Shown in pieces: positions 1-64,000 of a stretch of 64,000 nucleotides of DNA; the first letter of the stretch is position 1; each line of letters opens with the position of its first letter. The translations under genes were made by a program, and so were the position numbers. The stretch is from Glaciihabitans arcticus (GTDB lineage: Bacteria > Actinomycetota > Actinomycetes > Actinomycetales > Microbacteriaceae): the NCBI RefSeq assembly GCF_004310685.1, contig NZ_SISG01000001.1:2790001-2854000 (forward strand), read 5' to 3'. Under the pieces are notes generated by a model, which did not search any database, had not been told where the DNA came from, and saw only the letters and a program-made list of their open reading frames with translations.

Positions 1-82
1 CGTCGAGCACGACGACCAGTTGGGTGAGTGCCAGAACGGCGAGAGTCCACCAGCGGCGGTTGGTGGGCGGGTTTGCGGACAT
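1..82 (-). CDS. MFS drug-efflux transporter, N-terminal fragment
   Basis: The gene runs off the left edge; only 27 codons from the ATG at 82 are visible. After a polar head (MSANPPTNRRWW) the first membrane helix reads LAVLALTQLVVVLD, which is how helix 1 of 14-helix DHA2-type drug:proton antiporters of the major facilitator superfamily begins. A Shine-Dalgarno GGAGG lies eight bases before the ATG, but it is embedded in the hairpin of the attenuator described separately. A GNAT acetyltransferase gene lies upstream on the same strand, so both may share a transcript. The family call rests on one helix and is therefore moderate. Confidence 0.7.
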   Translation of the reverse strand, partial: MSANPPTNRRWWTLAVLALTQLVVVLD

Positions 83-190
83 AAAAAAAGCCTCCAGGCT
101 TCTAGAAAACGAAGTGCTGAAGGTTTCAAGCCTCTGACAGACAGGCACGGATGCCTGCGCCAATTACGATCGACATGATCGAACAGGCTT
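83..190 (-). promoter_or_regulatory. Candidate transcription attenuator upstream of the MFS gene
   Basis: Read on the minus strand, four segments alternate: AAGCCT (190-185), AGGCTT (133-128), AAGCCT (101-96) and AGGCTT (93-88), the last running into seven T residues (89-83) that abut the MFS ATG. Segments 3 and 4 form a terminator-like hairpin with a T tract; segments 2 and 3 form the competing antiterminator; segments 1 and 2 form the protector. Segment 1 lies in codons 2-4 and segment 2 at the stop codon of a 22-codon leader ORF (126-194). A further CAGGCA/TGCCTG hairpin (142-157) lies between. The SD of the MFS gene is inside the terminator hairpin. The layout matches ribosome-controlled attenuation; the inducing signal is unknown. 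Confidence 0.6.
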
Positions 191-194
191 TCAT
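126..194 (-). CDS. Putative leader peptide of the MFS attenuator (22 codons)
   Basis: A short ORF with ATG at 194 and TGA at 128-126 sits between the GNAT gene and the MFS gene. It encodes a 22-residue peptide that begins MKACSIMSIVIGAGI and ends in a cysteine-containing tail. Its first codons contain the AAGCCT segment and its stop codon overlaps the AGGCTT segment of the attenuator, so the position of a translating or stalled ribosome would decide which hairpin forms. A GGAG lies 13 bases upstream, farther than ideal. The SIVI stretch recalls the IFVI stall motif of the ErmC leader, which is only a suggestion. Confidence 0.5.
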   Translation of the reverse strand: MKACSIMSIVIGAGIRACLSEA

Positions 195-217
195 ACTAAC
201 GCATGAACTCCATTCGA

Positions 218-802
218 CTAGGCGCTGGCGGCGATCGTCTTGCGCATCACCGTCTTGCTCGTGCCGATATGGCGCTCGAAAGTGAAGCCCGCCTTCTCGA
301 ACATGGCGCGGGTGCCGTTGTGCAGAAATGAGGATGACGTTCGCTTGCCCTCGACCAGCTCGTTGGGGAACGACACCACCTCGCCGCCGCCTGCCTGAGC
401 GATGAGCTGCAGGGCTCCCTCGAGAGCCTCGTACGCGACGCCCGATCGGCGGTGGTCGCGATCGACGAAGAAGCAGGTGATGCGCCACGGCCCGGGGTTC
501 GGCTCGCCCGCGTCGTACTGCTTGCGGTGGTAGATATTGGGGAGCTCCTCCGGGCTGCCGAACTGGCACCACGCGATCGCGTCATCCCCGTCGAAGACCA
601 GCGCGGCATGGGCGACCCCCTCGTGGACGAGACGCTCCTTGAACTCCACCCGCGGGTACTCGCTCTTGACGGTGTCGGCGGTGTCCGAGTGGAAGTACGA
701 GCAATAGCACCCGCCCCACACTCCGTTGTGCTTGTCCGCGAGCGCCTGCCAGGCGGGGAAGGTCTCGGGTGTGAGCGGTTTGATCACGTGTGTGTCGATC
801 AT
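218..802 (-). CDS. GNAT family N-acetyltransferase
   Basis: A 194-residue protein of the GCN5-related acetyltransferase fold, predicted to transfer an acetyl group from acetyl-CoA to an unknown amine. It carries the strand and turn ITCFFVDRDHRRSGVAYEAL (about residues 115-135), the degenerate acetyl-CoA loop of this family, and a C-terminal MFEKAGFTFER segment typical of GNAT strand beta6-beta7. Start: the ATG at 802 is preceded by CACAAT and a 6-base gap, so the mRNA is probably leaderless; longer in-frame starts upstream would run into the LysR gene. It lies upstream of the attenuated MFS exporter on the same strand, which suggests a shared drug or metabolite export role. Confidence 0.85.
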   Translation of the reverse strand: MIDTHVIKPLTPETFPAWQALADKHNGVWGGCYCSYFHSDTADTVKSEYPRVEFKERLVHEGVAHAALVFDGDDAIAWCQFGSPEELPNIYHRKQYDAGEPNPGPWRITCFFVDRDHRRSGVAYEALEGALQLIAQAGGGEVVSFPNELVEGKRTSSSFLHNGTRAMFEKAGFTFERHIGTSKTVMRKTIAASA

Positions 803-808
803 GCGACC

Positions 809-814
809 ATTGTG
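809..814 (-). promoter_or_regulatory. -10 box (CACAAT), GNAT gene
   Basis: CACAAT lies exactly six bases before the ATG at 802; transcription would start at or next to the start codon (leaderless). Confidence 0.5.
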
Positions 815-840
815 CGACTCATTGAACGCGGGTTCAATGG

Positions 841-1731
841 TTAGCGCTCGGCGAAACCCGCTGTCAGGATTCGGATCTGCGCCAGAACCGCCTGCACGCT
901 GGCGCGCTCGAGGGTCTCGGGGCGAGCCAGGCAGTCGATGTGCCGACCGAGGCCCGGGTGCGCGAGGGGACGCAGAATCACGTCGGGGTGCTCGCGCAGG
1001 TCGGTTGTGTAGCGGGGCATGAGCGCGATGCATCCACTGGCCGCGACGACCGCGGCGGCGACCCGAAACTCATTGATGCGGTGCTGGATGCGCGGCTGAC
1101 TTCCCCCGGCGCCCGCGATCACCGCGAGCGCCTGCTCAAGCGGGAAGCCCTCGTGCACCGCGACCCACCGCTGGTCGGCGAGATCCGCGGGGTCGATCGA
1201 CGCTCTCGAGGCAAGCGGGTGGTCGCGTCGCACCGCAATGTCGAGCGGCTCGAACAGGAGGGGCTCGACCCGCACCGATGAAGGCCACGGCGGGCTGCCG
1301 ACCAGCCGGTGCGCGAGCACGAGGTCGTGCCGTGCGGTGAGGCCGGGAAAGTCCTCCTGCGCCACATCGAAGTCGCTCACCCGTACCTGTGGCATGGCCG
1401 CGATCAGTGGGCCGAAGAGCGCGAGCCCCACGCTGTGGAAACCCGCCACGGAGACGGTGCCCGTCGGGTCGCCCTGAAAGTGGGCCACCGCCTGTTCGGC
1501 CCGTTCGAGCGCCACCTCCACGTCGATCGCGGCGGCCGCCAGCGCGCGACCGGCATCGGTGAGAGCGGTGCGACGTCCGTCCTTGAAGGTGAGCGGCACG
1601 GGGGAGCGGCGCTCAAGTGCACTGATCTGCTGCGAGACGGAGGACGGCGAGACGTGCATCGCCGCAGCGACTGCCGCGATGCTGCCGCGGTCGCCGAGCT
1701 CGCGGAGTGCGCGCAGTTGACCCAATTCCAT
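841..1731 (-). CDS. LysR family transcriptional regulator
   Basis: A 296-residue LysR-type regulator. The N-terminal winged helix reads [20 protein letters not shown] followed by [17 protein letters not shown] (residues about 25-42), the LysR recognition helix. The remaining 200 residues form the periplasmic-binding-protein-like effector domain, with the usual hinge. It is transcribed divergently from the EamA transporter at 1804, the standard layout in which a LysR protein controls its neighbour and itself from the shared 72-bp spacer. TAGTTT six bases before the ATG points to a leaderless mRNA. The effector cannot be told from the sequence. Confidence 0.92.
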
Positions 1732-1737
1732 AAGGTC

Positions 1738-1743
1738 AAACTA
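1738..1743 (-). promoter_or_regulatory. -10 box (TAGTTT), LysR gene
   Basis: TAGTTT six bases before the ATG at 1731; leaderless arrangement inside the LysR/EamA divergent spacer. Confidence 0.55.
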
Positions 1744-1803
1744 ATCCATTCGTGCGAAAACTGCCGTCTTGTCTTACGCTCGCTGCCCGCCCAACCTAGA
1801 CAC

Positions 1804-3258
1804 GTGACTTCCCTCCTGGCGAGATACCGCGTCGACCTCCTCCTGCTCCTCGTCGCAGCCTCGTGGGGATCCACCTACCTGGTGGCCAAGGAGCTGGTTA
1901 CGCCCGACTCCGTCGCCGCTCTCCTGGCGCTCCGTATGCTGCTCGCTGCCGCGGCGATGGCCGCGATAGTCATCGCACGGCGCACGAGGATCACCCGAGC
2001 GGAGTTGAGGGTGGGACTCATCCTCGGCGTACTGCTGGCGGCGGTTTTCGCGTTCGAGACCTTCGGCATCGCGCACACCTCGGCCACGAACGCGGGGCTG
2101 ATCATCAGCCTGACGATCGTATTCACGCCCGTGCTCGAGTCCGTGACATCCCGTCGCCGGCTGTCCGGAAGGTTCTTTCTCGCCGCCGCGCTCGCCGTCA
2201 TCGGTGTCGTGCTGCTCGCGGGCAACGGTGCACTCCGGCCGCCGAGCCTTGGTGACCTGCTGATTCTCGTGGCGGCGATCGTGCGCGCCGTGCACGTCAC
2301 GGCGATGCACCGACTCAGCGCGAGACGCCCGATGGATTCGCTGCACCTCACCACGGTGCAACTCGCGACCTGCGCCGCCCTGTTCTCCGTGGCATCGCTA
2401 TCCTCGGGCGGATCGATTCCGCAGTACATCGCGAACATGGATGCCGGCAGCGGCCTGCTCTTTCTCTACCTCGTGCTCGTCTGCACGGTTTTCGCCTTCT
2501 TCGTGCAGACCTGGGCGGTGCGGCGTACCTCGCCGTCACGGGTCAGCCTGCTGCTCGGCACGGAGCCGGTCTGGGCCGCCATCATCGGTATCACTATCGC
2601 CCAGGACAGCATGGGGCTCGCGGGATATCTCGGCATCGCCCTCATCCTCGCGGGTACCGCGTGGGGTCGGTCGGTCGAGCAGCGGCACCGCCTGGCTCCC
2701 GACATTCCTCCCGTGCACGAGGTAAACGCCAAGCCCCTCCTGCAACAACCGTTCCGTACACTGACCAGCAGGGCAGTCTCTGAATCGGAGGTCGACATGG
2801 CGACGACAATCAAGCGGCGGATCGCGCTGGTGGCGCACGACAACAAGAAGGCCGAGCTCATCCGCTGGGCGTCCTTCAATCGCGAGACGCTCGTGCATCA
2901 CGACCTGTTTGCGACAGGCACCACGGGCACCCTGCTCGAGTTCGAACTGGGCCTGTCGGTAACGCGACTGCTGAGCGGCCCCGTCGGCGGCGACCAGCAG
3001 ATCGGCGCCCTGATCGCCGAAGGCAAGATCGACCTGCTGATCTTCTTCTGGGATCCGCTCGAACCGCAGCCGCACGACCCCGACGTGAAGGCGCTACTGC
3101 GTATCGCCGCCGTCTGGAACACCGCCGTCGCGTGCAACATCTCGAGCGCGGACTTCATGATCTCGTCGCCGCTGCTCACCGGCGACTACGAATTCACCCG
3201 CCCCGACTTTGGGGATCGTCCGGCCGAGATCTTCGCCAGCGAGCCGGTCGCGCCGTAG
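1804..3258 (+). CDS. EamA (DMT) transporter reading without a stop into methylglyoxal synthase
   Basis: From the GTG at 1804 the frame is open for 484 codons. Residues 1 to about 290 are a ten-helix drug/metabolite transporter of the EamA type, with two repeats (helix 1 starts [20 protein letters not shown]; the second repeat ends [15 protein letters not shown]). After helix 10 a polar stretch of about 45 residues follows, and then at codon 332 a complete methylglyoxal synthase begins (see 2797). No stop codon separates the two. It may be a true fusion, or the transporter stop codon may have been lost while the enzyme keeps its own start. The transporter is divergent from the LysR regulator at 841. 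No clear Shine-Dalgarno precedes the GTG; an ATG-less, possibly leaderless start is assumed. Confidence 0.75.
2757..2762 (+). promoter_or_regulatory. Possible internal -10 box (TACACT) for mgsA
   Basis: TACACT lies 34 bases before the mgsA ATG, inside the linker of the continuous EamA-MgsA frame. No convincing -35 is visible. It would allow the enzyme to be made without the transporter. Confidence 0.35.
2797..3258 (+). CDS. mgsA: Methylglyoxal synthase
   Basis: A 153-residue domain that converts dihydroxyacetone phosphate to methylglyoxal and phosphate in the cytoplasm, a bypass of lower glycolysis under phosphate limitation. Family signatures are all present: [10 protein letters not shown] near the start, FATGTTG, the phosphate-binding [19 protein letters not shown] and [11 protein letters not shown], which include the known catalytic His and Asp residues. 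Length equals the E. coli enzyme. The ATG at 2797 has a good GGAGG five bases upstream, so an independent start inside the longer frame (1804-3258) is likely. A VOC-fold gene follows, but no glyoxalase I can be named with certainty. Confidence 0.93.
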
Positions 3259-3298
3259 CGACACTGTCGGCAGCCGCTCTGGTCTGCGACCATAAAAC

Positions 3299-3676
3299 AT
3301 GGCTGCTACCTCGCGCGACCGCGCCGTGCCGAACCTCCCTTCCCGCGACTTCGACGAGACCGAGTCCTTCTATGGCGGGTTCGGCTTTGAACGGCTGTTC
3401 CGTGACACCGGCTGGATGATCCTGACTCGGGGCAACCTGCACCTCGAGTTCTTCCCCTTGCCAGACCTGGATCCGCCATCGAGCAACTTCATGTGCTGCC
3501 TGAGAGTCGCCGATGTTGATGAGCTGTACGACTCGATGAGCGGTTCAGGCGTGCCGGTGGGAACGGTCGGGATGCCGCGACTTCATCCCGTGCGGATGCA
3601 GGATTGGGGTTTGCGGGCCGGATACCTCGTCGATATCGACGGAACGCAGCTCACGCTGATCGAACAGCGCGACTGA
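3299..3676 (+). CDS. VOC-fold protein, bleomycin-resistance type
   Basis: A 125-residue protein with a single vicinal-oxygen-chelate (glyoxalase/bleomycin resistance) domain. It resembles bleomycin-binding proteins: PNLPSRDFDETESFYGGFGF at the N terminus, then LTRGNLHLEFFP and a C-terminal YLVDIDGTQLTLIEQ. Ble-type proteins act as dimers that sequester the drug without a metal or enzyme reaction. It follows mgsA by 40 bases, so cotranscription is possible. Whether it binds a glycopeptide drug or another small molecule cannot be decided here. Confidence 0.82.
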   Translation: MAATSRDRAVPNLPSRDFDETESFYGGFGFERLFRDTGWMILTRGNLHLEFFPLPDLDPPSSNFMCCLRVADVDELYDSMSGSGVPVGTVGMPRLHPVRMQDWGLRAGYLVDIDGTQLTLIEQRD

Positions 3677-3681
3677 GGTCG

Positions 3682-4179
3682 CTACCGCCGCACCTTGAAC
3701 GCGAGTTCCACGACCCACTTCGTTTTACGCGGCTCGGTGCGCGGGTCGGTCAGATAGGTTTCGAGACGAGACGCGAAGGCTTCGCCGGCAGGTTCGGGAT
3801 GGGTATCGAGCACCAGACCCTGATCCTGGATCCAGCCATGCAGGGCTTTGTTCGCCGCCATCGACTTGTTGCGATAGGCAAGCACCGCATAGTCGCCCGC
3901 GGGCAGGACTCCCGCTCGCACCCGGTCGTCTGCCGGGCCGGTCGCCGCCACCCCGACTTCGACGTCCATGTCCGCGGCCATGTTGACGACGTGCAGGCGC
4001 AGGAAGAACGGGCCAGAGGGTTCGACGCCGCGCTGCGTGATCCACTCGACGAGTTCGGCGAGCAGCCGGTCGCGGTTCGACAGCATCGTGCGGAATGGAA
4101 CGGTCTCGCGGATGCCGAGTGTTGCGACGTCACCGCGGCTCTCGAGGGCTGGACCGCTGACGATTTCGAGATCACTCAC
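3682..4179 (-). CDS. GyrI-like small-molecule-binding protein
   Basis: A 165-residue stand-alone effector-binding domain of the GyrI/AraC-effector (SOUL-like) fold, without DNA-binding part. Typical features are the central PAGDYAVLAYRNKSMAANKALHGWI segment and a C-terminal acidic-aromatic strand. Members bind drugs or hydrophobic ligands; a few hydrolyse cyclopropanoids. The start is a GTG with CATAAT six bases upstream on the minus strand, so the mRNA is probably leaderless. It is convergent with the VOC gene at 3299, with only five bases between the stops. Function beyond ligand binding is unknown. Confidence 0.78.
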   Translation of the reverse strand: MSDLEIVSGPALESRGDVATLGIRETVPFRTMLSNRDRLLAELVEWITQRGVEPSGPFFLRLHVVNMAADMDVEVGVAATGPADDRVRAGVLPAGDYAVLAYRNKSMAANKALHGWIQDQGLVLDTHPEPAGEAFASRLETYLTDPRTEPRKTKWVVELAFKVRR

Positions 4180-4185
4180 ATCATG

Positions 4186-4191
4186 ATTATG
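4186..4191 (-). promoter_or_regulatory. -10 box (CATAAT), GyrI-like gene
   Basis: CATAAT six bases before the GTG at 4179, the best match to TATAAT among the leaderless boxes on this side. Confidence 0.5.
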
Positions 4192-4200
4192 ACCCGAGCG

Positions 4201-5355
4201 TCAGTCACTGGGAAGGTGCGGATATTCCGCCGAGCGCCCCTGGAAGGTCAGGATCGCCTCGTTGCGGATCACCCCATCCTCGATCTCGATGGCCCGGCGA
4301 ATGGTCTCCGACTCCGCCCATGCCGTCGGCCCCTCCATCGCAACCCGCAGGAACGGCAGCAGTGCCTCGCTGATCTCCCAGGTCGTCGAGTTCCAGAGCA
4401 GGGACGGGCTGTGGTCCACGGCGTAGTAGTTGGTGGAATCGCCGACCGTGAACATCGGCTCGGCGAAGGTCGTGGGCACGGCCCAACCGAAGCCCATCCC
4501 TTCATCGACCGAGACATCGATGATGAGGCTGCCCGGGCGGAACGCGCCCAGGTCGTCGAGGGTCAGGTAGGTCAGCGGAGCATTCGGGTCCTGCAGCGTG
4601 CAGTTGACGACGATGTCGTTCTCCGCGAGGTAGGGCGCGAGATGCACCGGGCCGTCGTCGGTATTCACGATGCTCTCGAACGGCGCCTCATCGTTGTGTT
4701 CGAACTGGATGATGTCCACCGAGGGGATCGGGGATCCGACGGCCGCGACGTCCCGGTTGGTGAGCACTCGAACGTCGTGGATGCCGTGGGCGTTCAACGC
4801 GGTGACCGCGCCGCGTGCCGTCGCGCCGAACCCGATGACGATGGCGGTGAGGCGGCGGCCGTAGTCACCGGTCGAACCGCACAGCTGGAGGGCGTGGATC
4901 ACCGAGCAGTAGCCGGCCAGCTCGTTGTTCTTGTGGAAGACGTGCAGCCCGAAGCCGCCGTCGGACTGCCAGTGGTTCATGGCCTCCCACGCGATCAGGG
5001 TCAGCTTCTTGTCGATGGCGAGCTGGGTGATCTCGCGGTCCTGCACGCAGTGTGGCCAGCCCCACAGCACCTGGCCGTCGCGCAGTTCGCGCAGGTCTTC
5101 GGCCTGCGGCTTCGGCAGCAGCACGACGTCCGCCTGGGCGATGATCTCCTCCCGGGTCGCCATCGCACCGACCAAAGGAGAAAGCTGGTCGTCGTGGATG
5201 CCGAAGCGTTCACCGTATCCGCGTTCGAGGATCATCAGATCGCGCAGGTCGGCGTCGATGCGCTCGAGGTGCGCGGGATGGATGGGCAGCCGGCGCTCGT
5301 CCGCCTTGCGCGACGTGGCCAGCACGCCGAGGCGCAGAAGTTCGGTTTTGCTCAT
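4201..5355 (-). CDS. Alanine dehydrogenase/N5-(carboxyethyl)ornithine synthase family oxidoreductase
   Basis: A 384-residue NAD(P)-dependent dehydrogenase of the alanine dehydrogenase/transhydrogenase superfamily. The N-terminal half has RKADERRLPIHPAHL, the substrate lysine in LLPKPQAEDL (about residue 82) and the catalytic His in WGWPHCVQD (about 102). The Rossmann fold is marked by AIVIGFGATARGAV (about 171-184). The layout and the WPHC motif resemble the lactococcal enzyme that reductively condenses ornithine and pyruvate, but alanine dehydrogenase-like activity on other substrates is equally possible. TAGGGT five bases before the ATG suggests a leaderless mRNA, divergent from arr. Confidence 0.8.
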   Translation of the reverse strand: MSKTELLRLGVLATSRKADERRLPIHPAHLERIDADLRDLMILERGYGERFGIHDDQLSPLVGAMATREEIIAQADVVLLPKPQAEDLRELRDGQVLWGWPHCVQDREITQLAIDKKLTLIAWEAMNHWQSDGGFGLHVFHKNNELAGYCSVIHALQLCGSTGDYGRRLTAIVIGFGATARGAVTALNAHGIHDVRVLTNRDVAAVGSPIPSVDIIQFEHNDEAPFESIVNTDDGPVHLAPYLAENDIVVNCTLQDPNAPLTYLTLDDLGAFRPGSLIIDVSVDEGMGFGWAVPTTFAEPMFTVGDSTNYYAVDHSPSLLWNSTTWEISEALLPFLRVAMEGPTAWAESETIRRAIEIEDGVIRNEAILTFQGRSAEYPHLPSD

Positions 5356-5360
5356 ACTGA

Positions 5361-5366
5361 ACCCTA
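5361..5366 (-). promoter_or_regulatory. -10 box (TAGGGT), dehydrogenase gene
   Basis: TAGGGT five bases before the ATG at 5355; together with TACACT at 5382 it forms a 38-bp divergent promoter region. Confidence 0.5.
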
Positions 5367-5381
5367 CGCGCCACGGAGTTT

Positions 5382-5387
5382 TACACT
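5382..5387 (+). promoter_or_regulatory. -10 box (TACACT), arr
   Basis: TACACT six bases before the ATG of arr at 5394; leaderless arrangement. Confidence 0.55.
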
Positions 5388-5393
5388 GTCGGG

Positions 5394-5804
5394 ATGACCG
5401 AACCGCTGGATCACGGACCGTTCTTTCACGGCACCAAAGCCGACCTCAGGGCGGGCGACCTGCTCACCGCCGGGTTCAACTCGAACTACCGGCCCGAGGT
5501 GGTGATGAACCACATCTACTTCACCGCCGTCGCGAACGGCGCGGGTCTTGCAGCCGAGCTGGCCCCGGGCGACGCCGAGCCGCGCGTCTACGAGATCGAG
5601 CCCACCGGAGAGTTCGAGAACGACCCGAACGTGACCGACAAGAAGTTTCCGGGCAACCCGACCCGCTCCTACCGCAGCGTCGAGCCGCTGCGTGTCGTGG
5701 GCGAGGTTACCGACTGGACGCGGCTGACACCCGAGGCTCTCGCCGCGTGGCACGAGCGGCTAGCGCACTTGCGCTCGGAGGCGCGGGGCGAGATCATCAA
5801 CTGA
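5394..5804 (+). CDS. arr: NAD(+)-rifampin ADP-ribosyltransferase
   Basis: A 136-residue enzyme that inactivates rifamycins by transferring ADP-ribose from NAD to the C23 hydroxyl. It shows the Arr signatures FFHGTKADL, NHIYFTA, EPTGEFENDPNVTDKK and FPGNPTRSYRS. The catalytic triad His12, Tyr42 and Asp77 has the same spacing (30 and 35 residues) as His19, Tyr49 and Asp84 of the Mycobacterium smegmatis enzyme. The gene is chromosomal, with base composition like its neighbours and no integron or transposase nearby, so it looks like an intrinsic resistance gene. TACACT six bases before the ATG suggests a leaderless mRNA. Confidence 0.96.
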   Translation: MTEPLDHGPFFHGTKADLRAGDLLTAGFNSNYRPEVVMNHIYFTAVANGAGLAAELAPGDAEPRVYEIEPTGEFENDPNVTDKKFPGNPTRSYRSVEPLRVVGEVTDWTRLTPEALAAWHERLAHLRSEARGEIIN

Positions 5805-5850
5805 GACACGAACGAACATCGTCGTGGCCGATCGACAGGGGGTGACATCC

Positions 5851-5907
5851 ATGAACGCAGTATTCCCAGTGGGTGCCCCCGTCGACAGCATCGCGCGATT
5901 CGCGTAG
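5851..5907 (+). CDS. Possible small protein of 18 residues
   Basis: An ORF of 18 codons plus TAG lies alone between arr and the patatin gene. An AGGGGG purine run ends ten bases before its ATG, and the peptide (starting MNAVFPVGAPVDSIARF) has ordinary composition. No homologue is recognised. It could be a real microprotein, a leader peptide for the patatin gene 41 bases downstream, or chance. Confidence 0.25.
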   Translation: MNAVFPVGAPVDSIARFA

Positions 5908-5948
5908 TTGTGGCTGGGCGCCCCAACGCACATCGCGAAAGGCACTCC

Positions 5949-6806
5949 ATGAATTCACTTTCTTACGACCGCGCGCTCGTTCTCGGCGGCGGCGGTTCCA
6001 CCGGCAACGCCTGGCTGATCGGTCTGCTCGCCGGTCTCCATGATTCGGGGCTGGATATCACAACAGCCGACCTCACCGTGGGCACTTCTGCGGGCGCGAC
6101 GGTCGCCGCACAGCTGGCCAGCGCGACACCGCCCGAGCTGTTCGCGAACATCCTTGACGCACCCCCGGTACCGCCCCGACCCGCCGCTGCCCGGCCGATG
6201 TCCGATCACCTCGAGCGATTCCGCAGCATCATCGCGGCATCTGCGGACATCGAGGATATGCGCCGCACGATGGGCGCAATCGCCCTCGAGAGCGACGCGA
6301 CGGAACAGTGGCGCGGGATTGTGGCTGCCCGGTTCGGCGCGCGCGAGTGGCCGCACCGCAGGCTGCTGATCACGGCCGTGGACGCCACGACGGGTGAGCC
6401 GGTCATCTTCGACCGGGACAGCGGCATCGACCTCGTTGACGCCGTTGCGGCGAGCACGTCGGGCGGTGGCTCGGTCTTCACCATCGGCGAGGGCCGCTAC
6501 ATCGACGGCGGCTATCGTTCCAACGCCGAGAACGCGGATCTTGCTTCGGGATACGCCCGGGTGCTCGTGCTCTCGCCGCTGGGCGGCAGGTCGCTGCATC
6601 CGGTCGACTGGGGCACGCACCTCGCCAGCCAGGTCGACGACCTTCGCGCACAGGGAAGCACGGTCGAGATGGTTATCCCGCGCGACAGCGACAAGGGGCT
6701 GTTCGGCGCTCACGCGATGGACGCGTCCCTGCGTCCGGCCGCAGCGCGGGCGGGGCACGAGCAGGGTGGCGAGCTTGCCGACGCCCTCCGGGAGTTCTGG
6801 GGCTGA
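5949..6806 (+). CDS. Patatin-like phospholipase family protein
   Basis: A 285-residue patatin-fold serine hydrolase. The oxyanion loop is LGGGGSTGNAW (residues 12-22), the nucleophile elbow GTSAGA places the catalytic serine at 47, and the dyad aspartate is in DGGYRS at 186. Bacterial relatives are acyl-lipid hydrolases, some secreted, but no signal peptide is visible here, so it should act in the cytoplasm or at the inner membrane face. The ATG at 5949 has AAAGG seven bases upstream. An AraC-type gene follows on the same strand after a 90-base gap. Confidence 0.93.
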   Translation: MNSLSYDRALVLGGGGSTGNAWLIGLLAGLHDSGLDITTADLTVGTSAGATVAAQLASATPPELFANILDAPPVPPRPAAARPMSDHLERFRSIIAASADIEDMRRTMGAIALESDATEQWRGIVAARFGAREWPHRRLLITAVDATTGEPVIFDRDSGIDLVDAVAASTSGGGSVFTIGEGRYIDGGYRSNAENADLASGYARVLVLSPLGGRSLHPVDWGTHLASQVDDLRAQGSTVEMVIPRDSDKGLFGAHAMDASLRPAAARAGHEQGGELADALREFWG

Positions 6807-6896
6807 GCGCACGGGGTCCCACCCGACCATATCGAACAGCGATAGTTGGGTGAAGGCCTCGTCCGACAGGCAGGGTTGACTGTGAAAGGGGAGCCC

Positions 6897-7751
6897 GTGA
6901 TCGTCATCCTGAACCGCGTTGTCGAGTTCGTCGAACAGCATCTTGTCGACGAGATCGATGTGAGCGGCCTCGCGAGTGATCTCGGCACCACCGAGTACCA
7001 CCTGCGGCGCATGTTCTCGTCTCTCGCGGGTATGCCGCTGTCCGAATATATTCGGCGACGCAGGATGACGCTTGCCGCCGCCGAGCTCGGCGACGGCGAC
7101 CTGTTAGGCATCGCGGTGCGTTACGGCTACGGATCGACCGAGGCATTCGGTCGGGCGTTCCGGGCGGTGCACGGCATCAGCCCGGCAGAGGCTCGGCGCA
7201 ACGGCGGCCCCCTTCGCTCACAATCACAGCTCAGGTTCCGCCTGACCGTCGAAGGGACGAACCCCATGGACACTCGCATCACCAACCGACCCGCATTCCG
7301 GCTCGCCGGGCACTCCACTCGCGTGCCGCTCATCCATCGCGGCGCCAATCCGCACATCCAGGAGTTCATCGCCTCGCTGCCGTCCGCTGAGCACGCCCGA
7401 CTCAAGGCGCTCAGCGACACCGAGCCAGCCGGACTGCTGCAGGTGAGCGCCGACGTCGACCCGGACTACACCGAGGGGAGCGAGCTCACCTACCTGCACG
7501 GGGTGGCCGTCACTGATGCGCCCGATGAACTCGACGTGATCGAGGTCGCGGCGGGGGAGTGGGCGGTATTCCGAACGTCGGGGGCGTACCCGGCAGCGCT
7601 ACAGGAGACGTGGGCAGCGACGGCGACGGACTGGTTCCCCTCGAACCCGTGGCGGCTGCGAGAAGGCCCGTCGATCGTGGCCGTGCTCGACCGCGCGGAG
7701 GACTTCAGCACGGCGACGACCGATCTGTGGCTGCCCGTCGAACGCGACTAG
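6897..7751 (+). CDS. AraC family regulator with GyrI-like effector domain
   Basis: A 284-residue regulator of the Rob/SoxS-like class: two N-terminal helix-turn-helix motifs (about residues 5-105, including EFVEQHLVDEIDVSGLASDL and YGYGSTEAFGRAFRAVHGIS), then a GyrI-like effector domain (about 125-280). Such proteins sense drugs and activate efflux or detoxification genes. The GTG at 6897 is chosen because AAAGGGGA precedes it; a GTG 15 bases upstream is possible. Its stop TAG is interlocked with that of the convergent MFS gene in a single CTAG (7748-7751). The target is unknown; the neighbouring MFS gene is a candidate. Confidence 0.9.
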   Translation: MIVILNRVVEFVEQHLVDEIDVSGLASDLGTTEYHLRRMFSSLAGMPLSEYIRRRRMTLAAAELGDGDLLGIAVRYGYGSTEAFGRAFRAVHGISPAEARRNGGPLRSQSQLRFRLTVEGTNPMDTRITNRPAFRLAGHSTRVPLIHRGANPHIQEFIASLPSAEHARLKALSDTEPAGLLQVSADVDPDYTEGSELTYLHGVAVTDAPDELDVIEVAAGEWAVFRTSGAYPAALQETWAATATDWFPSNPWRLREGPSIVAVLDRAEDFSTATTDLWLPVERD

Positions 7752-9130
7752 CTGCGCTCGGCTCTTTCCGTTTCGGCGGAGGTGTCGACTGGCGCAACGT
7801 CGTCCGCTTCGAGATATTGGGCCGAGATGGTGCGGTACGACTTCGTGAGGAACGAGAGCAGCGCTATCGCCACCATGATCAGGCCGGCGACCAGGAAGAC
7901 GAGGGCGATGCCGCGCGCCTGGCCATCTCCGAGCAGCCACCCCAGGGAGGCGCGGCCGGTGTCGGAATTCATGTACGGGATGATCAGGAACTCCGCGATC
8001 GGTGCGATGAGGAACGCGGTCACGGGTGCCGCCGCCGACTCGAACGCCGCCGCGAATCCGAAGACCCGTCCCTGCGTCTGGAACGGTACAACTTTCTGGA
8101 TGATCGTCTGCTCGGCAGCCTCCATCGCCGGGATCAGCGTCATGTACAGCCAGATGCCCACCGCGTACAGCAGCCACCACTCGCGGATCGTGAACAGGGC
8201 ACCGAGCGCGCCCATCACGACGGCGAGGGTGAGCAGGGTGCGGATCGGATTCTTGCCGAGCCCGAACTTCGCTACCAGCAGGCCGCCGATGATGAAGCCG
8301 GTCGACGAGATGCCGAGCACGATGCCCCACCACTCGACGGCGAACAGCTCGAGTCCGTAGGGATCCATCAGCGCCATGTACACGCCGCCGACCAGGTTGT
8401 TGAAGGTCGAGAAGATGATGAGGGCGAAGAGCCCCTTGGCCGCGCGCACCGCGGTGATGCTGCCGCGCAGGTCGATGAGGGGCTGGGAGCCGTCGCGCTC
8501 GGGCTCCTCTTCGGGGATGCGCAGGAAGAGCAGGTGCACCAGCGCCGCGGCCGAGAGGGCTACGGCGATGACGAGCGTCCAGCCCATCCCGAGCAGTCCG
8601 ATGGAGAGACCGCTGAACACGCTCGTCACCATAAACGCGATGCCCTGCACCGTGCCCACGAGACCGTTGGCATTCGCGTGCCGGTCGACGGGTATCAGCA
8701 GCGTCACGACCGTGGACAGCGCGATGTTGCGCATGTTCTCGACGACTGCACCGATGAGGATGACGCCACTGAAGATCCAGAACATCGGACCACCGAGGTC
8801 GAGCAGGGTGGCCTCGGGGAACGCGACGAACAAGCCGTAACTGATTGCGAAGGCGACGACCGTGAACGCACCCGCGAACACCATGACCCGGTGCTTGCGG
8901 TGCCGATCGACGATCGTGCCGAACGCCATCGAGCAGATCGCGACCAGCAGCATGTAGGCGCCGCCGATGATGCCGGTCGCGAGCACGGACCTCGTCTCGA
9001 GGTATACCCAGAAGGTCAGCGCCCACCAGAGGTAGCTCGTGGTGACGTTCGCGACCGCGGTGTTGACGAGTACCTGCGCGAAGGTGCGCGCGCCATCGAC
9101 CGGGGGCTGGTGGGTAGTTGCCGCAGTCAT
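7748..9130 (-). CDS. MFS transporter
   Basis: A 460-residue major facilitator of the 12-helix kind with a central loop between helices 6 and 7 (around residue 205-225, EEEPERDGSQP). Motif A between helices 2 and 3 reads GTIVDRHRKHRVMV. The protein belongs to the MFS_3/enterobactin-exporter-like branch by general pattern, but the substrate cannot be read from the sequence. The N terminus begins MTAATTHQPP; TAGGAT six bases before the ATG suggests a leaderless mRNA. It is divergent from an XRE regulator at 9195, likely its controller. Confidence 0.9.
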   Translation of the reverse strand: MTAATTHQPPVDGARTFAQVLVNTAVANVTTSYLWWALTFWVYLETRSVLATGIIGGAYMLLVAICSMAFGTIVDRHRKHRVMVFAGAFTVVAFAISYGLFVAFPEATLLDLGGPMFWIFSGVILIGAVVENMRNIALSTVVTLLIPVDRHANANGLVGTVQGIAFMVTSVFSGLSIGLLGMGWTLVIAVALSAAALVHLLFLRIPEEEPERDGSQPLIDLRGSITAVRAAKGLFALIIFSTFNNLVGGVYMALMDPYGLELFAVEWWGIVLGISSTGFIIGGLLVAKFGLGKNPIRTLLTLAVVMGALGALFTIREWWLLYAVGIWLYMTLIPAMEAAEQTIIQKVVPFQTQGRVFGFAAAFESAAAPVTAFLIAPIAEFLIIPYMNSDTGRASLGWLLGDGQARGIALVFLVAGLIMVAIALLSFLTKSYRTISAQYLEADDVAPVDTSAETERAERS

Positions 9131-9136
9131 CGCACC

Positions 9137-9142
9137 ATCCTA
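9137..9142 (-). promoter_or_regulatory. -10 box (TAGGAT), MFS gene
   Basis: TAGGAT six bases before the ATG at 9130, within the 64-bp spacer shared with the XRE regulator. Confidence 0.55.
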
Positions 9143-9183
9143 TGTGGACAGTGTGAACATGTCGAGGGTTGGTTGTTGGCCGA

Positions 9184-9189
9184 TAGAAT
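9184..9189 (+). promoter_or_regulatory. -10 box (TAGAAT), XRE regulator
   Basis: TAGAAT five bases before the ATG at 9195. Confidence 0.5.
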
Positions 9190-9194
9190 CCGGC

Positions 9195-10007
9195 ATGCCC
9201 AGTACCCACCAACTCGGCGACTACCTCCGAGCGCGCCGCGAACTCCTGCGACCCCACGACGTCGGACTGACCGAGGGTCCGGGTCGCCGCCGGGTCGCCG
9301 GACTGCGCCGGTCGGAGGTCGCCATTCTCGCCGGGATCAGCACCGAGTACTACGTGAAACTCGAGCAGGGCCAGGAGGCGAATCCGACGACGCAGGTGCT
9401 CGACGCACTGTCGCGGGCGTTGAAACTGGACGACACGGCGACCGTCTACCTGCACGCGCTTGTGAAGGCGACCGAGCGGCCCGCGCCGCAGGCCTCCTCC
9501 TCGGCTATCGACCGCACGCAGTGGCTCATCGACTCGTGGCCGATGACGGCGGCCATGGTGCTCGACCGGTACAACGATATTCTCGCCATGAACCCTCTGA
9601 TGGCCGCCCTGGTCGCCGGCTACCGCCCGGGGCGCAACGCGCTCACCGTGCTGCTGACCGATCCAGAGCTGCGTGAGCTCTACCTGGAGTGGGAGGGACT
9701 CAGTGGCCGGTCGATCGGGCTGCTGCGTTCCCGCGTCGGCCTGGCCCCCGACCAGCCCCGTGTGCAGGAGCTGATCGCCGAGCTGACTCGCGACAGCCCT
9801 CGGTTCCGCGAGCTCTGGCGCCGCCACGACATCGAGGGAATGACCGAGGGCACTCACCCGATGAACCATCCGGAGGTGGGGCGGCTCGACCTGCACTACG
9901 CCCACCTGCCGCTCGTCGGCGCCGAGGACCACACGATCTTCCTCTACTACGCCGAACCGGGCACGCCCCACGAACTAGCACTGGCCCGCCTCGTCTCAGG
10001 CAGGTAG
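9195..10007 (+). CDS. XRE family regulator with MmyB-like ligand domain
   Basis: A 270-residue regulator. The N-terminal helix-turn-helix (residues about 6-75) begins LGDYLRARRELLRPHDVGL and contains RRVAGLRRSEVAILAGISTEYYVKLEQG, the signature of the actinobacterial XRE-MmyB family. The C-terminal 180 residues are the PAS-like MmyB ligand domain. It sits divergent from the MFS transporter at 7748. It is a clear paralogue of the regulator at 12711, which likewise faces a possible target gene. The ligand is unknown. Confidence 0.92.
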   Translation: MPSTHQLGDYLRARRELLRPHDVGLTEGPGRRRVAGLRRSEVAILAGISTEYYVKLEQGQEANPTTQVLDALSRALKLDDTATVYLHALVKATERPAPQASSSAIDRTQWLIDSWPMTAAMVLDRYNDILAMNPLMAALVAGYRPGRNALTVLLTDPELRELYLEWEGLSGRSIGLLRSRVGLAPDQPRVQELIAELTRDSPRFRELWRRHDIEGMTEGTHPMNHPEVGRLDLHYAHLPLVGAEDHTIFLYYAEPGTPHELALARLVSGR

Positions 10008-10056
10008 CCGCAGTACTAGCCACAGCCGGGGCACGCGGGGCGCAACCATCCACCCC

Positions 10057-10062
10057 TAGTCT
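10057..10062 (+). promoter_or_regulatory. -10 box (TAGTCT), SDR gene
   Basis: TAGTCT six bases before the ATG at 10069. Confidence 0.55.
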
Positions 10063-10068
10063 CGCCCC

Positions 10069-10863
10069 ATGGATCTGGGTCTCTCGGGAAAAGTCGCCGT
10101 CGTCACCGGAGCGAGCAAGGGCATCGGGCTGGCCATCACACAGGAGCTGGTCGCCGAGGGTGCACGGGTCATCGCCGGGTCGCGATCGTCGTCGCCGGAG
10201 CTCGATGAGCTAGTCGCGGCAGGATCCGTGTTGTTCGAGAGTGTTGATCTGTCGACTCCGGATGCCCCGGCTCGCCTCGTCGCGCGAGCCGCCGAGTGGG
10301 GCGGACTCGACATTCTCGTGAATAACGTTGGAGCCGTCACCTTCCGCTTCGAGGGTTTCCTCGCTATCACCGACGAGGAGTGGCTCGACACCATCAACCT
10401 GAGCTTCCTCGCCGCCGTGCGCACCACGCGTGCGGCGATCCCGCTGCTCGTAGAGCGTGGCGGTGGGAACGTCGTGACCATCGGATCCGTCAACGCTTTT
10501 TTGCCTGACCCGCCCGTCGTCGACTACTCGGCGGCGAAGGCCGCGGTCTGGAATCTCTCGAAATCGCTGTCGAAGGAGTTCGGCGACCGCAACATCCGCT
10601 TCAACACGATCAGCCCGGGGCCGGTCGCCACCCAGCTGTGGCTGGGCGAGAACGGGGTCGCTGCCACGGCCGCGAAGAACCTCGGGGTCGATTTTGAGAC
10701 GGCCCGCGACACGGTCGTGGCCAGTCAAGGCGGCTTCTCCACCGGGCGTTTCACCCAGCCCGGTGAGGTGGCCGACCTCGTGCTGTTGCTCGCGAGCAAT
10801 CGGGCCGGCAACGTGACCGGGTCCGACTTCCTCATCGACGGCGGGCTCATCAAGACCCTCTGA
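10069..10863 (+). CDS. Short-chain dehydrogenase/reductase (SDR)
   Basis: A 264-residue classical SDR. The cofactor loop is VVTGASKGIGLAI, the NNxG motif reads LVNNVGA, and the catalytic Tyr and Lys are in VDYSAAKAAVW; the C terminus ends in the family's GSDFLIDGGL. It should oxidise or reduce a hydroxyl/keto group with NAD(P). An alpha/beta hydrolase follows after 26 bases with its own ribosome site, so both form a two-gene operon. Leaderless start (TAGTCT plus six bases). Confidence 0.93.
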   Translation: MDLGLSGKVAVVTGASKGIGLAITQELVAEGARVIAGSRSSSPELDELVAAGSVLFESVDLSTPDAPARLVARAAEWGGLDILVNNVGAVTFRFEGFLAITDEEWLDTINLSFLAAVRTTRAAIPLLVERGGGNVVTIGSVNAFLPDPPVVDYSAAKAAVWNLSKSLSKEFGDRNIRFNTISPGPVATQLWLGENGVAATAAKNLGVDFETARDTVVASQGGFSTGRFTQPGEVADLVLLLASNRAGNVTGSDFLIDGGLIKTL

Positions 10864-10889
10864 TCCACCGAACCCATCAAGGAGAGCGC

Positions 10890-11684
10890 ATGACCAAGCA
10901 CGTCGTCTTCATCCACGGACTCTGGATCCACTCCGCCGCATGGAAGCCGTGGCAGGACCTGTTCGAGCAGAAGGGGTACACCACGGTCGCTCCCGGCTGG
11001 CCCGGCGACCTGGACACCGTCGAGGCGACGCGCGCCAACCCGGATGGGCTGAACGACCAGGGCATTGCAGAGATCTGCCACCACTACGCCGACATCATCG
11101 AGGGATTCGACGAGAAGCCGATCGTCGTCGGGCACTCCTTCGGCGGGCTGATCGCGCAGGAACTGCTCGCCAACGACCTGGTCGCCGCGGCGGTCGCGAT
11201 CGACCCCGCGCCGATCAAGGGCGTTAAGGTCCTCCCTTTCTCGCAGCTGAAGTCGGGTTTCCCGGTGCTCGGCAACCCGGCCAATAAGTCCCGCACGGTG
11301 TCGCTCAACGTGAAGCAGTTCAAGTACGCGTTCGGGAACGTGCTGAGCGACGAGGAGTCGAACGCGCTGCACGCCGCGTGGACGATCCCCGGCCCGGGCC
11401 GCCCGTTGTTCGAGGACGCCGCCGCAAACTTCGTGCGCAATTCCCCGGCCGAGGTCGACACCCACACCGCCGTGCGCGGACCGCTGCTGCTGACCTCGGG
11501 CACCGAGGACCACACGGTGCCGAAAGTCGTAACGGTCGAGGTGTCGAAGCTCTACGCAGACAACACCGCGTCGGTCACCGAGTACCACGAGTACGAGGGC
11601 AAGGGGCACTCGCTCACCCTCGACGCCGGCTGGCGCGAGGTCGCCGACGACGTGCTCGCCTGGCTCGCGGCGAAGGGCTTCTAG
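10890..11684 (+). CDS. Alpha/beta hydrolase
   Basis: A 264-residue alpha/beta-fold hydrolase. The oxyanion motif is VVFIHGLW near residue 9, the nucleophile elbow GHSFGG gives Ser83, and the late acid and base are in GTEDHTVP and GKGHSLT. Close in pattern to non-haem-peroxidase/esterase-like hydrolases often co-encoded with SDRs in actinobacteria. AAGGAG precedes the ATG. The stop codon shares CTAG (11681-11684) with the convergent SDR gene. Substrate unknown. Confidence 0.92.
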
Positions 11685-12604
11685 CCCGGGAAACTCGTGC
11701 CTGCGAGCTCCTCCGAGGCCTGCCAGATGCGAGTGGCATCCTCCGTGCTGGTGAGCCGCGAGTACAGCTTCTGCGGTGCGGGCGCTCCGCCGAGCCGGGC
11801 GAACCCGCCCGGACCGTAGAACTGTCCGCTGCCGGTCGCTGCCATGAGGGCCGGCAGTCCCGCGCTCTCGGCGGTGCCGAGCAGGATGCCGCGCCGCGAC
11901 AGTTCGCCGATGAGGCCGCGCCCGCCGGCCCGCGTTTCGCGACCGAGTTCCGGCCGCGCCGCGAGCAGGCTGGTCGGGGCGATGCCGGGGTGGGAGAGAT
12001 TGCTGCGGATGCCCCAGCCTCCCGCCACGCTGCGGCGGTCGAGTTCGAGCCCGAATAGCCCGAACGCGATCTTCGACTGGCTGTAGGCGCGCATGCCGTT
12101 GTACGACTTCTCCCAGTTCAGGTCGTCCCAGTTGATGGCGCCCGAGTTCGCCGCAATGCTGATCTGCGAGGTGACCTTCGCCCGCCCGGCCCGCAGCAAC
12201 GGCAGCAGCCCGGCGACGAGCGCGAAGTGGCCCAGGTGGTTGGTGCCGAACTGCAGCTCGAAGCCATCGGCGGTGGTCTGCCGCTGCGGGGGTGTCATGA
12301 CTCCCGCATTGTTGATGAGCAGGTGCAGGGGCGCGCCCTCGTTGCTCAAGGTCTTGGCGAGAGACGCGACCGAGGCGAGGGAGGACAGGTCGAGATCACG
12401 CAGGGTGATCCTTGCGCCCGGGACATCCCGAACGATCGCGGCGACGGCGGCTTCGCCCTTCGTGCGATTGCGAACGGGCAGGATGACGTCTGCCCCGGCG
12501 GCCGCGAGTCTCGTCGCGATGCCGAGACCGATGCCGTCGCTGCCGCCGGTAACGAGGGCGCGCTTTCCGGTCAGGTCGGGGAGGGTGAAGGTGGGGGATG
12601 GCAT
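11681..12604 (-). CDS. SDR family protein, retinol-dehydrogenase-like
   Basis: A 307-residue SDR of the longer atypical group (RDH/WWOX-like). It has [14 protein letters not shown] at the cofactor site and LLINNAGVM in the middle. The catalytic region reads [15 protein letters not shown] with Tyr and Lys in place. The ATG at 12604 has a GGAG six bases upstream; a TATAGA box (12653-12658, minus strand) about 50 bases upstream is the likely -10, so unlike most neighbours this mRNA has a leader. It is divergent from an XRE regulator. Confidence 0.9.
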
Positions 12605-12620
12605 GGATGCTCCAGTCGGT

Positions 12621-12635
12621 CGGTTGAGACAACCG
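12621..12635. promoter_or_regulatory. Inverted repeat CGGTTG-aga-CAACCG, possible XRE operator
   Basis: A perfect 6-bp inverted repeat with a 3-base centre lies in the spacer between the SDR gene and the XRE gene, downstream of the SDR -10 box. It could be the operator of the XRE regulator or a leader hairpin. Confidence 0.35.
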
Positions 12636-12652
12636 TGTCGCAGCCCGGGAGA

Positions 12653-12658
12653 TCTATA
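12653..12658 (-). promoter_or_regulatory. -10 box (TATAGA) for the SDR gene at 11681
   Basis: Minus-strand TATAGA(T) about 50 bases before the SDR start codon. It gives a leader that includes the CGGTTG/CAACCG repeat. Confidence 0.4.
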
Positions 12659-12698
12659 CAGGGATGGGCGATCCGTGGATGCGCTCGCCGCCGGGCCG

Positions 12699-12704
12699 CA
12701 GAAT
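12699..12704 (+). promoter_or_regulatory. -10 box (CAGAAT), XRE regulator
   Basis: CAGAAT six bases before the ATG at 12711. Confidence 0.45.
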
Positions 12705-12710
12705 GGGTGC

Positions 12711-13553
12711 ATGGACATCGACCGCACCGGGCTCGCCGAGTTCCTCCGCCAACGCCGCGAAGCCCTGCAGCCCGAGGATGTCGGGCTCGGGCGCGGGCAA
12801 CGGCGCCGCACCACCGGGCTCCGCCGCGAGGAGGTCGCCGCTCTCGCCTACATGTCCACCGACTACTACTCGCGGCTCGAGCAGGAGCGCGGACCGCAGC
12901 CCTCCGAGCAGATGGTCGCCGCGATCGCGCAGGGTCTGCACCTCTCCCGCGAAGAGCGGGATCACCTGTTCCGCCTCGCCGGCCACAACCCGCCGGCCAC
13001 CGGTGCGGGCGGCGATCACATCAGCCCCGGCATGCTGCGCATCTTCGACCGCCTGCACGACACCCCGGCCGAGATCGTGACCGAGCTGGGTGAGACCCTC
13101 AAACAGACGCCGCTCGCGGTTGCGCTCACTGGAGACCTGGTCTCGCTGAAGGGGCCGTTCCGCAGCATCGGCTACCGCTGGTTCGTCGACCCCGCGACCC
13201 GGCTTCTCTATGCGCCGGATGACCACGCCCACCTCGGCCGGATGTTCGCGTCGGGCCTGCGCGAGCGCATCGCGGCCCGTGGCCCCGAGTCCCGCGCGGC
13301 CGAGCTGGCGCAGCTCCTGCTGGAGCAGAGCGCGGAGTTCCGCGACGTCTGGGCCACGCACGAGGTCGGCATCCGGCCGAACGCGGTCAAGCACTACGTA
13401 CACCCCGAGGTCGGAGAGCTCGAACTCACCTGCCAGATTCTGCAGGATCCGGCCGACACCCACTCGCTGCTCGTCTACACGGCCATCCCGGGCAGCCCGA
13501 GTTATGAGCGACTGCAGCTGCTGTCAGTGATTGGGGCGCAGTCCCTGCGTTGA
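12711..13553 (+). CDS. XRE family regulator with MmyB-like ligand domain
   Basis: A 280-residue paralogue of the regulator at 9195: helix-turn-helix with [23 protein letters not shown] (split over residues about 37-60), followed by the MmyB-type ligand domain. It faces the SDR gene at 11681 across a 106-bp spacer and probably controls it. Its 3' end overlaps the 3' end of the convergent kinase gene by 30 bases. Start chosen from the CAGAAT box six bases upstream and the conserved start of the family. Confidence 0.92.
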
Positions 13554-14423
13554 CCTCAGCCTGATCGGGCCGGTCGACCGCGTCGACTGGCGCAAAGCTG
13601 CCCTGATCGCGTTGGCGGCCTCGAGAGCCGTGGGTCGCTCGAAGGGCTCCTGGCGCGTCATGTCCCGCAGCAGTGCACGCCAGCTTCGCCCGATTTGCTT
13701 CGGGATGACCGGCTCGCCCTCGACGCGCACCGCCGCGCCGTTGCGTCCCACGGTGGCGAAGCTGCGCTCCCCGGTGAAGCTCTCCAGCATGACGAGACCC
13801 AGGGAGTAGATGTCTGTCGCGGAGGTGAGCGGCTCATTGCGTGCCTGCTCAGGACTCAGGTAGGCGGTGGTGCCCTCGATGAGACCCGTCGGGCCCATGG
13901 CCCGTTCGCTGGTGACCGCGATTCCGAAATCTGTCAGTCGGGCGCGGGGTCGTGAGAGGGGTGTGCCGTAGTCGGTCAGCATGATGTTCGCCGGCGTGAC
14001 ATCGCGGTGCACGACGCCCTGGGCGTGCACGTAGTCGAGCGCCTCGGCCACCTCGAACGCCATCTCCGACACCTGCCTGCTGGACAGCGGGTGCTGGGCC
14101 AGGGCGGCCCGCAGGGTTCGGCCGCGAATGAGTTCCATCACGAGGAAGGGGCGCGGATCGTTCGCCGAGGAGTCGTCGATGCCCGCATCCACGATCGAGA
14201 CGACGCCGTGGTGACTGAGCCGGGCCAGCAGCTCGATCTCCTCGCGGTAGCCGTCGAGGTCGACGCCGGCGTTGAAGACCTTGATCGCGACATCCCGACC
14301 CAGTGTGGTGTCTTTTCCGAGGTAGACGCGGGCGCTGCCGCCGCGCGCGATGAGCGACTGGGGGCGGTAGCGATCGAGGAGAAGAGGGGCAACGAGGGGT
14401 GTGGGGGTGACGGGGTTATTCAT
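13524..14423 (-). CDS. Soluble serine/threonine protein kinase
   Basis: A 299-residue Hanks-type kinase without any membrane or sensor domain. Seen are the glycine-rich loop ARGGSARVYLG (about 27-37), Lys48 in VAIKVF, the catalytic loop HRDVTPANI with Asp141, and DFG with Asp165. The catalytic loop has Thr where almost all active Ser/Thr kinases have Lys (HRDxKPxN), so activity may be weakened or changed. The ATG at 14423 is preferred over one 45 bases upstream because a TACAAT box (14440-14445) and an AAGGTG precede it. Substrate unknown. Confidence 0.9.
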   Translation of the reverse strand: MNNPVTPTPLVAPLLLDRYRPQSLIARGGSARVYLGKDTTLGRDVAIKVFNAGVDLDGYREEIELLARLSHHGVVSIVDAGIDDSSANDPRPFLVMELIRGRTLRAALAQHPLSSRQVSEMAFEVAEALDYVHAQGVVHRDVTPANIMLTDYGTPLSRPRARLTDFGIAVTSERAMGPTGLIEGTTAYLSPEQARNEPLTSATDIYSLGLVMLESFTGERSFATVGRNGAAVRVEGEPVIPKQIGRSWRALLRDMTRQEPFERPTALEAANAIRAALRQSTRSTGPIRLRSTQGLRPNH

Positions 14424-14439
14424 TGATACGCACCTTCGA

Positions 14440-14445
14440 ATTGTA
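14440..14445 (-). promoter_or_regulatory. -10 box (TACAAT), kinase gene
   Basis: TACAAT 16 bases before the kinase ATG at 14423. The short leader would contain AAGGTG as ribosome site. Confidence 0.45.
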
Positions 14446-14501
14446 GGTGGCATGGTGCTGTCAGCCATCAGGTGTTGCTCTCACCCAGCAATTTGGGGGC
14501 A

Positions 14502-14530
14502 TTGACGAGGTACTTGTTATTTGCAAGTAT
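14502..14530 (+). promoter_or_regulatory. Promoter with operator-like repeat, VOC-HxlR operon
   Basis: TTGACG (14502-14507) and AAGTAT (14525-14530) are 17 bases apart. Between and over them lies TACTTG-N7-CAAGTA (14511-14529), a perfect 6-bp inverted repeat. HxlR regulators often bind such TACTT/AAGTA repeats, so this is probably the autoregulatory operator of the HxlR protein encoded downstream. Confidence 0.5.
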
Positions 14531-14559
14531 GTACTCCACAACCAACGAAGGAGTTCGCC

Positions 14560-14994
14560 ATGCCCCAGATGTTCTTCAACTTCGCCGTCACCGACCTTGA
14601 GCGTGCAAAAGGCTTCTACTCCGCTCTCGGCTTCACGCTGAATCCCAACTTCTCTGACCACAACGCCGCGTGCTTCGTCGTCTCGGAGGACCACAACTAC
14701 TTCATGGTGCACACCCGCGAGTACTTCCAGACCTTCACCGAGTTGCCGATTGGTGACCCGGCCGCGAACCCCACCTCCTCTGTCGCGATCTTCCTCGACA
14801 CACGCGAAGCCGTCGACGCAGCCGTCGAAGCGGGCATTGCGGCCGGCGGCACGCAGCCCCAGGAAGCGACCGACTACGGCTTCATGTACCAGCGCGGCGT
14901 GACCGACCCCGACGGCAACATCCTCGACTTCGGCTGGATGGACCCGGTGGCCGCAGCGCAGGGGCCCGAGGCCCTCGCGAACCAGCAGGACTAG
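14560..14994 (+). CDS. VOC family protein (glyoxalase-like)
   Basis: A 144-residue VOC-fold protein. It begins MPQMFFNFAVTDLERAKGFY and ends with DPDGNILDFGWMD, the pattern of the lactoylglutathione-lyase-like 'extradiol' group. AAGGAG seven bases before the ATG decides the start. The next gene, an HxlR regulator, starts on the base after this stop codon, so the two are translationally coupled. HxlR/VOC pairs usually respond to electrophiles or quinones; the VOC protein may bind or detoxify one. Exact activity unknown. Confidence 0.88.
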   Translation: MPQMFFNFAVTDLERAKGFYSALGFTLNPNFSDHNAACFVVSEDHNYFMVHTREYFQTFTELPIGDPAANPTSSVAIFLDTREAVDAAVEAGIAAGGTQPQEATDYGFMYQRGVTDPDGNILDFGWMDPVAAAQGPEALANQQD

Positions 14995-15636
14995 GTGGCC
15001 GCCCGCGACTACGGGCAGTACGGCGGGATCACCCGAGCCCTCGAGCTCGTGGGGGAGCGCTGGTCGCTGCTCATCGTGCGCGACCTGCTGGTCGGGCCGC
15101 GCCGTTACGGCGAGCTCGCCGGCGGGCTGGCGCGCATCCCGAGCAACATTCTCGCGGCGAGACTCAAGGACCTGCAGTCCGCGGGCGTCATCCGGCGGGT
15201 GCCGCACTCCCGCGTGATCGTTTACGAGCTCACGCCCTACGGTCGGGAGCTCGAGCCGGCCGTGCTCGCGCTGGGCGCCTGGGGATTCAAGGCCCTCGGC
15301 GACGCGCGCGAGGAGCAGGTCATCACGCCGGACTCGATGACCATGGACCTGCGCACCGCGTTCCGGTCGAACGTCGCGGCATCGTTGCCGTCCACCGCGT
15401 ACGCGGCGCGAATCGGGGACGCCGAACTGTTCATCCGGGTCGACGGTCCCAGCCTCGAAGTCTCACGCGGCGACGGGCCGTCCGACCTGACCTTCGCCGC
15501 GGGGCCGGACATCCGCCGACTCATCTCGGGCGAGCTCGCCCCCGAGCACGCGATCGCGACCGGTGTGGTCGAGGTGCTCGGCGGTCGCGGCGCGCTGCTC
15601 GAGCGGTTCGCGAGCACCTTCCACCTGGCTGCCTAG
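14995..15636 (+). CDS. HxlR family transcriptional regulator with SCP2-like C-terminal part
   Basis: A 213-residue regulator. Residues about 5-100 form the HxlR winged helix (ALELVGERWSLLIVRDLLVG, then RIPSNILAARLKDLQSAG). The rest resembles the sterol-carrier-like extension found in longer HxlR proteins. No cysteine is found in the winged-helix part, so thiol switching of the YodB type is not supported. GTG start immediately after the VOC stop. Its stop shares CTAG with the convergent ATPase gene (15633-15636). It probably represses its own operon through the repeat at 14511-14529. Confidence 0.9.
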   Translation: MAARDYGQYGGITRALELVGERWSLLIVRDLLVGPRRYGELAGGLARIPSNILAARLKDLQSAGVIRRVPHSRVIVYELTPYGRELEPAVLALGAWGFKALGDAREEQVITPDSMTMDLRTAFRSNVAASLPSTAYAARIGDAELFIRVDGPSLEVSRGDGPSDLTFAAGPDIRRLISGELAPEHAIATGVVEVLGGRGALLERFASTFHLAA

Positions 15637-16139
15637 GCCCACGCGGCCCGTCGCACGTCGTTCGCAAGGGTGACCGGCGAGGCGTCCGACGCATCCAGTA
15701 CGAGGTCGTCGAGGGCCTCCTCCTCGAGGATCTTCGCCAGTTCCCCGGCCCGTGTGAGGTGCCACGTCATACCGTCGGGATCGTCGGCGTGTCGGCGGCG
15801 GATGCGCGCTTCCAGGACGTCGGGTCGGGCGACGAGGCGGCAGACGAACACACCAGTCGATCGCAGGGCAGCAACGTAGCGCCGTACCTCGTCTGCTTCC
15901 TCGATCACGCCGGCGACGATGAAACGCTCGGCGCCAGCCCGCCGGTAGTTCACCGCGATAGCCGCGAGATTCTCGAGCTCGAGTTCGTGGCGAAACGGGT
16001 CGTCGGGTGGCGCCGGATACAGACGCCGGATCGCGTCGAGGTCGATGATCGCGTGCGGTTCGGTCTCGAGCTCGCTCAGGGCCTCGGCGAGCGTGGTCTT
16101 GCCCACGCCGACCGTGCCGTTGATGAAGATGGTGTCCAC
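15633..16139 (-). CDS. Small P-loop nucleotide kinase-like protein
   Basis: A 168-residue protein starting (GTG) directly with a Walker A loop, FINGTVGVGKTTLAEAL, followed by a DLDAIRR segment and an arginine-rich lid region RIRRRHADD. This is the layout of adenylate/shikimate-kinase-like P-loop kinases (AAA_18/AAA_33). It probably phosphorylates a small molecule or nucleotide in the cytoplasm. Upstream TAGAAC with a 6-base gap hints at a leaderless start. No partner gene is evident. Confidence 0.8.
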   Translation of the reverse strand: MDTIFINGTVGVGKTTLAEALSELETEPHAIIDLDAIRRLYPAPPDDPFRHELELENLAAIAVNYRRAGAERFIVAGVIEEADEVRRYVAALRSTGVFVCRLVARPDVLEARIRRRHADDPDGMTWHLTRAGELAKILEEEALDDLVLDASDASPVTLANDVRRAAWA

Positions 16140-16207
16140 GCGTCAGTTCTAGGCCAGATCTCGAACCGGGGCAACCGGGCTGAGCGCATCGGTTGCCCGT
16201 GAAGCGT

Positions 16208-17488
16208 CTATGCAGCGGCGAGGTCGGGCTGAGGCAGTCGTCCGCCTCGGCGCGGGGTGCGGGTGGCGTCGATGGAGGAGGGTGGCACGAACCAGGGCAC
16301 GTTGTTTTCGACGGATACTGTCCAGCCGAGGTCGTGGATGGTGTGGTGGTGCCTGGAGCAGAGCATGACTCCGTTGCTGAGGTCGGTGGGTCCGCCGTCG
16401 GCCATCCACCATTTCATGTGGTGTGCTTCGGTGTAGCTCGGTGGTCGGCAGCAGCCGGGCCACCCGCAGCCTCCGTCGCGGTCGATGAGGGCGAGTTTCT
16501 GGGTTGTGGAGAAGAGCCGGCGGGAGAGCCCGAAGTCGAGGATCGCGCTGTTCGCGCCGAGTACCGCCGGGATGATGTTGGCGTCGGCTGCCATGACTCG
16601 GGCCACGGCGGCGGGGATGCTGTAGTCGCAGCCGTCGATGCTTGCGAGTCCGATGCCGGTCTGCAGCGATTCGAGCGACACGCGTACGACGACGGTGGTG
16701 GAGGGCAGCGGCACCTTCCGGTTGTCGCAGGCGATTCCGTGCCGGGCGAGGTCGACGATTGCATCGGCGGCGAGCTGGGCGAGGGGGAGCGCCGGGGTCT
16801 CGTCGGCGGGGGTGGCGGGAGCCGTGACATCCCGATCTTCGAACTGCGGCTTGCGGATGGCGGCACCCACGGCGGCATCGATGACCGCATCGACGTAGGC
16901 AGCGTTGACCGGGTCGAGTTCCATGACGTAGCGCTTCATGCCGGTGGCGAGTTGCGTGCGACGCAGGAAACGCTGGGCCGGGAGTTCTTCGGGAAGCACA
17001 CCGTCGGGGTCGAGCGCATCACACCACCGCGCGGCAAGCTTGCGCACCATGTCGGCCGAGTTGTCGGTGGCGAACTCCACGAGCGCTGCCTCGGCGACCT
17101 CGAGGTCGTCGATTGCCGCTCGACTCGATACCGAGGAGAGAGCGCCCACAATGAATGAGGCCGCATCGAGGGAGATGTCGCCGAGCGCCGCGCCGACCGT
17201 GGGGAACGCTGCCGGGATCTCGCCGCCCAGCAACGACAGGCGCGGCTGCGTCGCCGCACCCAATCGGCAGAGCTGCCCGGCCGAGGACTGCGAGATGCGC
17301 CCGAGCTGGGCCACGAACGCCGCAGCACTCGTGCAGCCGTGCCTGCCGGCGAGACCGTCGGAGGCCTGCGACCGCGCAGACAGTTCGCCCGCGAGTTCGA
17401 CGAGCCGGGCATCCACCTGCCGACGCAGCGCAAAGGCCTGCTCGAACTCGGCGAGGAGTTCGGCGTCGGTGAGGGTGGCTGAAGACAT
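16208..17488 (-). CDS. DUF222 domain HNH endonuclease
   Basis: A 426-residue protein typical of actinobacteria: a long helical DUF222 region (about residues 15-330) and a C-terminal HNH nuclease motif. The latter has the zinc-knuckle-like CGWPGC, EAHHMKWW, LSNGVMLCSRHHHTIHD. Many genomes carry several diverged copies, and their biological role is not established. Start ATG at 17488 with a strong TATTAT box six bases upstream (leaderless). No restriction or mobile-element partner genes are next to it. Confidence 0.9.
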   Translation of the reverse strand: MSSATLTDAELLAEFEQAFALRRQVDARLVELAGELSARSQASDGLAGRHGCTSAAAFVAQLGRISQSSAGQLCRLGAATQPRLSLLGGEIPAAFPTVGAALGDISLDAASFIVGALSSVSSRAAIDDLEVAEAALVEFATDNSADMVRKLAARWCDALDPDGVLPEELPAQRFLRRTQLATGMKRYVMELDPVNAAYVDAVIDAAVGAAIRKPQFEDRDVTAPATPADETPALPLAQLAADAIVDLARHGIACDNRKVPLPSTTVVVRVSLESLQTGIGLASIDGCDYSIPAAVARVMAADANIIPAVLGANSAILDFGLSRRLFSTTQKLALIDRDGGCGWPGCCRPPSYTEAHHMKWWMADGGPTDLSNGVMLCSRHHHTIHDLGWTVSVENNVPWFVPPSSIDATRTPRRGGRLPQPDLAAA

Positions 17489-17494
17489 ACCCCA

Positions 17495-17500
17495 ATAATA
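17495..17500 (-). promoter_or_regulatory. -10 box (TATTAT), HNH gene
   Basis: TATTAT six bases before the ATG at 17488, in a short AT-rich patch. Confidence 0.55.
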
Positions 17501-17613
17501 TCACCGGAGATGCAATACAGGCCCTGACCAGCATAATTTGTGAATAAGTCGCGCAGACGAAGGCTGTGGAGGAGAAGACACGCCACGCCCCTCCGAGCGT
17601 CGCGCAAAGCGGC

Positions 17614-18420
17614 CTAGTTCAGTCGGGCCAGTTTCGCGCGGGCGACGCTGTACGCACCGTAGGCGATGAAGCCGAGCCCGACCAGCGCGAGCAGTACCTG
17701 GCCGAACGGCAGGGCGGCGAGCGCCTTGAGTGCTCCGTCGAGACCGGTCGCCTTCTCCGGGTCGACCGTGAACGCGGCCACGATGAACAGCACGCCGACG
17801 ATGAACAGTGCGATTCCCCGGGCGATGTAGCCGAACATCCCGAGCACACGAACGCCCTTGCCGGCCGTGCCGCCGGGCATCACGAGGTCCTCCTCGAAGC
17901 CCTTCGTTGCGCCCTTGTGCACCATGTAGGCACCGATTCCGCAGAACACCAGCCCGATCAGAACGATGAGGATGATGCCCCCGGGCGAGGCCATGAGCGT
18001 CGCGGTGAACGACGTCGACTGCTCTGAGCTGTCGCTGCCACCTCCGGTTGCGAAACTCACGGCGGCTGCGGCCAGGGCGAGGTAGGCGATTCCCTTGCCC
18101 GCGGAGACGACGATGGCTGCGACGCGCTTTTTCGTGTCCTGCTCGGTGACGAAGAAGGCCGCGATGAGATACCAGAGGCCGAGGGCGCCGAGCGCGACGG
18201 CCATCACCCAGAGCGCGACGAGTCCGCCGGGGTTGGACGCGATAGCCCCAAAGGCCCCCGACTGGTCGGCGCTGCCTCCGCCGCTGACCGCGATGCCGAT
18301 CGCGATGATGCCGATCACGGCGTTCACCGCGCCGTTCACGGCGAAGCCGGCGCGTGCCGCGACGTTCAGTGCTGTGCTGTTGCGGGACGAGCGGGCGGCA
18401 TTCTTCATGGTTGGGCTCAT
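17614..18420 (-). CDS. DUF1206 domain membrane protein
   Basis: A 268-residue integral membrane protein with six predicted helices arranged as three similar hairpins. Each starts with an aromatic/Arg-Gly motif (ARAGFAVNGAVNAVIG, then VSAGKGIAYLALA, then MFGYIARGIALFIVG). This threefold DUF1206 repeat is common in actinobacteria and cyanobacteria; its function is unknown. The N-terminal 20 residues and the C terminus are cytoplasmic by charge. Leaderless start: TAGTCT six bases before the ATG. A 125-base gap separates it from the HNH start. Confidence 0.9.
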   Translation of the reverse strand: MSPTMKNAARSSRNSTALNVAARAGFAVNGAVNAVIGIIAIGIAVSGGGSADQSGAFGAIASNPGGLVALWVMAVALGALGLWYLIAAFFVTEQDTKKRVAAIVVSAGKGIAYLALAAAAVSFATGGGSDSSEQSTSFTATLMASPGGIILIVLIGLVFCGIGAYMVHKGATKGFEEDLVMPGGTAGKGVRVLGMFGYIARGIALFIVGVLFIVAAFTVDPEKATGLDGALKALAALPFGQVLLALVGLGFIAYGAYSVARAKLARLN

Positions 18421-18426
18421 GTCGCC

Positions 18427-18432
18427 AGACTA
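18427..18432 (-). promoter_or_regulatory. -10 box (TAGTCT), DUF1206 gene
   Basis: TAGTCT six bases before the ATG at 18420. Confidence 0.55.
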
Positions 18433-18521
18433 CGGGCGGCATCCCGAATGGGGAGCCCCTTGCGCGCGTCCATCCGGGTCGGTAGGCACCACGGATGTGT
18501 ACAACGTCCACATGCACGCGC

Positions 18522-18527
18522 TACCGT
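18522..18527 (+). promoter_or_regulatory. -10 box (TACCGT), RibD-like gene
   Basis: TACCGT six bases before the ATG at 18534. Confidence 0.5.
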
Positions 18528-18533
18528 CATGCC

Positions 18534-19202
18534 ATGACAAAGCTCCGCGCCCACAACATCGCCATCTCCCTCGACGGTTTCGCGACCGGCGAGGACCGCA
18601 CCTTCGAGGCGCCGTTCGGTCACGCCGGCCAGCGACTGATGCACTGGTTCTTCCCGACGCGAACCTTCGTGAGCGGGTCCGGCCACGAAGACGAAGCCGT
18701 CGGCGCTGGCACTACCGGGCTCGACGACGACTTCGCGAAGGCGACCAACGTCGGCATCGGCGCCGAGATCATGGGCCGCGGCAAGTTCGGTCCGCAGGAG
18801 GGCCCGTGGGAGGACGAGTCCTGGCGTGGCTGGTGGGGCGAGGAGCCGCCGTTCCACAGCCCGGTCGTCGTGCTCACTCACCACTCCCGGCCCGACCTGC
18901 TCGTCGGCGAAACGACCTTCCTGTTCCGGGATGCGTCACCCCGCGAGGCGCTGACTCTCGCGTCGGAGCAGGCCGGCGGACTCGACGTTCGACTCGGTGG
19001 CGGCCCGACCGTGATCCGCGAGTTCCTCGAAGCGGACCTCGTCGACTACCTGCACGTTGTGGTGTCGCCCGTCATCCTCGGCCGCGGCGTTCGCCTGTGG
19101 GATGGGCAGGAGGGTCTCGAGGAGCGGTTCGACATCACCACGACGTCGTCACCGTCCGGTGTCGCGCACATCGAGTTCACCCGAAAGCTGGCAGCGCCCT
19201 GA
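18534..19202 (+). CDS. Dihydrofolate reductase family (RibD C-terminal-like) protein
   Basis: A 222-residue stand-alone reductase domain of the RibD-C/DHFR superfamily. Seen are ISLDGFATG near the start, GRGKFGP in the middle, and the NADPH-binding RLGGGPTVIREFLEADLVD followed by SPVILGRGVRLW. Such single-domain proteins are not the riboflavin enzyme itself; substrates are mostly unknown. The start is set by TACCGT six bases before the ATG. It precedes the MarR-controlled exporter but has a separate promoter region. Confidence 0.9.
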   Translation: MTKLRAHNIAISLDGFATGEDRTFEAPFGHAGQRLMHWFFPTRTFVSGSGHEDEAVGAGTTGLDDDFAKATNVGIGAEIMGRGKFGPQEGPWEDESWRGWWGEEPPFHSPVVVLTHHSRPDLLVGETTFLFRDASPREALTLASEQAGGLDVRLGGGPTVIREFLEADLVDYLHVVVSPVILGRGVRLWDGQEGLEERFDITTTSSPSGVAHIEFTRKLAAP

Positions 19203-19207
19203 ATTAG

Positions 19208-19251
19208 TTGACACCGGTCATCTATCGACATATAGTTGACGTAAATCAACT
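19208..19251 (+). promoter_or_regulatory. Consensus promoter with MarR-type operator, exporter operon
   Basis: TTGACA (19208-19213) and TATAGT (19231-19236) are exactly 17 bases apart, the best housekeeping-type promoter in the window. AGTTGA-N6-TCAACT, a perfect inverted repeat (19234-19251), overlaps the -10 end and the expected start of transcription. The MarR protein encoded at the end of this operon is the likely ligand-released repressor. Confidence 0.65.
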
Positions 19252-19271
19252 TTGTCATTGTAGGGATTCCT

Positions 19272-20945
19272 GTGTCTTCTTCTGTACCCCAGACCGATGA
19301 GAAGCGCCGCCAGCGCGAGATCCTCCTCGCTCTGTCCGGCCTTGTTATGGGCATGTTCGTCGCGGTGCTCTCCGGCACCGTCGTCTCCACCTCGCTGCCG
19401 CGCATCATCGCGGACCTTGGCGGAGACCAGGCCGGCTACACCTGGGTCATCACCGCGAGCCTGCTCGCTACCGCCGTCTCCACCCCGATCTGGGGAAAGT
19501 TGAGCGACCTGCTCGACCGCAAGCTGCTGCTGCAACTCTCGCTCGGCATCTTCGTCCTCGCGACGGCCGTCGCCGGATTCGCGCAGGACACCGCCACCCT
19601 CATCGCCCTCCGCGTGGTGCAGGGCATCGGTGTCGGTGGTCTCACATCCCTCGTCTTCGTCGCAGTCGCCCTCATCATCAGCCCGCGCGAGCGCGGCAAG
19701 TACATGGGGATCGTCGGCGGCGTGATGGCCGTCGCCACCATCGGCGGACCGCTGCTCGGTGGTGTCATCACCGACGCATTCGGCTGGCGCGCCAACTTCT
19801 TCATCGGCGTACCCTTCGCCGTTTTGGCGCTGATCATCATCCAGCGCACACTGCACCTGCCGCGCAGCTACCGTAAGGTGCGCATCGACTACCTCGGTGC
19901 CGCGCTGCTCGCCCTCGGAGTCTCGCTCCTGCTCATCTGGGTCTCCATGGGTGGCACCCAGTTCGAGTGGGACTCGATGATGAGCTACCTGCTGATCGGC
20001 GTCTCGGTCGTCTCGCTGCTCGCCTTCGTTCTCGTGGAGTTCATGGTGGCCGAGCCGATCGTGCCGATGTCGCTGTTCAAGAACCGCACTTTCACGCTCT
20101 CGGTCATCGCGAGCATCGCGGTCGGTGTGGCGATGTTCGCCACGAGTGTGTTCCTCGCGCAGTACTTCCAGCTCGCTCGCGGCGCCAACCCGACCCAGTC
20201 CGGACTGATGACGATCCCGATGGTCATCGGCCAGATGGGTGCCTCGATCCTGATCGGCCAGTTCATCAGCCGGTTCGGCGCGTGGAAGCGCTGGATGGTG
20301 CTCGGCTCCGTCATGATCCTCGCCGGCGTGAGCCTTATGGCGACGCTTGCCTACGACACCGACTTCCTGCTGGTCTCGGCGTACATGGTGCTTCTCGGTG
20401 CCGGCCTCGGCATGGTCATGCAGAACCTCACCCTTGTCGTGCAGAACGACACTCCGCCCGAGCAGCTCGGAGCCGCGAGTTCCAATGTGAGCTTCTTCCG
20501 CTCGGTGGCCGGTGCGATCGGTGTGACGGTGATGGGATCGATCCTGGCCAGCCAGGTCACCACCCACATCACCTCGTCGCTGAAGGACTTCGTTCCCTCC
20601 TCGCCCGCCGAGGTCACCGCGCTCAAGGAGCTCGCGACGGGAACGCTTCCCAACGTGAGCTCGCTGCCCGACGCAGTGCGCGTGATCGTCGAATCCGCCT
20701 ACGGTGCGGGCATCGCCGACGCGTTCCTCGTCGCCGTTCCGCTCGCGCTGGTCAGCCTCATCGCGGTCATCTTCCTGCCCAACAAGCCGCTCTCCACCAA
20801 GACGGCGGCGCAGACCATCACCGAGAGCGCCGAGTCGTCGGCCATCGACCAGGCCGAGGCGGAGGTCGGGGCCACCACCACCGGAACGATCACCCTCGTG
20901 AACGCCGACGGCACCGAGCGCGTGACCTCGGCTAGCGGACGGTAA
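19272..20945 (+). CDS. DHA2-type MFS multidrug exporter
   Basis: A 557-residue, 14-helix major facilitator. Helix 1 contains VLSGTVVSTSLPRI, motif A reads GKLSDLLDRKLLL, and motif C lies in GGVMAVATIGGPLLGG (helix 5), which marks drug:proton antiporters. The last 50 residues form a polar, acidic cytoplasmic tail. GTG start with TAGGGA five to nine bases upstream. A MarR gene begins two bases after the stop, so exporter and repressor form an autoregulated operon driven by the promoter at 19208. Confidence 0.95.
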   Translation: MSSSVPQTDEKRRQREILLALSGLVMGMFVAVLSGTVVSTSLPRIIADLGGDQAGYTWVITASLLATAVSTPIWGKLSDLLDRKLLLQLSLGIFVLATAVAGFAQDTATLIALRVVQGIGVGGLTSLVFVAVALIISPRERGKYMGIVGGVMAVATIGGPLLGGVITDAFGWRANFFIGVPFAVLALIIIQRTLHLPRSYRKVRIDYLGAALLALGVSLLLIWVSMGGTQFEWDSMMSYLLIGVSVVSLLAFVLVEFMVAEPIVPMSLFKNRTFTLSVIASIAVGVAMFATSVFLAQYFQLARGANPTQSGLMTIPMVIGQMGASILIGQFISRFGAWKRWMVLGSVMILAGVSLMATLAYDTDFLLVSAYMVLLGAGLGMVMQNLTLVVQNDTPPEQLGAASSNVSFFRSVAGAIGVTVMGSILASQVTTHITSSLKDFVPSSPAEVTALKELATGTLPNVSSLPDAVRVIVESAYGAGIADAFLVAVPLALVSLIAVIFLPNKPLSTKTAAQTITESAESSAIDQAEAEVGATTTGTITLVNADGTERVTSASGR

Positions 20946-20946
20946 C

Positions 20947-21405
20947 GTGTCCGTCATGACAGCGCCCGAGGCCCACAGCGATTCCGACCAGGCCATCGCT
21001 GACGTCGAAGAGCAGCTCGGTATGCTCTTCGGCCGGGCCCGGGCCGTCTGGAAGGACTCGGCGGCGCAGATTCATCCCGAACTGCAGCCTGTCGGGTACA
21101 AGCTCCTCAGCACCATCGTGCGCCTGGGAGAGACGAACGCTTTCGCGCTCACCCAGTTGCTCGAGACCGACAAGAGCGTCGTCAGTCGCCAGGTACGCGT
21201 GCTCGAAGACCTCGGCTTCGTGAGCAGTCGCGCCGACGAGAAGGACGGCCGGGCCCGCGTGCTCACCCCGACCCCCAACGCCGTGAGCAAGGTGCGCGCT
21301 ATTCGGGGCGCCCAGCAGGAGCGACTGCGTGAACTGCTGCGCAGCCAGCCGGTCGACGACCTGCATGCCTTCGTGAACATGCTGCAGCTGATCAGCGGCA
21401 GCTGA
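20947..21405 (+). CDS. MarR family transcriptional regulator
   Basis: A 152-residue MarR protein (149 if the ATG at 20956 is used instead of the GTG at 20947). The winged helix holds FALTQLLETDKSVVSRQVRVLEDLGFV and the wing RADEKDGRARVLTPT. It follows the DHA2 exporter by one base and is probably coupled to it. It is expected to repress the operon by binding AGTTGA-N6-TCAACT at 19234-19251 until a phenolic or other drug-like ligand binds. Confidence 0.93.
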   Translation: MSVMTAPEAHSDSDQAIADVEEQLGMLFGRARAVWKDSAAQIHPELQPVGYKLLSTIVRLGETNAFALTQLLETDKSVVSRQVRVLEDLGFVSSRADEKDGRARVLTPTPNAVSKVRAIRGAQQERLRELLRSQPVDDLHAFVNMLQLISGS

Positions 21406-21408
21406 GCC

Positions 21409-22065
21409 TCAATCCGCCGGGAGACGGTTGCGACGGATGCGCCGTACGACCAGCCACACGACGACCCCCGCAATCGCGACGTACACCGCGTAGTTGAGGT
21501 ACCTCGAGTACTGCTCGATCAGGTTGTACTGGGTTCCGAGTGCTGCGCCCAGGGAGATGAGCAGGGTGTTCCAGAGCGCGCTGCCGGCAACGGTGAAGAT
21601 CGAGAACGTGAGCAAGTTCATTCGAGCCGCACCCGCCGGCAGCGAGATGAGGCTCCGCACGCCGGGGATGAGCCGACCGAAGAACACGGCGGATCGCCCG
21701 TGGCGACCGAACCAGTCCGCCGCCTTCTCGAAGTCGGAGCGGTCTACGAGCGGCAGCTTCGACAGACCGCGGATCGACCGCTCGAGCCCCAGCTTCGCGC
21801 CCAGGAAGTACAGCAGCAGGGCACCGAGGTAGGCGCCGACAGTGCTCGTCACGATGACGAGTACGAGGTTCAGGTCGCCCTGCTGGGAGAGGAACCCCGC
21901 CAGTGGCAGAACGATCTCGCTCGGGATGGGCGGAAACACCGTCTCGAGCAACGTGAACAGGCCGACGCCCCACTCGCCGATGTTCTGCATGAGCGAGAGT
22001 GCGAAGCCCACGAGGCCGCCGATCTCCGAATCGGCGGGGGCGGCTGTGGCGATCACGAGACTCAC
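21409..22065 (-). CDS. DedA family membrane protein
   Basis: A 218-residue DedA/SNARE-associated family protein, likely a lipid (undecaprenyl or phospholipid) transporter or an energised membrane-homeostasis protein. Signature stretches: FPPIPSEIVLPLAGF with the conserved acidic/re-entrant hairpin, and GRLIPGVRSLISLPAG with the essential arginines. Several TM helices and a basic C-terminal tail follow. The GTG at 22065 overlaps the stop of the VOC gene in GTGA, which decides the start over a TTG nine bases upstream. Confidence 0.92.
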   Translation of the reverse strand: MSLVIATAAPADSEIGGLVGFALSLMQNIGEWGVGLFTLLETVFPPIPSEIVLPLAGFLSQQGDLNLVLVIVTSTVGAYLGALLLYFLGAKLGLERSIRGLSKLPLVDRSDFEKAADWFGRHGRSAVFFGRLIPGVRSLISLPAGAARMNLLTFSIFTVAGSALWNTLLISLGAALGTQYNLIEQYSRYLNYAVYVAIAGVVVWLVVRRIRRNRLPAD

Positions 22066-22493
22066 TGCAGGCAAAATTCGTTGCCCTCGGGGTCGCGCAT
22101 CATGATCGCGTATTCCTCGTAGGGGCCCCAGGAGCCGACCAGTTCCTTTTCGAGGGATGCGCCCAGCGCGACAAGCCGATCACGTTCGGTCTCGAGCTCG
22201 AGGCGTGAGGCCCGGCGATCCTCGAAGGGTGTTACGTCGATGTGCATTCGATTGCGCTGTCGGCGCTCGCGGTTGTAGCGGGTGAAGTAGAACCGCTGAT
22301 GGTTCGGGTTGCCATCCCACGCCTCGGCGCGTTCGGCGATCTCCTCGTCACTCATTCCCGCCGTCCGGAGTTCCGCGAGTTCGTCTTCGGGCCAGCTGAC
22401 CCACGTCGGATAGCCCATGACCGCCGCCCAGAAGTTGGCAAGCGCGGCCGGGTCTTCGGCGTGGATGGAGATGTTGGCGATCCGTGCGGTCAT
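22062..22493 (-). CDS. VOC family protein
   Basis: A 143-residue VOC-fold protein (MTARIANISIHAEDPAALAN, then DVTPFEDRRASRL and a C-terminal RDPEGNEFCLQ). This is the glyoxalase-like group with a tryptophan-rich first half, seen in many actinobacteria as uncharacterised protein. A TATCCT box seven bases before the ATG suggests a nearly leaderless mRNA. It is translationally coupled to the DedA gene by a 4-base overlap. The reaction, if any, is unknown. Confidence 0.87.
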   Translation of the reverse strand: MTARIANISIHAEDPAALANFWAAVMGYPTWVSWPEDELAELRTAGMSDEEIAERAEAWDGNPNHQRFYFTRYNRERRQRNRMHIDVTPFEDRRASRLELETERDRLVALGASLEKELVGSWGPYEEYAIMMRDPEGNEFCLQ

Positions 22494-22507
22494 GGCATTG
22501 AGGATAG

Positions 22508-23185
22508 TCAGAGGGCGCTGAGGAACTCGTGAAGTGGCTGATCGCCCGCGTGCTCGTGCAGGTCGGCGATGTCGTCGAACACCGCGACGGCTCCCGCCTC
22601 GAGCAGTTCGGCGCGGCCGGTGCCGCCCGAGAGCAGGGCGATGCAGGGCACCCCGGCCTTGCCGGCCGCGATCACATCCCACACCGAGTCACCGATCATG
22701 ACCGCCCGGTCACCAGCAACCTCACCCTTTTCGAGCGCAACGTGGATGATGTCCGGCTCGGGCTTCGCGGTCTCCACGTCGTCGGCGCTGGTCACAGCGT
22801 GCAGGTGCTCGTCGACATCCAGAACCTTCAGAAGCGCCTTCAGCTCCTCGGGCGGGGCGGACGTGGCGAGCACGACCCGCGCGCCCTCGCTTGCGAGCGC
22901 CTCGATGAACTCCCGCGCGCCGGCGAACAGCTCGAGGCGCGGAATCAGTGTCTCGAACACAGCGGAGTTGCGCGCTTTCGCCTCGTTCTTAACAGCATCG
23001 GACTCCGAGGTGATGAGCAGGTCAAGCAGCTTGCTCGAGTCGGCACCGATCGCGCGCTGGATGCGCCAGGCGGGAACCGTCAGCCCGGTTTGCTGAAAAC
23101 CCTGCTGCCACGCGTCGACGTGCAGGAAGTTGGAGTCGACGAGTGTGCCGTCGATGTCGAGGAGCACTGCGAAGGGAGATGCCAT
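22508..23185 (-). CDS. HAD family hydrolase
   Basis: A 225-residue haloacid-dehalogenase-fold phosphatase of subclass I. Motif I is LLDIDGTLVDS (nucleophile Asp9, acid Asp11), motif II VLATSAP, and motifs III/IV are KPEPD and IGDSVWD. The helical cap between residues 15 and 85 fits phosphoglycolate-phosphatase-like enzymes acting on small sugar or polyol phosphates. TAGCGT six bases before the ATG suggests leaderless expression. The VOC and DedA genes follow downstream on the same strand, 14 bases after the stop codon. Confidence 0.93.
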   Translation of the reverse strand: MASPFAVLLDIDGTLVDSNFLHVDAWQQGFQQTGLTVPAWRIQRAIGADSSKLLDLLITSESDAVKNEAKARNSAVFETLIPRLELFAGAREFIEALASEGARVVLATSAPPEELKALLKVLDVDEHLHAVTSADDVETAKPEPDIIHVALEKGEVAGDRAVMIGDSVWDVIAAGKAGVPCIALLSGGTGRAELLEAGAVAVFDDIADLHEHAGDQPLHEFLSAL

Positions 23186-23191
23186 CCGAGG

Positions 23192-23197
23192 ACGCTA
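23192..23197 (-). promoter_or_regulatory. -10 box (TAGCGT), HAD gene
   Basis: TAGCGT six bases before the ATG at 23185. Confidence 0.55.
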
Positions 23198-23251
23198 CGC
23201 CCCACTGCCGACCGGTGGCCAGCCCCTTCGGGCGGTTGCCAGCTTCGTCAC

Positions 23252-23257
23252 TACGGT
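23252..23257 (+). promoter_or_regulatory. -10 box (TACGGT), small protein gene
   Basis: TACGGT six bases before the ATG at 23264. Confidence 0.5.
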
Positions 23258-23263
23258 TGAGGC

Positions 23264-23572
23264 ATGACGAAGCCCGAGCCGCAGGATGACGACCACTGGC
23301 TCGTCATCAATGGACGCCGCTGGCGTCGCACCGACCCCGCGCTATCCGACGACCTCGTCGAGGCGCTGAAGTCCCACCTGGGGCGGGGTCGCTCCGCCGT
23401 CGGGGTGTCTCGTCGCGCGGGTGACGACGTGGCGACCGCTGCAGCGCGCAAGCGGGTCGGCCTCGCGAAGCACGGGCTGGGCGAGCGCGGTCCGCGCTGG
23501 TGGGATTCCGAGGTCGAGGACCGCATAGCGCGAGCGCGTGAGGCGCTCGCCGAGCTGGAGAAGCTCGACTAG
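23264..23572 (+). CDS. Small conserved actinobacterial protein of unknown function
   Basis: A 102-residue soluble protein with WLVINGRRWRRTDPALSDD at the start and a basic/charged C-terminal helix ending EALAELEKLD. The pattern (Trp-x3-Gly-Arg-Arg-Trp-Arg, then a GERGPRWW motif) is known from many actinobacterial proteins, sometimes named 'biopolymer transporter Tol' without experimental basis. No catalytic residues or membrane segments are visible. Leaderless start (TACGGT). It is convergent with the photolyase gene, four bases apart. Confidence 0.8.
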   Translation: MTKPEPQDDDHWLVINGRRWRRTDPALSDDLVEALKSHLGRGRSAVGVSRRAGDDVATAAARKRVGLAKHGLGERGPRWWDSEVEDRIARAREALAELEKLD

Positions 23573-23575
23573 CCG

Positions 23576-25039
23576 TCACCACTCCTCGCGGCGGCGCTCC
23601 TGGTCGACGACCGCCTCGCGATCCGCCAGTCGCCGCAGCCCGGCGAGGGGCTGGGCCATGCGGTGATTGCCTGCCAGCCGGGACTCGTTGCGGTCGAGGA
23701 AGGCCCAGTAGCCGGCCGTGAACGGGCAGGCGTTCTCGCCGACACGCACTTTGGGGTCGAAGCGGCAGCCGCCGCAGTAGTCCGACATGCGCGAGATGTA
23801 CGCACCGCCCGCCGCGTAGGGCTTCGTCGCAACGATGCCGCCGTCGGCGTGCTGCGACATCCCGATCACATTGGCCGGCATGACCCAGGGTGTGCCGTCG
23901 ACGAACATGTCGACGAACCAGTTGTTGAGGGCGACCGGGTCGTAGCCATGCTGCAGCGACCAGTTTCCGAGCACCATGAGGCGCTGGATGTGGTGAGCCC
24001 ACCCGTGCCGGCGCATCCCGTCGATCGTCTCTCGCAGGCAGTTGGCGGTGATCAGGTCGGGGTCCAGTTGGAGGAAGGCCTCGGGCAGTGGCGTTGTGGC
24101 GTTCAGGTAATTGGAGCGCGTCGGGTAGCCCTCGCCAAGATGCCAGTACAGGTGCCAGACGTAGTCACGCCATCCCGAGATCTGCCGGACGAAGCCCTCG
24201 ACGCTGTTGAGCGGCGCGTCCCCTGCGCGATAGCGCGCCTCTGCGGCATCGACCACCTCGCGCGGGTCGAGCAGGCCGAGGTTCATCGGCGCGCTGAGCA
24301 GCGAGTGCGCCATGGTCCAGTCACCCTGCAGCATCGCGTCTTCGTACGGGCCGAAGTCGGGCAGCCGGTAGCTGAGGAAGTCGTCGAGCGCGAGCCGGGC
24401 CTCGGCTCCGGTCGCGGCGAAGCGTCGCGGGCCGTCGTCGCCGACGAGCGTCACCGCGCCTTCGGCGACCCAGCGATCGAGGTCGGCTCGCACATCGGCG
24501 TCGATGTCGTCCTCCTCGGGCCACCACGGCGCCAGCCCGAGTGTCGGCGCCTTGGGTGGGGGCTGCCGGTTGTCGTGGTCGTAATTCCAGGTGCCGCCCA
24601 CCGGGTCGGGCCCATTCATGAGGATGCCGGTACGCGCGCGCATGTCCCGGTAGAAGTCCTCCATCAGCAGGCGGGCGTTGCCGCGCGACTGCGCCCAGGT
24701 GCGAAAGTCCTCCTCGTTGGTGACGAACCCGCGACTCGGCAGCACGTGGATACCGCGCTCGCGAACGAAGCGCCGCGCGCTCCACGACGTCGGGTCGATG
24801 ACCTCGAGGTCATCCCGCCCATCAACGACATCGGCGTACCGCTCGACCTGGTGGAACTCGACCCGGTCTCCGAGCTCGCGCACCCGGTGCCGCATCGCAG
24901 AGAGGATCAGGTGCGCCTTCGCGCGGTGCATCGGGCGCCGCGCGAACACCGACCTCGCCTCGATGATGAGGACGCGGGCGCCGTCATCGAACCGCTCCCC
25001 AAGCTGCCCGGCGAACAGCCACCTCGTGCGCTCGCTCAC
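23576..25039 (-). CDS. Iron-sulfur cryptochrome/photolyase (PhrB-like)
   Basis: A 487-residue member of the FeS-BCP group (deoxyribodipyrimidine photolyase-related), which repairs (6-4) photoproducts or acts as a blue-light sensor with FAD. Four cysteines, Cys334 (ANCLRET), Cys422 and Cys425 (YCGGC) and Cys438 (ACPF), are placed as the 4Fe-4S ligands of Agrobacterium PhrB. The FAD-binding region around 350-400 includes HHIQRLMVLGNW and the VDMFVDGTPWVMPANVIGM stretch. The GTG start overlaps the DUF3253 stop in GTGA, so both are cotranscribed. Confidence 0.93.
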   Translation of the reverse strand: MSERTRWLFAGQLGERFDDGARVLIIEARSVFARRPMHRAKAHLILSAMRHRVRELGDRVEFHQVERYADVVDGRDDLEVIDPTSWSARRFVRERGIHVLPSRGFVTNEEDFRTWAQSRGNARLLMEDFYRDMRARTGILMNGPDPVGGTWNYDHDNRQPPPKAPTLGLAPWWPEEDDIDADVRADLDRWVAEGAVTLVGDDGPRRFAATGAEARLALDDFLSYRLPDFGPYEDAMLQGDWTMAHSLLSAPMNLGLLDPREVVDAAEARYRAGDAPLNSVEGFVRQISGWRDYVWHLYWHLGEGYPTRSNYLNATTPLPEAFLQLDPDLITANCLRETIDGMRRHGWAHHIQRLMVLGNWSLQHGYDPVALNNWFVDMFVDGTPWVMPANVIGMSQHADGGIVATKPYAAGGAYISRMSDYCGGCRFDPKVRVGENACPFTAGYWAFLDRNESRLAGNHRMAQPLAGLRRLADREAVVDQERRREEW

Positions 25040-25296
25040 GGGTTCAGTCGAATGCGGATCGGCCCGTGAATCGTCGTCGGGTCGATGGGATTGCCGCCCT
25101 GGGTGATGGTGACGGTTCCGTCGGCGACCAGCCGCCGCGCGGCCAGGCGTGCCGGCTCCATGAGCTCTCGCCAGCCCTCGGGACGAACGGCTCGCGCGGC
25201 ATCGGACGGGCAGATCGTGGCGCCCACCGCGCGCTTCGCGAGCAGCTCGAGGATCGCGGCTTCGAGAGCGGCATCCTCTTCGTGCTGGTCAGTCAT
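25036..25296 (-). CDS. DUF3253 domain protein
   Basis: An 86-residue protein with the DUF3253 fold, a small winged-helix-like domain (ILELLAKRAVGATICPSDAA, then GWRELMEPARLAARRLVADG). The domain is often encoded next to photolyase-related genes in bacteria, as here, where it overlaps the photolyase start by four bases. It may be a DNA-binding accessory protein, but no function is known. ATG at 25296; CAGCCT six bases upstream is a weak -10 candidate. Confidence 0.85.
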   Translation of the reverse strand: MTDQHEEDAALEAAILELLAKRAVGATICPSDAARAVRPEGWRELMEPARLAARRLVADGTVTITQGGNPIDPTTIHGPIRIRLNP

Positions 25297-25386
25297 CTCT
25301 TCAGGCTGCCACGTTCCGACAAAGATCTGCCCGGTTCGCGCGCACACCCGCCAATGTCACAGCCGAGCGCCACCAGGGCGCACCAA

Positions 25387-25401
25387 AGGACCTTCGGCCC
25401 T
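25387..25401 (+). promoter_or_regulatory. DosR/DevR-type box (copy 1), upstream of devS-devR
   Basis: AGGACCTTCGGCCCT, an imperfect palindrome (AAGGACC/GGCCCTT) of the form GGGACNTTNGGCCCT bound by mycobacterial DosR. The identical 15 bases recur inverted at 28873-28887. Position upstream of devS suggests autoregulation. Confidence 0.65.
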
Positions 25402-25427
25402 TACCGATTGTCGTCGCGCACGGGATC

Positions 25428-25464
25428 GTGTGTTCTCGGGCCTGTCAGGGCAACGAGAGCACAC
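25428..25464 (+). other. Stem-loop in the devS leader region
   Basis: GTGTGTTCTCG (25428-25438) pairs with CGAGAGCACAC (25454-25464) over 11 positions with one G-U pair and a 15-base loop. No T tract follows, so it is not an ordinary terminator. It could be a leader RNA structure. Confidence 0.4.
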
Positions 25465-25606
25465 AACGGAGATGGGGTCGTGGCCAACACCATGAAGCGT
25501 GTAACGGCAGAAGAGTGGAATGCACTCAAGCAACGCTCACGCGTGGGGATATATGGGGGAGTACACTCCGAGGGCACGCACGCGAGTCACGACGAAGCGA
25601 GGCACG

Positions 25607-27148
25607 GTGAGCACATTCGAGAACCTCGACTTCCCCGACGCCCCCCGGTCGGATCTCGAGCGCACGATCAACGAACTCGTCGTGAGCGCACAGAGGGTTC
25701 TCGCCACCCAGGGCCGGCTGCGGCACCTGCTTGACGCCAACCGATCGGTCGTCGAGGAGCTCGACCTCGAACAGGTTCTCCGGCGCATCGTGGAAGCGGC
25801 TGTCACACTCGTCGGCGCCCAATTCGGCGCGCTCGGCGTCATCGCGCCTGATGGTCTTCTGGAGCAGTTCATCCACGTAGGCATTCCCGACAGCGACGCG
25901 CAGACCATCGGGCACCTGCCGCGAGGCCACGGCATCCTCGGTGCCGTGGTTAGTGCGGCGGCGCCCATTCGACTCGACAAGCTCGGGGCGGACTCGCGAT
26001 CATCGGGGTTCCCCGCACATCATCCGGTGATGGATGGATTTCTCGGCGTCCCGATTCGCGTGCGCGGCGAGGTCTACGGCAACCTCTACCTCACCAACCC
26101 GGCCGCGGGCGCCTTCAGCCAGGAAGACGAGGATCTGGTCACGGCGCTCGCGGCGACCGCGGGCATCGCCATCGACAATGCACGACTGTTCGACGAGACA
26201 CGACGACGCCAACGGTGGAGTGCTGCCACGGCTGCGGTGACCTCCGCGCTTCTGGCCGAGCCAGCGGTCGATGTGCTCGAGTTGATCGTCGAACACGTGG
26301 CGTCGGCGGTGGATGCGGATCGCGTGTATGTGGTCACCGATGATTCCGCCCTCGAGCACGGCCCCACCCTTCTTCTCTCCTTCTCCGCGACCGGACTCCC
26401 CATCGGTCTCATCACTATCGCTCGAGAGGTCGGAGCGCCGGCTTACGGCGCGGCCGAGACCGAGATGGCCACGGAATTCGCCGCGCAGGCGAGCCTCGCG
26501 ATCGAGCTGGCTCGCGCTCGGGTCGATTCCGTGCAGTTGGAACTCGTACAAGACCGCAACCGGATCGCACGCGACCTGCACGACCATGTCATCCAGCGAC
26601 TGTTCGCCTCAGGGCTCACCCTCCAATCCATGGTAGGCAGAGTGCCGTCGGATCTCCGCGGCGAGCTCGGAGACCAGGTGGACGCCATCGACTCCGCAAT
26701 CGCGCAGATCCGCACCGCGGTGTTCACCCTCGGGTCGCGCTCGATCGCCGGGCCCCCGGGGCTGCGGAGCCGTATCCTCGAGGTCGTCAGCGAACTGACG
26801 CCGCATCTCGCGGCAACCCCGCGACTCACCTTCGGTGGCCCGGTCGACCTCATGATCGACGGGGATTTCGCCGCCGACGTCATCGCTGTCGTTCGCGAGG
26901 GCCTCAGCAACATCGCCCGGCACGCGGCCGCGGTCGACTCCAGCATCGACGTCTCGGTCTCGGGCGCGACCGTAGTCGTTCGCATCGAGGACGACGGTGT
27001 GGGCGTCCCGCAGGGCACCTCGCGTTCGAGTGGCACAGCGAACCTCGCTGATCGTGCCGCACGCTATGGCGGCACCTTCGCCCTTGATCCGCGCGCGCCG
27101 CGCGGCACGCTTCTCATCTGGACCGCTCCGATCACCGGTGACCCGTGA
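25607..27148 (+). CDS. devS: DevS/DosS-like GAF sensor histidine kinase
   Basis: A 513-residue soluble kinase (GTG start, GAGG five bases upstream). GAF domain A spans about residues 35-195 and contains GFPAHHPVM; the His at about 139 matches the proximal haem ligand (His149) of M. tuberculosis DosS. A second, shortened GAF-like segment (about 200-310) follows, then HisKA_3 with DRNRIARDLHDHVIQRLFA and phospho-accepting His325, and an ATPase domain ending at the C terminus. It should sense oxygen, NO or redox state through haem and phosphorylate DevR, whose gene overlaps by GTGA. Confidence 0.92.
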   Translation: MSTFENLDFPDAPRSDLERTINELVVSAQRVLATQGRLRHLLDANRSVVEELDLEQVLRRIVEAAVTLVGAQFGALGVIAPDGLLEQFIHVGIPDSDAQTIGHLPRGHGILGAVVSAAAPIRLDKLGADSRSSGFPAHHPVMDGFLGVPIRVRGEVYGNLYLTNPAAGAFSQEDEDLVTALAATAGIAIDNARLFDETRRRQRWSAATAAVTSALLAEPAVDVLELIVEHVASAVDADRVYVVTDDSALEHGPTLLLSFSATGLPIGLITIAREVGAPAYGAAETEMATEFAAQASLAIELARARVDSVQLELVQDRNRIARDLHDHVIQRLFASGLTLQSMVGRVPSDLRGELGDQVDAIDSAIAQIRTAVFTLGSRSIAGPPGLRSRILEVVSELTPHLAATPRLTFGGPVDLMIDGDFAADVIAVVREGLSNIARHAAAVDSSIDVSVSGATVVVRIEDDGVGVPQGTSRSSGTANLADRAARYGGTFALDPRAPRGTLLIWTAPITGDP

Positions 27149-27783
27149 TCCGTGTTTTCCTCGTCGATGACCACGAGATCGTGCGTCGGGGGATCGCCGG
27201 AATCATCGATGCGGCAGCCGACCTCGAAGTCGTCGGGGAGTCAGGTTCGGTTCGCGGCACCCTTGGCAGGGTCGCCGCGACGCTACCCGACGTCGTGGTG
27301 CTTGATGTGCAACTCGGCGACGGCAATGGAGTCGACCTCTGCCGCGATATCCGCTCGGCTTTCCCGGACATCGCCTGCCTGATGCTCACGGCTTTCGACG
27401 ATGATGACGCGAGCCGTCTGGCGGTCCTCGCCGGCGCTGCGGGATACGTGCTGAAGGACATTCGGGGCAGGAACCTGCTGGATGGGATCCGGGTTGTAGC
27501 CGCCGGCCGGTCACTGCTCGCACCGGGTCTTCGCGATCGAGTCGCTGCCGAGTTGCATCGGCCGTCTCCCTCAGACCCGACCGGTGTGGACCTGACGCTG
27601 CGCGAGAGCCAGGTGCTGCAGCTCATCGCCGACGGACTCACCAACAGGCAGATCGGCGAGCGACTGGAGCTTGCCGAGAAAACCGTCAAGAACTACGTCT
27701 CAGCTCTGCTCGCGAAGCTCGGCATGGAGCGACGTACCCAGGCCGCGGTCTACGGTGCGCGGCTTGGGGACGAACGCCTCTAG
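27145..27783 (+). CDS. devR: DevR/DosR-like NarL-family response regulator
   Basis: A 212-residue response regulator. The receiver begins IRVFLVDDHEIVRRG with phospho-acceptor Asp54 in VVLDVQLGDGNG, as in M. tuberculosis DosR. The LuxR-type DNA-binding helices read LTNRQIGERLELAEKTVKN and continue YVSALLAKLGMERRTQAAV, almost identical to the DosR recognition region. That supports the DosR-like boxes at 25387 and 28873 as its targets. GTG start overlaps the devS stop (GTGA). It is convergent with the split-barrel protein gene, one base between the stops. Confidence 0.95.
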   Translation: MIRVFLVDDHEIVRRGIAGIIDAAADLEVVGESGSVRGTLGRVAATLPDVVVLDVQLGDGNGVDLCRDIRSAFPDIACLMLTAFDDDDASRLAVLAGAAGYVLKDIRGRNLLDGIRVVAAGRSLLAPGLRDRVAAELHRPSPSDPTGVDLTLRESQVLQLIADGLTNRQIGERLELAEKTVKNYVSALLAKLGMERRTQAAVYGARLGDERL

Positions 27784-27784
27784 G

Positions 27785-28216
27785 TCACCCGGCAAGACTC
27801 GTGCGGGGAAAGACGAAACGGTCGATCCGGATTCCCGTGATGTCCGTCGGAGTGATGCGAACGTAGTTGTATTTCGGCGCCGAGCTCCACGACACGAGCT
27901 TCATTACTCCGGATTCGACGATGTCGGCCTCTTCGGAGAGACGCGTCGCCCTGCCGTGGATCACAACGCTCCAGTGCCACCTCCCGTCGAATCCGTCAGC
28001 CTCAAAGGCCACGGCCGGGGCTGCGGTGAGATTGACGAGCTTCGTGCCGGGGGCGGAGCGGAATAGGATCGCCCCGTCGTGCACGAGATAGTTGACAGGA
28101 AAAATGTCGACCATCCCCTTGGCGCCGGTTGCGAGCCGGCCGAGCCCGACGGAATGCAGGTTGTTCCAGCACTCCGCCTCCGACAGCAGCTCGGTGTTGG
28201 CGGCACTGACCTGCAT
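27785..28216 (-). CDS. Pyridoxamine 5'-phosphate oxidase family (FMN split-barrel) protein
   Basis: A 143-residue split-barrel flavin/F420-binding protein. It has ECWNNLHSVGLGRLATG at the start, FPVNYLVHDGAILFRSAPGTK in the middle, and a WSVVIHGRATRL strand, typical of the PNPOx-like group that includes DosR-regulon protein Rv0080-type sequences. It probably reduces an unknown quinone-like or electrophilic compound. ATG overlaps the DoxX stop (TGATG), so it is the second gene of an operon behind DosR box copy 2. Confidence 0.88.
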   Translation of the reverse strand: MQVSAANTELLSEAECWNNLHSVGLGRLATGAKGMVDIFPVNYLVHDGAILFRSAPGTKLVNLTAAPAVAFEADGFDGRWHWSVVIHGRATRLSEEADIVESGVMKLVSWSSAPKYNYVRITPTDITGIRIDRFVFPRTSLAG

Positions 28217-28785
28217 CAGCGAAGCCAGTTCTGCGTGCGCACTACGGGAAGGGTCTTCCAGATCTTTCCGAGCCCCCAGGTGTCACCGGCGGCTGTCGCA
28301 GCCACCACGATGAGTGCGAGCGCGTAGATCAGGTGGTAGTCGACGAGAGGGTTGGTGGATGACGCGTAAGCCGTGAAGGGCCATTCGGCGAGATACATCA
28401 GCACCATGATCACCGTGCCCGCAATCGCACTGATGCGCAGACCCACTCCGAGCATGACCGCGAGGCCGATGCCCAGCATCCCTGCCATAAACAGCACATC
28501 GGTCAGGGGACTCGCGATGCTCGCGAAGAAGCCCTTGAGGGGCCCCGTGACCGCCTCGCTCATGAGGAAGCCCTGGCTGGGTGTGCCGCCGTTGATCCAG
28601 GCGCGCTCGATGGGCGTCGAGAAGCCGAGACCGAAAGTCTTGTCGAGGAAAGCCCACAGGAAGATGAAGCCGGTGGCGAGACGGAGCGTGGCGAGAGTGT
28701 AGCGCGACGCGGTCTCGGTGCGTGGTCGGACGATAGCGGCGGCGGCCGTTATCGGCATGGACGTTGTGGCAAATGTTGCGGTCAT
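28216..28785 (-). CDS. DoxX-like membrane protein
   Basis: A 189-residue membrane protein with four to five helices. After a 30-residue cytoplasmic head come TLATLRLATGFIFLWAFLDK, then a soluble-looking loop (residues about 65-90, FSTPIERAWINGGTPSQGF), and three more helices. This matches DoxX/thiosulfate:quinone oxidoreductase-like proteins implicated in redox stress. ATG at 28785 is preceded by AAGGAA at 11 bases. The DosR-type box 88 bases upstream suggests control by DevR. No DoxD or sulfur genes are nearby. Confidence 0.82.
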   Translation of the reverse strand: MTATFATTSMPITAAAAIVRPRTETASRYTLATLRLATGFIFLWAFLDKTFGLGFSTPIERAWINGGTPSQGFLMSEAVTGPLKGFFASIASPLTDVLFMAGMLGIGLAVMLGVGLRISAIAGTVIMVLMYLAEWPFTAYASSTNPLVDYHLIYALALIVVAATAAGDTWGLGKIWKTLPVVRTQNWLR

Positions 28786-28872
28786 CAGAAACTCATTTCC
28801 TTGGGCGACCACGGCCCGGCGGGAGCCGGATGATCGATGATGCAAGGGTGATGCCACAAGGGGATTGCCGTT

Positions 28873-28887
28873 AGGGCCGAAGGTCCT
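28873..28887 (-). promoter_or_regulatory. DosR/DevR-type box (copy 2), DoxX operon
   Basis: Read on the minus strand this is AGGACCTTCGGCCCT, identical over 15 bases to the box before devS. It lies 88 bases before the DoxX start codon and just behind the VIT gene. Confidence 0.65.
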
Positions 28888-28899
28888 GCGCCTTCAGCA

Positions 28900-29628
28900 T
28901 CATGAGATGACGGTGTTTCCGAGGAGCGAACCGGCCAGGAATGTCGCCGCTAGTGCGATTCCGCCACCCACGACCACACGGAAGGTCGAGCGCATAACGG
29001 GGCTTCCACCGATACGGGCGCTCGTCGCTCCCGTGACGGCGAGCGCCAGTAGCACGGCCGCGAACGTGACCGGAATCCGCACATCTGCGGGGGGAAGAAG
29101 GATTGCGAGCATCGGAAGAGCTGCCCCGATGAGGAATGCCGCTGCTGACGCGCCTGCCGCCTGCCATGCGCTCACGACATCGGTTTCACTGATTCCAAGC
29201 TCAGCCTCGAGGTGTGCGCTCAAAGCGTCGTGAGCCGTCAACTCTGTGGCGACCGCCCTCGCTGTTTCTCGGGAGAGCCCTTTCGCTTCGTAGAGCTGGG
29301 CGAGCTCGACGAGTTCCTCCTCCGGCTGGTCGACGAGTTCGCGGCGCTCCATCGCGATCAGCGCGCGCTGGCTGTCTCGCTGGCTGCTCACCGAGACGTA
29401 TTCCCCCAGGGCCATGGAGATTGCACCGCCCACGAGGCCGGCCGTGCCCGCCGTGACGATCGGACCAAGGGTCGACGTCGCTCCTGCCACACCTACGACG
29501 ATGGCGGCAACCGAGACAATGCCGTCATTCGCACCGAGAACCCCGGCGCGAAGCCAGTTGAGTCGTCCGGCGAGACCGGAATCGTGCGATTCGTTCGCGT
29601 GGGACGCGGGCCTGGGTGCTGCGGTCAT
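28900..29628 (-). CDS. VIT1/CCC1 family iron/manganese transporter
   Basis: A 242-residue membrane protein of the vacuolar iron transporter family. Helix 1 begins LRAGVLGANDGIVSVAAIVVG, the family signature with the metal-binding Asp; GGAISMALGEYVSVSSQRDSQ is helix 2 with the cytoplasmic Glu. A roughly 60-residue cytoplasmic helical hairpin (ERRELVDQPEEELVELAQLY) that binds metal follows, then three more helices. It should export Fe2+ or Mn2+ from the cytoplasm. It precedes the DoxX operon on the same strand; iron handling fits a DevR-type hypoxia programme. Confidence 0.92.
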   Translation of the reverse strand: MTAAPRPASHANESHDSGLAGRLNWLRAGVLGANDGIVSVAAIVVGVAGATSTLGPIVTAGTAGLVGGAISMALGEYVSVSSQRDSQRALIAMERRELVDQPEEELVELAQLYEAKGLSRETARAVATELTAHDALSAHLEAELGISETDVVSAWQAAGASAAAFLIGAALPMLAILLPPADVRIPVTFAAVLLALAVTGATSARIGGSPVMRSTFRVVVGGGIALAATFLAGSLLGNTVIS

Positions 29629-29648
29629 GGGGCCCAGCCAACCACTTC

Positions 29649-29661
29649 GACATGGAATGTC
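29649..29661. promoter_or_regulatory. Inverted repeat GACAT-gga-ATGTC upstream of the VIT gene
   Basis: A perfect 5-bp repeat 20 bases before the VIT start codon. A second, wider repeat AGTTGC-N13-GCAACT (29665-29689) follows. Either could be an operator; the regulator is unknown. Confidence 0.35.
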
Positions 29662-29753
29662 CTAAGTTGCGTCGCGTCGATGGGCAACTGACGGGTTTCA
29701 GCCACTCTTCGACGAGTACCTGCCGCACCTGACCAGGTGTCGGTGCACGAGGC

Positions 29754-29759
29754 CACAAT
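29754..29759 (+). promoter_or_regulatory. -10 box (CACAAT), EamA gene
   Basis: CACAAT six bases before the GTG at 29766. Confidence 0.45.
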
Positions 29760-29765
29760 GAGAGC

Positions 29766-30674
29766 GTGAATCGCCGCGCCCTCCTCCTCTTCGCCGCCCT
29801 CGGGCTGGCCTGGGGCATCCCGTACCTGTTCATCAAGATCGCCGTGGCGGAGCTTGAGCCGGCCATGGTGGTGCTGGCGCGCTCGGGACTCGCGGCCATC
29901 CTTTTGCTGCCTCTCGCGTTCTATCGTCGCGAGGTCTGGGTCGTGATCAAGCGCTGGAAGCCGATGCTCGCGTACACGATCATCGAGATCGTGGTGCCGT
30001 GGTACTTCCTGAGTTCGGCCGAACGCAACCTGCCCAGCTCGACGGCCGGGCTGCTGCTCGCCGCCGTTCCGCTCGCCGGTGTCGCGATCGCTTTCTTCAT
30101 GGGTCGGCCCGCAAAGCTGTCGGGTCTCAACTGGCTCGGCATCGTGATCGGGATGATCGGGGTCGCTGCCCTCGTCGGCCTCGATGTCGGCGGGTCCGAC
30201 CTCCCCAGCGTGCTCGAGATGGCCATTGTGGTCATCGGTTACGCGCTCGGTCCGGCGATCCTCTCGCGGTACATGCCCGACCTCCCCGGAGTCGGGGTCG
30301 TGGCGGTATCCCTCGCCGGGGCCGCGATCTTCTACGTGCCGGTCGTACTGCTGACGGGCGCATGGCCGACCGCGATGCCGTCGACCGAGGTCATCGTCGC
30401 GATCGTCGTGCTGGCCGTGATCTGCAGCGCCCTCGCCTTTGTGCTCATGATCGCCCTCATCTCCGAGATCGGGCCGGTCAGGACGACGGCCATCACCTAC
30501 GTCAATCCGGCCGTCGCCATTCTTGCGGGGGTGGTCGTGCTGAATGAGCGCATCACCGTGTGGACGATCATCGGGTTCGTGCTGGTGCTCTCGGGTTCCT
30601 ACCTGGTCACGCGTCACCAACGCGAAGTCGTGCCCGTGGCCGGACCGGAAGAGGCATCCGCGCGGTTGGAGTAG
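29766..30674 (+). CDS. EamA (DMT) family transporter
   Basis: A 302-residue transporter with ten predicted helices in two EamA repeats (AALGLAWGIPYLFIKIAVAEL in the first; AITYVNPAVAILAGVVVLNER in helix 8-9 of the second). Members export amino acids or metabolites. It has a GTG start with CACAAT six bases upstream, so the mRNA is probably leaderless. It is not close to the EamA protein at 1804. Substrate unknown. Confidence 0.92.
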   Translation: MNRRALLLFAALGLAWGIPYLFIKIAVAELEPAMVVLARSGLAAILLLPLAFYRREVWVVIKRWKPMLAYTIIEIVVPWYFLSSAERNLPSSTAGLLLAAVPLAGVAIAFFMGRPAKLSGLNWLGIVIGMIGVAALVGLDVGGSDLPSVLEMAIVVIGYALGPAILSRYMPDLPGVGVVAVSLAGAAIFYVPVVLLTGAWPTAMPSTEVIVAIVVLAVICSALAFVLMIALISEIGPVRTTAITYVNPAVAILAGVVVLNERITVWTIIGFVLVLSGSYLVTRHQREVVPVAGPEEASARLE

Positions 30675-30675
30675 C

Positions 30676-31344
30676 TCAGGCCTGCGAGTCGGCCCAGCCC
30701 GCCACGTCGACCCCGTGATTGTCGGGGGAGGCGAGAGTCCACCACTTGGGGGCGTACGTGTCGTTGACGATGCGCCCGCCCGCCGCCACGGCTGCCTGCA
30801 CCCGCTTCTCGGCCTGGTCGGCCGGCACGGACACGTCGATGTGCGTGCGCCCGCGACCCGGCCTCGGGGAGTTCAGTTCGTGGAACCACAGGTGCGGCCC
30901 ACGACGGAGTGGGTCGATCAGGTCCTCATCGAGCAGGCGGTCGTAGCCGGTGATCGCCTCCCAGAAGGGGCGAGTGTCGACGTCGGTGTCCTGCGCGATG
31001 GCGATGCCGATGAACATAAGCCTGCTCGGGTCGGCCTCCAAGCCCAGCCCGTGGGCCGCTTCGCTGATGGCGGCGGCGAGCTCGGCGTCCTTGTGGCTGA
31101 GCGCGCCATTGCGCTGGGAGGCGGTGCGCACGGTGACACCCTCCGCACGCAGGTCGACGTCGGGGTTGTGACCGATGCGCGTCGAGATCTCGGCGATGGC
31201 TGAGACGAACTCGGCACCCTGCACAAACGAGGTGGTCGAGTAGAAGGCCTGCGCGCCCCAGAACAGCACGCGCCAGTCTTCGACTCCCGGGCTGGCGTGA
31301 AACTCCAGCGGCTGGATCTGCGGATACTGCGATTCGTCGTCCAT
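30676..31344 (-). CDS. Pterin-4a-carbinolamine dehydratase-like/glyoxalase-like fusion protein
   Basis: A 222-residue protein with two parts. Residues about 20-100 resemble pterin-4a-carbinolamine dehydratase: DWRVLFWGAQAFYST, then GHNPDVDLRAEGVTVRT and LSHKDAELAAAISEAAH. In true PCDs the active site is (E/H)-H-x(3)-W style HHP; here GHNP keeps one His. Residues about 110-215 are a VOC-type domain (MFIGIAIAQDTD ... GRTHIDVSVPADQAEKRVQAA). GGGAGG precedes the ATG at 31344. The combination occurs in actinobacteria; its substrate is unknown. Confidence 0.8.
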   Translation of the reverse strand: MDDESQYPQIQPLEFHASPGVEDWRVLFWGAQAFYSTTSFVQGAEFVSAIAEISTRIGHNPDVDLRAEGVTVRTASQRNGALSHKDAELAAAISEAAHGLGLEADPSRLMFIGIAIAQDTDVDTRPFWEAITGYDRLLDEDLIDPLRRGPHLWFHELNSPRPGRGRTHIDVSVPADQAEKRVQAAVAAGGRIVNDTYAPKWWTLASPDNHGVDVAGWADSQA

Positions 31345-31399
31345 GTCATCCTCCCGTTGTGAGGCGACGTTAGTAGCACCCGCCGACGTTGGAAAGGGC

Positions 31400-31786
31400 T
31401 TACCGGCCGGCCAGGTACTCGGCCGCGAGTCGCTTGGGCGCCCGGCAGAGCCACGCCTCGATGAGCACCTCGTTCAACTGGTCAAGGCTCACCCTGTCGA
31501 GAATTACGAGCACTGCAGGATACTCGGCGTAGCGCGGCATGGTGAAGAACACCTCGGGATCGCTGCCGATGAGCCCGAGCTTGTCCGCGAGGTCGGGTAC
31601 GAGCACGCCGAGCAGGTCGCCGGTGGGCATCGCGTCGCCGAGTTCCTCCAGGTCGCGCCTGCGCACGGGCCGCTCGTATGCGAAGTACCTGCGGCTGATC
31701 TCCCACTTGAGGCCATTGGTGTCCGATCCCTCGACCACGCGGGGCAGGGAGAGGGCGAGCCTGCTCACGTCATCCCACGTCGCCAT
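31400..31786 (-). CDS. MmcQ/YjbR family protein
   Basis: A 128-residue protein of the MmcQ/YjbR fold (a CyaY-like double wing). It begins MATWDDVSRLALSLPRVVEG and has GSDPEVFFTMPRYAEYPAVLV and the C-terminal LDQLNEVLIEAWLCRAPKRL typical of the family, often labelled DNA-binding without proof. TACCCT seven bases before the ATG suggests a near-leaderless start. The MarR gene ends 28 bases upstream, so readthrough is possible. Function unknown. Confidence 0.88.
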   Translation of the reverse strand: MATWDDVSRLALSLPRVVEGSDTNGLKWEISRRYFAYERPVRRRDLEELGDAMPTGDLLGVLVPDLADKLGLIGSDPEVFFTMPRYAEYPAVLVILDRVSLDQLNEVLIEAWLCRAPKRLAAEYLAGR

Positions 31787-31814
31787 GCCACACAGGGTAC
31801 GCCCGACCTGCGAC

Positions 31815-32291
31815 TCAGGGGAGGGGAGGCTGCCAGCCCTCTTCATCGCGAATGGCGGAGCTGATGCGTCGCGAGATTTCGCGCAGCTGGCGCGCCTGTG
31901 CCCGGGTGAGGGTATCGAGCACGAGGCGGCGAACGGTCTCGGCGTGCCCCGGACTCGCCAGCTCGTAGCGCTCCAATCCGGACTCGGTGAGCGCGGCCAG
32001 GGTTGATCGGCCGTCGGACGGATCGGGGGTTCGGGCCACCCAACCGCGCTTCTCTAACCGAAGCACCGCGCGCGACAGACGGGACAGGGAACTGTTGGCG
32101 AAACCGGCGAGCACGCTCATGCGCAGCGTGCGGTCGGGGGCAGTGGCGAGGGCGAACAGAATGCCGTACTCGAAATGGGTGAGCTCGGCGTCGCGCTGCA
32201 GCTGCGCGTCGAGGGCGGGCGGCAGCCACTCGAGCACCGTCGCGAGGGTCGACCAGGTCGCGAGGTCCTCGCCATCCAGTGCATCAGTCAT
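31815..32291 (-). CDS. MarR family transcriptional regulator
   Basis: A 158-residue MarR protein. It shows FEYGILFALATAPDRTLRMS, the recognition segment FANSSLSRLSRAVLRLEKRGWV and the wing RTPDPSDGRSTLAALTE. It is divergent from an SDR gene; both promoters meet in a near-perfect palindrome (32309-32330), so it most likely represses both. The ATG at 32291 is six bases behind TACGCT (leaderless). Confidence 0.93.
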   Translation of the reverse strand: MTDALDGEDLATWSTLATVLEWLPPALDAQLQRDAELTHFEYGILFALATAPDRTLRMSVLAGFANSSLSRLSRAVLRLEKRGWVARTPDPSDGRSTLAALTESGLERYELASPGHAETVRRLVLDTLTRAQARQLREISRRISSAIRDEEGWQPPLP

Positions 32292-32297
32292 ACGCCA

Positions 32298-32303
32298 AGC
32301 GTA
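32298..32303 (-). promoter_or_regulatory. -10 box (TACGCT), MarR gene
   Basis: TACGCT six bases before the ATG at 32291; a TTGACT -35 lies 16 bases upstream (32320-32325), inside the palindrome. Confidence 0.55.
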
Positions 32304-32308
32304 AACCA

Positions 32309-32330
32309 TTAACTTGACCAGTCAAGTAAA
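32309..32330. promoter_or_regulatory. MarR-type operator between divergent MarR and SDR genes
   Basis: Core ACTTGAC-ca-GTCAAGT (32312-32327) is a perfect 7-bp inverted repeat; flanks extend it to 22 bp with one mismatch pair. It contains the -35 of the SDR promoter (TTGACC, 32314-32319) and that of the MarR promoter. Confidence 0.65.
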
Positions 32331-32342
32331 CCGCCCTATCGT
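32314..32342 (+). promoter_or_regulatory. Promoter of the SDR gene (TTGACC-17-TATCGT)
   Basis: TTGACC at 32314-32319 and TATCGT at 32337-32342 with 17-base spacing. The mRNA would have a leader of about 28 bases with GAAGGGAA as ribosome site. Confidence 0.6.
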
Positions 32343-32376
32343 TCACGTGACTGAGCAAGTAAATCGAAGGGAAGTC

Positions 32377-33168
32377 ATGGACCTGCAAGCGACCGGCAAG
32401 CGCGCCTTTGTGAGTGGCTCGACCCAGGGGATCGGCTACGCGATCGCCGAGGCCCTCCTCGGAGAGGGCGTCGACGTGGTGATCAACGGGCGAACGGAGG
32501 CCCGGGTGCGTGAGGCGGTAGCAAGGCTGCGGCTGGGACATCCCGAAGCAGTGGTGTCGGGTCTCGCCGCAGACTTCGCAGACCCGTCACAGGTGCAGGC
32601 GATCCTGGGCGCGCTGGGCGACGTCGACATCCTGGTCAACAACGTCGGGTTGTTCGAGGTGACGCCGTTCGATGCGATTGTGGATGACGACTGGCAGCGC
32701 TACCTCGAAGTGAACCTCATGAGCGCGGTGCGGCTGTCGCGACACGTGCTGCCCGGCATGCTCAACCGCGGCTGGGGTCGGGTGATCATGGTCGCGAGTG
32801 AGTCGGGCGTGAACGTTCCCGCCGACATGGTGCACTACGGCGTGACCAAGGCGGGTCTGATCGCGCTCGGCAACGGCCTCGCGAAGCTGACCCGTGGCAC
32901 GGAAGTCACGGTCAACACGATCCTCGGAGGGCCGACCTACTCCGATGGCGTCGCGGCAGCCGTCGAACAAATCGCCACAGCGCAGGGCATGGCCGCCGAC
33001 GACCTCAAGGGTGCTATCGCCGCCGGCAACCAGACTTCGCTCGTGCAGCGCTTCCTCGAGCCGGGTGAGATCGCGAACCTCGCGCTATACCTCGCAAGCC
33101 CGCGGTCGTCGGCGACTAACGGCGCCGCCCTCCGCGCCGACGGCGGCGTTCTCACGACAATGTTCTAG
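32377..33168 (+). CDS. Short-chain dehydrogenase/reductase (SDR)
   Basis: A 263-residue classical SDR: AFVSGSTQGIGYAIAEAL at the cofactor site, ILVNNVGLFE, catalytic Ser in VASESG and Tyr/Lys in MVHYGVTKAGL. The C terminus ends GAALRADGGVLTTMF. GAAGGGAAGTC precedes the ATG at 32377. The gene is divergent from, and probably repressed by, the MarR protein at 31815. Its stop shares CTAG (33165-33168) with the convergent ABC1 kinase gene. Substrate unknown. Confidence 0.93.
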   Translation: MDLQATGKRAFVSGSTQGIGYAIAEALLGEGVDVVINGRTEARVREAVARLRLGHPEAVVSGLAADFADPSQVQAILGALGDVDILVNNVGLFEVTPFDAIVDDDWQRYLEVNLMSAVRLSRHVLPGMLNRGWGRVIMVASESGVNVPADMVHYGVTKAGLIALGNGLAKLTRGTEVTVNTILGGPTYSDGVAAAVEQIATAQGMAADDLKGAIAAGNQTSLVQRFLEPGEIANLALYLASPRSSATNGAALRADGGVLTTMF

Positions 33169-34853
33169 GGCAGAGGCCCGCGACGGGCCACGATGCCGGC
33201 GAACAGGGCGTGCAGCAACGGGATGACGGACAGCCACATGAGCACTGTGCCGAAGACCGCATCGTCGGAGCGAAGCACAATGCCGCCGATCAGAAGAGCG
33301 GCGAACAGCACTGCGGAGATGAGCTGGCGTCCCGTGCGCTCGAGCATGCCGAGGCGCCGGTCGAGGCGCGGCGTCTGAACCGCTACGCGGCCCTCCTCGA
33401 CGCGGGTTGTGAGGTCGTCGAGACGCTGGGGGAGTCGCGCGAGCACGCCGGCGACCGACACGACCTGTTTCGCGACGTCCTGCACGAGGTTGCCGCCCTC
33501 GGAGCGGATCAGCTGGGCCGAGTACGGCTCCACGGCATCCCAGATGTTGAAGGCCGGATCGAGCGAGCTGCACAGCCCCGAAGTGAGCGACATCGCGCGC
33601 ACGATCAGCAGGAAGTTCTCCGGCAACTGGAACGGCAGCGTTCGCACCACATCGCTGAACTCGTTGGCAAAGGCGCGGAACTCGCGCGGATCGACCTCCT
33701 GCAACTCGGCGAAGCCCATGCCGCCGAAGCGGGAGAACAGCTTCGTCATGGCGCGTTCGAGCTCGGTCGTGTCGGCGGATGGCAGCAGCACGCCGACCTG
33801 ACGGATGCCGTCGACCATGCCGCGGCCGTCGCGCGACGCCGCGGCGATGAGCAGCTGGCGCAGTCCCTGCCGCAGGCCGTCTGGCACTTCGCCCATCATG
33901 CCGAAGTCGATGAAGGTGAACTGCCACTTCCGTTCGCCCTCGGTGAGCGGGGTGATGAAGATGTTGCCGGGATGCGGGTCGGCGTGGAAGAAGCCGTGCG
34001 TGAACAGCTGGTCGAACATCACCGCGGCGAACTCGTGCGCGACCTCGCTCGGGTCGATGCCGGCCGCGCGCAGGGCGACGGCGTCGTTGGACTTGATGGC
34101 AGTGACATCCTGCATCGTCAGCACACGCCGGGTGGTGCGCTCCCAGACCAGCTGGGGCACACCGACGCGGGCGTCGCCGGCGAAGTTCTGCGCGAAGCGT
34201 TCGCCGTTCTGCGCTTCGTGCAGGTAGTCGATCTCCTCGAGGCTCGTGTGCGCGAATTCTTCGACGAGGGCGGGCATGTCGACCCGGTCGGAGACGAGTC
34301 GCACCCGGCTCAGCCAGCCGCCGACCTTGCGAAGCGCCAAAAGGTCGACGTCCACGATCTGGTCGATACCCGGACGCTGGATCTTGATGATGACGTCGAG
34401 CAGGCCGCTCTCGGCGGCGTCGGCTTCGGACAGGCGGGCGCGATGCGCCTGGCCGAGGGATGCCGCGGCTACCGGCACCGGATCGACGAACGGGAACGCC
34501 CGCTCGAGCGACACCCCGAGTTCGGCTTCCGCCAGCGTTCGGATGGCCGGGAAGGCGACCGGCGGCACCTCGTCCTGCAGCCCCTCGAGCTCGCTCGTGA
34601 CTTCGGGCGGCAGTACGTCGAGGCGCGACGACATGAACTGCCCCACCTTGATCATGAGACCGCCGAGGTCGATCGCTAGCACCCGGAAGCGCCGGGCGAT
34701 GTGCAGCATGCGGCGCGAACGGGTGCGATCGGCGAGAACCTGCAGCCCGAGGCGAGGCAGGAACAGCTCGTACCACCAGGTTTGAACGAGATAGCGCGAC
34801 GCAAACCGCAGGATCCTGCGGTAGCGGGCGCGCATGCTCCGGGCGTCGGTCAA
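33165..34853 (-). CDS. ABC1/AarF (UbiB-like) atypical kinase
   Basis: A 562-residue member of the ABC1/UbiB/ADCK family. The N-terminal extension carries the invariant KVGQFMSSRLD (KxGQ), followed by the kinase core with VIIKIQRPGI, the HADPHPGN catalytic segment and DFGMMGE. The last 60 residues hold two hydrophobic helices that anchor it to the membrane. Family members support isoprenoid-quinone or lipid metabolism. The start is taken as TTG at 34853 because AAGGAG lies five bases upstream; an ATG at 34835 is possible. It follows the PadR gene by 34 bases. Confidence 0.9.
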   Translation of the reverse strand: MTDARSMRARYRRILRFASRYLVQTWWYELFLPRLGLQVLADRTRSRRMLHIARRFRVLAIDLGGLMIKVGQFMSSRLDVLPPEVTSELEGLQDEVPPVAFPAIRTLAEAELGVSLERAFPFVDPVPVAAASLGQAHRARLSEADAAESGLLDVIIKIQRPGIDQIVDVDLLALRKVGGWLSRVRLVSDRVDMPALVEEFAHTSLEEIDYLHEAQNGERFAQNFAGDARVGVPQLVWERTTRRVLTMQDVTAIKSNDAVALRAAGIDPSEVAHEFAAVMFDQLFTHGFFHADPHPGNIFITPLTEGERKWQFTFIDFGMMGEVPDGLRQGLRQLLIAAASRDGRGMVDGIRQVGVLLPSADTTELERAMTKLFSRFGGMGFAELQEVDPREFRAFANEFSDVVRTLPFQLPENFLLIVRAMSLTSGLCSSLDPAFNIWDAVEPYSAQLIRSEGGNLVQDVAKQVVSVAGVLARLPQRLDDLTTRVEEGRVAVQTPRLDRRLGMLERTGRQLISAVLFAALLIGGIVLRSDDAVFGTVLMWLSVIPLLHALFAGIVARRGPLP

Positions 34854-34887
34854 TTGTTCTCCTTGCCGACGTGCTGGAGGCACTCGG

Positions 34888-35433
34888 TCAGTCCTGGGCG
34901 AGGATGGAGTAGAGCTTACGTCGAGCTTCGTCGAGCACGGCGACGGCCTCGTTCACCTGGGCGGGCTTGCCGGTGCGACCGACCTGCGCGACAGCCTGGG
35001 CGAGGTCGATGCCGGCCTTCGGCAGGGCGCCGTGGCGGGCACCCGTGCGCGACTCCTGCGTCTCCCACGGGGCAGAGCCCGCGGTGTCGGCGACGAGGCG
35101 ACCTTCGGGGGTGAGCGAATACGTCTTGCGACCGTTCGACTCCTCGGCGAGGATCAGTCCCTCATCCGCAAGCAGCTGCAGCGTCGGGTAGACCGAGCCG
35201 GGGCTGGGCTTCCATGCGCCACCGCTGCGCTCCTCGATCTCGGCCATGATCTGGTAACCGTGCATCGGCCGCTCGGCGAGAATCGCGAGTACTGCAGCGC
35301 GCACGTCGCCGCGTCCCATGCGGGAGCTGGCCTTCTGCTCGAACTGGCCGCGCAGCTGCTCCATCGCCTCCCACACCGCGGTGCCGGGCCAGCCGTCGCC
35401 TTTGCGTGAGTCGCTCGTGAATGGGTTGCTCAT
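34888..35433 (-). CDS. PadR family transcriptional regulator
   Basis: A 181-residue PadR protein. The winged helix (about 40-115) reads DVRAAVLAILAERPMHGYQI, WKPSPGSVYPTLQLLADEGL and the wing GRKTYSLTPEGR. The remaining C-terminal part is the dimerisation region. It has AGGAGG five bases before the ATG. A perfect CGATATATCG palindrome lies 36 bases upstream (35469-35478), a plausible autoregulatory site. The ABC1 kinase gene downstream is probably the target operon partner. Confidence 0.92.
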   Translation of the reverse strand: MSNPFTSDSRKGDGWPGTAVWEAMEQLRGQFEQKASSRMGRGDVRAAVLAILAERPMHGYQIMAEIEERSGGAWKPSPGSVYPTLQLLADEGLILAEESNGRKTYSLTPEGRLVADTAGSAPWETQESRTGARHGALPKAGIDLAQAVAQVGRTGKPAQVNEAVAVLDEARRKLYSILAQD

Positions 35434-35468
35434 GATGACCTCCTGATTGTGGGTTCGCCTGCGCTCAA

Positions 35469-35478
35469 CGATATATCG
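35469..35478. promoter_or_regulatory. Palindrome CGATATATCG, candidate PadR operator
   Basis: A perfect 10-bp palindrome in the PadR-ABC1 promoter region. It overlaps the only TATATC-like -10 sequence on the minus strand; ATAT-rich palindromes are usual PadR sites. Confidence 0.45.
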
Positions 35479-35534
35479 GAGCGTGCCCGTATTGCCGGGT
35501 TTCCGGGAACTGGAGGCAGTCGTTCAGCTTTCGA

Positions 35535-36551
35535 TCACAGCCACCGGCGTTTCTTGAACACTCGCCAGAGGATGAACCCACTCACGAACATGGCAGCGAG
35601 CGCGATGGGGTAGCCGAGTGGCCAGTCCAACTCGGGCATGAAGGTGAAGTTCATGCCGTAGATCGTGCCGATGAGCGCAGGGGCGAACAGGATGGCCGCC
35701 CAGGACGAGATCTTCTTGACTTCCTCGTTCTGCGCTAGTGCGGCCTCTGACATCCTGCGCGTCTCTTCGTTCTGCTTCTGGCTGACGAGTGTGGAGTGCA
35801 CGGTGAGTGCATTCTCGAGCAGCGAGCGGAAGGAGTGTGTCCGCTCAGTTATGCGGACCGCGTGGTCGAGGATGTCCCGGAGTGAACGCTGCAGCTCGAT
35901 GTCGACCTTGTACTTGTCGGATCCCCTCTGCAGGGACTCGAGCATGTCGCGCAATGGCGCCGCCGCGCGCTGGAAGGCGATCACCTCGCGCAGCAGTTGG
36001 AAGATGCGACGGGAGACCTGGGTGTCGTTGCCGAACAGCTGGTCCTGAATCTCGTCGATGTCGTTCTCGAGCCCGGCGATGACCGGGATGTACCCATCGA
36101 CCACATCGTCGAGCACAGCGTAGAGAACCGCTTCCGGGCCAAGGCAGAGCAGCTCGGGTTCTGCTTCTAGCCGCTTGCGAATCGATTTGAGGTCCGGGTT
36201 CTCCGCGTGACGGATGGTGACAACGAAGCCGGGACCGATGAAGAGGTGCACCTCTCCGAACTCGACGGACTCCTCCGCGTCGAGGTAGCGTGCCGGCCTC
36301 AGCACGATGAAAAGGGTGTCGCCGTAACGCTCGAGCTTCGCGCGCTGGTGCCCTTTTAATGCATCCTCGACTGCGAGCGGGTGCAGGCTGAACTCGGTCG
36401 CGACGGAACGGATCTCCTCCGGGTCCGGACGATACAGCCCGATCCACGCCATGCCGTCTCGCTCCCGCATCAGCTCGTACGTCTCGTCGAGGGTGTCGGG
36501 GTTGCCGGTGCGTTTACCCTGCACGTAGATGCCGTTGTCGATGAGAGCCAT
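35535..36551 (-). CDS. corA: CorA-type magnesium/cobalt transporter
   Basis: A 338-residue CorA family channel. A cytoplasmic alpha/beta domain and long stalk helix (residues about 1-270, including LHPLAVEDALKGHQRAKLERYG) precede two C-terminal helices. The first ends in the selectivity motif YGMNF, followed by the short periplasmic loop TFMPELDWPLGYP. The C terminus is basic (FKKRRWL). Works as a homopentamer for Mg2+ or Co2+ uptake. ATG with GGAAA upstream, 15 bases behind the preceding gene on the same strand. Confidence 0.95.
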   Translation of the reverse strand: MALIDNGIYVQGKRTGNPDTLDETYELMRERDGMAWIGLYRPDPEEIRSVATEFSLHPLAVEDALKGHQRAKLERYGDTLFIVLRPARYLDAEESVEFGEVHLFIGPGFVVTIRHAENPDLKSIRKRLEAEPELLCLGPEAVLYAVLDDVVDGYIPVIAGLENDIDEIQDQLFGNDTQVSRRIFQLLREVIAFQRAAAPLRDMLESLQRGSDKYKVDIELQRSLRDILDHAVRITERTHSFRSLLENALTVHSTLVSQKQNEETRRMSEAALAQNEEVKKISSWAAILFAPALIGTIYGMNFTFMPELDWPLGYPIALAAMFVSGFILWRVFKKRRWL

Positions 36552-36565
36552 GAGTTTCCGATCGT

Positions 36566-37060
36566 TCAGCTGGTCTTGACAGTGTGGAGCAGTGAAATGC
36601 CCTGGCAAGGCACAACGATGAGGTCGCCTCGCGAGACGTCTGCCGGCAGGTCGGTGGCGAATCCAAAGGCGCCCGGGGTGGCGCACTCGAGCACGACCGA
36701 TGCCCGGTACGCGCCCGATCGACGTCCGATGAGGCGGGTCTCGGTGAGGTCGGTTGAGCAGCCGCTCAGGTCGGCGTTGATGGTCACGTGGAGCCTCAGG
36801 TCGCTGCGCCACTCAGCCGACTGCACCTCGGCGACCACCACTGACGCGAGTTCGCCCTTCGACGGTTCGCTGTGCGGGTGTGCGGGATGTGCCTCATCGT
36901 TATGCACGCACGGGGTGCCGCAGATCTCAGCGAGCCGCACCAGGGAAACTGCGGCGATGATCACGTCGTCCTCGGTGATAACGGTGTGGGCCGGCCAGGC
37001 TTCACTTGCCTCGACGGGGTTCTGTGTCGCGAGCGATTGAGGAGGATCCGATGGTGTCAT
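36566..37060 (-). CDS. Barrel-less LysA-like beta-domain protein (paralogue A)
   Basis: A 164-residue soluble protein without recognised family. Residues about 26-52 read VITEDDVIIAAVSLVRLAE then ICGTPCVHND, the N-terminal pattern of diaminopimelate decarboxylase (LA-x(3)-GTP). The C-terminal part ends DLPADVSRGDLIVVPCQG, like the end of the LysA/ornithine decarboxylase beta-sandwich (LP-x-D-x(3)-GDLLxVP). The PLP-binding barrel that normally sits between is absent. It is a paralogue of the divergent gene at 37232 (shared VSL, LA, CGTPCVH, DLP-D). GGAGGATCC-like purines lie inside the coding start; no clear SD. Function unknown. Confidence 0.7.
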   Translation of the reverse strand: MTPSDPPQSLATQNPVEASEAWPAHTVITEDDVIIAAVSLVRLAEICGTPCVHNDEAHPAHPHSEPSKGELASVVVAEVQSAEWRSDLRLHVTINADLSGCSTDLTETRLIGRRSGAYRASVVLECATPGAFGFATDLPADVSRGDLIVVPCQGISLLHTVKTS

Positions 37061-37098
37061 GCGCTCACTCTTCCACCCGATTCGCGACCGATCGCCGG

Positions 37099-37162
37099 GC
37101 CTAACGGAATCCACACACCTGTGCTTACGGGGGACACCCCGAGCGTGAAGATTCCGTTAGGC
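37099..37162. repeat. 13-bp inverted repeat between the two LysA-like genes
   Basis: GCCTAACGGAATC (37099-37111) recurs perfectly inverted as GATTCCGTTAGGC (37150-37162), 38 bases apart. A third partial copy CGTTAGGG lies at 37187-37194. The two arms are placed 39 bases before gene A and 70 bases before gene B, so each may be an operator for one of the divergent paralogues. Confidence 0.65.
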
Positions 37163-37231
37163 AACGTCGTCACGCCGTGAGCATGTCGTTAGGGATGCGG
37201 ACGCTGCGACTGCTCGGCGTAGACCTGTTCC

Positions 37232-37771
37232 ATGACTCTGACCCGCATGATCCCGTCCTTGAGGCGCACGCTTCCCGATCCGCTCCGCACTGACTTCTGG
37301 CCGGAGGCGACGGTGACGACGGTGCACGACGTGATGATCGCCGGCGTCTCCCTGTCCCACCTGGCCGACGTCTGTGGCACACCCTGCGTGCACACGGGGG
37401 CGGCAGTGATTCCGGGCACCGCCGGTCGTCCTTCGCCGACGAGTGTGACATCCGTGCTGGTGACGGCGATCACAGGCATCGCGACGCATCCTTCCGGTGC
37501 GCTCGTCATCACGGCCGACGCAGCTCTCGACGAGCACCGGGTGGTCTGGTCCGAGTTGCGCCTCATTCGACGGGTTTCCACGGCGCACAGTGGGACGGTG
37601 CTCATCGCTGGTCGCTCCGAGAATCCTGCGGTGGCCGACCTTCCGCTCGACCTCGTCATCGGCGACCTGCTCGCCGCGCCCACGCGGCCGGCCGCGGCGA
37701 CGATGAACGGGCGACGGGCGTCCCGAGCCGACGAGCACAGCGTGCCCGCATGGCTTGCCCAGCTCCCATGA
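37232..37771 (+). CDS. Barrel-less LysA-like beta-domain protein (paralogue B)
   Basis: A 179-residue soluble protein, divergent paralogue of the gene at 36566. The start LPDPLRTDFWPEATV and VMIAGVSLSHLADVCGTPC follow the actinobacterial LysA N terminus (DPL...WP..., GV-x-L-x-x-LA-x(3)-GTP). Residues about 75-160 continue TSVLVTAITGI, ALVITADAALDEHRVVWSEL and ADLPLDLVIGDLLAAPTRP, resembling the LysA C-terminal beta domain. The catalytic barrel with the PLP lysine is missing, so no decarboxylase activity is expected. TAGACC six bases before the ATG is a weak -10. The next gene overlaps by ATGA. Confidence 0.7.
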   Translation: MTLTRMIPSLRRTLPDPLRTDFWPEATVTTVHDVMIAGVSLSHLADVCGTPCVHTGAAVIPGTAGRPSPTSVTSVLVTAITGIATHPSGALVITADAALDEHRVVWSELRLIRRVSTAHSGTVLIAGRSENPAVADLPLDLVIGDLLAAPTRPAAATMNGRRASRADEHSVPAWLAQLP

Positions 37772-38310
37772 GCACTCTCGCGCACCGCTTCGCCGAACAC
37801 ATTCCCCGACCGGAGCGTCGTCGCCGCCGGTGGGGAACCCTCGAGGTCACCTCCCCGGTTCGTTACGGCTGGCGCACCTACCGACTCACGGTATACGCCC
37901 CCGGAACCACCGCCGCGGAGCGCCGACTGCTGGCGCTCGACCGCAATGCCCCGCTGCTGGTCGCGGGCGTCGCGCTCCTGCTCGCGGTGATCCTCCGCCC
38001 GGACGTGCCGCCACTGGGAATCCTGCTGGTCGTGCCGGCGGGTGTCTTCATCGTCTCGGCGGTGCGCGCCCGGGCACGCCGGCTGCGCCAGTCGACCCTC
38101 GTGTTGGTGGTCGCCGAGGTGGACGCGAACGGCACTACCGAGGTGCTCGGCGATCTGTCACTGCGTCGGGATGTCGCGTACTCGCTGCGATGGATGGAGC
38201 ACCTTCGACGCGCTGAACTGATCACGGAGTTGGAATTCCAACGCCGGTGGGCGATCGAGTACGAGCGACTGGCCGAGGGACTCGCTGCCGACAAGGCCGG
38301 CGCTAGCTGA
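37768..38310 (+). CDS. Two-helix membrane protein of unknown function
   Basis: A 180-residue protein. The first 60 residues are basic ([20 protein letters not shown], then [14 protein letters not shown]), followed by two close membrane helices (about 67-105, [18 protein letters not shown] and [16 protein letters not shown]). A charged cytoplasmic tail (about 105-180) contains [19 protein letters not shown]. Related proteins occur in Microbacteriaceae without known function. The ATG overlaps the stop of the LysA-like gene (ATGA), so the two are coupled. Its 3' end overlaps the convergent permease gene by eight bases. Confidence 0.75.
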
Positions 38311-40270
38311 CGTGCACCGAGGGACGCCTCTTGACGTCTCTCTCCGCCTCGCGAAGAACTTCACGGGTGACGGGCGCGATCTCGCCATTGCCGACGAACA
38401 GGAATTTGAGCATGTTGGAGATCGGGTTGCCCTCCGTCCACTCGAAGTAGACGGACGGCACAACGCCCGACACGTCCCGGATTTCCAGCAGTACTGCGGC
38501 AATTGTGCTCGGCACATTGCCGCTCGAGACCTTCAGCACGCGGAAACCGTGAACTGACTCGCCGGTGACCACGAGGTCTTCCTCGAATTCTGAAGAGTCG
38601 GTGGTGTGCACCTCGAGGAAGATCGTCTTCGAATTGCGCGGGATGTGCGAGTAGCGACGCTCGTCGTCATTTTTCGCCTTGTACTCGGCTGCGGTGCCGT
38701 CATCCGGTTCATTGGCGATGATGCGGATCACGCCACGCTCGGCGTCGGCGCTGACGAAGGCCCGGGCCTGTTCGTCGAGGGCGACCGATGTGGCGCGTAC
38801 CTCGAACGACCTGCGCACTCGCGAGACGAGCGAGATGACAAGGATGCCGAGGATGAACAGCCCGGCGATGCGGATGCCGTCCGGGCGCTCGATGACGTTG
38901 ACCACAGTCGTGTAGAGGAAGACCACGGTGATGATGGCGAACCCGATCGTGCGCTTGCGCTGCTTTTTGCGACGCGCCGAGAGGGTGACGGCGACCGAGG
39001 CGGACGTGATCAGCACGAGAACGCCGGTCGCGTAGGCGCCGCCCTGAGCGTCCACATCGGCCTGGAATACGATCGTGATGAGGAAGGCGATGGCGGTGAA
39101 CACCAGTACCAGCGGCCGGACCGCCCGCGCCCACTGCGGGGCCATGCCGTACTTGGGCAGGTATCGAGGCACCAGGTTGAGCAGACCGGCCATCGCAGAC
39201 GCGCCCGCGAACCACAGGATGCAGATCGTGCTGATGTCGTAGGCCGTACCGAAGCCGGCGCCGAGGAACTCGTGGGCGAGGTAAGCAAGGGCGCGGCCGT
39301 TTGCTTCGCCGCCGGACTGGAACTCCTTCTGCGGAATCAACAGGGTGGTGACGATGCTCGATGTGATGAGGAAGGAGCTCATGATGATTGCGGCCGTGGC
39401 GAGCAGCCTGCCCGTTCCGCGGATACGCCCGATCGGCTTCGACTCGGTATCGCTCGCATCGCCGCGCACCTGCGGCATCACGGCCACGCCTGTCTCGAAT
39501 CCGGAGAGACCGAGGGCGAGCTTGGGGAAGACCAGCAGCGCGATGCCGACCATAACGAGCGGGTTTCCATGTTGGGTGTTGAGGGCCGCCCACCAGTCGG
39601 TGACGAGCACGCTGTTCTCGGCGACGTGCGCGAGCGAGACCACGAGCACGACGAGATTGAGGGCGAGGTAGACCGCGACCAGTACGACGGCGATCCCGAT
39701 CGCCTCGCGGAAGCCCTTGAGGAATACGATGGCGAGCAGCGTGACGAGCACGAGGGTGATGATCACCTGATTGCCTTCGAACCACGCCGGGGCGAAGGGG
39801 TTCTCGATAGCGTGCGCCGTGGCATCCGCCGCCGACAGCGTGATGGTGATCATGAAGTCGGTCGCCGCGAAGCCGAGCAGCACCAGGACGAAGATCTTGC
39901 CCGCCCACCAGGGCAGGAGCTTCTCAAGCATGGCTATGGATCCGGAACCCCGGAAGCTCTCGCGGGCGACGCGTCGGTAGACGGGGAGTGCGCCGAACAG
40001 AGTGAGCAGCACGAGCACGATCGTCGCGATCGGGGAGAGGAGTCCGGCTGCAACTGCAGCGATCGCCGGCTGGTAGCCGAGGGTCGAGAAGTAGTCGACG
40101 CCGGTGAGGCACATGACCCGCCACCACGAGTGGGCCTTCTCCGGAGCTGCTCCGTAGGGTCCCTCGTGGCGGCCCTTGCTGTCGACCAGGCCGCTCAGCA
40201 GCCAGCGCCGGAAGGGGCCCCGCGGGTCGGTAGTGGGAGCGGCGGCGACGACATCAGTGGGGGCAGACAT
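38303..40270 (-). CDS. APC superfamily permease with cytosolic C-terminal domain
   Basis: A 655-residue transporter. About residues 45-500 hold 12 predicted helices of the APC fold, starting [23 protein letters not shown], which includes the unwound helix-1 substrate site. A C-terminal cytosolic region of about 150 residues follows ([20 protein letters not shown] onward). Size and layout match KUP-like/amino acid permeases of actinobacteria; potassium or amino acid import both remain possible. AAAGGA six bases before the ATG. The 170-base upstream region has a GAGCCA/TGGCTC hairpin but no recognisable riboswitch. Confidence 0.88.
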
Positions 40271-40429
40271 GCGTTCCTTTTGCGGGCGAAATTCGGGAGC
40301 CGAAGTGATGGCGAGCCAGATGGCTCCTGATCGTACGCCTGCGCGCGGCATCGCCGAGCCGTGTGGGCGTAAGGATTCCGTGAGGATTTTCGAGCCGCTC
40401 ACCCCGGCGTCCTGTCGTCGACAGAGCAG

Positions 40430-40435
40430 TAGTGT
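40430..40435 (+). promoter_or_regulatory. -10 box (TAGTGT), ABC transporter operon
   Basis: TAGTGT six bases before the ATG at 40442. Confidence 0.5.
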
Positions 40436-40441
40436 GGCCCC

Positions 40442-41194
40442 ATGAACGCTCTCGAGCTCCGCGGCCTCACCAAGCGTTTCGGCGGAGCAACGGCCGTCGA
40501 CTCACTGGATCTGGCGGTTCCGCCGGGCTCGTTCTACGGGCTGGTCGGCCCCAACGGTGCGGGAAAGACGACGACGCTGTCGATGGCGACCGGGCTGCTG
40601 CGTCCCGATTCCGGAACCGCCCTGGTGGGCGGCATCGACGTCTGGGAGCAGCCGCTCGAAGCCAAGCGCCTGATCGGCAACCTCGCCGATGGCGTCGACC
40701 TCTACGACCGGCTGACCGGCGAGCAGCTCATCACCTTCTCCGGACAGCTCTTCGGCCTCGACCGGGCGACTCTCGCCGGTCGCGTAGCCGACCTGCTGCA
40801 GCTGCTCGACCTCGAGGCTGCGGCCGGCCGTCTCGTCGCCGACTACTCGGCGGGCATGACCAAGAAGATCGCGCTGGCTTCTGCCCTCGTGCACTCGCCG
40901 CGACTGCTCGTGCTCGACGAGCCCTTCGAGTCGGTCGACCCCGTCTCGGCCGCGAACATCCGTGACATCCTCGACGGCTTCGTCGCGGGCGGTGGCACCG
41001 TCGTCGTCTCGAGCCACTCAATGGACCTGGTACAGCGCATGTGCGACCACGTCGCCATCGTCTCGGCCGGGCGCGTGCTCGTCGCCGGAACCATCGACGA
41101 GGTGCGCGGCGACGGCGACCTCGAGACGCGCTTCCTCGACCTGGTCGGCGGACGCCGTCGCGGGGAGGGTCCGGCGTGGTTGCTGTCCTCCTGA
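40442..41194 (+). CDS. ABC transporter ATP-binding protein
   Basis: A 250-residue ATPase subunit: Walker [11 protein letters not shown] (about 36-45), signature motif [12 protein letters not shown], Walker [13 protein letters not shown] and H-loop SSHSMD. The signature YSAGM replaces the usual LSGGQ, as in many gliding/antibiotic-type exporters. It powers the permease encoded next, whose GTG start lies 19 bases inside this gene. Probably an exporter of lipids, antibiotics or peptides. Leaderless start (TAGTGT). Confidence 0.95.
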
Positions 41195-42759
41195 GGCTGC
41201 GCTTCCGCGTGCTCGGCAACTCGCTGAGACGCAACCCCGCGCAACTCATTGCGGTGATTGTGGGCGGGATGCTCGGCGCAGGTCTCCTGGCGGTCGCGCT
41301 CGGCGCCCTGTTGTTCACGTCCACCGCACTCCCCATCGCCGCCCAGACCGTTGTGGTGTTCGGTGGAAGCGCCCTCGTGCTCGGCTGGATGCTGCTGCCG
41401 CTGGTGTTCGACGGCGTCGACCGCACCCTCGAGCCGGTGAAGCTCGCGCGGTTCCCCGTCACCACGACGCAGCTCATGACGGCGATGTTCCTTGTCGGCC
41501 TGGCCTGGGTGCCCGGCGTCACTACCGTGCTGGGTTCGATCGGCACCGCCCTGGCCTGGCGCGAGTACCCGGTCTCCGCTCTCGTCGCCGTGATCACCGG
41601 ACTGCTCGGTGCCGCTACCTGCATCGTCGGATCCCGCCTCACGACATCCGTCGCCGGGATGCTGCTGCGCGGTCGGGGTGCATCACGAATCGTGACCGCC
41701 GTGCTGGTGCTCCTGGTGATCGCCGGCCCGTTCGCTCTCGCGCGACTCGGGGAGGCGAAGGTGCGCGGGTCCGATCTGCTCGAGGGATTCGGATCGGTTG
41801 CAACGGTGCTCGGCTGGACGCCGTTTGGTGCTGTCTGGTCGATCCCCGGCCGTATTGCGATGGGTGACAGCGCGGGCGTACTTGGTGCTTCGGCGATCGC
41901 GATCGGCACGCTGGTCGGCCTGCTGCTCCTGTGGCGGCTGGCCCTCGGCGCGAACCTCCGTGTGCGTGGCGAGGCGCCCGTTCGCGCGGTCGCCGGCGGT
42001 CGGCTCGGCGCGCTCGGCTGGTTCCCGTCATCCCCGACCGGCGCGGTGGCCGCCCGAACCTTCATCTACTGGTTCCGTGACGCGCGGCAGGCGCGGCAGC
42101 TCATCCTCATCCCGGTGCTGCCGGCGCTGATGCTCACACTGTGGGGGCTGATCCGCATTGACGCGCTGGCCTTCGCCGCAGGCCCCTTCGTGGCCTCGCT
42201 GCTGCCGCTCGCCGTGTTCGCGGGCCTTTCCTATGACGGAACCGCCTTTGCCGCGGAGCTCGCCGCCGGCGTGCGCGGCCGCCACGACCGGCTCGGCCGA
42301 GCGATCGCGCTGCTCGCCATCGCCGGGCCGTCCGTGATCGTGGTGCAGGTGACGGTCGCCCTGATCATCGGGCGCCCGGGCGACCTGCCCGCGCTGCTCG
42401 GCATCTCGCTCGGTACGCTCCTCGTCTCGATCGGCGTGGTGAGCGTCTCTTCGGCGTGGATCGTTGTGCCGGTCACGCGAGCCGGCCGCAATCCGTTCGC
42501 GGCCCAGCCCGGTGCGGCCACCGTGTCGATTGTCGGCTCGTACGTCGTGTCTGGGGCAACCGTCGCCCTCGTGCTTCCCGTCATCGCCCTCGGGGTCGCG
42601 GCACTCGCCACCGGCATCCCGCTGCTCGGCTGGCTCGCGCTCGCCGCAGCGCTGGTTCTGGGCTTCGGCATCGCCTGGGCCGGAGTCGTGATCGGCGGCC
42701 GCGTTCTCGATCGCACCGGTTCGTCGGTGCTTGCGCGGCTGCGGGTCATTCGCGCCTGA
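41176..42759 (+). CDS. ABC transporter permease
   Basis: A 527-residue integral membrane protein with about 12 helices and no soluble domain, starting [21 protein letters not shown]. The GTG at 41176 is chosen from GGAGGG six bases upstream; it overlaps the 3' end of the ATPase gene by 19 bases, so translation is coupled. The family of large two-half permeases paired with a single ATPase is found in actinobacteria; the substrate is unknown. Confidence 0.9.
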   Translation: MVAVLLRLRFRVLGNSLRRNPAQLIAVIVGGMLGAGLLAVALGALLFTSTALPIAAQTVVVFGGSALVLGWMLLPLVFDGVDRTLEPVKLARFPVTTTQLMTAMFLVGLAWVPGVTTVLGSIGTALAWREYPVSALVAVITGLLGAATCIVGSRLTTSVAGMLLRGRGASRIVTAVLVLLVIAGPFALARLGEAKVRGSDLLEGFGSVATVLGWTPFGAVWSIPGRIAMGDSAGVLGASAIAIGTLVGLLLLWRLALGANLRVRGEAPVRAVAGGRLGALGWFPSSPTGAVAARTFIYWFRDARQARQLILIPVLPALMLTLWGLIRIDALAFAAGPFVASLLPLAVFAGLSYDGTAFAAELAAGVRGRHDRLGRAIALLAIAGPSVIVVQVTVALIIGRPGDLPALLGISLGTLLVSIGVVSVSSAWIVVPVTRAGRNPFAAQPGAATVSIVGSYVVSGATVALVLPVIALGVAALATGIPLLGWLALAAALVLGFGIAWAGVVIGGRVLDRTGSSVLARLRVIRA

Positions 42760-42788
42760 TCGCTCTGGAATCTGCCAGCGACCCGCCC

Positions 42789-42794
42789 TAGCGT
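42789..42794 (+). promoter_or_regulatory. -10 box (TAGCGT), SDR gene
   Basis: TAGCGT six bases before the ATG at 42801; it favours this ATG over the GTG at 42798. Confidence 0.55.
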
Positions 42795-42800
42795 GGGGTG

Positions 42801-43622
42801 ATGGACTCGCAGAAGACCTTCCTCATCAGCGGCGCTTCACGCGGACTCGGGCGGGCGATCGCCCTCGCCGCGCTGGACGCCGGCCACACCGTCGTCGCAA
42901 CCGTGCGGGGCGAGCATGATCTGCCGGGGAACGAGCGGCTGGTCATCCAGAACCTCGATGTGCGCGACCGGGCCGGAGCTTTCGAGGCTGTGGATGTCAC
43001 GGTCTCACGTTTCGGTCGACTCGACGTTCTCGTGAACAATGCCGGCTACGGTCTCGTCGGAGCCGTCGAGGAGGTGAGCGAGCAGGAGGCGCGCGAGATT
43101 TTCGACACCGACCTGCTCGGGGCGCTGTGGCTCACGCAGGCTGCGCTGCCCGGAATGCGCGAGCAGGGCTCGGGGCACATCGTGCAGATCTCCACGGTCG
43201 GCGCCGTCGGAACCGTGCCGACGCTCGGCCTCTACAACGCGGCCAAGTGGGGGCTTGAGGGATTCAGCGAGGCGCTCGCGGCCGAGGTGGCCGGCTTCGG
43301 TATCCGCGTGACGATCGTCGAGCCCGGTGGGGTCGACACGTCCTGGGGGACGACGAGCATGCGCTTCGCGACCCCGAACCCCGCCTACGACGAACTGCGG
43401 ACGCAGCTGTTCGGGTCGGCGGAGATCCCGTGGCCGAACGACGGCGGCACCGGCGGGGGAACGAGTGCCGGGGATGCGGCGGCCGACATCCTCGCCCACA
43501 TCGACGACCCAGCAGACGAACGACTGCGTCTGCTGGTCGGCGATGACTCGCCGGGCCAGGTTGCCGAGGCGCTCAAGCGCCGCCGCGAGGACTACCACAA
43601 GGACCCGCGCTTCGGTGCCTAG
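42801..43622 (+). CDS. Short-chain dehydrogenase/reductase (SDR)
   Basis: A 273-residue SDR: FLISGASRGLGRAIALAAL, LVNNAGYG, catalytic Ser in ISTVGAVG and Tyr/Lys in LYNAAKWGLEGFSEAL. The C-terminal 60 residues (GGGTSAGDAAADILAHIDDP) are typical of the 'oxidoreductase, SDR family' close to 17-beta-HSD-like proteins. Single-gene unit with a leaderless promoter. Substrate unknown. Confidence 0.93.
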   Translation: MDSQKTFLISGASRGLGRAIALAALDAGHTVVATVRGEHDLPGNERLVIQNLDVRDRAGAFEAVDVTVSRFGRLDVLVNNAGYGLVGAVEEVSEQEAREIFDTDLLGALWLTQAALPGMREQGSGHIVQISTVGAVGTVPTLGLYNAAKWGLEGFSEALAAEVAGFGIRVTIVEPGGVDTSWGTTSMRFATPNPAYDELRTQLFGSAEIPWPNDGGTGGGTSAGDAAADILAHIDDPADERLRLLVGDDSPGQVAEALKRRREDYHKDPRFGA

Positions 43623-43658
43623 GGTGCAGTGGCCGCGTGACCATTCTCCCAAAGGTGC

Positions 43659-44636
43659 CTACACGCTCGCGCCGAGCAGCCCCTCGAGCCGGGCGTAACT
43701 CGTCTCCATGCCGTCCGTCATCCCGGTCGCCAGGATGGCGTCGCGCTGCTCGGCGTTGGCGTAGGTGATCACGAGCGAGAGCAGGGTGCCGTTCTCGACC
43801 GGGGTCAGGCTGAGCTCGTTGAGCGTCGCCGGGAAGTCCATGCCGATCATCGCCTCGGTCGTGACGGCGCGATGGGGTGCGTCCTCCTCGAGCAGTTCGC
43901 CGGTGAAGCCGAAGCCCTCGCCGCCGCCTTCGGGTGCCCACATATAGCGGTAGCTGTCGCCGACCTTCGTCGCGATCTCGCACACCGGCATCGTCCAACC
44001 GTCGGGTCCGAGCAGCCACTGCTTCATGAGGTCGGGGTCGTTGTGGGCGTGCCAGACCTGTTCGACACTGCCCCGTATGACGCGTGCCACGCGTACCTGC
44101 GTGTCGCTCAGGATCTGCGCCTCAGCGCCCCTCTCGGTCGCGAAGGCGGCGAGGTCGGCGAGCACGTCATCGATCTGCGCCATGGCCTGCTTGGTGCCGT
44201 CCAGCATGCCCATCTCGACGAGCTGCTCGAGCTGTTCGAGGGACCCGAAGGTGGACACCGTGGTAAGCCGGCTGCCGTCATCCGTCGTGGCGAACGAGAA
44301 GTCCATGCGGGTGGTCGGCAGGTCGGTGTTCGCGTTGCCCTTCTCGTCGGCAAACGAGTCGTCGACGGTGAACGTGTTGGGTGCGTCAACGGACGTCCAC
44401 TCCCAGCAGCCGTAATGCTCGTCTCCCTCGGGCCCGGTCATCTTGTAGACGCTGCGACCGCCGGCCGCTGCATCGTGGCGGAGAAAGGTTGCCGGATAAA
44501 TCGGCGGTCCCCAGAAGCGCTCGATCTGGCGGGGGTCGGCGTAGGCGTCCCAGAGCCGGCGCACCGACACGGGGAAGTCGGCGACGATGGTGATGGTGAG
44601 ATTGTCGAGGTCTTTCTCGACGGAGGTGACGGGCAT
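43659..44636 (-). CDS. Tandem SRPBCC (AHSA1-like) protein
   Basis: A 325-residue protein made of two SRPBCC hydrophobic-ligand domains. The first (1-165) starts ITIVADFPVSVRRLWDAYAD and has PRQIERFWGPP; the second (175-325) has VRVARVIRGSVEQVWHAHND and DPDLMKQWLLGPDGW. Both keep the AHSA1 pattern W-x-A-x-x-D...(F/W)W. It starts two bases after the ArsR stop codon, with AAAGG as ribosome site, and is therefore cotranscribed with that regulator. ArsR-AHSA1 pairs are frequent; the ligand is unknown. Confidence 0.9.
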   Translation of the reverse strand: MPVTSVEKDLDNLTITIVADFPVSVRRLWDAYADPRQIERFWGPPIYPATFLRHDAAAGGRSVYKMTGPEGDEHYGCWEWTSVDAPNTFTVDDSFADEKGNANTDLPTTRMDFSFATTDDGSRLTTVSTFGSLEQLEQLVEMGMLDGTKQAMAQIDDVLADLAAFATERGAEAQILSDTQVRVARVIRGSVEQVWHAHNDPDLMKQWLLGPDGWTMPVCEIATKVGDSYRYMWAPEGGGEGFGFTGELLEEDAPHRAVTTEAMIGMDFPATLNELSLTPVENGTLLSLVITYANAEQRDAILATGMTDGMETSYARLEGLLGASV

Positions 44637-44638
44637 GA

Positions 44639-44998
44639 TCAGCCTTTCTGGTTTGGTGGGGTGCCGTCTTCGGCGAGCAGGGCGTCGAGTCGATCGACGC
44701 GCGAGCGCCAGATGTCCTCGAATCGGTCGAGCAGGCGCTGCGCCTGGCGGATGCGTTCGGGCTCTCCCCGCACCATCCGCTCGCGGCCGCGCTGTTCCTT
44801 GGTCACGAGCCTCGCCTCCTCGAGTACGGCGACGTGCTTCTGCACTGCCGCAAATGACATGTCGTACGACTCAGCGAGCTGGGTGACCGATACCTCGGCG
44901 AGCAGCGTTCGGCGCACGATGTCGCGTCGCGTCGCATCGGCGAGAGCCCGGAACATCCGGTTCACGTCTTCGTCTGTGAGTTCCTGTTGTACAACCAT
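44639..44998 (-). CDS. ArsR family transcriptional regulator
   Basis: A 119-residue winged-helix repressor. It reads MFRALADATRRDIVRRTLL, then VSVTQLAESYDMSFAAVQKHVAVLEEARLV (recognition helix) and a wing with KEQRGRERM. The metal-site cysteines of ArsR/SmtB (ELCVCDL) are absent, so it belongs to the non-metal (SdpR/Rv2034-like) group. It heads the operon with the SRPBCC gene. A perfect GTACAACC-N4-GGTTGTAC repeat overlaps its own start codon, which suggests autorepression. Confidence 0.93.
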   Translation of the reverse strand: MVVQQELTDEDVNRMFRALADATRRDIVRRTLLAEVSVTQLAESYDMSFAAVQKHVAVLEEARLVTKEQRGRERMVRGEPERIRQAQRLLDRFEDIWRSRVDRLDALLAEDGTPPNQKG

Positions 44999-45008
44999 TT
45001 GGTTGTAC
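44989..45008. promoter_or_regulatory. Inverted repeat over the ArsR start codon (operator)
   Basis: GTACAACC (44989-44996) and GGTTGTAC (45001-45008), perfect 8-bp arms, 4-base centre. The ATG of the ArsR gene (44998-44996) lies inside. A bound repressor would block promoter clearance or translation start. Confidence 0.6.
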
Positions 45009-45017
45009 GTTACGCCC

Positions 45018-46142
45018 CTATGCCGAGTCGCGCAAGAGCGAGTTTGCGAAATCCCGGATGCGCCCTGCCATGGCATCCGGGACTTCGGCCGCGGTGAAGT
45101 GACCGCCCTCATCGAGACGCTCGAACACGCGCAGGTCTCGGTAGAAGTCGCGCGCGACCGACTCGGGATAGTCGTGCTCGTGCCGCTGGATGAACACAGC
45201 GGCCGGCACCTCGACCGGCGGTGTTCGGCCGGGAGTGTCAGCGCCCTCGTAGTAGGGCCGGAACGACGTGGCGATCGACCGCGTGTGCCAGTAGATCATC
45301 GCTTCGGTGAGGATGCGCTCGCGGGCGATCCGCTTCTCGACGCCGCTCGGGTCGCCGGGTGGGGTGTCGCTCCACTCGACGAGCTTCTCTGCGAGCCACG
45401 CCAGCAGCCCGGCGGGGGAGTCGCCCAGCGCAGCCGCGAGTGTATCGGGACGGGTCGCCTGCACGTGTCCGTAGGCCCCGTCGGGGCCGTGGGTGGCGGC
45501 GATCCTCTCGAAGAAGGCCGTCGCCGCCGGGTCGGCATACGTGGCGCGCTCCTCGCTCGTGCCGAAGTGCGCGTGCGTCGCGATGATGCCGTCGACCTCC
45601 TCCGGCCAGGTCGCCGCAATCAGGTCGTTGACGTTCGCGGAGACGTCTTCGCCGTAGGTGAAATACGAGGCGTAGCCCAGCGTCTCGGTCATCAACACGT
45701 GCATGCTGTGGGCGAGCCGGTCTTCGGAGATCGGTCCGTTTGCGTAGGGCGGCGAGAACCCGAAGCCGGGAAAGCTCGGTACAACAAGATTGAAGTCGGG
45801 CAGCCGGTCCACGAGCTCGAGCTGCAGCGCGAAGGTGTGGGGCCAGCCATGCATCACGAGTAGCGTCGGGGCGCCCGACCGGTCGGCGGCGCGGTGCACA
45901 AAATGCAGGAACTCGCCGTCGACCTGCGCGAGGAACTGCGGGTAGGCGTTCAGCTGTGCCTCGCGCTCTCGCCAGTCCAGCTCGAGCCAGGAGTGGACGA
46001 GTTGGCGCAGGTACGCCTCGGTCATGCCCGATGCCGGTCGTCGGGGTGAGTCCGGCAGGAAACGGGTGGCGCGCAGGCGCTGGCGCAGGTCCGCCAATTC
46101 GGCATCGGTGACATGAATGAGAAACAGCTCTGGCTCGCTCAT
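45018..46142 (-). CDS. Epoxide hydrolase family protein (EHN type)
   Basis: A 374-residue enzyme. The N-terminal EHN domain (FLIHVTDAELADLRQRLRAT ... YLRQLVHSWLELDWREREAQLN) precedes an alpha/beta-hydrolase core. The oxyanion motif is MHGWPHTF, the nucleophile elbow YGEDVSANV (Asp where esterases have Ser), and the base is in DEGGHFTAAE. These are the parts of microsomal-type epoxide hydrolases. The elbow is GEDVS rather than the usual GGDWG, so substrate range may differ. TAGCGT six bases before the ATG suggests leaderless expression. Confidence 0.9.
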   Translation of the reverse strand: MSEPELFLIHVTDAELADLRQRLRATRFLPDSPRRPASGMTEAYLRQLVHSWLELDWREREAQLNAYPQFLAQVDGEFLHFVHRAADRSGAPTLLVMHGWPHTFALQLELVDRLPDFNLVVPSFPGFGFSPPYANGPISEDRLAHSMHVLMTETLGYASYFTYGEDVSANVNDLIAATWPEEVDGIIATHAHFGTSEERATYADPAATAFFERIAATHGPDGAYGHVQATRPDTLAAALGDSPAGLLAWLAEKLVEWSDTPPGDPSGVEKRIARERILTEAMIYWHTRSIATSFRPYYEGADTPGRTPPVEVPAAVFIQRHEHDYPESVARDFYRDLRVFERLDEGGHFTAAEVPDAMAGRIRDFANSLLRDSA

Positions 46143-46148
46143 GCAGCT

Positions 46149-46154
46149 ACGCTA
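46149..46154 (-). promoter_or_regulatory. -10 box (TAGCGT), epoxide hydrolase gene
   Basis: TAGCGT six bases before the ATG at 46142. It lies just beyond, and nearly touches, the end of the reductase gene at 46152. Confidence 0.5.
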
Positions 46155-46856
46155 TGCCGCACCACCGACCCACGGCGAGTCTGCGCGGGCTGCGGCCACG
46201 AGCAGGCCGCGCTCCGTCTCGGGGAAGGCGGTAACGGCATCCCGAACCGCCTGCCTCTCGAAGTTCGCGCCGAACAGGGCACTGCCTGGCTCGAGATTGA
46301 TGCTGTCGCGCAGGGTGCCGACCGTCACCGGGTCGAAGCCCACGGCATCGACGAGGGCGGCGGTGGTCTCGAGGTCGGCGGCATCGTCACCGGCGATGCC
46401 CAGGGCCTTGCGGCCGGGGGCACCCGCGGGCCGCGGACCCTCGTCGAGGTCGTGGTAGCCCATGTGGTTGAAGGCCTTCAGGACTCGCGATTCGGGGAGA
46501 TACGCCTGCACCAGTTCGCTCGTCGAGACGCGCGGGTCGCTGAGGTCGTCACGGAATCCGTCGATCTCCCACCAGTAGTTCATCGCGTCGAGTACCAGCT
46601 TGCCGCGCAGCGCGTCGCGCGGAATGGTCAGGTACTTTCCGAGCGGCAGGGCGAGGATGACGACCTCCGCTTTGCGAGCGACCTCCTCGGAGGTGCCGAC
46701 CTCGGCCCCCGGCACGAGCACCTCGACGGTCAGCGCGATCCTCGAGGCCTCCCGCGAGCCGGCGATGATGACACGGTAGCCGGCGGCGACGAACAGGCGG
46801 CCGAGCACGGTGCCGACCTTGCCGGCGCCCAAAATGCCGATGACTGGCTTAGGCAT
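46152..46856 (-). CDS. NADPH-dependent reductase, F420-reductase/NAD(P)-binding type
   Basis: A 234-residue Rossmann protein. It starts MPKPVIGILGAGKVGTVLGR with the GxGxxG dinucleotide loop and has a long MNYWWEIDGF segment after the second strand. Pattern and length fit the F420H2:NADP oxidoreductase/'NADPH-dependent F420 reductase' family; without other F420 genes the cofactor is uncertain. The ATG lies eight bases inside the end of the LLM flavoenzyme gene (46849-47889), so both form a MarR-controlled operon. Confidence 0.87.
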   Translation of the reverse strand: MPKPVIGILGAGKVGTVLGRLFVAAGYRVIIAGSREASRIALTVEVLVPGAEVGTSEEVARKAEVVILALPLGKYLTIPRDALRGKLVLDAMNYWWEIDGFRDDLSDPRVSTSELVQAYLPESRVLKAFNHMGYHDLDEGPRPAGAPGRKALGIAGDDAADLETTAALVDAVGFDPVTVGTLRDSINLEPGSALFGANFERQAVRDAVTAFPETERGLLVAAARADSPWVGGAA

Positions 46857-47889
46857 TGACGTTCTCCTCCGCAAGGATCTCGCGCACGCGCGGCGCGACC
46901 TCGGTGCCGAGCAGTTCGATCGTGCGGGCGCGTGCCCCGACCGGCAGCCCGGGCACATCGTATTTGAGGTCGAAGCGGCTGATCCGCAGCTCGCGGGTCA
47001 TGCGCGCGATCTTCTGCGCGACGGTGTCGGCGGAGCCCACGAAAAGTGCACCGGTCGCGAGCTCGAGGTCGTAGCGCTCGCGGGTCGGGGCGTAGAAGCC
47101 GCGCTCCTTGCCCATCTGCTCGACCATGGGCTTCCACGATTCCCACCACAGGTCGGCGGCTTCTTCGTCGGTGTCGGCTACGAGGCCGAGAGCGTGCTGG
47201 CCGACGGGCTGGCGGGGCATCCCGAACTGTTCGAGCGCACGGTAGTACAGGTCGACGTGCCCGGCGAAGCGCTGTGGTTCGCCGCCGATGATGGCGAGCA
47301 TCAGCGGCAGTCCGTAGCGGGCCGCGCGGATGACCGAGTTGGGGCTGCCGCCGACGCCGATCCAGGTCGGGATGCCTCCGGCGCGCATGGTCGGATGCAG
47401 CGTCTGGTCGACGAGGGGTGCGCGCACGGTGCCCGACCACGTGACCGGCATCCCGGACTGCAGCTGCATGAACAGCTCGAGCTTCTCTTCGAACAGCTGC
47501 TCGTAATCGGCCAGGTCGTAGCCGAACAGCGGGAAGGACTGCGTCTGCGAGGCGCGGCCGAGCACAAGCTGCGCGCGACCGTTCGAGATCGCGTCGAGGG
47601 TGGAGAACTCGTTGTAGAGGCGAACCGGGTCATTGGTGCTGAGCACCGTCACCGAGGTGCCGAGCTTGATGCTCTCGGTCGCGGTGGCCATGCCGGCGAG
47701 CAATACGGCCCCGGCCGAATCGACAAACCCTTCGCGGTAGTGCTCTCCGACACTGAAGACGTCGATGCCGGCGGACTCGGCGAGCTTCGCCTCCTCGATG
47801 AGCAGGCGCACCGTCTCGGCGTCGCTGAACGTGCGGCCCCCCTCGGTGGGTACGTCGCCGAAGGTGTTCAGCCCGATTTCGAAGCTCAC
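46849..47889 (-). CDS. LLM class flavin-dependent oxidoreductase
   Basis: A 346-residue luciferase-like monooxygenase. Features: VSFEIGLNTFGDVP at the first strand, DVFSVGEHYREGFVDSAG, TSVTVLSTNDPVRLYNEFST, and GIPTWIGVGGSPNSVIRAARYG. The fold is a TIM barrel that binds FMN or F420; this branch is typical of actinobacterial putative oxidoreductases. The GTG at 47889 (GGAGG five bases upstream) is chosen over a TTG 12 bases earlier. It is divergent from the MarR gene at 47961 and shares its two operators. Confidence 0.92.
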   Translation of the reverse strand: MSFEIGLNTFGDVPTEGGRTFSDAETVRLLIEEAKLAESAGIDVFSVGEHYREGFVDSAGAVLLAGMATATESIKLGTSVTVLSTNDPVRLYNEFSTLDAISNGRAQLVLGRASQTQSFPLFGYDLADYEQLFEEKLELFMQLQSGMPVTWSGTVRAPLVDQTLHPTMRAGGIPTWIGVGGSPNSVIRAARYGLPLMLAIIGGEPQRFAGHVDLYYRALEQFGMPRQPVGQHALGLVADTDEEAADLWWESWKPMVEQMGKERGFYAPTRERYDLELATGALFVGSADTVAQKIARMTRELRISRFDLKYDVPGLPVGARARTIELLGTEVAPRVREILAEENVNA

Positions 47890-47904
47890 TGCGTCCTCCA
47901 AGTA

Positions 47905-47918
47905 ATTGACGTGTCAAT
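47905..47918. promoter_or_regulatory. MarR-type operator 1 (ATTGAC-gt-GTCAAT)
   Basis: Perfect 6-bp arms. Contains the -35 (TTGACG, 47906-47911) of the plus-strand MarR promoter and touches the minus-strand -10. Confidence 0.6.
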
Positions 47919-47934
47919 CATGCGTCGTTATGAT
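47906..47934 (+). promoter_or_regulatory. Promoter of the MarR gene (TTGACG-17-TATGAT)
   Basis: TTGACG at 47906-47911 and TATGAT at 47929-47934. AGGAGG precedes the ATG at 47961. Confidence 0.6.
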
Positions 47935-47945
47935 TGACATGTCAA
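47917..47945 (-). promoter_or_regulatory. Promoter of the LLM operon (TTGACA-17-CATGAT)
   Basis: On the minus strand TTGACA (47945-47940) and CATGAT (47922-47917) are 17 bases apart. The -35 is half of operator 2. Confidence 0.6.
47934..47945. promoter_or_regulatory. MarR-type operator 2 (TTGACATGTCAA)
   Basis: A perfect 12-bp palindrome, centre 28 bp from operator 1; it contains the minus-strand -35 and abuts the plus-strand -10. Confidence 0.6.
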
Positions 47946-47960
47946 CTACAGGAGGGCGAC

Positions 47961-48401
47961 ATGAATTCCCAACAGCTCAGGATCTGGCGCGACTTCGTCG
48001 AGACCGGTGACGAACTGCGCGCTCTGCTCGCCTCGCGACTACTCGCGGAGTCAGATCTTTCCACCGCGGACTACTCGGTTCTGCTCGCGCTGTCAGAAGC
48101 CGACGGCAGGAGGATGCGCTCCTCCGAGCTCGCCGACCACGTCGGCTGGGAGCGCAGCCGACTCTCGCACCACCTGGGCCGCATGGAATCACGAGGACTG
48201 GTTGGTCGCGAAAAGTGCCTCACCGACAGCCGTGGCTCGGAGATCGTGCTCATCGCAACCGGCGCCTCGCTCTTCCGTCGTGCTTCGGCCCCGCACCTGC
48301 GGGCCGTGCAGGAGCTGTTCCTCGACGCGCTCGATGAGGACTTGCTGGCCAAGGTGGATGACGTGACCCGCGCGCTGCGTGCCCACATCAATTCGAGGTG
48401 A
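47961..48401 (+). CDS. MarR family transcriptional regulator
   Basis: A 146-residue MarR protein. DYSVLLALSEADGRRMRSSEL and the recognition helix WERSRLSHHLGRMESRGLV are seen, followed by the wing EKCLTDSRGSEIVLI. AGGAGG five bases before the ATG. It is divergent from the LLM flavoenzyme operon; the spacer holds two nearly identical palindromes on crossed promoters, so it probably represses both its own gene and the flavoenzymes. Confidence 0.93.
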   Translation: MNSQQLRIWRDFVETGDELRALLASRLLAESDLSTADYSVLLALSEADGRRMRSSELADHVGWERSRLSHHLGRMESRGLVGREKCLTDSRGSEIVLIATGASLFRRASAPHLRAVQELFLDALDEDLLAKVDDVTRALRAHINSR

Positions 48402-48406
48402 ATGTG

Positions 48407-48424
48407 TATTCCCGGGAATATAGT
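48407..48424 (+). promoter_or_regulatory. Palindrome TATTCCCGGGAATA and -10 (TATAGT), MarR-quinone reductase operon
   Basis: The perfect 14-bp palindrome (48407-48420) abuts and partly overlaps TATAGT (48419-48424), followed by another TTCCCG half-site. It is well placed to be the operator of the MarR protein encoded directly downstream. Confidence 0.5.
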
Positions 48425-48428
48425 TCCC

Positions 48429-48872
48429 GTGCATCCAGTTGGACCGGGCATGACATACGTTGCCCTGTTCACCGAACTGACCCGAGCCGAGATCGAGCTC
48501 TGGAACTCTCTCGATAACCACCTGAGCGCTGAAGTTCAGCTGACGCTCGCCCGGTTCCAGGCCCTGGACGCGATCGACCTCATCGGATCCGGAGCGCGCG
48601 TGCAGGACGTGTCCGAACGGATGTCCATCACCGTCGGCGCCACGAGCAAGCTCGTGGACCGACTGGAACGCGCCGGGCTGGCCGCCCGCGAATCGAATCC
48701 GACCGATCGTCGATCGTCGATCATCGTGCTCACTCCGGCCGGCTCCTCGTCTCTTGAGAGCGCCCGGTCCATTGCCGAGGACCACATCGCCTCCGTGCTC
48801 GGCGCAGCAATTCCGAAAGCCCGGGCGATCGCACTGACCAGCGAACTCTCCTCCCTGCGCGGTGCGCTGTGA
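48429..48872 (+). CDS. MarR family transcriptional regulator
   Basis: A MarR protein of 147 residues from the GTG at 48429, or 140 from the ATG at 48450. It has FQALDAIDLIGSGARVQDVS, the recognition helix VGATSKLVDRLERAGLA and the wing NPTDRRSSIIVLTPAG. The TATAGT box four bases before the GTG favours either start. The quinone reductase gene follows with a GTGA overlap, so it is the probable target as well as operon partner. Confidence 0.9.
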   Translation: MHPVGPGMTYVALFTELTRAEIELWNSLDNHLSAEVQLTLARFQALDAIDLIGSGARVQDVSERMSITVGATSKLVDRLERAGLAARESNPTDRRSSIIVLTPAGSSSLESARSIAEDHIASVLGAAIPKARAIALTSELSSLRGAL

Positions 48873-49849
48873 GCGGCAGTATGCGCGCGGTAGTCATCGA
48901 GGCTCCGGGCGGCCCCGAGGTCCTTACCGTCAAGGAGGTTCCAATCCCTGCCCCGAAGCACGGCTGGGTACTCATCAAGGTGGAGGCTTTTGGCCTCAAC
49001 CGTTCTGAACTGCACTTCCGTTCAGGTGTTGCCTACAGCGGTAGCTTCCCGCGCATCCCGGGCCTCGAGGCCGTCGGAACCGTCGTCGACGCACCGGGCG
49101 GAGAGTTCGAGCCCGGCACACAGGTCGCCGCCCTGATGGGCGGGATGGGGCGTTCGTTCGACGGCGGCTATGCCCGGTACGTATCCGTGCCGACGACAAG
49201 CGTTGTCCCGTTCGTCAGCGACCTGGGCTGGGAAGTGCTCGGCGCGATTCCCGAGATGCTGCAGACGGCGGCAGGGTCCCTGCGAGTCGGGCTGCAGGCT
49301 GTCGATGGGCAGTCGCTGCTCATCCGCGGCGGAACGTCATCCATCGGTCTCGCTCTTGCTGTGCTCGGTTCGGCGAGGGGTATGACGGTACTTTCCACCA
49401 CGCGGAACCCGGAGCGTGCCGACCTCCTGAGGTCTGCCGGGGTCGACCACGTGCTGATCGACGACGGCGAGATCGCTGCCGCCGTGCGCGACATCGTGCC
49501 GAACGGTGTGGACGGCGCGGTCGAACTCGTCGGCACGAACGTGATGCGCGACACCCTGCAGTCGGTGCGAACCGGCGGCACCGTGTGCTTCACGGGCATG
49601 CTCTCCGACGAGTGGACAATCCCCGAGTTCTACCCGATGGACTGGCTTCCCAACGGAGTGCGCCTCACCGCCTACTCCGGCGAGGCCTCTGACCTCAGCA
49701 GCGCCGACCTGCAGGCCTTCATCGACGCGGTGGCGTCTGGCCACGCTCGGGTGCCGATCGGTCGCGTGTACGCGATGGACGACATCGCCCAGGCGCACCG
49801 CGACATGGAGGCGGGGGTCGGCGGTGGCAAGCTCGTTGTCATCCCGTGA
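48869..49849 (+). CDS. Zinc-independent quinone oxidoreductase (MDR superfamily)
   Basis: A 326-residue medium-chain reductase. The N-terminal GroES-like domain (MRAVVIEAPGGPEVLTVKEV, FGLNRSELHFRSG) lacks the zinc ligands of alcohol dehydrogenases. The Rossmann part has LLIRGGTSSIGLALAVLGSA. These enzymes reduce quinones or enals with NADPH. GTG start overlaps the MarR stop. The MarR-reductase pair suggests a response to quinone-like compounds. Confidence 0.93.
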   Translation: MSGSMRAVVIEAPGGPEVLTVKEVPIPAPKHGWVLIKVEAFGLNRSELHFRSGVAYSGSFPRIPGLEAVGTVVDAPGGEFEPGTQVAALMGGMGRSFDGGYARYVSVPTTSVVPFVSDLGWEVLGAIPEMLQTAAGSLRVGLQAVDGQSLLIRGGTSSIGLALAVLGSARGMTVLSTTRNPERADLLRSAGVDHVLIDDGEIAAAVRDIVPNGVDGAVELVGTNVMRDTLQSVRTGGTVCFTGMLSDEWTIPEFYPMDWLPNGVRLTAYSGEASDLSSADLQAFIDAVASGHARVPIGRVYAMDDIAQAHRDMEAGVGGGKLVVIP

Positions 49850-49877
49850 CGTTCGCCCGGTCTGATTGACTGGGGCC

Positions 49878-50480
49878 GTGACCCCCTTCATCAAGATCTG
49901 CGGCCTGCGTACGCCAGAGATCGTCGACACCTGTGTAGCGCTCGGCGTGGATGCGGTCGGCTTCGTTTTCGCGCCGAAGAGCCCGCGCTACATCGCGCCC
50001 GCCGATGCCCGGGTTCTGGTTTCTCGCATTCCACCGTCCGTCGAGGCCGTTGGTGTATTCCAGTCGGAGCCGGTCGATTCGATCGTCGCCGAGCTCGCCC
50101 AGGCGGGCATCGGTACCGCGCAGCTGCACGGTGACTACAGCCGGGATGACGTTGCTGCCCTCGAGGCCGCCGGCCTCCGGGTGATCCGCGCCCGGTCGGT
50201 CTCGTCCTTCGTCTCCGAAGAGCCCGTACCCGGTCGCGTGCTGATCGACGGCGATCATCCGGGGAGCGGCGCCGAGTTCCCCGCCGCGCTGCTCGCGGGC
50301 CGCGCGCTGCCGGAGGGGTGGATCCTTGCGGGAGGGCTGACCCCGGAGAACGTCGCGCGGCGGGTTCGGGAGTTCGGGGCATCCGGAGTCGACGTCTCGT
50401 CAGGTGTCGAATCGGAGCGTGGCGTGAAGTCGGCGGCGCTCATCGAGGCCTTCGTGGCGGCGGCACGAGCCTCAGGGTAG
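49878..50480 (+). CDS. trpF: Phosphoribosylanthranilate isomerase
   Basis: A 200-residue TIM-barrel enzyme of tryptophan synthesis that isomerises N-(5'-phosphoribosyl)anthranilate by an Amadori rearrangement. The general base Cys8 is in FIKICGLRTPEIV, the general acid Asp124 in LIDGDHPGSG, and the phosphate site in LAGGLTPENV and SSGVE. GTG start; a weak TTGACT sits six bases upstream. No other trp gene is nearby. Many actinobacteria use dual-function PriA instead, so a free-standing trpF is notable. Its stop codon is part of the next gene's -10 box. Confidence 0.94.
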   Translation: MTPFIKICGLRTPEIVDTCVALGVDAVGFVFAPKSPRYIAPADARVLVSRIPPSVEAVGVFQSEPVDSIVAELAQAGIGTAQLHGDYSRDDVAALEAAGLRVIRARSVSSFVSEEPVPGRVLIDGDHPGSGAEFPAALLAGRALPEGWILAGGLTPENVARRVREFGASGVDVSSGVESERGVKSAALIEAFVAAARASG

Positions 50481-50483
50481 CCT
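50478..50483 (+). promoter_or_regulatory. -10 box (TAGCCT), winged-helix gene
   Basis: TAGCCT six bases before the GTG at 50490; its TAG is the stop codon of trpF. Confidence 0.5.
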
Positions 50484-50489
50484 CGACCC

Positions 50490-51566
50490 GTGGTGCACCA
50501 CCTCACGAAGGATCAGGCGCGGCGCATCGCGGTGGGTGCGCAGCTGCTCGACGCCTTCCGGCCGGGCGACGTCGTCGAGGTAGCCGAGCAGCTCGGCGCT
50601 ATCAAGATCGACCCGACCGCGACGATCGCGCCAGCCGAGCAGACGATTCTGTGGTCGCGCATCGGATCGGCCTACGAGGGGTCGCAGCTGACGAAGGCCG
50701 TCGACCTGGACCACAACCTGTTCGAGTACGACGGCGCCTTCCGGCCGATCAGTCTGCTGCCTCTGATGCTGCCGAGCATGCGGGAGTGGCCGAAGCGGGC
50801 GAGCACACGAGCGTGGCTGGAGGCGAACAGCACCTTCCGCACCGAGGTGCTCGCCCGGCTGCGCGGGGAGGGTCCGCTGCTCGCGACCGACATCCCGGAC
50901 ACGGCCGAGGTGACGGTGCCGCCGGACGGCTGGTACGGCTCCAACCAGGTGGTGCACATGCTCGACCTGCTGCAGCGGCAGGGCGAGGTGGCTGTGGCCA
51001 GGCGCGAGGGACGGCATCGCCTGTGGGATCTCGCGGAGCGCGTGTATCCGCAGAACCTGCCCGAGTACGAGCTCGACGAGGCGGAGCGCCTGCGCAACGA
51101 GCGGCGCCTGCAGGCGTTCGGCATCGCCAAGCAGAGATCACCGTGGACGCCTGTCGGCGAGGCGGGCGAGTCGGCCGTCGTCGAGGGAATGCGTCAGAAG
51201 TACCGCGTGCACCCCGACGCCCTCGCGACGCTCAAGCAGGACGACGGCGGTCGTGTCGCCTTCCTCAGCCCCTATGACGGGATGCTGTTCGACCGCCCGC
51301 GCCTCAAAGAGCTGTTCGAGTTCGAGTACGTGCTCGAGCAGTTCAAGCCCAAGCCGCAGCGCCGATACGGCTACTTCTCGCACCCGATCCTCATGGGCGA
51401 CCGCTTCGTCGGCATGCTCGAGGCGGAGGTCAATCGCGATCGCGACACCCTCACCGTCGAGGCCGTGCACGAGTTCCTGCCATTCGAGGCGGAGGAGTAC
51501 GAAATGGTGCGCGCGGAGATCGACAACCTCGCGGAGTGGCTCGGGGTCGGCATTCGCGCGTGGTGA
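50490..51566 (+). CDS. Winged-helix protein of the AlkX/YcaQ (HTH_42) family
   Basis: A 358-residue protein of the family that includes the DNA glycosylases AlkX (YcaQ) and AlkZ, built from three winged helices and a beta barrel. Seen are LTKDQARRIAVGAQLL at the start and FLSPYDGMLFDRPRLKELF in the barrel. The catalytic motif of YcaQ-type enzymes is Gln-x-Asp; here the corresponding segment reads GAIKIDPTA with Lys in the first position. It may thus be inactive on interstrand crosslinks or act differently. Leaderless GTG start. Confidence 0.85.
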   Translation: MVHHLTKDQARRIAVGAQLLDAFRPGDVVEVAEQLGAIKIDPTATIAPAEQTILWSRIGSAYEGSQLTKAVDLDHNLFEYDGAFRPISLLPLMLPSMREWPKRASTRAWLEANSTFRTEVLARLRGEGPLLATDIPDTAEVTVPPDGWYGSNQVVHMLDLLQRQGEVAVARREGRHRLWDLAERVYPQNLPEYELDEAERLRNERRLQAFGIAKQRSPWTPVGEAGESAVVEGMRQKYRVHPDALATLKQDDGGRVAFLSPYDGMLFDRPRLKELFEFEYVLEQFKPKPQRRYGYFSHPILMGDRFVGMLEAEVNRDRDTLTVEAVHEFLPFEAEEYEMVRAEIDNLAEWLGVGIRAW

Positions 51567-51569
51567 CGG

Positions 51570-51575
51570 TAGCCT
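51570..51575 (+). promoter_or_regulatory. -10 box (TAGCCT), membrane methyltransferase gene
   Basis: TAGCCT six bases before the ATG at 51582. Confidence 0.5.
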
Positions 51576-51581
51576 GACCGC

Positions 51582-52451
51582 ATGCTCTGGGCGCGTCTCT
51601 ACTTCGCGGTGCAGGCGCTCGCCGGAGCCGCATGGTGGGTCGGAGTCTTCACAGTCCCGGCGGTGAGAACGCTCACCCTCGGCAGTCTCGACCCCGTGCT
51701 GGTCGCCGCCTTCGACATACCGCTGTTCGTGATCGCCTCGGCGATAGCGGCCATGGGCTGGAGGCCCGCCGCGGCGGTCGCCACCGGCTGGACGATTCTC
51801 GTCGCGCTCGCCCTGGCGCTCTACGCGACGGTCACGACCGAGGCCGGCTGGGGAGTGCTGGTCATGGTGGCGGCGGCCGGCGCCTCAGTGCTCGCGCTGT
51901 TGCTCATGCTGTTCGGCCGTATTCCGACCGAGTGGATGACGACCGGCCCCTTCGCGTTCACGTCGGCGACGGGCACCCGGCACGTCTCGAACACGGTCGC
52001 CCAGCTTGTGGTGTTCTGGGGCTTCTTCCTGGTGATGGCGCCGCTCGCGATCGTGTTCCTCGAGCAGCGCTGGCAGCTACACCTCACCCTCGGGTGGCCG
52101 GTCGCGGCAGCGGGGGTCGTCATCCTCATCGCAGCCAGCGCACTCGGTCTGTGGTCGGCCGTTACGATGTCGACCGTCGGGCACGGCACGCCGCTGCCGT
52201 CCGCGATGCCGACCAGTCTCGTCATCGCCGGCCCGTACCGCTTCGTGCGCAACCCGATGGCCGTCGCCGGCATCGTGCAGGGTGTGGCGGTGGGGCTGAT
52301 CCTCTCGTCGTGGCTGGTTGTCACCTACGCGATCGTCGGCTCGCTGCTCTGGAACTACGCCGTGCGCCCGCTCGAGGAGGCGGACCTCGAGCATCGTTTT
52401 GGCGAAGATTTTCGCGAGTACGCGGCCACAGTGCGATGCTGGATACCGTGA
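51582..52451 (+). CDS. Membrane methyltransferase (ICMT/NnrU-like)
   Basis: A 289-residue membrane protein with six to seven helices. The C-terminal part carries the isoprenylcysteine carboxyl methyltransferase (PEMT/ICMT) pattern: GPYRFVRNPMAVAGI, two helices, then RPLEEADLEHRFGEDFREYAATVRCWIP, the SAM-binding Arg-His-Pro/Glu-Glu segment in its bacterial form. It may methylate a lipid or thiol at the membrane. Leaderless start; the next gene overlaps by GTGA. Confidence 0.87.
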   Translation: MLWARLYFAVQALAGAAWWVGVFTVPAVRTLTLGSLDPVLVAAFDIPLFVIASAIAAMGWRPAAAVATGWTILVALALALYATVTTEAGWGVLVMVAAAGASVLALLLMLFGRIPTEWMTTGPFAFTSATGTRHVSNTVAQLVVFWGFFLVMAPLAIVFLEQRWQLHLTLGWPVAAAGVVILIAASALGLWSAVTMSTVGHGTPLPSAMPTSLVIAGPYRFVRNPMAVAGIVQGVAVGLILSSWLVVTYAIVGSLLWNYAVRPLEEADLEHRFGEDFREYAATVRCWIP

Positions 52452-52993
52452 CCACGACGTCAAGAATCGAGAGCATCGAGCGAGCAACCGGGCGCGCGTG
52501 GCCCGACTGGCTGGCCTGGTTCGACTCGATAAGTGCCGCCGAGCTCGACCACCACACCATCGCCACCCACCTGCTGACCGAACTCGACGGCATGGTCGAC
52601 AACCTCGGCTGGTGGGCGCAGGCCACGGCGAACACCTACGAGCACCACATCGGCCGGCGCGTGCCCGGCCAGCAGCCCGACGGAACCTTCCGTCTCAGTG
52701 TCAGCCGGGCTACGAAGCTCGGGATGCAGCAGCTCATCGACACCTGGACGCCGTTCGCGGCGAACGACCCAGAGGTGCTGGCCCTGCTTGCAGCCGAACC
52801 GCGCGTGAGTGGAACAGAGAAGCGCATCACCTGGCGGGTCAAGGGAACGCACGACACCGCCATCACCGTGATCAGCGAACCCAAGGGCGACATCGCGAGC
52901 ATCGTGGTGCAGCACGGCGGACTGGCCTCGGCCGAGGTCGCTGCCGAGACGAAGGCGATCTGGCTTTCCGCCGTCGAACGGTTCCTCGGCTAA
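52448..52993 (+). CDS. DUF4287/SRPBCC-like protein
   Basis: A 181-residue soluble protein. The N-terminal half fits DUF4287 (IERATGRAWPDWLAWFD, then GWWAQATANTYEHHIGRR and a PDGTFRLSVSRAT stretch). The rest looks like an SRPBCC beta strand region (EKRITWRVKGTHDTAITVI) that ends KAIWLSAVERFLG. Such proteins are common in actinobacteria without known function. The GTG overlaps the preceding stop, so it is coupled to the membrane methyltransferase. Confidence 0.8.
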   Translation: MTTTSRIESIERATGRAWPDWLAWFDSISAAELDHHTIATHLLTELDGMVDNLGWWAQATANTYEHHIGRRVPGQQPDGTFRLSVSRATKLGMQQLIDTWTPFAANDPEVLALLAAEPRVSGTEKRITWRVKGTHDTAITVISEPKGDIASIVVQHGGLASAEVAAETKAIWLSAVERFLG

Positions 52994-53032
52994 GGGTCTC
53001 ACAGCAAACAAACAGGCACAGTGCCCTGTCGC

Positions 53033-53059
53033 GGGAACTTATCGCGACGTATCACTGTT
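53033..53059 (+). promoter_or_regulatory. SigR/SigH-type promoter of msrB-msrA
   Basis: GGGAAC (53033-53038), 18 bases, GTT (53057-53059). This matches the thiol-stress ECF sigma consensus (GGGAAY-N18-GTT of Streptomyces SigR; mycobacterial SigH is similar). Methionine sulfoxide reductases are known members of that regulon. GTCGCG-N9-CGCGAC (53028-53048) overlaps the -35. Confidence 0.7.
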
Positions 53060-53106
53060 CTAGTTGACGAGCGCCGCAGCCAGCGGCACAAAGGAGTTAC
53101 ACCCCC

Positions 53107-53565
53107 ATGACTACAACCGACTACCGCAAGGACGCGACCGCGATCGAGCAGCTCACGCCCCAGCAGTTCGCCGTCACGCAGAACGACGCTACCGAGCCGC
53201 CCTTCCGCAACGAGTTCTGGGACAACCACGACGACGGTATCTACGTCGATATCGTCTCCGGGGAGCCGCTGTTCTCATCCACCGACAAGTTCGACAGCGG
53301 ATCGGGATGGCCGAGCTTCACGCGACCGATCGAGCCCGCACACCTTGTCAAGAAGGTCGACCGCAGCTTCTGGTCTGTGCGCACCGAGGTGCGTTCGGCA
53401 GCCGGCGACAGCCACCTCGGCCACCTGTTCGATGACGGACCCGCCGCCGAGGGCGGCATGCGCTACTGCATCAACTCGGCTGCGCTGCGCTTCGTGCCCG
53501 CTGCCGAGCTCGAGAGCCAGGGCTACGGTGACTACCGCAGCCTGTTCACCACGAAGGAGTCCTAA
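53107..53565 (+). CDS. msrB: Peptide-methionine (R)-S-oxide reductase
   Basis: A 152-residue MsrB that reduces methionine-R-sulfoxide in proteins. The fold signature [20 protein letters not shown] and the catalytic Cys121 in [13 protein letters not shown] are present, with His in [12 protein letters not shown]. It has no other cysteine, so both the zinc-binding CxxC pairs and the usual resolving cysteine are missing; thioredoxin or a small thiol must act directly. AAGGAG ten bases before the ATG. msrA follows after two bases. Confidence 0.96.
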
Positions 53566-53567
53566 TC

Positions 53568-54083
53568 ATGGCCACTGAAACCGCGAACCTCGCCGGAGGA
53601 TGTTTCTGGGGGGCGCAGCAGCTGCTGCGTCGTCGCGACGGCGTCATCTCGACGCGCGTCGGATACTCGGGTGGCGACACCCCGAACGCCACCTACCGCA
53701 ACCACGGCGATCACGCCGAGGCCGTGGAGGTCGTATTCGACCCGAGCGTGATCTCCTACCGGGACATTCTGGAGTTCTTCTTCCAGATCCACGACCCGTC
53801 GACCAAGGATCGCCAGGGCAACGATGTCGGCCGCGCCTACCGTTCGGCCATCTTCTACACCAGCGACGAGCAGAAGCGCGTCGCCCTCGAGACGATCGCC
53901 GACGTCGACGCCTCCGGTCTCTGGCCGGGCAAGGTCGTGACCGAGGTCGAGCCGTCCGGTGAGTTCTGGGAGGCCGAGGAGGAGCACCAGGACTACCTGG
54001 AGAAGCTGCCGAATGGCTACACCTGCCACTACGTGCGTCCGGGATGGAAGCTCCCGCACCGCGAAGACCAGCTCGCCAACTAA
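53568..54083 (+). CDS. msrA: Peptide-methionine (S)-S-oxide reductase
   Basis: A 171-residue MsrA, the partner that reduces the S epimer. The catalytic Cys12 is in [10 protein letters not shown], with Tyr/Glu residues in the usual [14 protein letters not shown] region and [12 protein letters not shown] second cysteine in [11 protein letters not shown] (153) can serve as the recycling cysteine. It is the last gene of the msrB-msrA operon; a strong hairpin (54095-54123) follows. Confidence 0.97.
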
Positions 54084-54094
54084 CGTCACCACCA

Positions 54095-54123
54095 GGACGG
54101 CCCACCACATCGGTGGGCCGTCC
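54095..54123 (+). terminator. Strong hairpin after msrA
   Basis: GGACGGCCCACC (54095-54106) pairs perfectly with GGTGGGCCGTCC (54112-54123) around a 5-base loop. No T tract follows, as is common for terminators of GC-rich actinobacteria. Confidence 0.7.
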
Positions 54124-54165
54124 CTGCGTTAAACGCAAGCCCTCCGAGAATCCCGTCCACGCGCC

Positions 54166-54171
54166 TAGGCT
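54166..54171 (+). promoter_or_regulatory. -10 box (TAGGCT), ppk2
   Basis: TAGGCT six bases before the ATG at 54178. Confidence 0.55.
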
Positions 54172-54177
54172 CGGCGC

Positions 54178-54984
54178 ATGTCGAAACCCGAGAAAACCCC
54201 CAAGGCCGCGTACGAGAAGGAACTCGAGCGGCTCCAGGTCGAGCTCGTTACGATGCAACGGTGGATCGGGGCATCCGGTGCTCGCGTCGTCGTGATCTTC
54301 GAGGGGCGCGATGCGGCGGGCAAGGGCGGCGCGATCAAGCGCATCGCCCAGTACCTGAACCCGCGGTCGGCCCGGGTCGTCGCGCTCCCGCAGCCGAGCG
54401 AGCGGGAGAAGGGGCAGTGGTATTTCCAGCGCTACATCGAGCACCTGCCGACGACCGGCGAGATCGTGCTCATGGACCGCTCCTGGTACAACCGCGCCGG
54501 CGTCGAGCGCGTGATGGGCTACTGCACCGACGAGGAGTACGAGCGCTTTATGCAACAGGTACCGATCTTCGAGAAACTGCTGCTGGATGACGGCATCGTG
54601 CTGATCAAGTACTGGTTCTCGGTCTCCGACAAGGAGCAGCAGAAGCGCTTCAAGGCGCGGCTCAAAGACCCGATGAAGCGCTGGAAGCTCTCGGACACCG
54701 ACCTTCAGTCGATCACTCGCTGGGAGGACTACTCACGCGCGAAGGATGCCATGTTCGAGGCGACCGACTCGGAGCACGCCCCGTGGTGGACGATCGACAG
54801 CGACGACAAGCGCGCGGCCCGGCTCAATGTGATGAGCCACCTCATCTCGCAGATCGAGTTCGAGGTGACCGAGCCGGAGCCGGTGAAGATCCCGAAGCGG
54901 CCGAGCGCAGAGGATTACGTGCGGCCCCCGGTGGAGTCCCAGCGATTCGTGCCGGACATCGCTACCGGCTTGGTCGATGACTGA
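54178..54984 (+). CDS. ppk2: Polyphosphate kinase 2
   Basis: A 268-residue PPK2, which uses polyphosphate to phosphorylate nucleotides (or the reverse). Walker A is VIFEGRDAAGKGGAIKR (about 39-55), Walker B includes Asp100 in IVLMDRSWYNRAGVERVMGY, and the lid is KSKRF-like KRFKARLKDPMKRWK. One-domain size and the start (YEKELERLQVELVTMQRWI) fit the class I group that prefers GDP/ADP. Single gene with a leaderless promoter, behind the msrA terminator. Confidence 0.95.
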   Translation: MSKPEKTPKAAYEKELERLQVELVTMQRWIGASGARVVVIFEGRDAAGKGGAIKRIAQYLNPRSARVVALPQPSEREKGQWYFQRYIEHLPTTGEIVLMDRSWYNRAGVERVMGYCTDEEYERFMQQVPIFEKLLLDDGIVLIKYWFSVSDKEQQKRFKARLKDPMKRWKLSDTDLQSITRWEDYSRAKDAMFEATDSEHAPWWTIDSDDKRAARLNVMSHLISQIEFEVTEPEPVKIPKRPSAEDYVRPPVESQRFVPDIATGLVDD

Positions 54985-55048
54985 ACCGGTACCGCAGTAG
55001 GGGGTCGGGTCGGCTCCGCAGGGTGACGCGCTGCCGCACACGCCGATC

Positions 55049-55054
55049 TAGCGT
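55049..55054 (+). promoter_or_regulatory. -10 box (TAGCGT), desaturase gene
   Basis: TAGCGT six bases before the ATG at 55061. Confidence 0.55.
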
Positions 55055-55060
55055 CGGAGT

Positions 55061-56158
55061 ATGACCACAATCAGCCCGACGAAAGCCCCGAGAACCGTTC
55101 GCGATCGGGATGACGTCCAGGCGCAGTACGCCAGGGACTACGTCGACCTCGTCGCCGCGATGACCGACCTCGGTCTGATGCGTCGGCGTTACGGCTGGTA
55201 CCTCGGGCGCGGTCTCATCCTGATCGCCCTGTTTGCTGCGGCCTTCGTCGCCCTGTTCACCCTGGGCGCGGGGCCGATCCAGCTCGTTGTGGCCGCGGTG
55301 TTCGGCATCCTCTTCACCCAGGCGGCGTTCCTCGGCCACGACGGCGCGCACCGACAGGTGTTCGCGTCGGGCAAGAACAACGAGCGGCTCGCGCGCATCC
55401 TGAGCAATGTCGTTGTCGGCCTGAGCTACGGCTGGTGGATGAACAAGCACGGCAAGCACCACGCCAACCCGAACAAGGTGGGCAAGGATGGCGACATCGC
55501 CCCCGGTGCCATCGTCTTCACCGCCGAGGACGCTCGCCAGCGCACGGGTCTCGCCGCCTTCTTCCTCGCTCGCCAGCACTGGTTCTTCTTCCCGATCCTG
55601 ACGCTCGCCGGACTCGACCTGCACGTGAATGCGATCAAGGCGGTCGCTGGTGCCGAGCCCGTCAAGCACCGCGCACTCGAGGCCGTGCTGCTGACCATTC
55701 GACTCGTCGGGTTCCCCGCGCTCGTCGTCTGGGCGATCGGACCGTGGTGGGCGCTCGCGTTCCTCGTCGTGCAGGTTGCGGTGTTCGGTGTCTACATGGG
55801 CGGCAGCTTCGCTCCCAACCACAAGGGCATGCCCATCGTGCCGCCGACGCTCACCATCGACTTCCTGCGGCGCCAGACGCTGATGTCCCGCAACATCAGC
55901 GGCGGACCGCTCGTGGCGATCGGCATGGGCGGACTCAACTACCAGATCGAGCACCACCTCTTTCCGACCATGCCGAGCAGCAACCTGGGCAAGGCTCGTC
56001 CGCTCGTGAAGGCCTATTGCGAGCAGCGTGGCATCGCCTACACCGAGACCACGCTCGTCGGCTCCTACCGGATCGTGCTCGCCTACCTCCAGAAGGTGGG
56101 GCTGGGCCACGCCGACCCGTTCGAGTGCCCGGTGACCGCGCAGTTGCGAACCCGCTAG
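55061..56158 (+). CDS. Membrane fatty acid desaturase
   Basis: A 365-residue di-iron desaturase that puts a double bond into fatty acyl chains in the membrane, probably to keep it fluid at low temperature. The three histidine boxes are HDGAH (93-97), HGKHH (130-134) and QIEHH (295-299), with two pairs of membrane helices between them. A two-component system follows 11 bases downstream, much as desK-desR follows des in Bacillus. Leaderless start. Confidence 0.94.
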   Translation: MTTISPTKAPRTVRDRDDVQAQYARDYVDLVAAMTDLGLMRRRYGWYLGRGLILIALFAAAFVALFTLGAGPIQLVVAAVFGILFTQAAFLGHDGAHRQVFASGKNNERLARILSNVVVGLSYGWWMNKHGKHHANPNKVGKDGDIAPGAIVFTAEDARQRTGLAAFFLARQHWFFFPILTLAGLDLHVNAIKAVAGAEPVKHRALEAVLLTIRLVGFPALVVWAIGPWWALAFLVVQVAVFGVYMGGSFAPNHKGMPIVPPTLTIDFLRRQTLMSRNISGGPLVAIGMGGLNYQIEHHLFPTMPSSNLGKARPLVKAYCEQRGIAYTETTLVGSYRIVLAYLQKVGLGHADPFECPVTAQLRTR

Positions 56159-56169
56159 ACGCGAGGACA

Positions 56170-57369
56170 ATGGTGGGCGTGCCCTCCCTGAAAGCCGCTC
56201 GATCGTCGATTGTGATCGGCTGGCTCATGGTCGCCGGTGTCGCCATCGCGATCGCGGCGCTCGCCGTCGGGGCCACGCTGTCGACGACGCTCTACGGTGT
56301 GCCCATCGCGATCTCCTTCCTGCTCGCCGCCCTGCACGCCTCGTCCATCCCACTCGCGATCCCGCGTCCGCTACTCGCCGGGGTGATCTCCGCGGCGAGC
56401 GTGCTGCTCTTCGCCGTAGTGCAGTCCGGCTCGGATGCAGCGCCCTGGCCGTGGGCGGTCGTCACCCTCGTCACCCATTCGGTAACGCTCGTGCTCGTCG
56501 GCCTGCAGGCCCGCCGCTGGATTGCGGTAGCGAGTTGGGCGACAGCTTCGCTCGCGACCATCGCGGTGGCCCTCGTGCTGCCCCGGTACGTCGACGCCCC
56601 CGCGATCAACATCATCATCGCCGCGTCCATCTCCGGGGTGGCCGTGGCAGGCGGCATCGTCTGGCGGGAATGGCGGGAGATCCGCGCGCAGCTGATCCGC
56701 GCCCGGTCGGAGTCGAGCGAAGAGCACGAGTTTCGCGTGATCGCCGAGGAGAAGACCCGCATCGCCCGGGAGTTGCACGACATCGTGGCCCACAGCATGT
56801 CGATCATCAACGTGCAGGCCTCCACCGCGGTGTTCCGCCATCAGGGCGTGCCGGAGCCGGTCGCCCGGGAGTTCGGCGAGATCGCGGAGGCCGCGCGAGG
56901 TGCCATCGCGGAACTGCGCGGTGTGCTCGGGGTTCTGCGCGAGGACGGCAGCCCGCTGGCACTCGCCCCGCAGCCGGGGCTCGAGGAGATCCCCGCACTG
57001 GTCGAGGCGGCCTCGCGCTCCGGGGTCACGATCGCCCTCGAGGGCGACGACTCCCGCGAGCTGCCGCCGGTCGGCGAGCCGGCCGCGCTCGCTGCCTTCC
57101 GTGTGGTGCAGGAGGCGATCAGTAACGCGATCCGCCACGCCCCCGACGCGGCGATCCGGGTGCGGGTCAGTCACGACCCGACAGCCATGACGGTCGAGGT
57201 GGTCAACGATGCGAGCGAGCATGGGATCCGGCCTGTCGGTAGCGGACACGGCATCACCGGTATGCGCGAGCGGGTCGCGGCCGTGAGTGGGGACATCCGA
57301 ACCGGTGCGACAGAGGCCGGCGGCTTCTCGGTCGTCGCCCGCATACCGCGCAGGGAGGCAGGCGCATGA
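56170..57369 (+). CDS. Membrane sensor histidine kinase (NarL-partner type, DesK-like)
   Basis: A 399-residue kinase. Residues 1-165 hold five to six membrane helices without a large extracellular loop, then comes a short coiled stretch, the HisKA_3 domain with EKTRIARELHDIVAHSM (His203), and an HATPase_c domain ending at the C terminus. The layout is that of DesK, a membrane-fluidity sensor. Start: ATG at 56170 (GAGG upstream); a GTG at 56179 with GACAAT behind it is an alternative. It lies between a desaturase gene and its response regulator gene (ATGA overlap). Confidence 0.92.
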   Translation: MVGVPSLKAARSSIVIGWLMVAGVAIAIAALAVGATLSTTLYGVPIAISFLLAALHASSIPLAIPRPLLAGVISAASVLLFAVVQSGSDAAPWPWAVVTLVTHSVTLVLVGLQARRWIAVASWATASLATIAVALVLPRYVDAPAINIIIAASISGVAVAGGIVWREWREIRAQLIRARSESSEEHEFRVIAEEKTRIARELHDIVAHSMSIINVQASTAVFRHQGVPEPVAREFGEIAEAARGAIAELRGVLGVLREDGSPLALAPQPGLEEIPALVEAASRSGVTIALEGDDSRELPPVGEPAALAAFRVVQEAISNAIRHAPDAAIRVRVSHDPTAMTVEVVNDASEHGIRPVGSGHGITGMRERVAAVSGDIRTGATEAGGFSVVARIPRREAGA

Positions 57370-58028
57370 GCACTCGCATAGTCATCGTCGACGACCAGGC
57401 CATGGTGCGTGCCGGATTCGCGGCGCTTCTGGAGGCGCAGGACGACTTCGAGGTGGTCGGTCAGGCGGAGAACGGCGAGCAAGGGGTGCGCCTCGCGGTC
57501 GAGCTGAGTCCCGATGTGGTCCTGATGGACATCCGGATGCCCGTGCTCGACGGCATCGAGGCGACCCGTCGCATCCTCGCGAGTGGCAGTGACCCTGCGC
57601 CGGCGATCATCGTGCTCACGACCTTCGACGCGGACGAGTACGTCTTCGAGGCGATCCGGGCAGGGGCCAGCGGCTTCCTGCTCAAGGATGCGACCCCCGC
57701 GGAGCTCGTGGACGCGGTCCGCATCGTGCTGCGCGGTGATGCCCTGCTCTCCCCGTCGGTCACCCGCACGATGATCGAGCGCTTCGCCCGACTGGAGAAG
57801 CCGCGTGCCGCGAAAGAACTGCCGCCCCTCACCGGTCGCGAGCGTGAGGTGCTGCTCCTCGTCGCGCGCGGGCTCTCGAATGCCGAGATCGCCGACGCGC
57901 TCACCCTGGCCGAGCAGACGGTGAAGAGTCACGTGAGCCACGTGCTGATGAAGTTGGGCGCGCGCGACCGGGCGCAGGCCGTTGTCGCCGCCTACGAGAG
58001 CAGACTCGTCGTGCCTGCGGGGGAGTGA
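57366..58028 (+). CDS. NarL/FixJ-family response regulator (DesR-like)
   Basis: A 220-residue regulator. The receiver begins TRIVIVDDQAMVRAGF with phospho-acceptor Asp55 in VVLMDIRMPVLDG and has the usual KDATPAEL loop. The LuxR-type helix-turn-helix reads LTGREREVLLLVARGLSNAE then LTLAEQTVKSHVSHVLMKLG. It is coupled to the kinase gene by ATGA. The desaturase gene upstream is the obvious target by analogy with DesKR, but no binding site has been picked out. Confidence 0.95.
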   Translation: MSTRIVIVDDQAMVRAGFAALLEAQDDFEVVGQAENGEQGVRLAVELSPDVVLMDIRMPVLDGIEATRRILASGSDPAPAIIVLTTFDADEYVFEAIRAGASGFLLKDATPAELVDAVRIVLRGDALLSPSVTRTMIERFARLEKPRAAKELPPLTGREREVLLLVARGLSNAEIADALTLAEQTVKSHVSHVLMKLGARDRAQAVVAAYESRLVVPAGE

Positions 58029-58069
58029 TCGGGAGCCTGAGAGTTGGGCGTGGGGTCGGCGTCGTCGGT

Positions 58070-58075
58070 TATTCT
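58070..58075 (+). promoter_or_regulatory. -10 box (TATTCT), YkvA-like gene
   Basis: TATTCT six bases before the ATG at 58082. Confidence 0.55.
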
Positions 58076-58081
58076 CGACGC

Positions 58082-58297
58082 ATGACCCCACGCCGCCGCA
58101 CCATTTCCGCGATCCTCGTCGCCGTCGGCGCCATCGTCTACGGCGCCTCGCCCATCGACGTCATCCCTGAGCTGCTGACCGGTCCGCTGGGTCTCGTCGA
58201 CGACGCGGCCGTCTGGGTCGGCGCCGCCGTCTGGATCTACAACCTGCTCAAGAACCGCGGCCAGGGTCCGGTCGACCCGCCGCGGCCGAAGGTCTAG
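58082..58297 (+). CDS. DUF1232 (YkvA-like) small membrane protein
   Basis: A 71-residue protein with two membrane helices around the family motif YGASPIDVIPELLTGPLG, whose Ser-Pro-x-Asp-x-x-Pro core is typical of DUF1232. Basic N terminus (MTPRRR) and C terminus face the cytoplasm. Function unknown. The ATG at 58082 is set by the TATTCT box and the family's start. Confidence 0.88.
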   Translation: MTPRRRTISAILVAVGAIVYGASPIDVIPELLTGPLGLVDDAAVWVGAAVWIYNLLKNRGQGPVDPPRPKV

Positions 58298-58370
58298 TAC
58301 TTCATATGGAGTAGCCGAGTGCATCCTCCGGGCGGACGTTCTCCCAGCGACGATCGACGAGAGTAGAACC

Positions 58371-58751
58371 ATGCACCCATCGCACGCCGTTCGAATCCTC
58401 GTTGTGGACGAGGAGAACGGGCTCACCGACATCGTACGCCGCGCACTGCAGCTCGAGGGCTGGGTCACAGCCATCGCCCCGACCGGCGCCGAGGCGATCG
58501 CAGCCGTGGACACCTTCGAACCGCACATCATCCTGCTCGACATGATGCTGCCGGACATGCTCGGCACCGAGGTGGCGACCAGGCTGCGGGCCGCCGGCGT
58601 TGAGACGCCGATCGTCTTCCTGACCGGCCGCTCCGAGCACGAAGATCGTATGGCCGGCTATGCGTCCGGCGCCGACGCGTACCTGACCAAGCCGTTCGGT
58701 CTCGACGAACTCGTGAACGCGCTGAAGCCGATCGTGAGCCAGCTGGTCTAG
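58371..58751 (+). CDS. Single-domain response regulator (receiver only)
   Basis: A 126-residue receiver domain with nothing attached. It reads VRILVVDEENGLTDIVRRAL, phospho-acceptor Asp57 in IILLDMMLPDMLG, Thr in VFLTGRS and Lys in YLTKPFG. The acidic pocket is DEE rather than the usual DD. The sequence resembles the receiver of OmpR-type regulators but stops before a DNA-binding domain, which is absent downstream. It may pass phosphate between kinases, or act through protein contacts. No partner kinase is adjacent. Confidence 0.9.
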   Translation: MHPSHAVRILVVDEENGLTDIVRRALQLEGWVTAIAPTGAEAIAAVDTFEPHIILLDMMLPDMLGTEVATRLRAAGVETPIVFLTGRSEHEDRMAGYASGADAYLTKPFGLDELVNALKPIVSQLV

Positions 58752-58835
58752 TCCGTCTGCTCCATCGCGCGTGCTGCGGTGGTCTTGCCTTCGGCGATCA
58801 TCTCGTCAGCGGTGGAATGGTCGATACTGGGTGCC

Positions 58836-59198
58836 ATGAAGCTCCGTATCGCGGTCGGCCTGCTGGTGGTGCTCGCTTCGGCGGGATGCACGGCGCAGTC
58901 TCCATCCGACCCGGTTCCCTCGGCCGTGATCGAACCTGAAGTGACAGTGAATCCGACCCCGGAGGCGTATACGACCGCCGTCGAGCAGCAGGCCGGCGAC
59001 TGTTTCGCCGAGCTCGGGGTGACGCAGCCGCTCAGCTACGTCGAGGGCAACACCGGCATGAAGATGGTGGGCGTCGTCAGCGCGGAGGGATCGACCGGCC
59101 CGCTGAGTTGGGATGTTGGACGCCTGAACGCGGGCGGCATCATCGTCGAGCCGCGCGACGAGCAGACCCGGTCGGCCCTCGAGTCGGCGGGCTGCTAA
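58836..59198 (+). CDS. Small lipoprotein of unknown function
   Basis: A 120-residue precursor. The signal sequence MKLRIAVGLLVVLASAGC ends in a lipobox (LASAGC), so the mature protein starts at Cys18 and is anchored on the outer face of the membrane. The rest is a small soluble domain with two more cysteines (about 56 and 120) that could pair. A GATACT seven bases before the ATG is a weak -10. It is convergent with the TetR gene; the stops overlap in CTAA (59195-59198). Confidence 0.85.
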   Translation: MKLRIAVGLLVVLASAGCTAQSPSDPVPSAVIEPEVTVNPTPEAYTTAVEQQAGDCFAELGVTQPLSYVEGNTGMKMVGVVSAEGSTGPLSWDVGRLNAGGIIVEPRDEQTRSALESAGC

Positions 59199-59761
59199 CC
59201 GAGCAGCGCACCCACCAGTCGCCGGGCTCCGGCTTCCTCGATCGTCGACCGGCTGAGCGCGCGAAGGATTACCGCGCCCACGATCGCCTCGCCCACCTCC
59301 TCGATCGGGGTGTCGACGGCGAGGCCCTCCTCGTGGATCGCCTTCCTGATGCGATCGGCCATTGATGAGGTCGCACCGAGGCTCGAGTAGATCCGGCGGC
59401 CGACGTCGGCGTTGCCTGCCGCGGCCGCGATGATCGAGCGCAGCAGCCCCTCGCCGTCCGGCCGGGCCAGAACGTGGAAGATGCCGGTGATCCAGTCGAC
59501 GAGGTCGGCGCGGATGTCGCCGGTTTCCGGCGGACGCAAGCTGTCCGGCAGGAGCAGCCCATCGAGGAGGCAGTCTGCGACGACGTCGCCCTTCGAGGGC
59601 CACCAGCGGTAGATCGTCTGCTTGCCGACTCCAGCTTCGGCGGCGATGCCCTCCATCGTGAGGTGGTCGTAGCCCTTCGACATGAAGAGGCGCGCTGTCG
59701 CCTCGAGAATGGCGAGCCGTGCCGCTTCACTGCGGACCGGGCCTTGTCGATGGTCCGTCAT
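59195..59761 (-). CDS. TetR family transcriptional regulator
   Basis: A 188-residue TetR regulator. The N-terminal helix-turn-helix reads ILEATARLFMSKGYDHLTME, then GVGKQTIYRWWPSKGDVVA. The start is set at the ATG at 59761, with TATGAT exactly six bases upstream (leaderless); a GTG two codons earlier is less likely. It is divergent from the MMPL transporter and probably represses it through the inverted repeat at 59781-59813. Confidence 0.93.
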   Translation of the reverse strand: MTDHRQGPVRSEAARLAILEATARLFMSKGYDHLTMEGIAAEAGVGKQTIYRWWPSKGDVVADCLLDGLLLPDSLRPPETGDIRADLVDWITGIFHVLARPDGEGLLRSIIAAAAGNADVGRRIYSSLGATSSMADRIRKAIHEEGLAVDTPIEEVGEAIVGAVILRALSRSTIEEAGARRLVGALLG

Positions 59762-59767
59762 CCTCAC

Positions 59768-59773
59768 ATCATA
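59768..59773 (-). promoter_or_regulatory. -10 box (TATGAT), TetR gene
   Basis: TATGAT six bases before the ATG at 59761. Confidence 0.55.
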
Positions 59774-59780
59774 TGTTCAG

Positions 59781-59813
59781 TTCATAGACGAGACGTTGCG
59801 TATAGTCTATGAA
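59781..59813. promoter_or_regulatory. Inverted repeat TTCATAGAC-N15-GTCTATGAA, TetR/MMPL spacer
   Basis: Perfect 9-bp arms at 59781-59789 and 59805-59813. The right arm overlaps TATAGT (59801-59806), a likely -10 for the MMPL gene. A TetR operator is the natural reading. Confidence 0.55.
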
Positions 59814-59837
59814 GTCTGATTCTCTTGGGGGAAAACT

Positions 59838-62369
59838 GTGGCTGAACTGCTCTACCGACTGGGTACCTTCTCTGCGCGTCGCGCCTGGTCCGTGATCATC
59901 GCGTGGGTCATCATCTTCGCGCTGGCCGGTGGCGCCTTCGCCATCGGGTTCAAGGGCCTCGTCTCCAGTTTCGACGTTCCCGGCACCGCATCGGGCGACG
60001 TGATCAGCAAGCTCGAGGACAAGCTGCCCGACTTCGCCGGCGCCTCCGGCGTTGTGCTGTTCACCACGGAAAACGGCTCGGCCCTCACCAACGACCAGAA
60101 GTCGCAGATCAGCGCGCTCGTCGACGACGGCAAGGACCTGCCTGACGTCACCGACGTGATCGACCCCTTCGACGCCGAGCAGCAGCGTGCCGACCAGGCT
60201 GCCGAGGTCGCAGACGGCCGCACCCAGATCGAAGACGGCATCACCCAGTTGGATGACGGCCAGAAGCAGCTGGACGCCGGTCGCGAACAGCTCGAAGCGG
60301 GCAAGGCCCAGCTCGAAGCCGGCATCAAGCAGGCTCAGGCGGCCGGAGCTCCTGCCGCCCAGACCGCCCCTCTAGAGGCCCAGCTCGCCGCGCTCAAGAC
60401 GCAGGTCACCGCTCTCGACGACCAGCAGGACACGGTCGACGCGGGTCGCGAAGACCTCGCCGACGCCACTACCCAGCTCGAGCTCGGCGAGGAGCTGCTC
60501 GGCCTCGCCGCCGGCATCCGCCAGGTCTCCGATGACGGCTCGACCGCCCTCGTCAACGTCTCCTTCGACAAGCCCCGCCTCGAACTCTCCGCCGAGACCA
60601 AGGAGGGCGTGATCGAGCACTTCGAGTCCGAGCCCATCGACGGCGTCGAGGTCGGCTTCTCCACGGATATCGCGCAGGGCGTGCCGCAGATCTTCGGTGT
60701 CGGCGAGGCGGTCGGACTCGTCTTCGCGGGCGTTGTGCTGCTGGTGCTGCTCGGCTCGTTGCTCGCGGCAGCCATCCCGATTCTGACGGCGCTCGTCGGC
60801 GTCGGCATCGGCGTGCTCAGCGTTATGTCGTTCTCGGGCGTGGTGCAGATGGCCTCGGTCACCCCCGTGCTCGGCGTAATGCTCGGCCTCGCGGTCGGCA
60901 TCGATTACTCGCTCTTCATCATCAACCGCCACCGCAAGCAGCTGCTGCAGGGCGCCGAGGTGCGCGAGTCGATCGGACTCGCCAACGGCACCGCGGGCAA
61001 TGCCGTCGTCTTCGCCGGGATGACGGTCATCGTGGCCCTCGTTGCGCTGAACGTCACGGGTGTGCCCTTCCTGGGCCTCATGGGTACCGCCGGTGCCGTG
61101 TGTGTTGCGGTCGCCGTGCTCATCGCCATCACCCTCACCCCGGCACTTCTCGGACTGATGGGGGAACGTATCATCGGCAAGCGCTCGCGTGCGGCCTCGG
61201 TGACGGCTGCCGCGAAGGCCAAACCGGTGCGCCAGATGTCGACGGTGCGCGCCGTCGTCACCGCCGTGCTCGCCGTGGCTGTGCTGCTCGTCATCGCGAT
61301 CCCATCGCTCTCGATGCGGCTCGGGCTCCCCGACGGCTCCACCGAGCCGGAGGAGTCGTCGTCGTACCTCGCGTTCAGCGTCACGGAAGAGGAGTTCGGC
61401 GCCGGCGCGACCGGCCCGCTCCTCGTCACCGCGACCCTGCCCGACGGTCTCGACGATGACGAGGTGCTCGAGCAGCAGGCGCTCATCGCCCGCACCGTCG
61501 CCGACGTCGAGCACGTCACGGCCGTGGCGCCCATTGCCGTCTCCGATGACTCGCGACTGACAGCGTTCCAGGTCATCCCCGAGGGCGGACCGAACAGCGC
61601 CTCGACCGAGCAGCTCGTGCGCGATCTGCGTACCCTGCCCTCGATCGGCAGCGGCATCACGCTCGGGGTCGCCGGCCAGGCCGCCATCAACATCGACATC
61701 TCTGAGGGTCTATCGGACGTGCTGCCGACCTACCTCGCCCTCGTCGTCGGACTCTCGCTGCTCATCATGATCCTGGTCTTCCGCTCGCTACTCGTGCCGC
61801 TCATCGCGACCGGCGGATTCGTTCTGTCATTGTTCGCGACCTACGGCGCGACGGTCGCGGTGTTCCAATGGGGCTGGTTTGCCGACCTCATCGGGCTGCA
61901 CAGCACGGGGCCGATCCTGAGCTTCCTACCCGTCATCCTCGTCGGAATTCTCTTCGGGCTGGCGATGGACTACCAGCTCTTCCTGGCCTCGGGAATGCGC
62001 GAGGCGTACGTTCACGGCTCCACCGCGAAGATGGCCGTGGTCGAGGGATTCCATGCTGGACGCGCGGTTGTCACGGCGGCGGCTCTCATCATGATTTCGG
62101 TCTTCGGCGGGTTCATCTTCTCCGAGTCGGCGATGATCCGCTCGGTCGGGTTCGGTCTCGCGATCGGTGTGCTCTTTGACGCCTTCATCGTGCGCATGCT
62201 GCTGATGCCCGCGTTGATGCTCCTGCTCGGTCGTTCGGCCTGGTGGCTTCCGCGCTGGCTCGACCGCCTGCTGCCGAACGTCGACGTCGAGGGTGCTGCT
62301 CTCGAACGTCGGCACCACGCGGTGGCCCCAACCGAAACACCGGAGCCGGTCACTGCACCGTCGCGCTAG
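59838..62369 (+). CDS. MMPL/RND family transporter
   Basis: An 843-residue transporter of the MmpL type with 11-12 membrane helices in two RND-like halves. Between helix 1 and helix 2 the outer domain (about residues 100-230) contains a coiled stretch of seven-residue repeats of the form QL-D/E-A-G (GITQLDDGQKQLDAGREQL and on). Motif VGIDYSLFIINRHRKQL marks helix 4 and the matching GLAMDYQLFLASGMREAY the second half, with the proton-relay Asp. It exports lipids or drugs by proton motive force. GTG start with GGGGGA upstream; repressed probably by the divergent TetR protein. Confidence 0.95.
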   Translation: MAELLYRLGTFSARRAWSVIIAWVIIFALAGGAFAIGFKGLVSSFDVPGTASGDVISKLEDKLPDFAGASGVVLFTTENGSALTNDQKSQISALVDDGKDLPDVTDVIDPFDAEQQRADQAAEVADGRTQIEDGITQLDDGQKQLDAGREQLEAGKAQLEAGIKQAQAAGAPAAQTAPLEAQLAALKTQVTALDDQQDTVDAGREDLADATTQLELGEELLGLAAGIRQVSDDGSTALVNVSFDKPRLELSAETKEGVIEHFESEPIDGVEVGFSTDIAQGVPQIFGVGEAVGLVFAGVVLLVLLGSLLAAAIPILTALVGVGIGVLSVMSFSGVVQMASVTPVLGVMLGLAVGIDYSLFIINRHRKQLLQGAEVRESIGLANGTAGNAVVFAGMTVIVALVALNVTGVPFLGLMGTAGAVCVAVAVLIAITLTPALLGLMGERIIGKRSRAASVTAAAKAKPVRQMSTVRAVVTAVLAVAVLLVIAIPSLSMRLGLPDGSTEPEESSSYLAFSVTEEEFGAGATGPLLVTATLPDGLDDDEVLEQQALIARTVADVEHVTAVAPIAVSDDSRLTAFQVIPEGGPNSASTEQLVRDLRTLPSIGSGITLGVAGQAAINIDISEGLSDVLPTYLALVVGLSLLIMILVFRSLLVPLIATGGFVLSLFATYGATVAVFQWGWFADLIGLHSTGPILSFLPVILVGILFGLAMDYQLFLASGMREAYVHGSTAKMAVVEGFHAGRAVVTAAALIMISVFGGFIFSESAMIRSVGFGLAIGVLFDAFIVRMLLMPALMLLLGRSAWWLPRWLDRLLPNVDVEGAALERRHHAVAPTETPEPVTAPSR

Positions 62370-62614
62370 AAAGGGCCGAACCTCGCGGCATACGCCTCGA
62401 GTTCGCTGCGGCGATGCTGATCGAAGAAGAACGAATGCTGGCCGAGGCCCTCGGTGCGAATGGTCACCATCTTCTTGCCGACGGTGATGGTCGGCTTGTG
62501 GGCAACGTGGTACCGCGCGGTGTCAGAGAACCCGAACACCTCCAGGACCCGTCCATCGAAGCTGAGAAGCGTTGTGTCACTCGCCCACACGTCGCGAAAT
62601 TCGTCAGTGGTCAT
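62366..62614 (-). CDS. Small protein of unknown function (82 residues)
   Basis: A soluble 82-residue protein beginning MTTDEFRDVWASDTTLLSFD and rich in aromatic residues (ARYHVAHKPTITV, HSFFFDQHRRSELE). It might be a small beta domain of the PH/YcxB kind, but this is a guess. TAGAGT six bases before the ATG supports a real leaderless gene. Its stop is interlocked with that of the MMPL gene in CTAG (62366-62369). Confidence 0.7.
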   Translation of the reverse strand: MTTDEFRDVWASDTTLLSFDGRVLEVFGFSDTARYHVAHKPTITVGKKMVTIRTEGLGQHSFFFDQHRRSELEAYAARFGPF

Positions 62615-62620
62615 GCGCGG

Positions 62621-62626
62621 ACTCTA
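62621..62626 (-). promoter_or_regulatory. -10 box (TAGAGT), small protein gene
   Basis: TAGAGT six bases before the ATG at 62614. Confidence 0.5.
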
Positions 62627-62722
62627 AATGCCCAGGGCGAACGACCGATGAACAGCTCCCGGCGGCCCATCAGCGCGGCCTTCTGGTAACCGCGTGCGCA
62701 CCGCCCAAGGCTCGTTGTTAGC

Positions 62723-62752
62723 AAAAACCCGCGCGGATGAAGCTACCGCGGG
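62723..62752 (-). terminator. Intrinsic terminator of the TetR gene at 62756
   Basis: On the minus strand CGCGGG-type arms (CCCGCG at 62752-62747, CGCGGG at 62733-62728) form a hairpin followed by five T residues (62727-62723), just behind the TetR stop codon. Confidence 0.75.
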
Positions 62753-62755
62753 CAA

Positions 62756-63319
62756 CTAGCGGAGCAGCCCCTCGAGCCCGTCGAGCACGTCGTGCAGAAC
62801 GGCCTCGAGGGTACGCTCGCCGCCCGCGTCGAGCCAGCGGTCGATGGAGACGTTGAAGGCGGTGGTTGCGACGTGGGCGCCGAGCGTCGCAGTGAGTTCG
62901 TCGCAGCCGCGGGCGAGGAACCCGAGCCGGGTCGCCTCGGCGAGGATCGAGTGCTTGCGTAGTTCCCGTTCGCGCAGGCCGCCGTCCGACTGCACGATCG
63001 AGCGGTGCAGTTCGAGGTGCTCGCGCTGGCCAACCAGGTTGACGGTCGCCACGGTTTCGAGCGCCGACCGGATGACGCCCATCGCGCTCAGGCCGGGCGC
63101 TGCCTCGGCCATCAGCCTCTCGACGATCCCGGGCAGCTGAGTGTCGAAGGCGAAAAGCACTTCCCGCTTGTCGGGGAAGTGTCGGAAGAACGTGCGGGTG
63201 GTGAGGCCGGCGCGTTCGGTGATCTGCGGCACCGTCGTCTCGGCGAAGCCCTGTTCGATGAACAGTTCGAGGGCGGCGCGCTCAAGGCGTGATCCCGCGT
63301 CCGGTTGCCATCTACTCAC
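62756..63319 (-). CDS. TetR family transcriptional regulator
   Basis: A 187-residue TetR regulator. The helix-turn-helix region reads LERAALELFIEQGFAETTV then AGLTTRTFFRHFPDKREVLF, typical of the AcrR/FadR-like MftR group. The start is a GTG with TAGGAT six bases upstream (leaderless). It is divergent from the quinone oxidoreductase gene at 63401; two identical-arm operators lie in the 81-bp spacer. A terminator follows its stop. Confidence 0.93.
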   Translation of the reverse strand: MSRWQPDAGSRLERAALELFIEQGFAETTVPQITERAGLTTRTFFRHFPDKREVLFAFDTQLPGIVERLMAEAAPGLSAMGVIRSALETVATVNLVGQREHLELHRSIVQSDGGLRERELRKHSILAEATRLGFLARGCDELTATLGAHVATTAFNVSIDRWLDAGGERTLEAVLHDVLDGLEGLLR

Positions 63320-63325
63320 GGGTTC

Positions 63326-63331
63326 ATCCTA
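63326..63331 (-). promoter_or_regulatory. -10 box (TAGGAT), TetR gene
   Basis: TAGGAT six bases before the GTG at 63319; ATGACA 17 bases upstream (63349-63354) serves as -35. Confidence 0.55.
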
Positions 63332-63337
63332 GCGGTG

Positions 63338-63354
63338 ATGACATTGTGTGTCAT
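63338..63354. promoter_or_regulatory. TetR operator 1 (ATGACA-N5-TGTCAT)
   Basis: Perfect 6-bp arms. The two arms are also the -35 elements (ATGACA) of the divergent promoters. Confidence 0.6.
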
Positions 63355-63366
63355 AACCCGTACAGT
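63338..63366 (+). promoter_or_regulatory. Promoter of the quinone reductase gene (ATGACA-17-TACAGT)
   Basis: ATGACA at 63338-63343 and TACAGT at 63361-63366 with 17-base spacing; the start of transcription would fall in operator 2. Confidence 0.5.
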
Positions 63367-63367
63367 G

Positions 63368-63384
63368 ATGACACGCAATGTCAT
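63368..63384. promoter_or_regulatory. TetR operator 2 (ATGACA-N5-TGTCAT)
   Basis: Same arms and spacing as operator 1, centres 30 bp apart (about three helical turns). Confidence 0.6.
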
Positions 63385-63400
63385 AACGAACGGATCACCC

Positions 63401-64000
63401 ATGAACAGCAACTCAGCAGCCTTCCTCCGCGAGCCCTACGGCGACCTTGTGGTCGGCGATGCTCCGATGCCGATCGCCGGTCCTGGCGAGATCGTCATCC
63501 AGAACCGCGCCATCGCCGTCAACCCGCTCGACGCCATCAAGCAGACGACAGGGCAGATGATGTACGGCTGGCTGCCGCACCCCGCCATACTCGGCGAGGA
63601 CGTCGCCGGCGAAGTGGCCGAGGTTGGACCGGGCGTCTCGCGGTTCGCCGTCGGCGACCGGGTTCTCGGTTATGCCGTCGGCATGGAGAAGGGGCGTAAC
63701 CACGCGGCCGAGGGAGGTTTTCAGCGCTACACGGTGGTGCGCGCGCTGCTTGCAGCGCCGATACCCGCCACCATGGCATTCGAGGATGCGGCAGTCCTTC
63801 CGCTCGCGATCTCGACGGCAGCGTCCGCGCTGTTCCAGCGGGACCAGCTTGGCCTCCGGCACCCCACGGCGACGTCACCCGCCGCCGTCGAGACCGTGGT
63901 CGTCTGGGGCGGATCGACGAGCGTGGGCAGCAACGCCATCCAGCTCGCGGTAGCGGCCGGCTATCGGGTCGTGACTACAGCGTCACCGCGCAACCACGGC
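63401..64000 (+). CDS. Quinone oxidoreductase/zinc-binding-type alcohol dehydrogenase, N-terminal part
   Basis: Open to the right edge; 200 codons are visible from the ATG at 63401. The GroES-like domain shows VVGDAPMPIAGPGEIVIQN, AVNPLDAIKQ and LGEDVAGEVAEVGPGVSRF, then the start of the Rossmann domain VVVWGGSTSVGSNAIQLAVAAG. This fits zinc-independent MDR proteins (trans-enoyl reductase-like/quinone reductases). It is divergent from the TetR regulator and shares its two operators. Confidence 0.9.
   Translation, partial: MNSNSAAFLREPYGDLVVGDAPMPIAGPGEIVIQNRAIAVNPLDAIKQTTGQMMYGWLPHPAILGEDVAGEVAEVGPGVSRFAVGDRVLGYAVGMEKGRNHAAEGGFQRYTVVRALLAAPIPATMAFEDAAVLPLAISTAASALFQRDQLGLRHPTATSPAAVETVVVWGGSTSVGSNAIQLAVAAGYRVVTTASPRNHG

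Follow-up and report, generated by a model that had tools for sequence, protein, structure and literature searches.

The window, the whole 64-kb stretch of Glaciihabitans arcticus DNA that was analysed, contains a divergent pair of related genes, here called copies A and B, with promoter-like elements between them (Table 1). A first-pass annotation of this DNA had proposed two divergent LysA-like genes at this locus, and both reading frames are present at the positions it gave. The two proteins share 35% identity across 130 residues (E 4e-18), and a whole-genome search found no third copy in G. arcticus. For copy A the ATG at 37060 is preferred to a GTG that would extend the frame to 37114, the less likely start, because the promoter box then lies at the usual family spacing of ~40 nt. 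An Rfam search of the window returned no match, and therefore gave no riboswitch lead.

Table 1. Genes and promoter elements in and around the divergent pair
Feature	Position	Strand	Remarks
CorA magnesium transporter	35535-36551	-	adjoins copy A
Copy A, barrel-less LysA β-domain protein	36566..37060	-	164 aa from ATG at 37060
Tandem box TGTGTGG-ATTC-CGTTAGG, upstream of copy A	37100..37117	-	ends 39 nt before ATG
Tandem box CGTGAAG-ATTC-CGTTAGG, upstream of copy B	37144..37161	+	0 mismatches to CGTNARG-N4-CGTNARG
Half-box CGTTAGG	37187..37193	+	ends 38 nt before copy B start; 32 bp from CGTTAGG of copy B tandem box
-10-like element TAGACC	37220..37225	+	6 nt before copy B ATG
Copy B, barrel-less LysA β-domain protein	37232..37771	+	179 aa
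DUF6611 membrane protein	37750-38310	+	directly downstream of copy B
Polytopic membrane protein	38303-40402	-	no Pfam, NCBIfam or PDB match
Further tandem box CGTAAGG-ATTC-CGTGAGG	40368..40385	+	between APC-type permease (-) and ABC transporter gene (40442 +)

A LysA fold without the catalytic barrel

AlphaFold models of copy B (pLDDT 87.5, pTM 0.81) and copy A (pLDDT 89.2, pTM 0.83) both match fold-type III decarboxylases with LysA at the top, in line with the LysA β domain that the first-pass annotation had led one to expect. All 50 Foldseek matches listed for copy B belong to the fold-type III decarboxylases, and in structural alignments the top match is Mycobacterium LysA (1hkw) for each protein (copy B, Z 12.7 over 144 residues at 3.3 Å; copy A, Z 13.8 over 146 residues at 3.4 Å). 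On LysA, the alignments begin at about residue 3–6 and finish at about residue 416–420 but take in only ~145 residues; they therefore include its two ends and pass over the barrel.

Neither copy has an above-threshold match to a Pfam or NCBIfam model, decarboxylase models included; DUF6111 was dismissed as an identity, its match being sub-threshold only. Single-sequence searches of the PDB were likewise little informative, with one weak LysA match. A profile built from the family alignment (A1, 41 sequences) and searched against all PDB sequences gave significant matches solely to diaminopimelate decarboxylases (1hkv, E 2.4e-10; 2o0t, E 2.6e-10; 5x7m, E 5.5e-5). The 1hkv match consists of two collinear stretches, with profile positions 18–59 aligned to LysA 7–49 and positions 79–158 to LysA 318–407, and a profile-profile comparison with LysA sequences from the family and order of the host independently recovered the same two pieces (16–61 to 18–64, E 1e-4; 75–158 to 326–423, E 2.9e-7). 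When the barrel was deleted from LysA in silico, a single hhalign alignment spanned both pieces with a score of 85.2 (E 4e-13), against a maximum of 21.4 for 100 column shuffles and 12.9 for reversed LysA; a barrel-only LysA profile did not match the family (score 12.8), and no other family gave a better match than LysA. When 395 genomes from the class were searched, the A1 profile found the N- and C-terminal pieces of LysA in most.

In the fold-type III decarboxylase LysA, the β domain contributes the CESGD and GAY active-site residues across the dimer. Both motifs are absent from the family alignments, as is the α/β barrel with its PLP-binding lysine, and the two proteins have no PF02784 match. 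By homology and predicted fold, each copy comprises the C-terminal β-sandwich with the N-terminal strand of fold-type III PLP decarboxylases, and the earlier proposal that removal of the barrel had left the β domain, with the PLP lysine and catalytic residues gone, is supported. The LysA-like N-terminal (WP..T....V.VAGVSL..LA..CGTPCVH) and C-terminal (RLI.R.STA...LP.D...GDL) segments that it rested on are real; the description of the proteins as ending in LP-x-D-x(3)-GDL applies to their LysA-like part, but further residues follow it in both copies.

A promoter box and genomic linkage shared with kdp

Upstream regions of the family have tandem CGTNAGG boxes in common, usually ending ~40 nt before the start, and the core 17-mer pattern of the copy B box recurs in the host's promoter for kdp, which encodes the Kdp potassium pump. 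A score matrix trained solely on upstream regions of family genes gave median scores upstream of kdpA of 27.8 in 20 genomes carrying the family and 26.1 in 20 without it, at about -350, against values of about -7 in sequence lying farther upstream and about -5 on the other strand. The pattern CGTNARG-N4-CGTNARG, at ≤1 mismatch, is present in 39/40 kdp promoters and in 0/40 controls. The experimentally determined KdpE site of M. smegmatis, CCGTAAAGAAACCATCAAGGCC (PMC5401905), differs from the tandem box by 1 mismatch, for which the chance in a random 22-mer is ~1 in 10,000. Within the 3.17-Mb host genome, GTGNRGATTCCGTWAGG is a pattern present at exactly three sites, before kdp and before each gene of the pair; because it was built from the sites recovered, this count shows specificity, and the independent tests are the matrix and the 40-promoter comparison.

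Direct repeats of 11 bp are typical of the whole OmpR/PhoB class, and the box might belong to a different OmpR-family protein controlling both kdp and the family genes. We regard such a regulator as highly unlikely, however, considering how nearly universal the box is among the kdp promoters and how close it is to the M. smegmatis site. A predicted KdpE-type operator lies upstream of the pair, the host encodes a complete kdpABCDE, and we predict with high confidence that the family genes are under KdpE control. The tandem box at 40368..40385, a fourth one of KdpE type, possibly marks an extra member of the regulon. Just before the start of copy B, the -10-like element is kept as GCGTAGACC in many relatives, and its position suggests that the copy B transcript may be leaderless.

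The family is not confined to this genome. A survey of paralogues in Microbacteriaceae, proposed with the first-pass annotation, found it in 32/200 genomes and 20/85 genera, with one to four copies per carrier arranged in tandem, divergently, or alone. A scan of named genomes yielded 46 loci, in Plantibacter, Cryobacterium, Leifsonia, Okibacterium, Glaciihabitans, Clavibacter, Compostimonas, Curtobacterium, Agromyces, Microbacterium, and Leucobacter and, beyond Microbacteriaceae, in Micrococcus, Knoellia, Metallococcus, Actinotalea, Promicromonospora, Scrofimicrobium, Williamsia, and Gordonia; no relatives were found on plasmids or viral contigs. KdpA is present in all 32 carriers of the survey as against 76/168 non-carriers (n=200; Fisher 2e-10, or 4e-5 at genus level), although lineage and genome size confound this co-occurrence in part. 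It is also present in five of five additional carriers, making 37/37 in total compared with 108/200 Microbacteriaceae overall.

Judged by tblastn with identified proteins, kdp genes lie within the 6-kb flanks of 21/46 named loci and near 12/40 fetched loci, a set that overlaps with the named one; about half of the loci do not adjoin kdp, and the G. arcticus pair itself lies ~1.7 Mb from it. G122, the relative whose copies are closest, has a copy on either side of kdpABCDE, and a cassette of kdpDCBA with copies 1 and 2 is common to Leucobacter, Micrococcus, Knoellia, Microbacterium, Actinotalea, and Metallococcus. The protein pairs beside kdp in Knoellia koreensis and Microbacterium lacus (L294/L295) are identical over the matched stretch, an indication that kdp and the pair recently moved together by horizontal transfer. 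Many genomes have kdp without the family, which is therefore not needed for Kdp function. The family and kdp thus share a promoter box, co-occur, and are linked in the genome; this connection with potassium was not foreseen in the first-pass annotation.

Residues D33, T50, P51, P138, and G144 are invariant in A1, and R11, W23, P24, S40, D96, R110, G113, R114, L137, D140, D145, L146, and P150 nearly so. For register the profile alignment with LysA is used, since a combined alignment of the whole series placed the middle of copy B wrongly. Close pairs have dN/dS of 0.11–0.41, and the family genes are therefore under purifying selection. The patchy distribution of the family and a single truncated copy (in G022) might be expected of non-functional LysA remnants kept by hitch-hiking with kdp, but this explanation is extremely improbable and already largely refuted by the dN/dS values, the residues held invariant over many genera, the conserved box spacing, and the copies kept far from kdp in many genomes.

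Probable descent from a LysA paralogue

A second actinobacterial family (the G467 group) and a few other genomes contain a full-length LysA paralogue (LysA2, e.g. L325 and L314), which begins with the same MTL..LPSLR...WP motif as the family in the window; host LysA begins differently. LysA2 keeps CESGD, and several members retain the barrel lysine motif, from which LysA2 is probably an active enzyme. It resembles the pair in this N-terminal helix motif, in its promoter box, found within 150 nt at ≤2 mismatches in 7/8 LysA2 genes, and in its adjacency to kdpEDCBA in one genome (G450), but it is full length whereas the pair has no barrel. By the same criterion the box is present in 0/15 housekeeping LysA genes, in contrast to the pair, and in 2.6% of random sequence. 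In a further genome (G760), kdpEDCBA adjoins a barrel-degenerate version that has neither the barrel lysine motif nor CESGD, and another degenerate version occurs in G635; in barrel-less versions of the G467 group the box lies ~40 nt before the start. Barrel loss is further supported by these apparent intermediates, which range from the full-length paralogue through a degenerate barrel to the barrel-less versions.

In a β-domain tree (147 columns, rooted on LysA by choice), LysA is followed by a grade of paralogues (nodes 0.41 to 0.997), then the degenerate versions, and then the barrel-less proteins, all 93 of which form one clade with support 1.0; the node joining the degenerate and barrel-less proteins has weak support (0.24). 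We consider it very likely that the family descended from a LysA paralogue. The full-length paralogue at 7376-8851 of L325 and the barrel-degenerate version at 8342-9598 of L323 both adjoin kdpEDCBA, and a LysA paralogue in that position is possibly a potassium-regulated decarboxylase.

Proposed function and relation to known systems

We propose that the pair are free-standing fold-type III β-sandwich domains whose ancestor, a LysA-type decarboxylase paralogue, would already have been Kdp-linked and would have lost its catalytic barrel later. Their transcription would most likely be switched on by the response regulator KdpE, together with kdpFABC, under potassium scarcity, and the product, as a protein without a catalytic site, would most likely work by contact, as a binding or adaptor module whose target would be the Kdp machinery (the pump or the KdpD sensor) or some other part of the potassium response. 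Along the series, catalysis was lost first and the barrel after it, while the helix motif, the β-sandwich, and mostly the box were kept, which implies a function that is probably non-catalytic and tied to potassium. Taken whole, a non-catalytic binding module of the potassium response, belonging to the KdpE regulon and descended from a LysA paralogue, is the best explanation and one that we hold with moderate confidence. The putative molecular target, namely the Kdp machinery through contact with pump or sensor, is named more tentatively. Equally tentative is the suggestion that the leftover β domain might be a dedicated, horizontally spreading Kdp accessory touching pump or sensor, and with it a new class of potassium-response regulator.

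The conserved cysteines raise another possibility. The CGTPCVH segment that had been singled out for its two cysteines is real, but the cysteines are common rather than universal across the family: in A1, C48 is present in 27/41 sequences, C52 in 33/41, and H54 in 30/41, and a third cysteine near the C-terminus in 32/41. Together, C-x3-C-x-H and the C-terminal P-C could form a metal or redox site by which a putative ligand or metal sensor reports ion status. Most canonical members do possess C48, C52, H54, and C151 together, and transporters of the CorA, CDF, and APC types are recurrent neighbours of family genes; however, several members are missing some or all of these Cys/His residues, copy B has no last cysteine, and the first protein of the mobile cassette has TGTPALL at the motif, so that we judge a sensor of this kind unlikely.

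The pair is also to be compared with known decarboxylase relatives. It shares with actinobacterial LysA (1hkv/1hkw, 5x7m) the N-terminal segment and C-terminal β-sandwich, in order and predicted fold, but at ~165–180 residues as against ~450 it has neither the barrel and PLP lysine nor CESGD and GAY. Antizyme inhibitor (PDB 3btn) has the same fold (Z 7.8 with copy B, 8.7 with copy A) and, like the trypanosome AdoMetDC prozyme, is a non-catalytic decarboxylase paralogue; both keep a full-length fold and act on polyamine enzymes, whereas the pair has no catalytic domain and is linked to potassium. Such dead paralogues are known to regulate enzymes (prozyme, PMC5201418; antizyme inhibitor, PMC3084279), and by this precedent the proteins might be β-domain mimics that dock on housekeeping LysA and tune lysine/diaminopimelate flux in potassium or osmotic stress. 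Their predicted fold is that of the LysA β domain, and LysA is the sole Orn/DAP/Arg decarboxylase found in the host genome. Against this stand the loss of CESGD, GAY, and the barrel side of the dimer interface, the lack of any lysA linkage in the loci examined, and linkage, promoter, and co-occurrence evidence that all favours Kdp, and docking on LysA is accordingly improbable.

The pair resembles the KdpE regulon and Kdp accessory proteins in promoter box, co-occurrence, and linkage with kdp; it differs from them in being derived from LysA, with no Kdp subunit ancestry, and in not being needed wherever kdp occurs. The first-pass annotation knew of no described system of this kind, and we likewise found no library model, and the open-licence papers searched described neither a barrel-less LysA nor any link between LysA and Kdp. 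Relative to the known dead-paralogue regulators, the loss of the entire catalytic domain is plausibly new, and the more so if a Kdp partner were shown. These observations provide a function lead for a protein family without a Pfam or NCBIfam model, and likely new members, with a testable operator, for the little-studied actinobacterial KdpE regulon. They also preserve apparent steps from an enzyme to a non-catalytic protein through loss of an entire catalytic domain, and suggest that the role of a LysA-type paralogue in the potassium response outlived its chemistry.

Several neighbouring genes recur at family loci. The DUF6611 protein has relatives next to family genes in a Glaciihabitans MAG (L136) and in two Leifsonia (L277, L281), and CorA is beside or near family genes also in G135, L287, L273, and L275. 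For the polytopic membrane protein at 38303-40402, a KimA-like label was dropped, there being no database match and its plasmid relatives carrying the names "amino acid transporter" or "APC family permease". Relatives are also found next to family genes, in G122 and in several Cryobacterium, and the protein may therefore be an ion-response transporter. A small uncharacterised protein (L146 8117-8590, without a Pfam match, and L149 6002-6535) is found beside family members in G167, G109, and G034.
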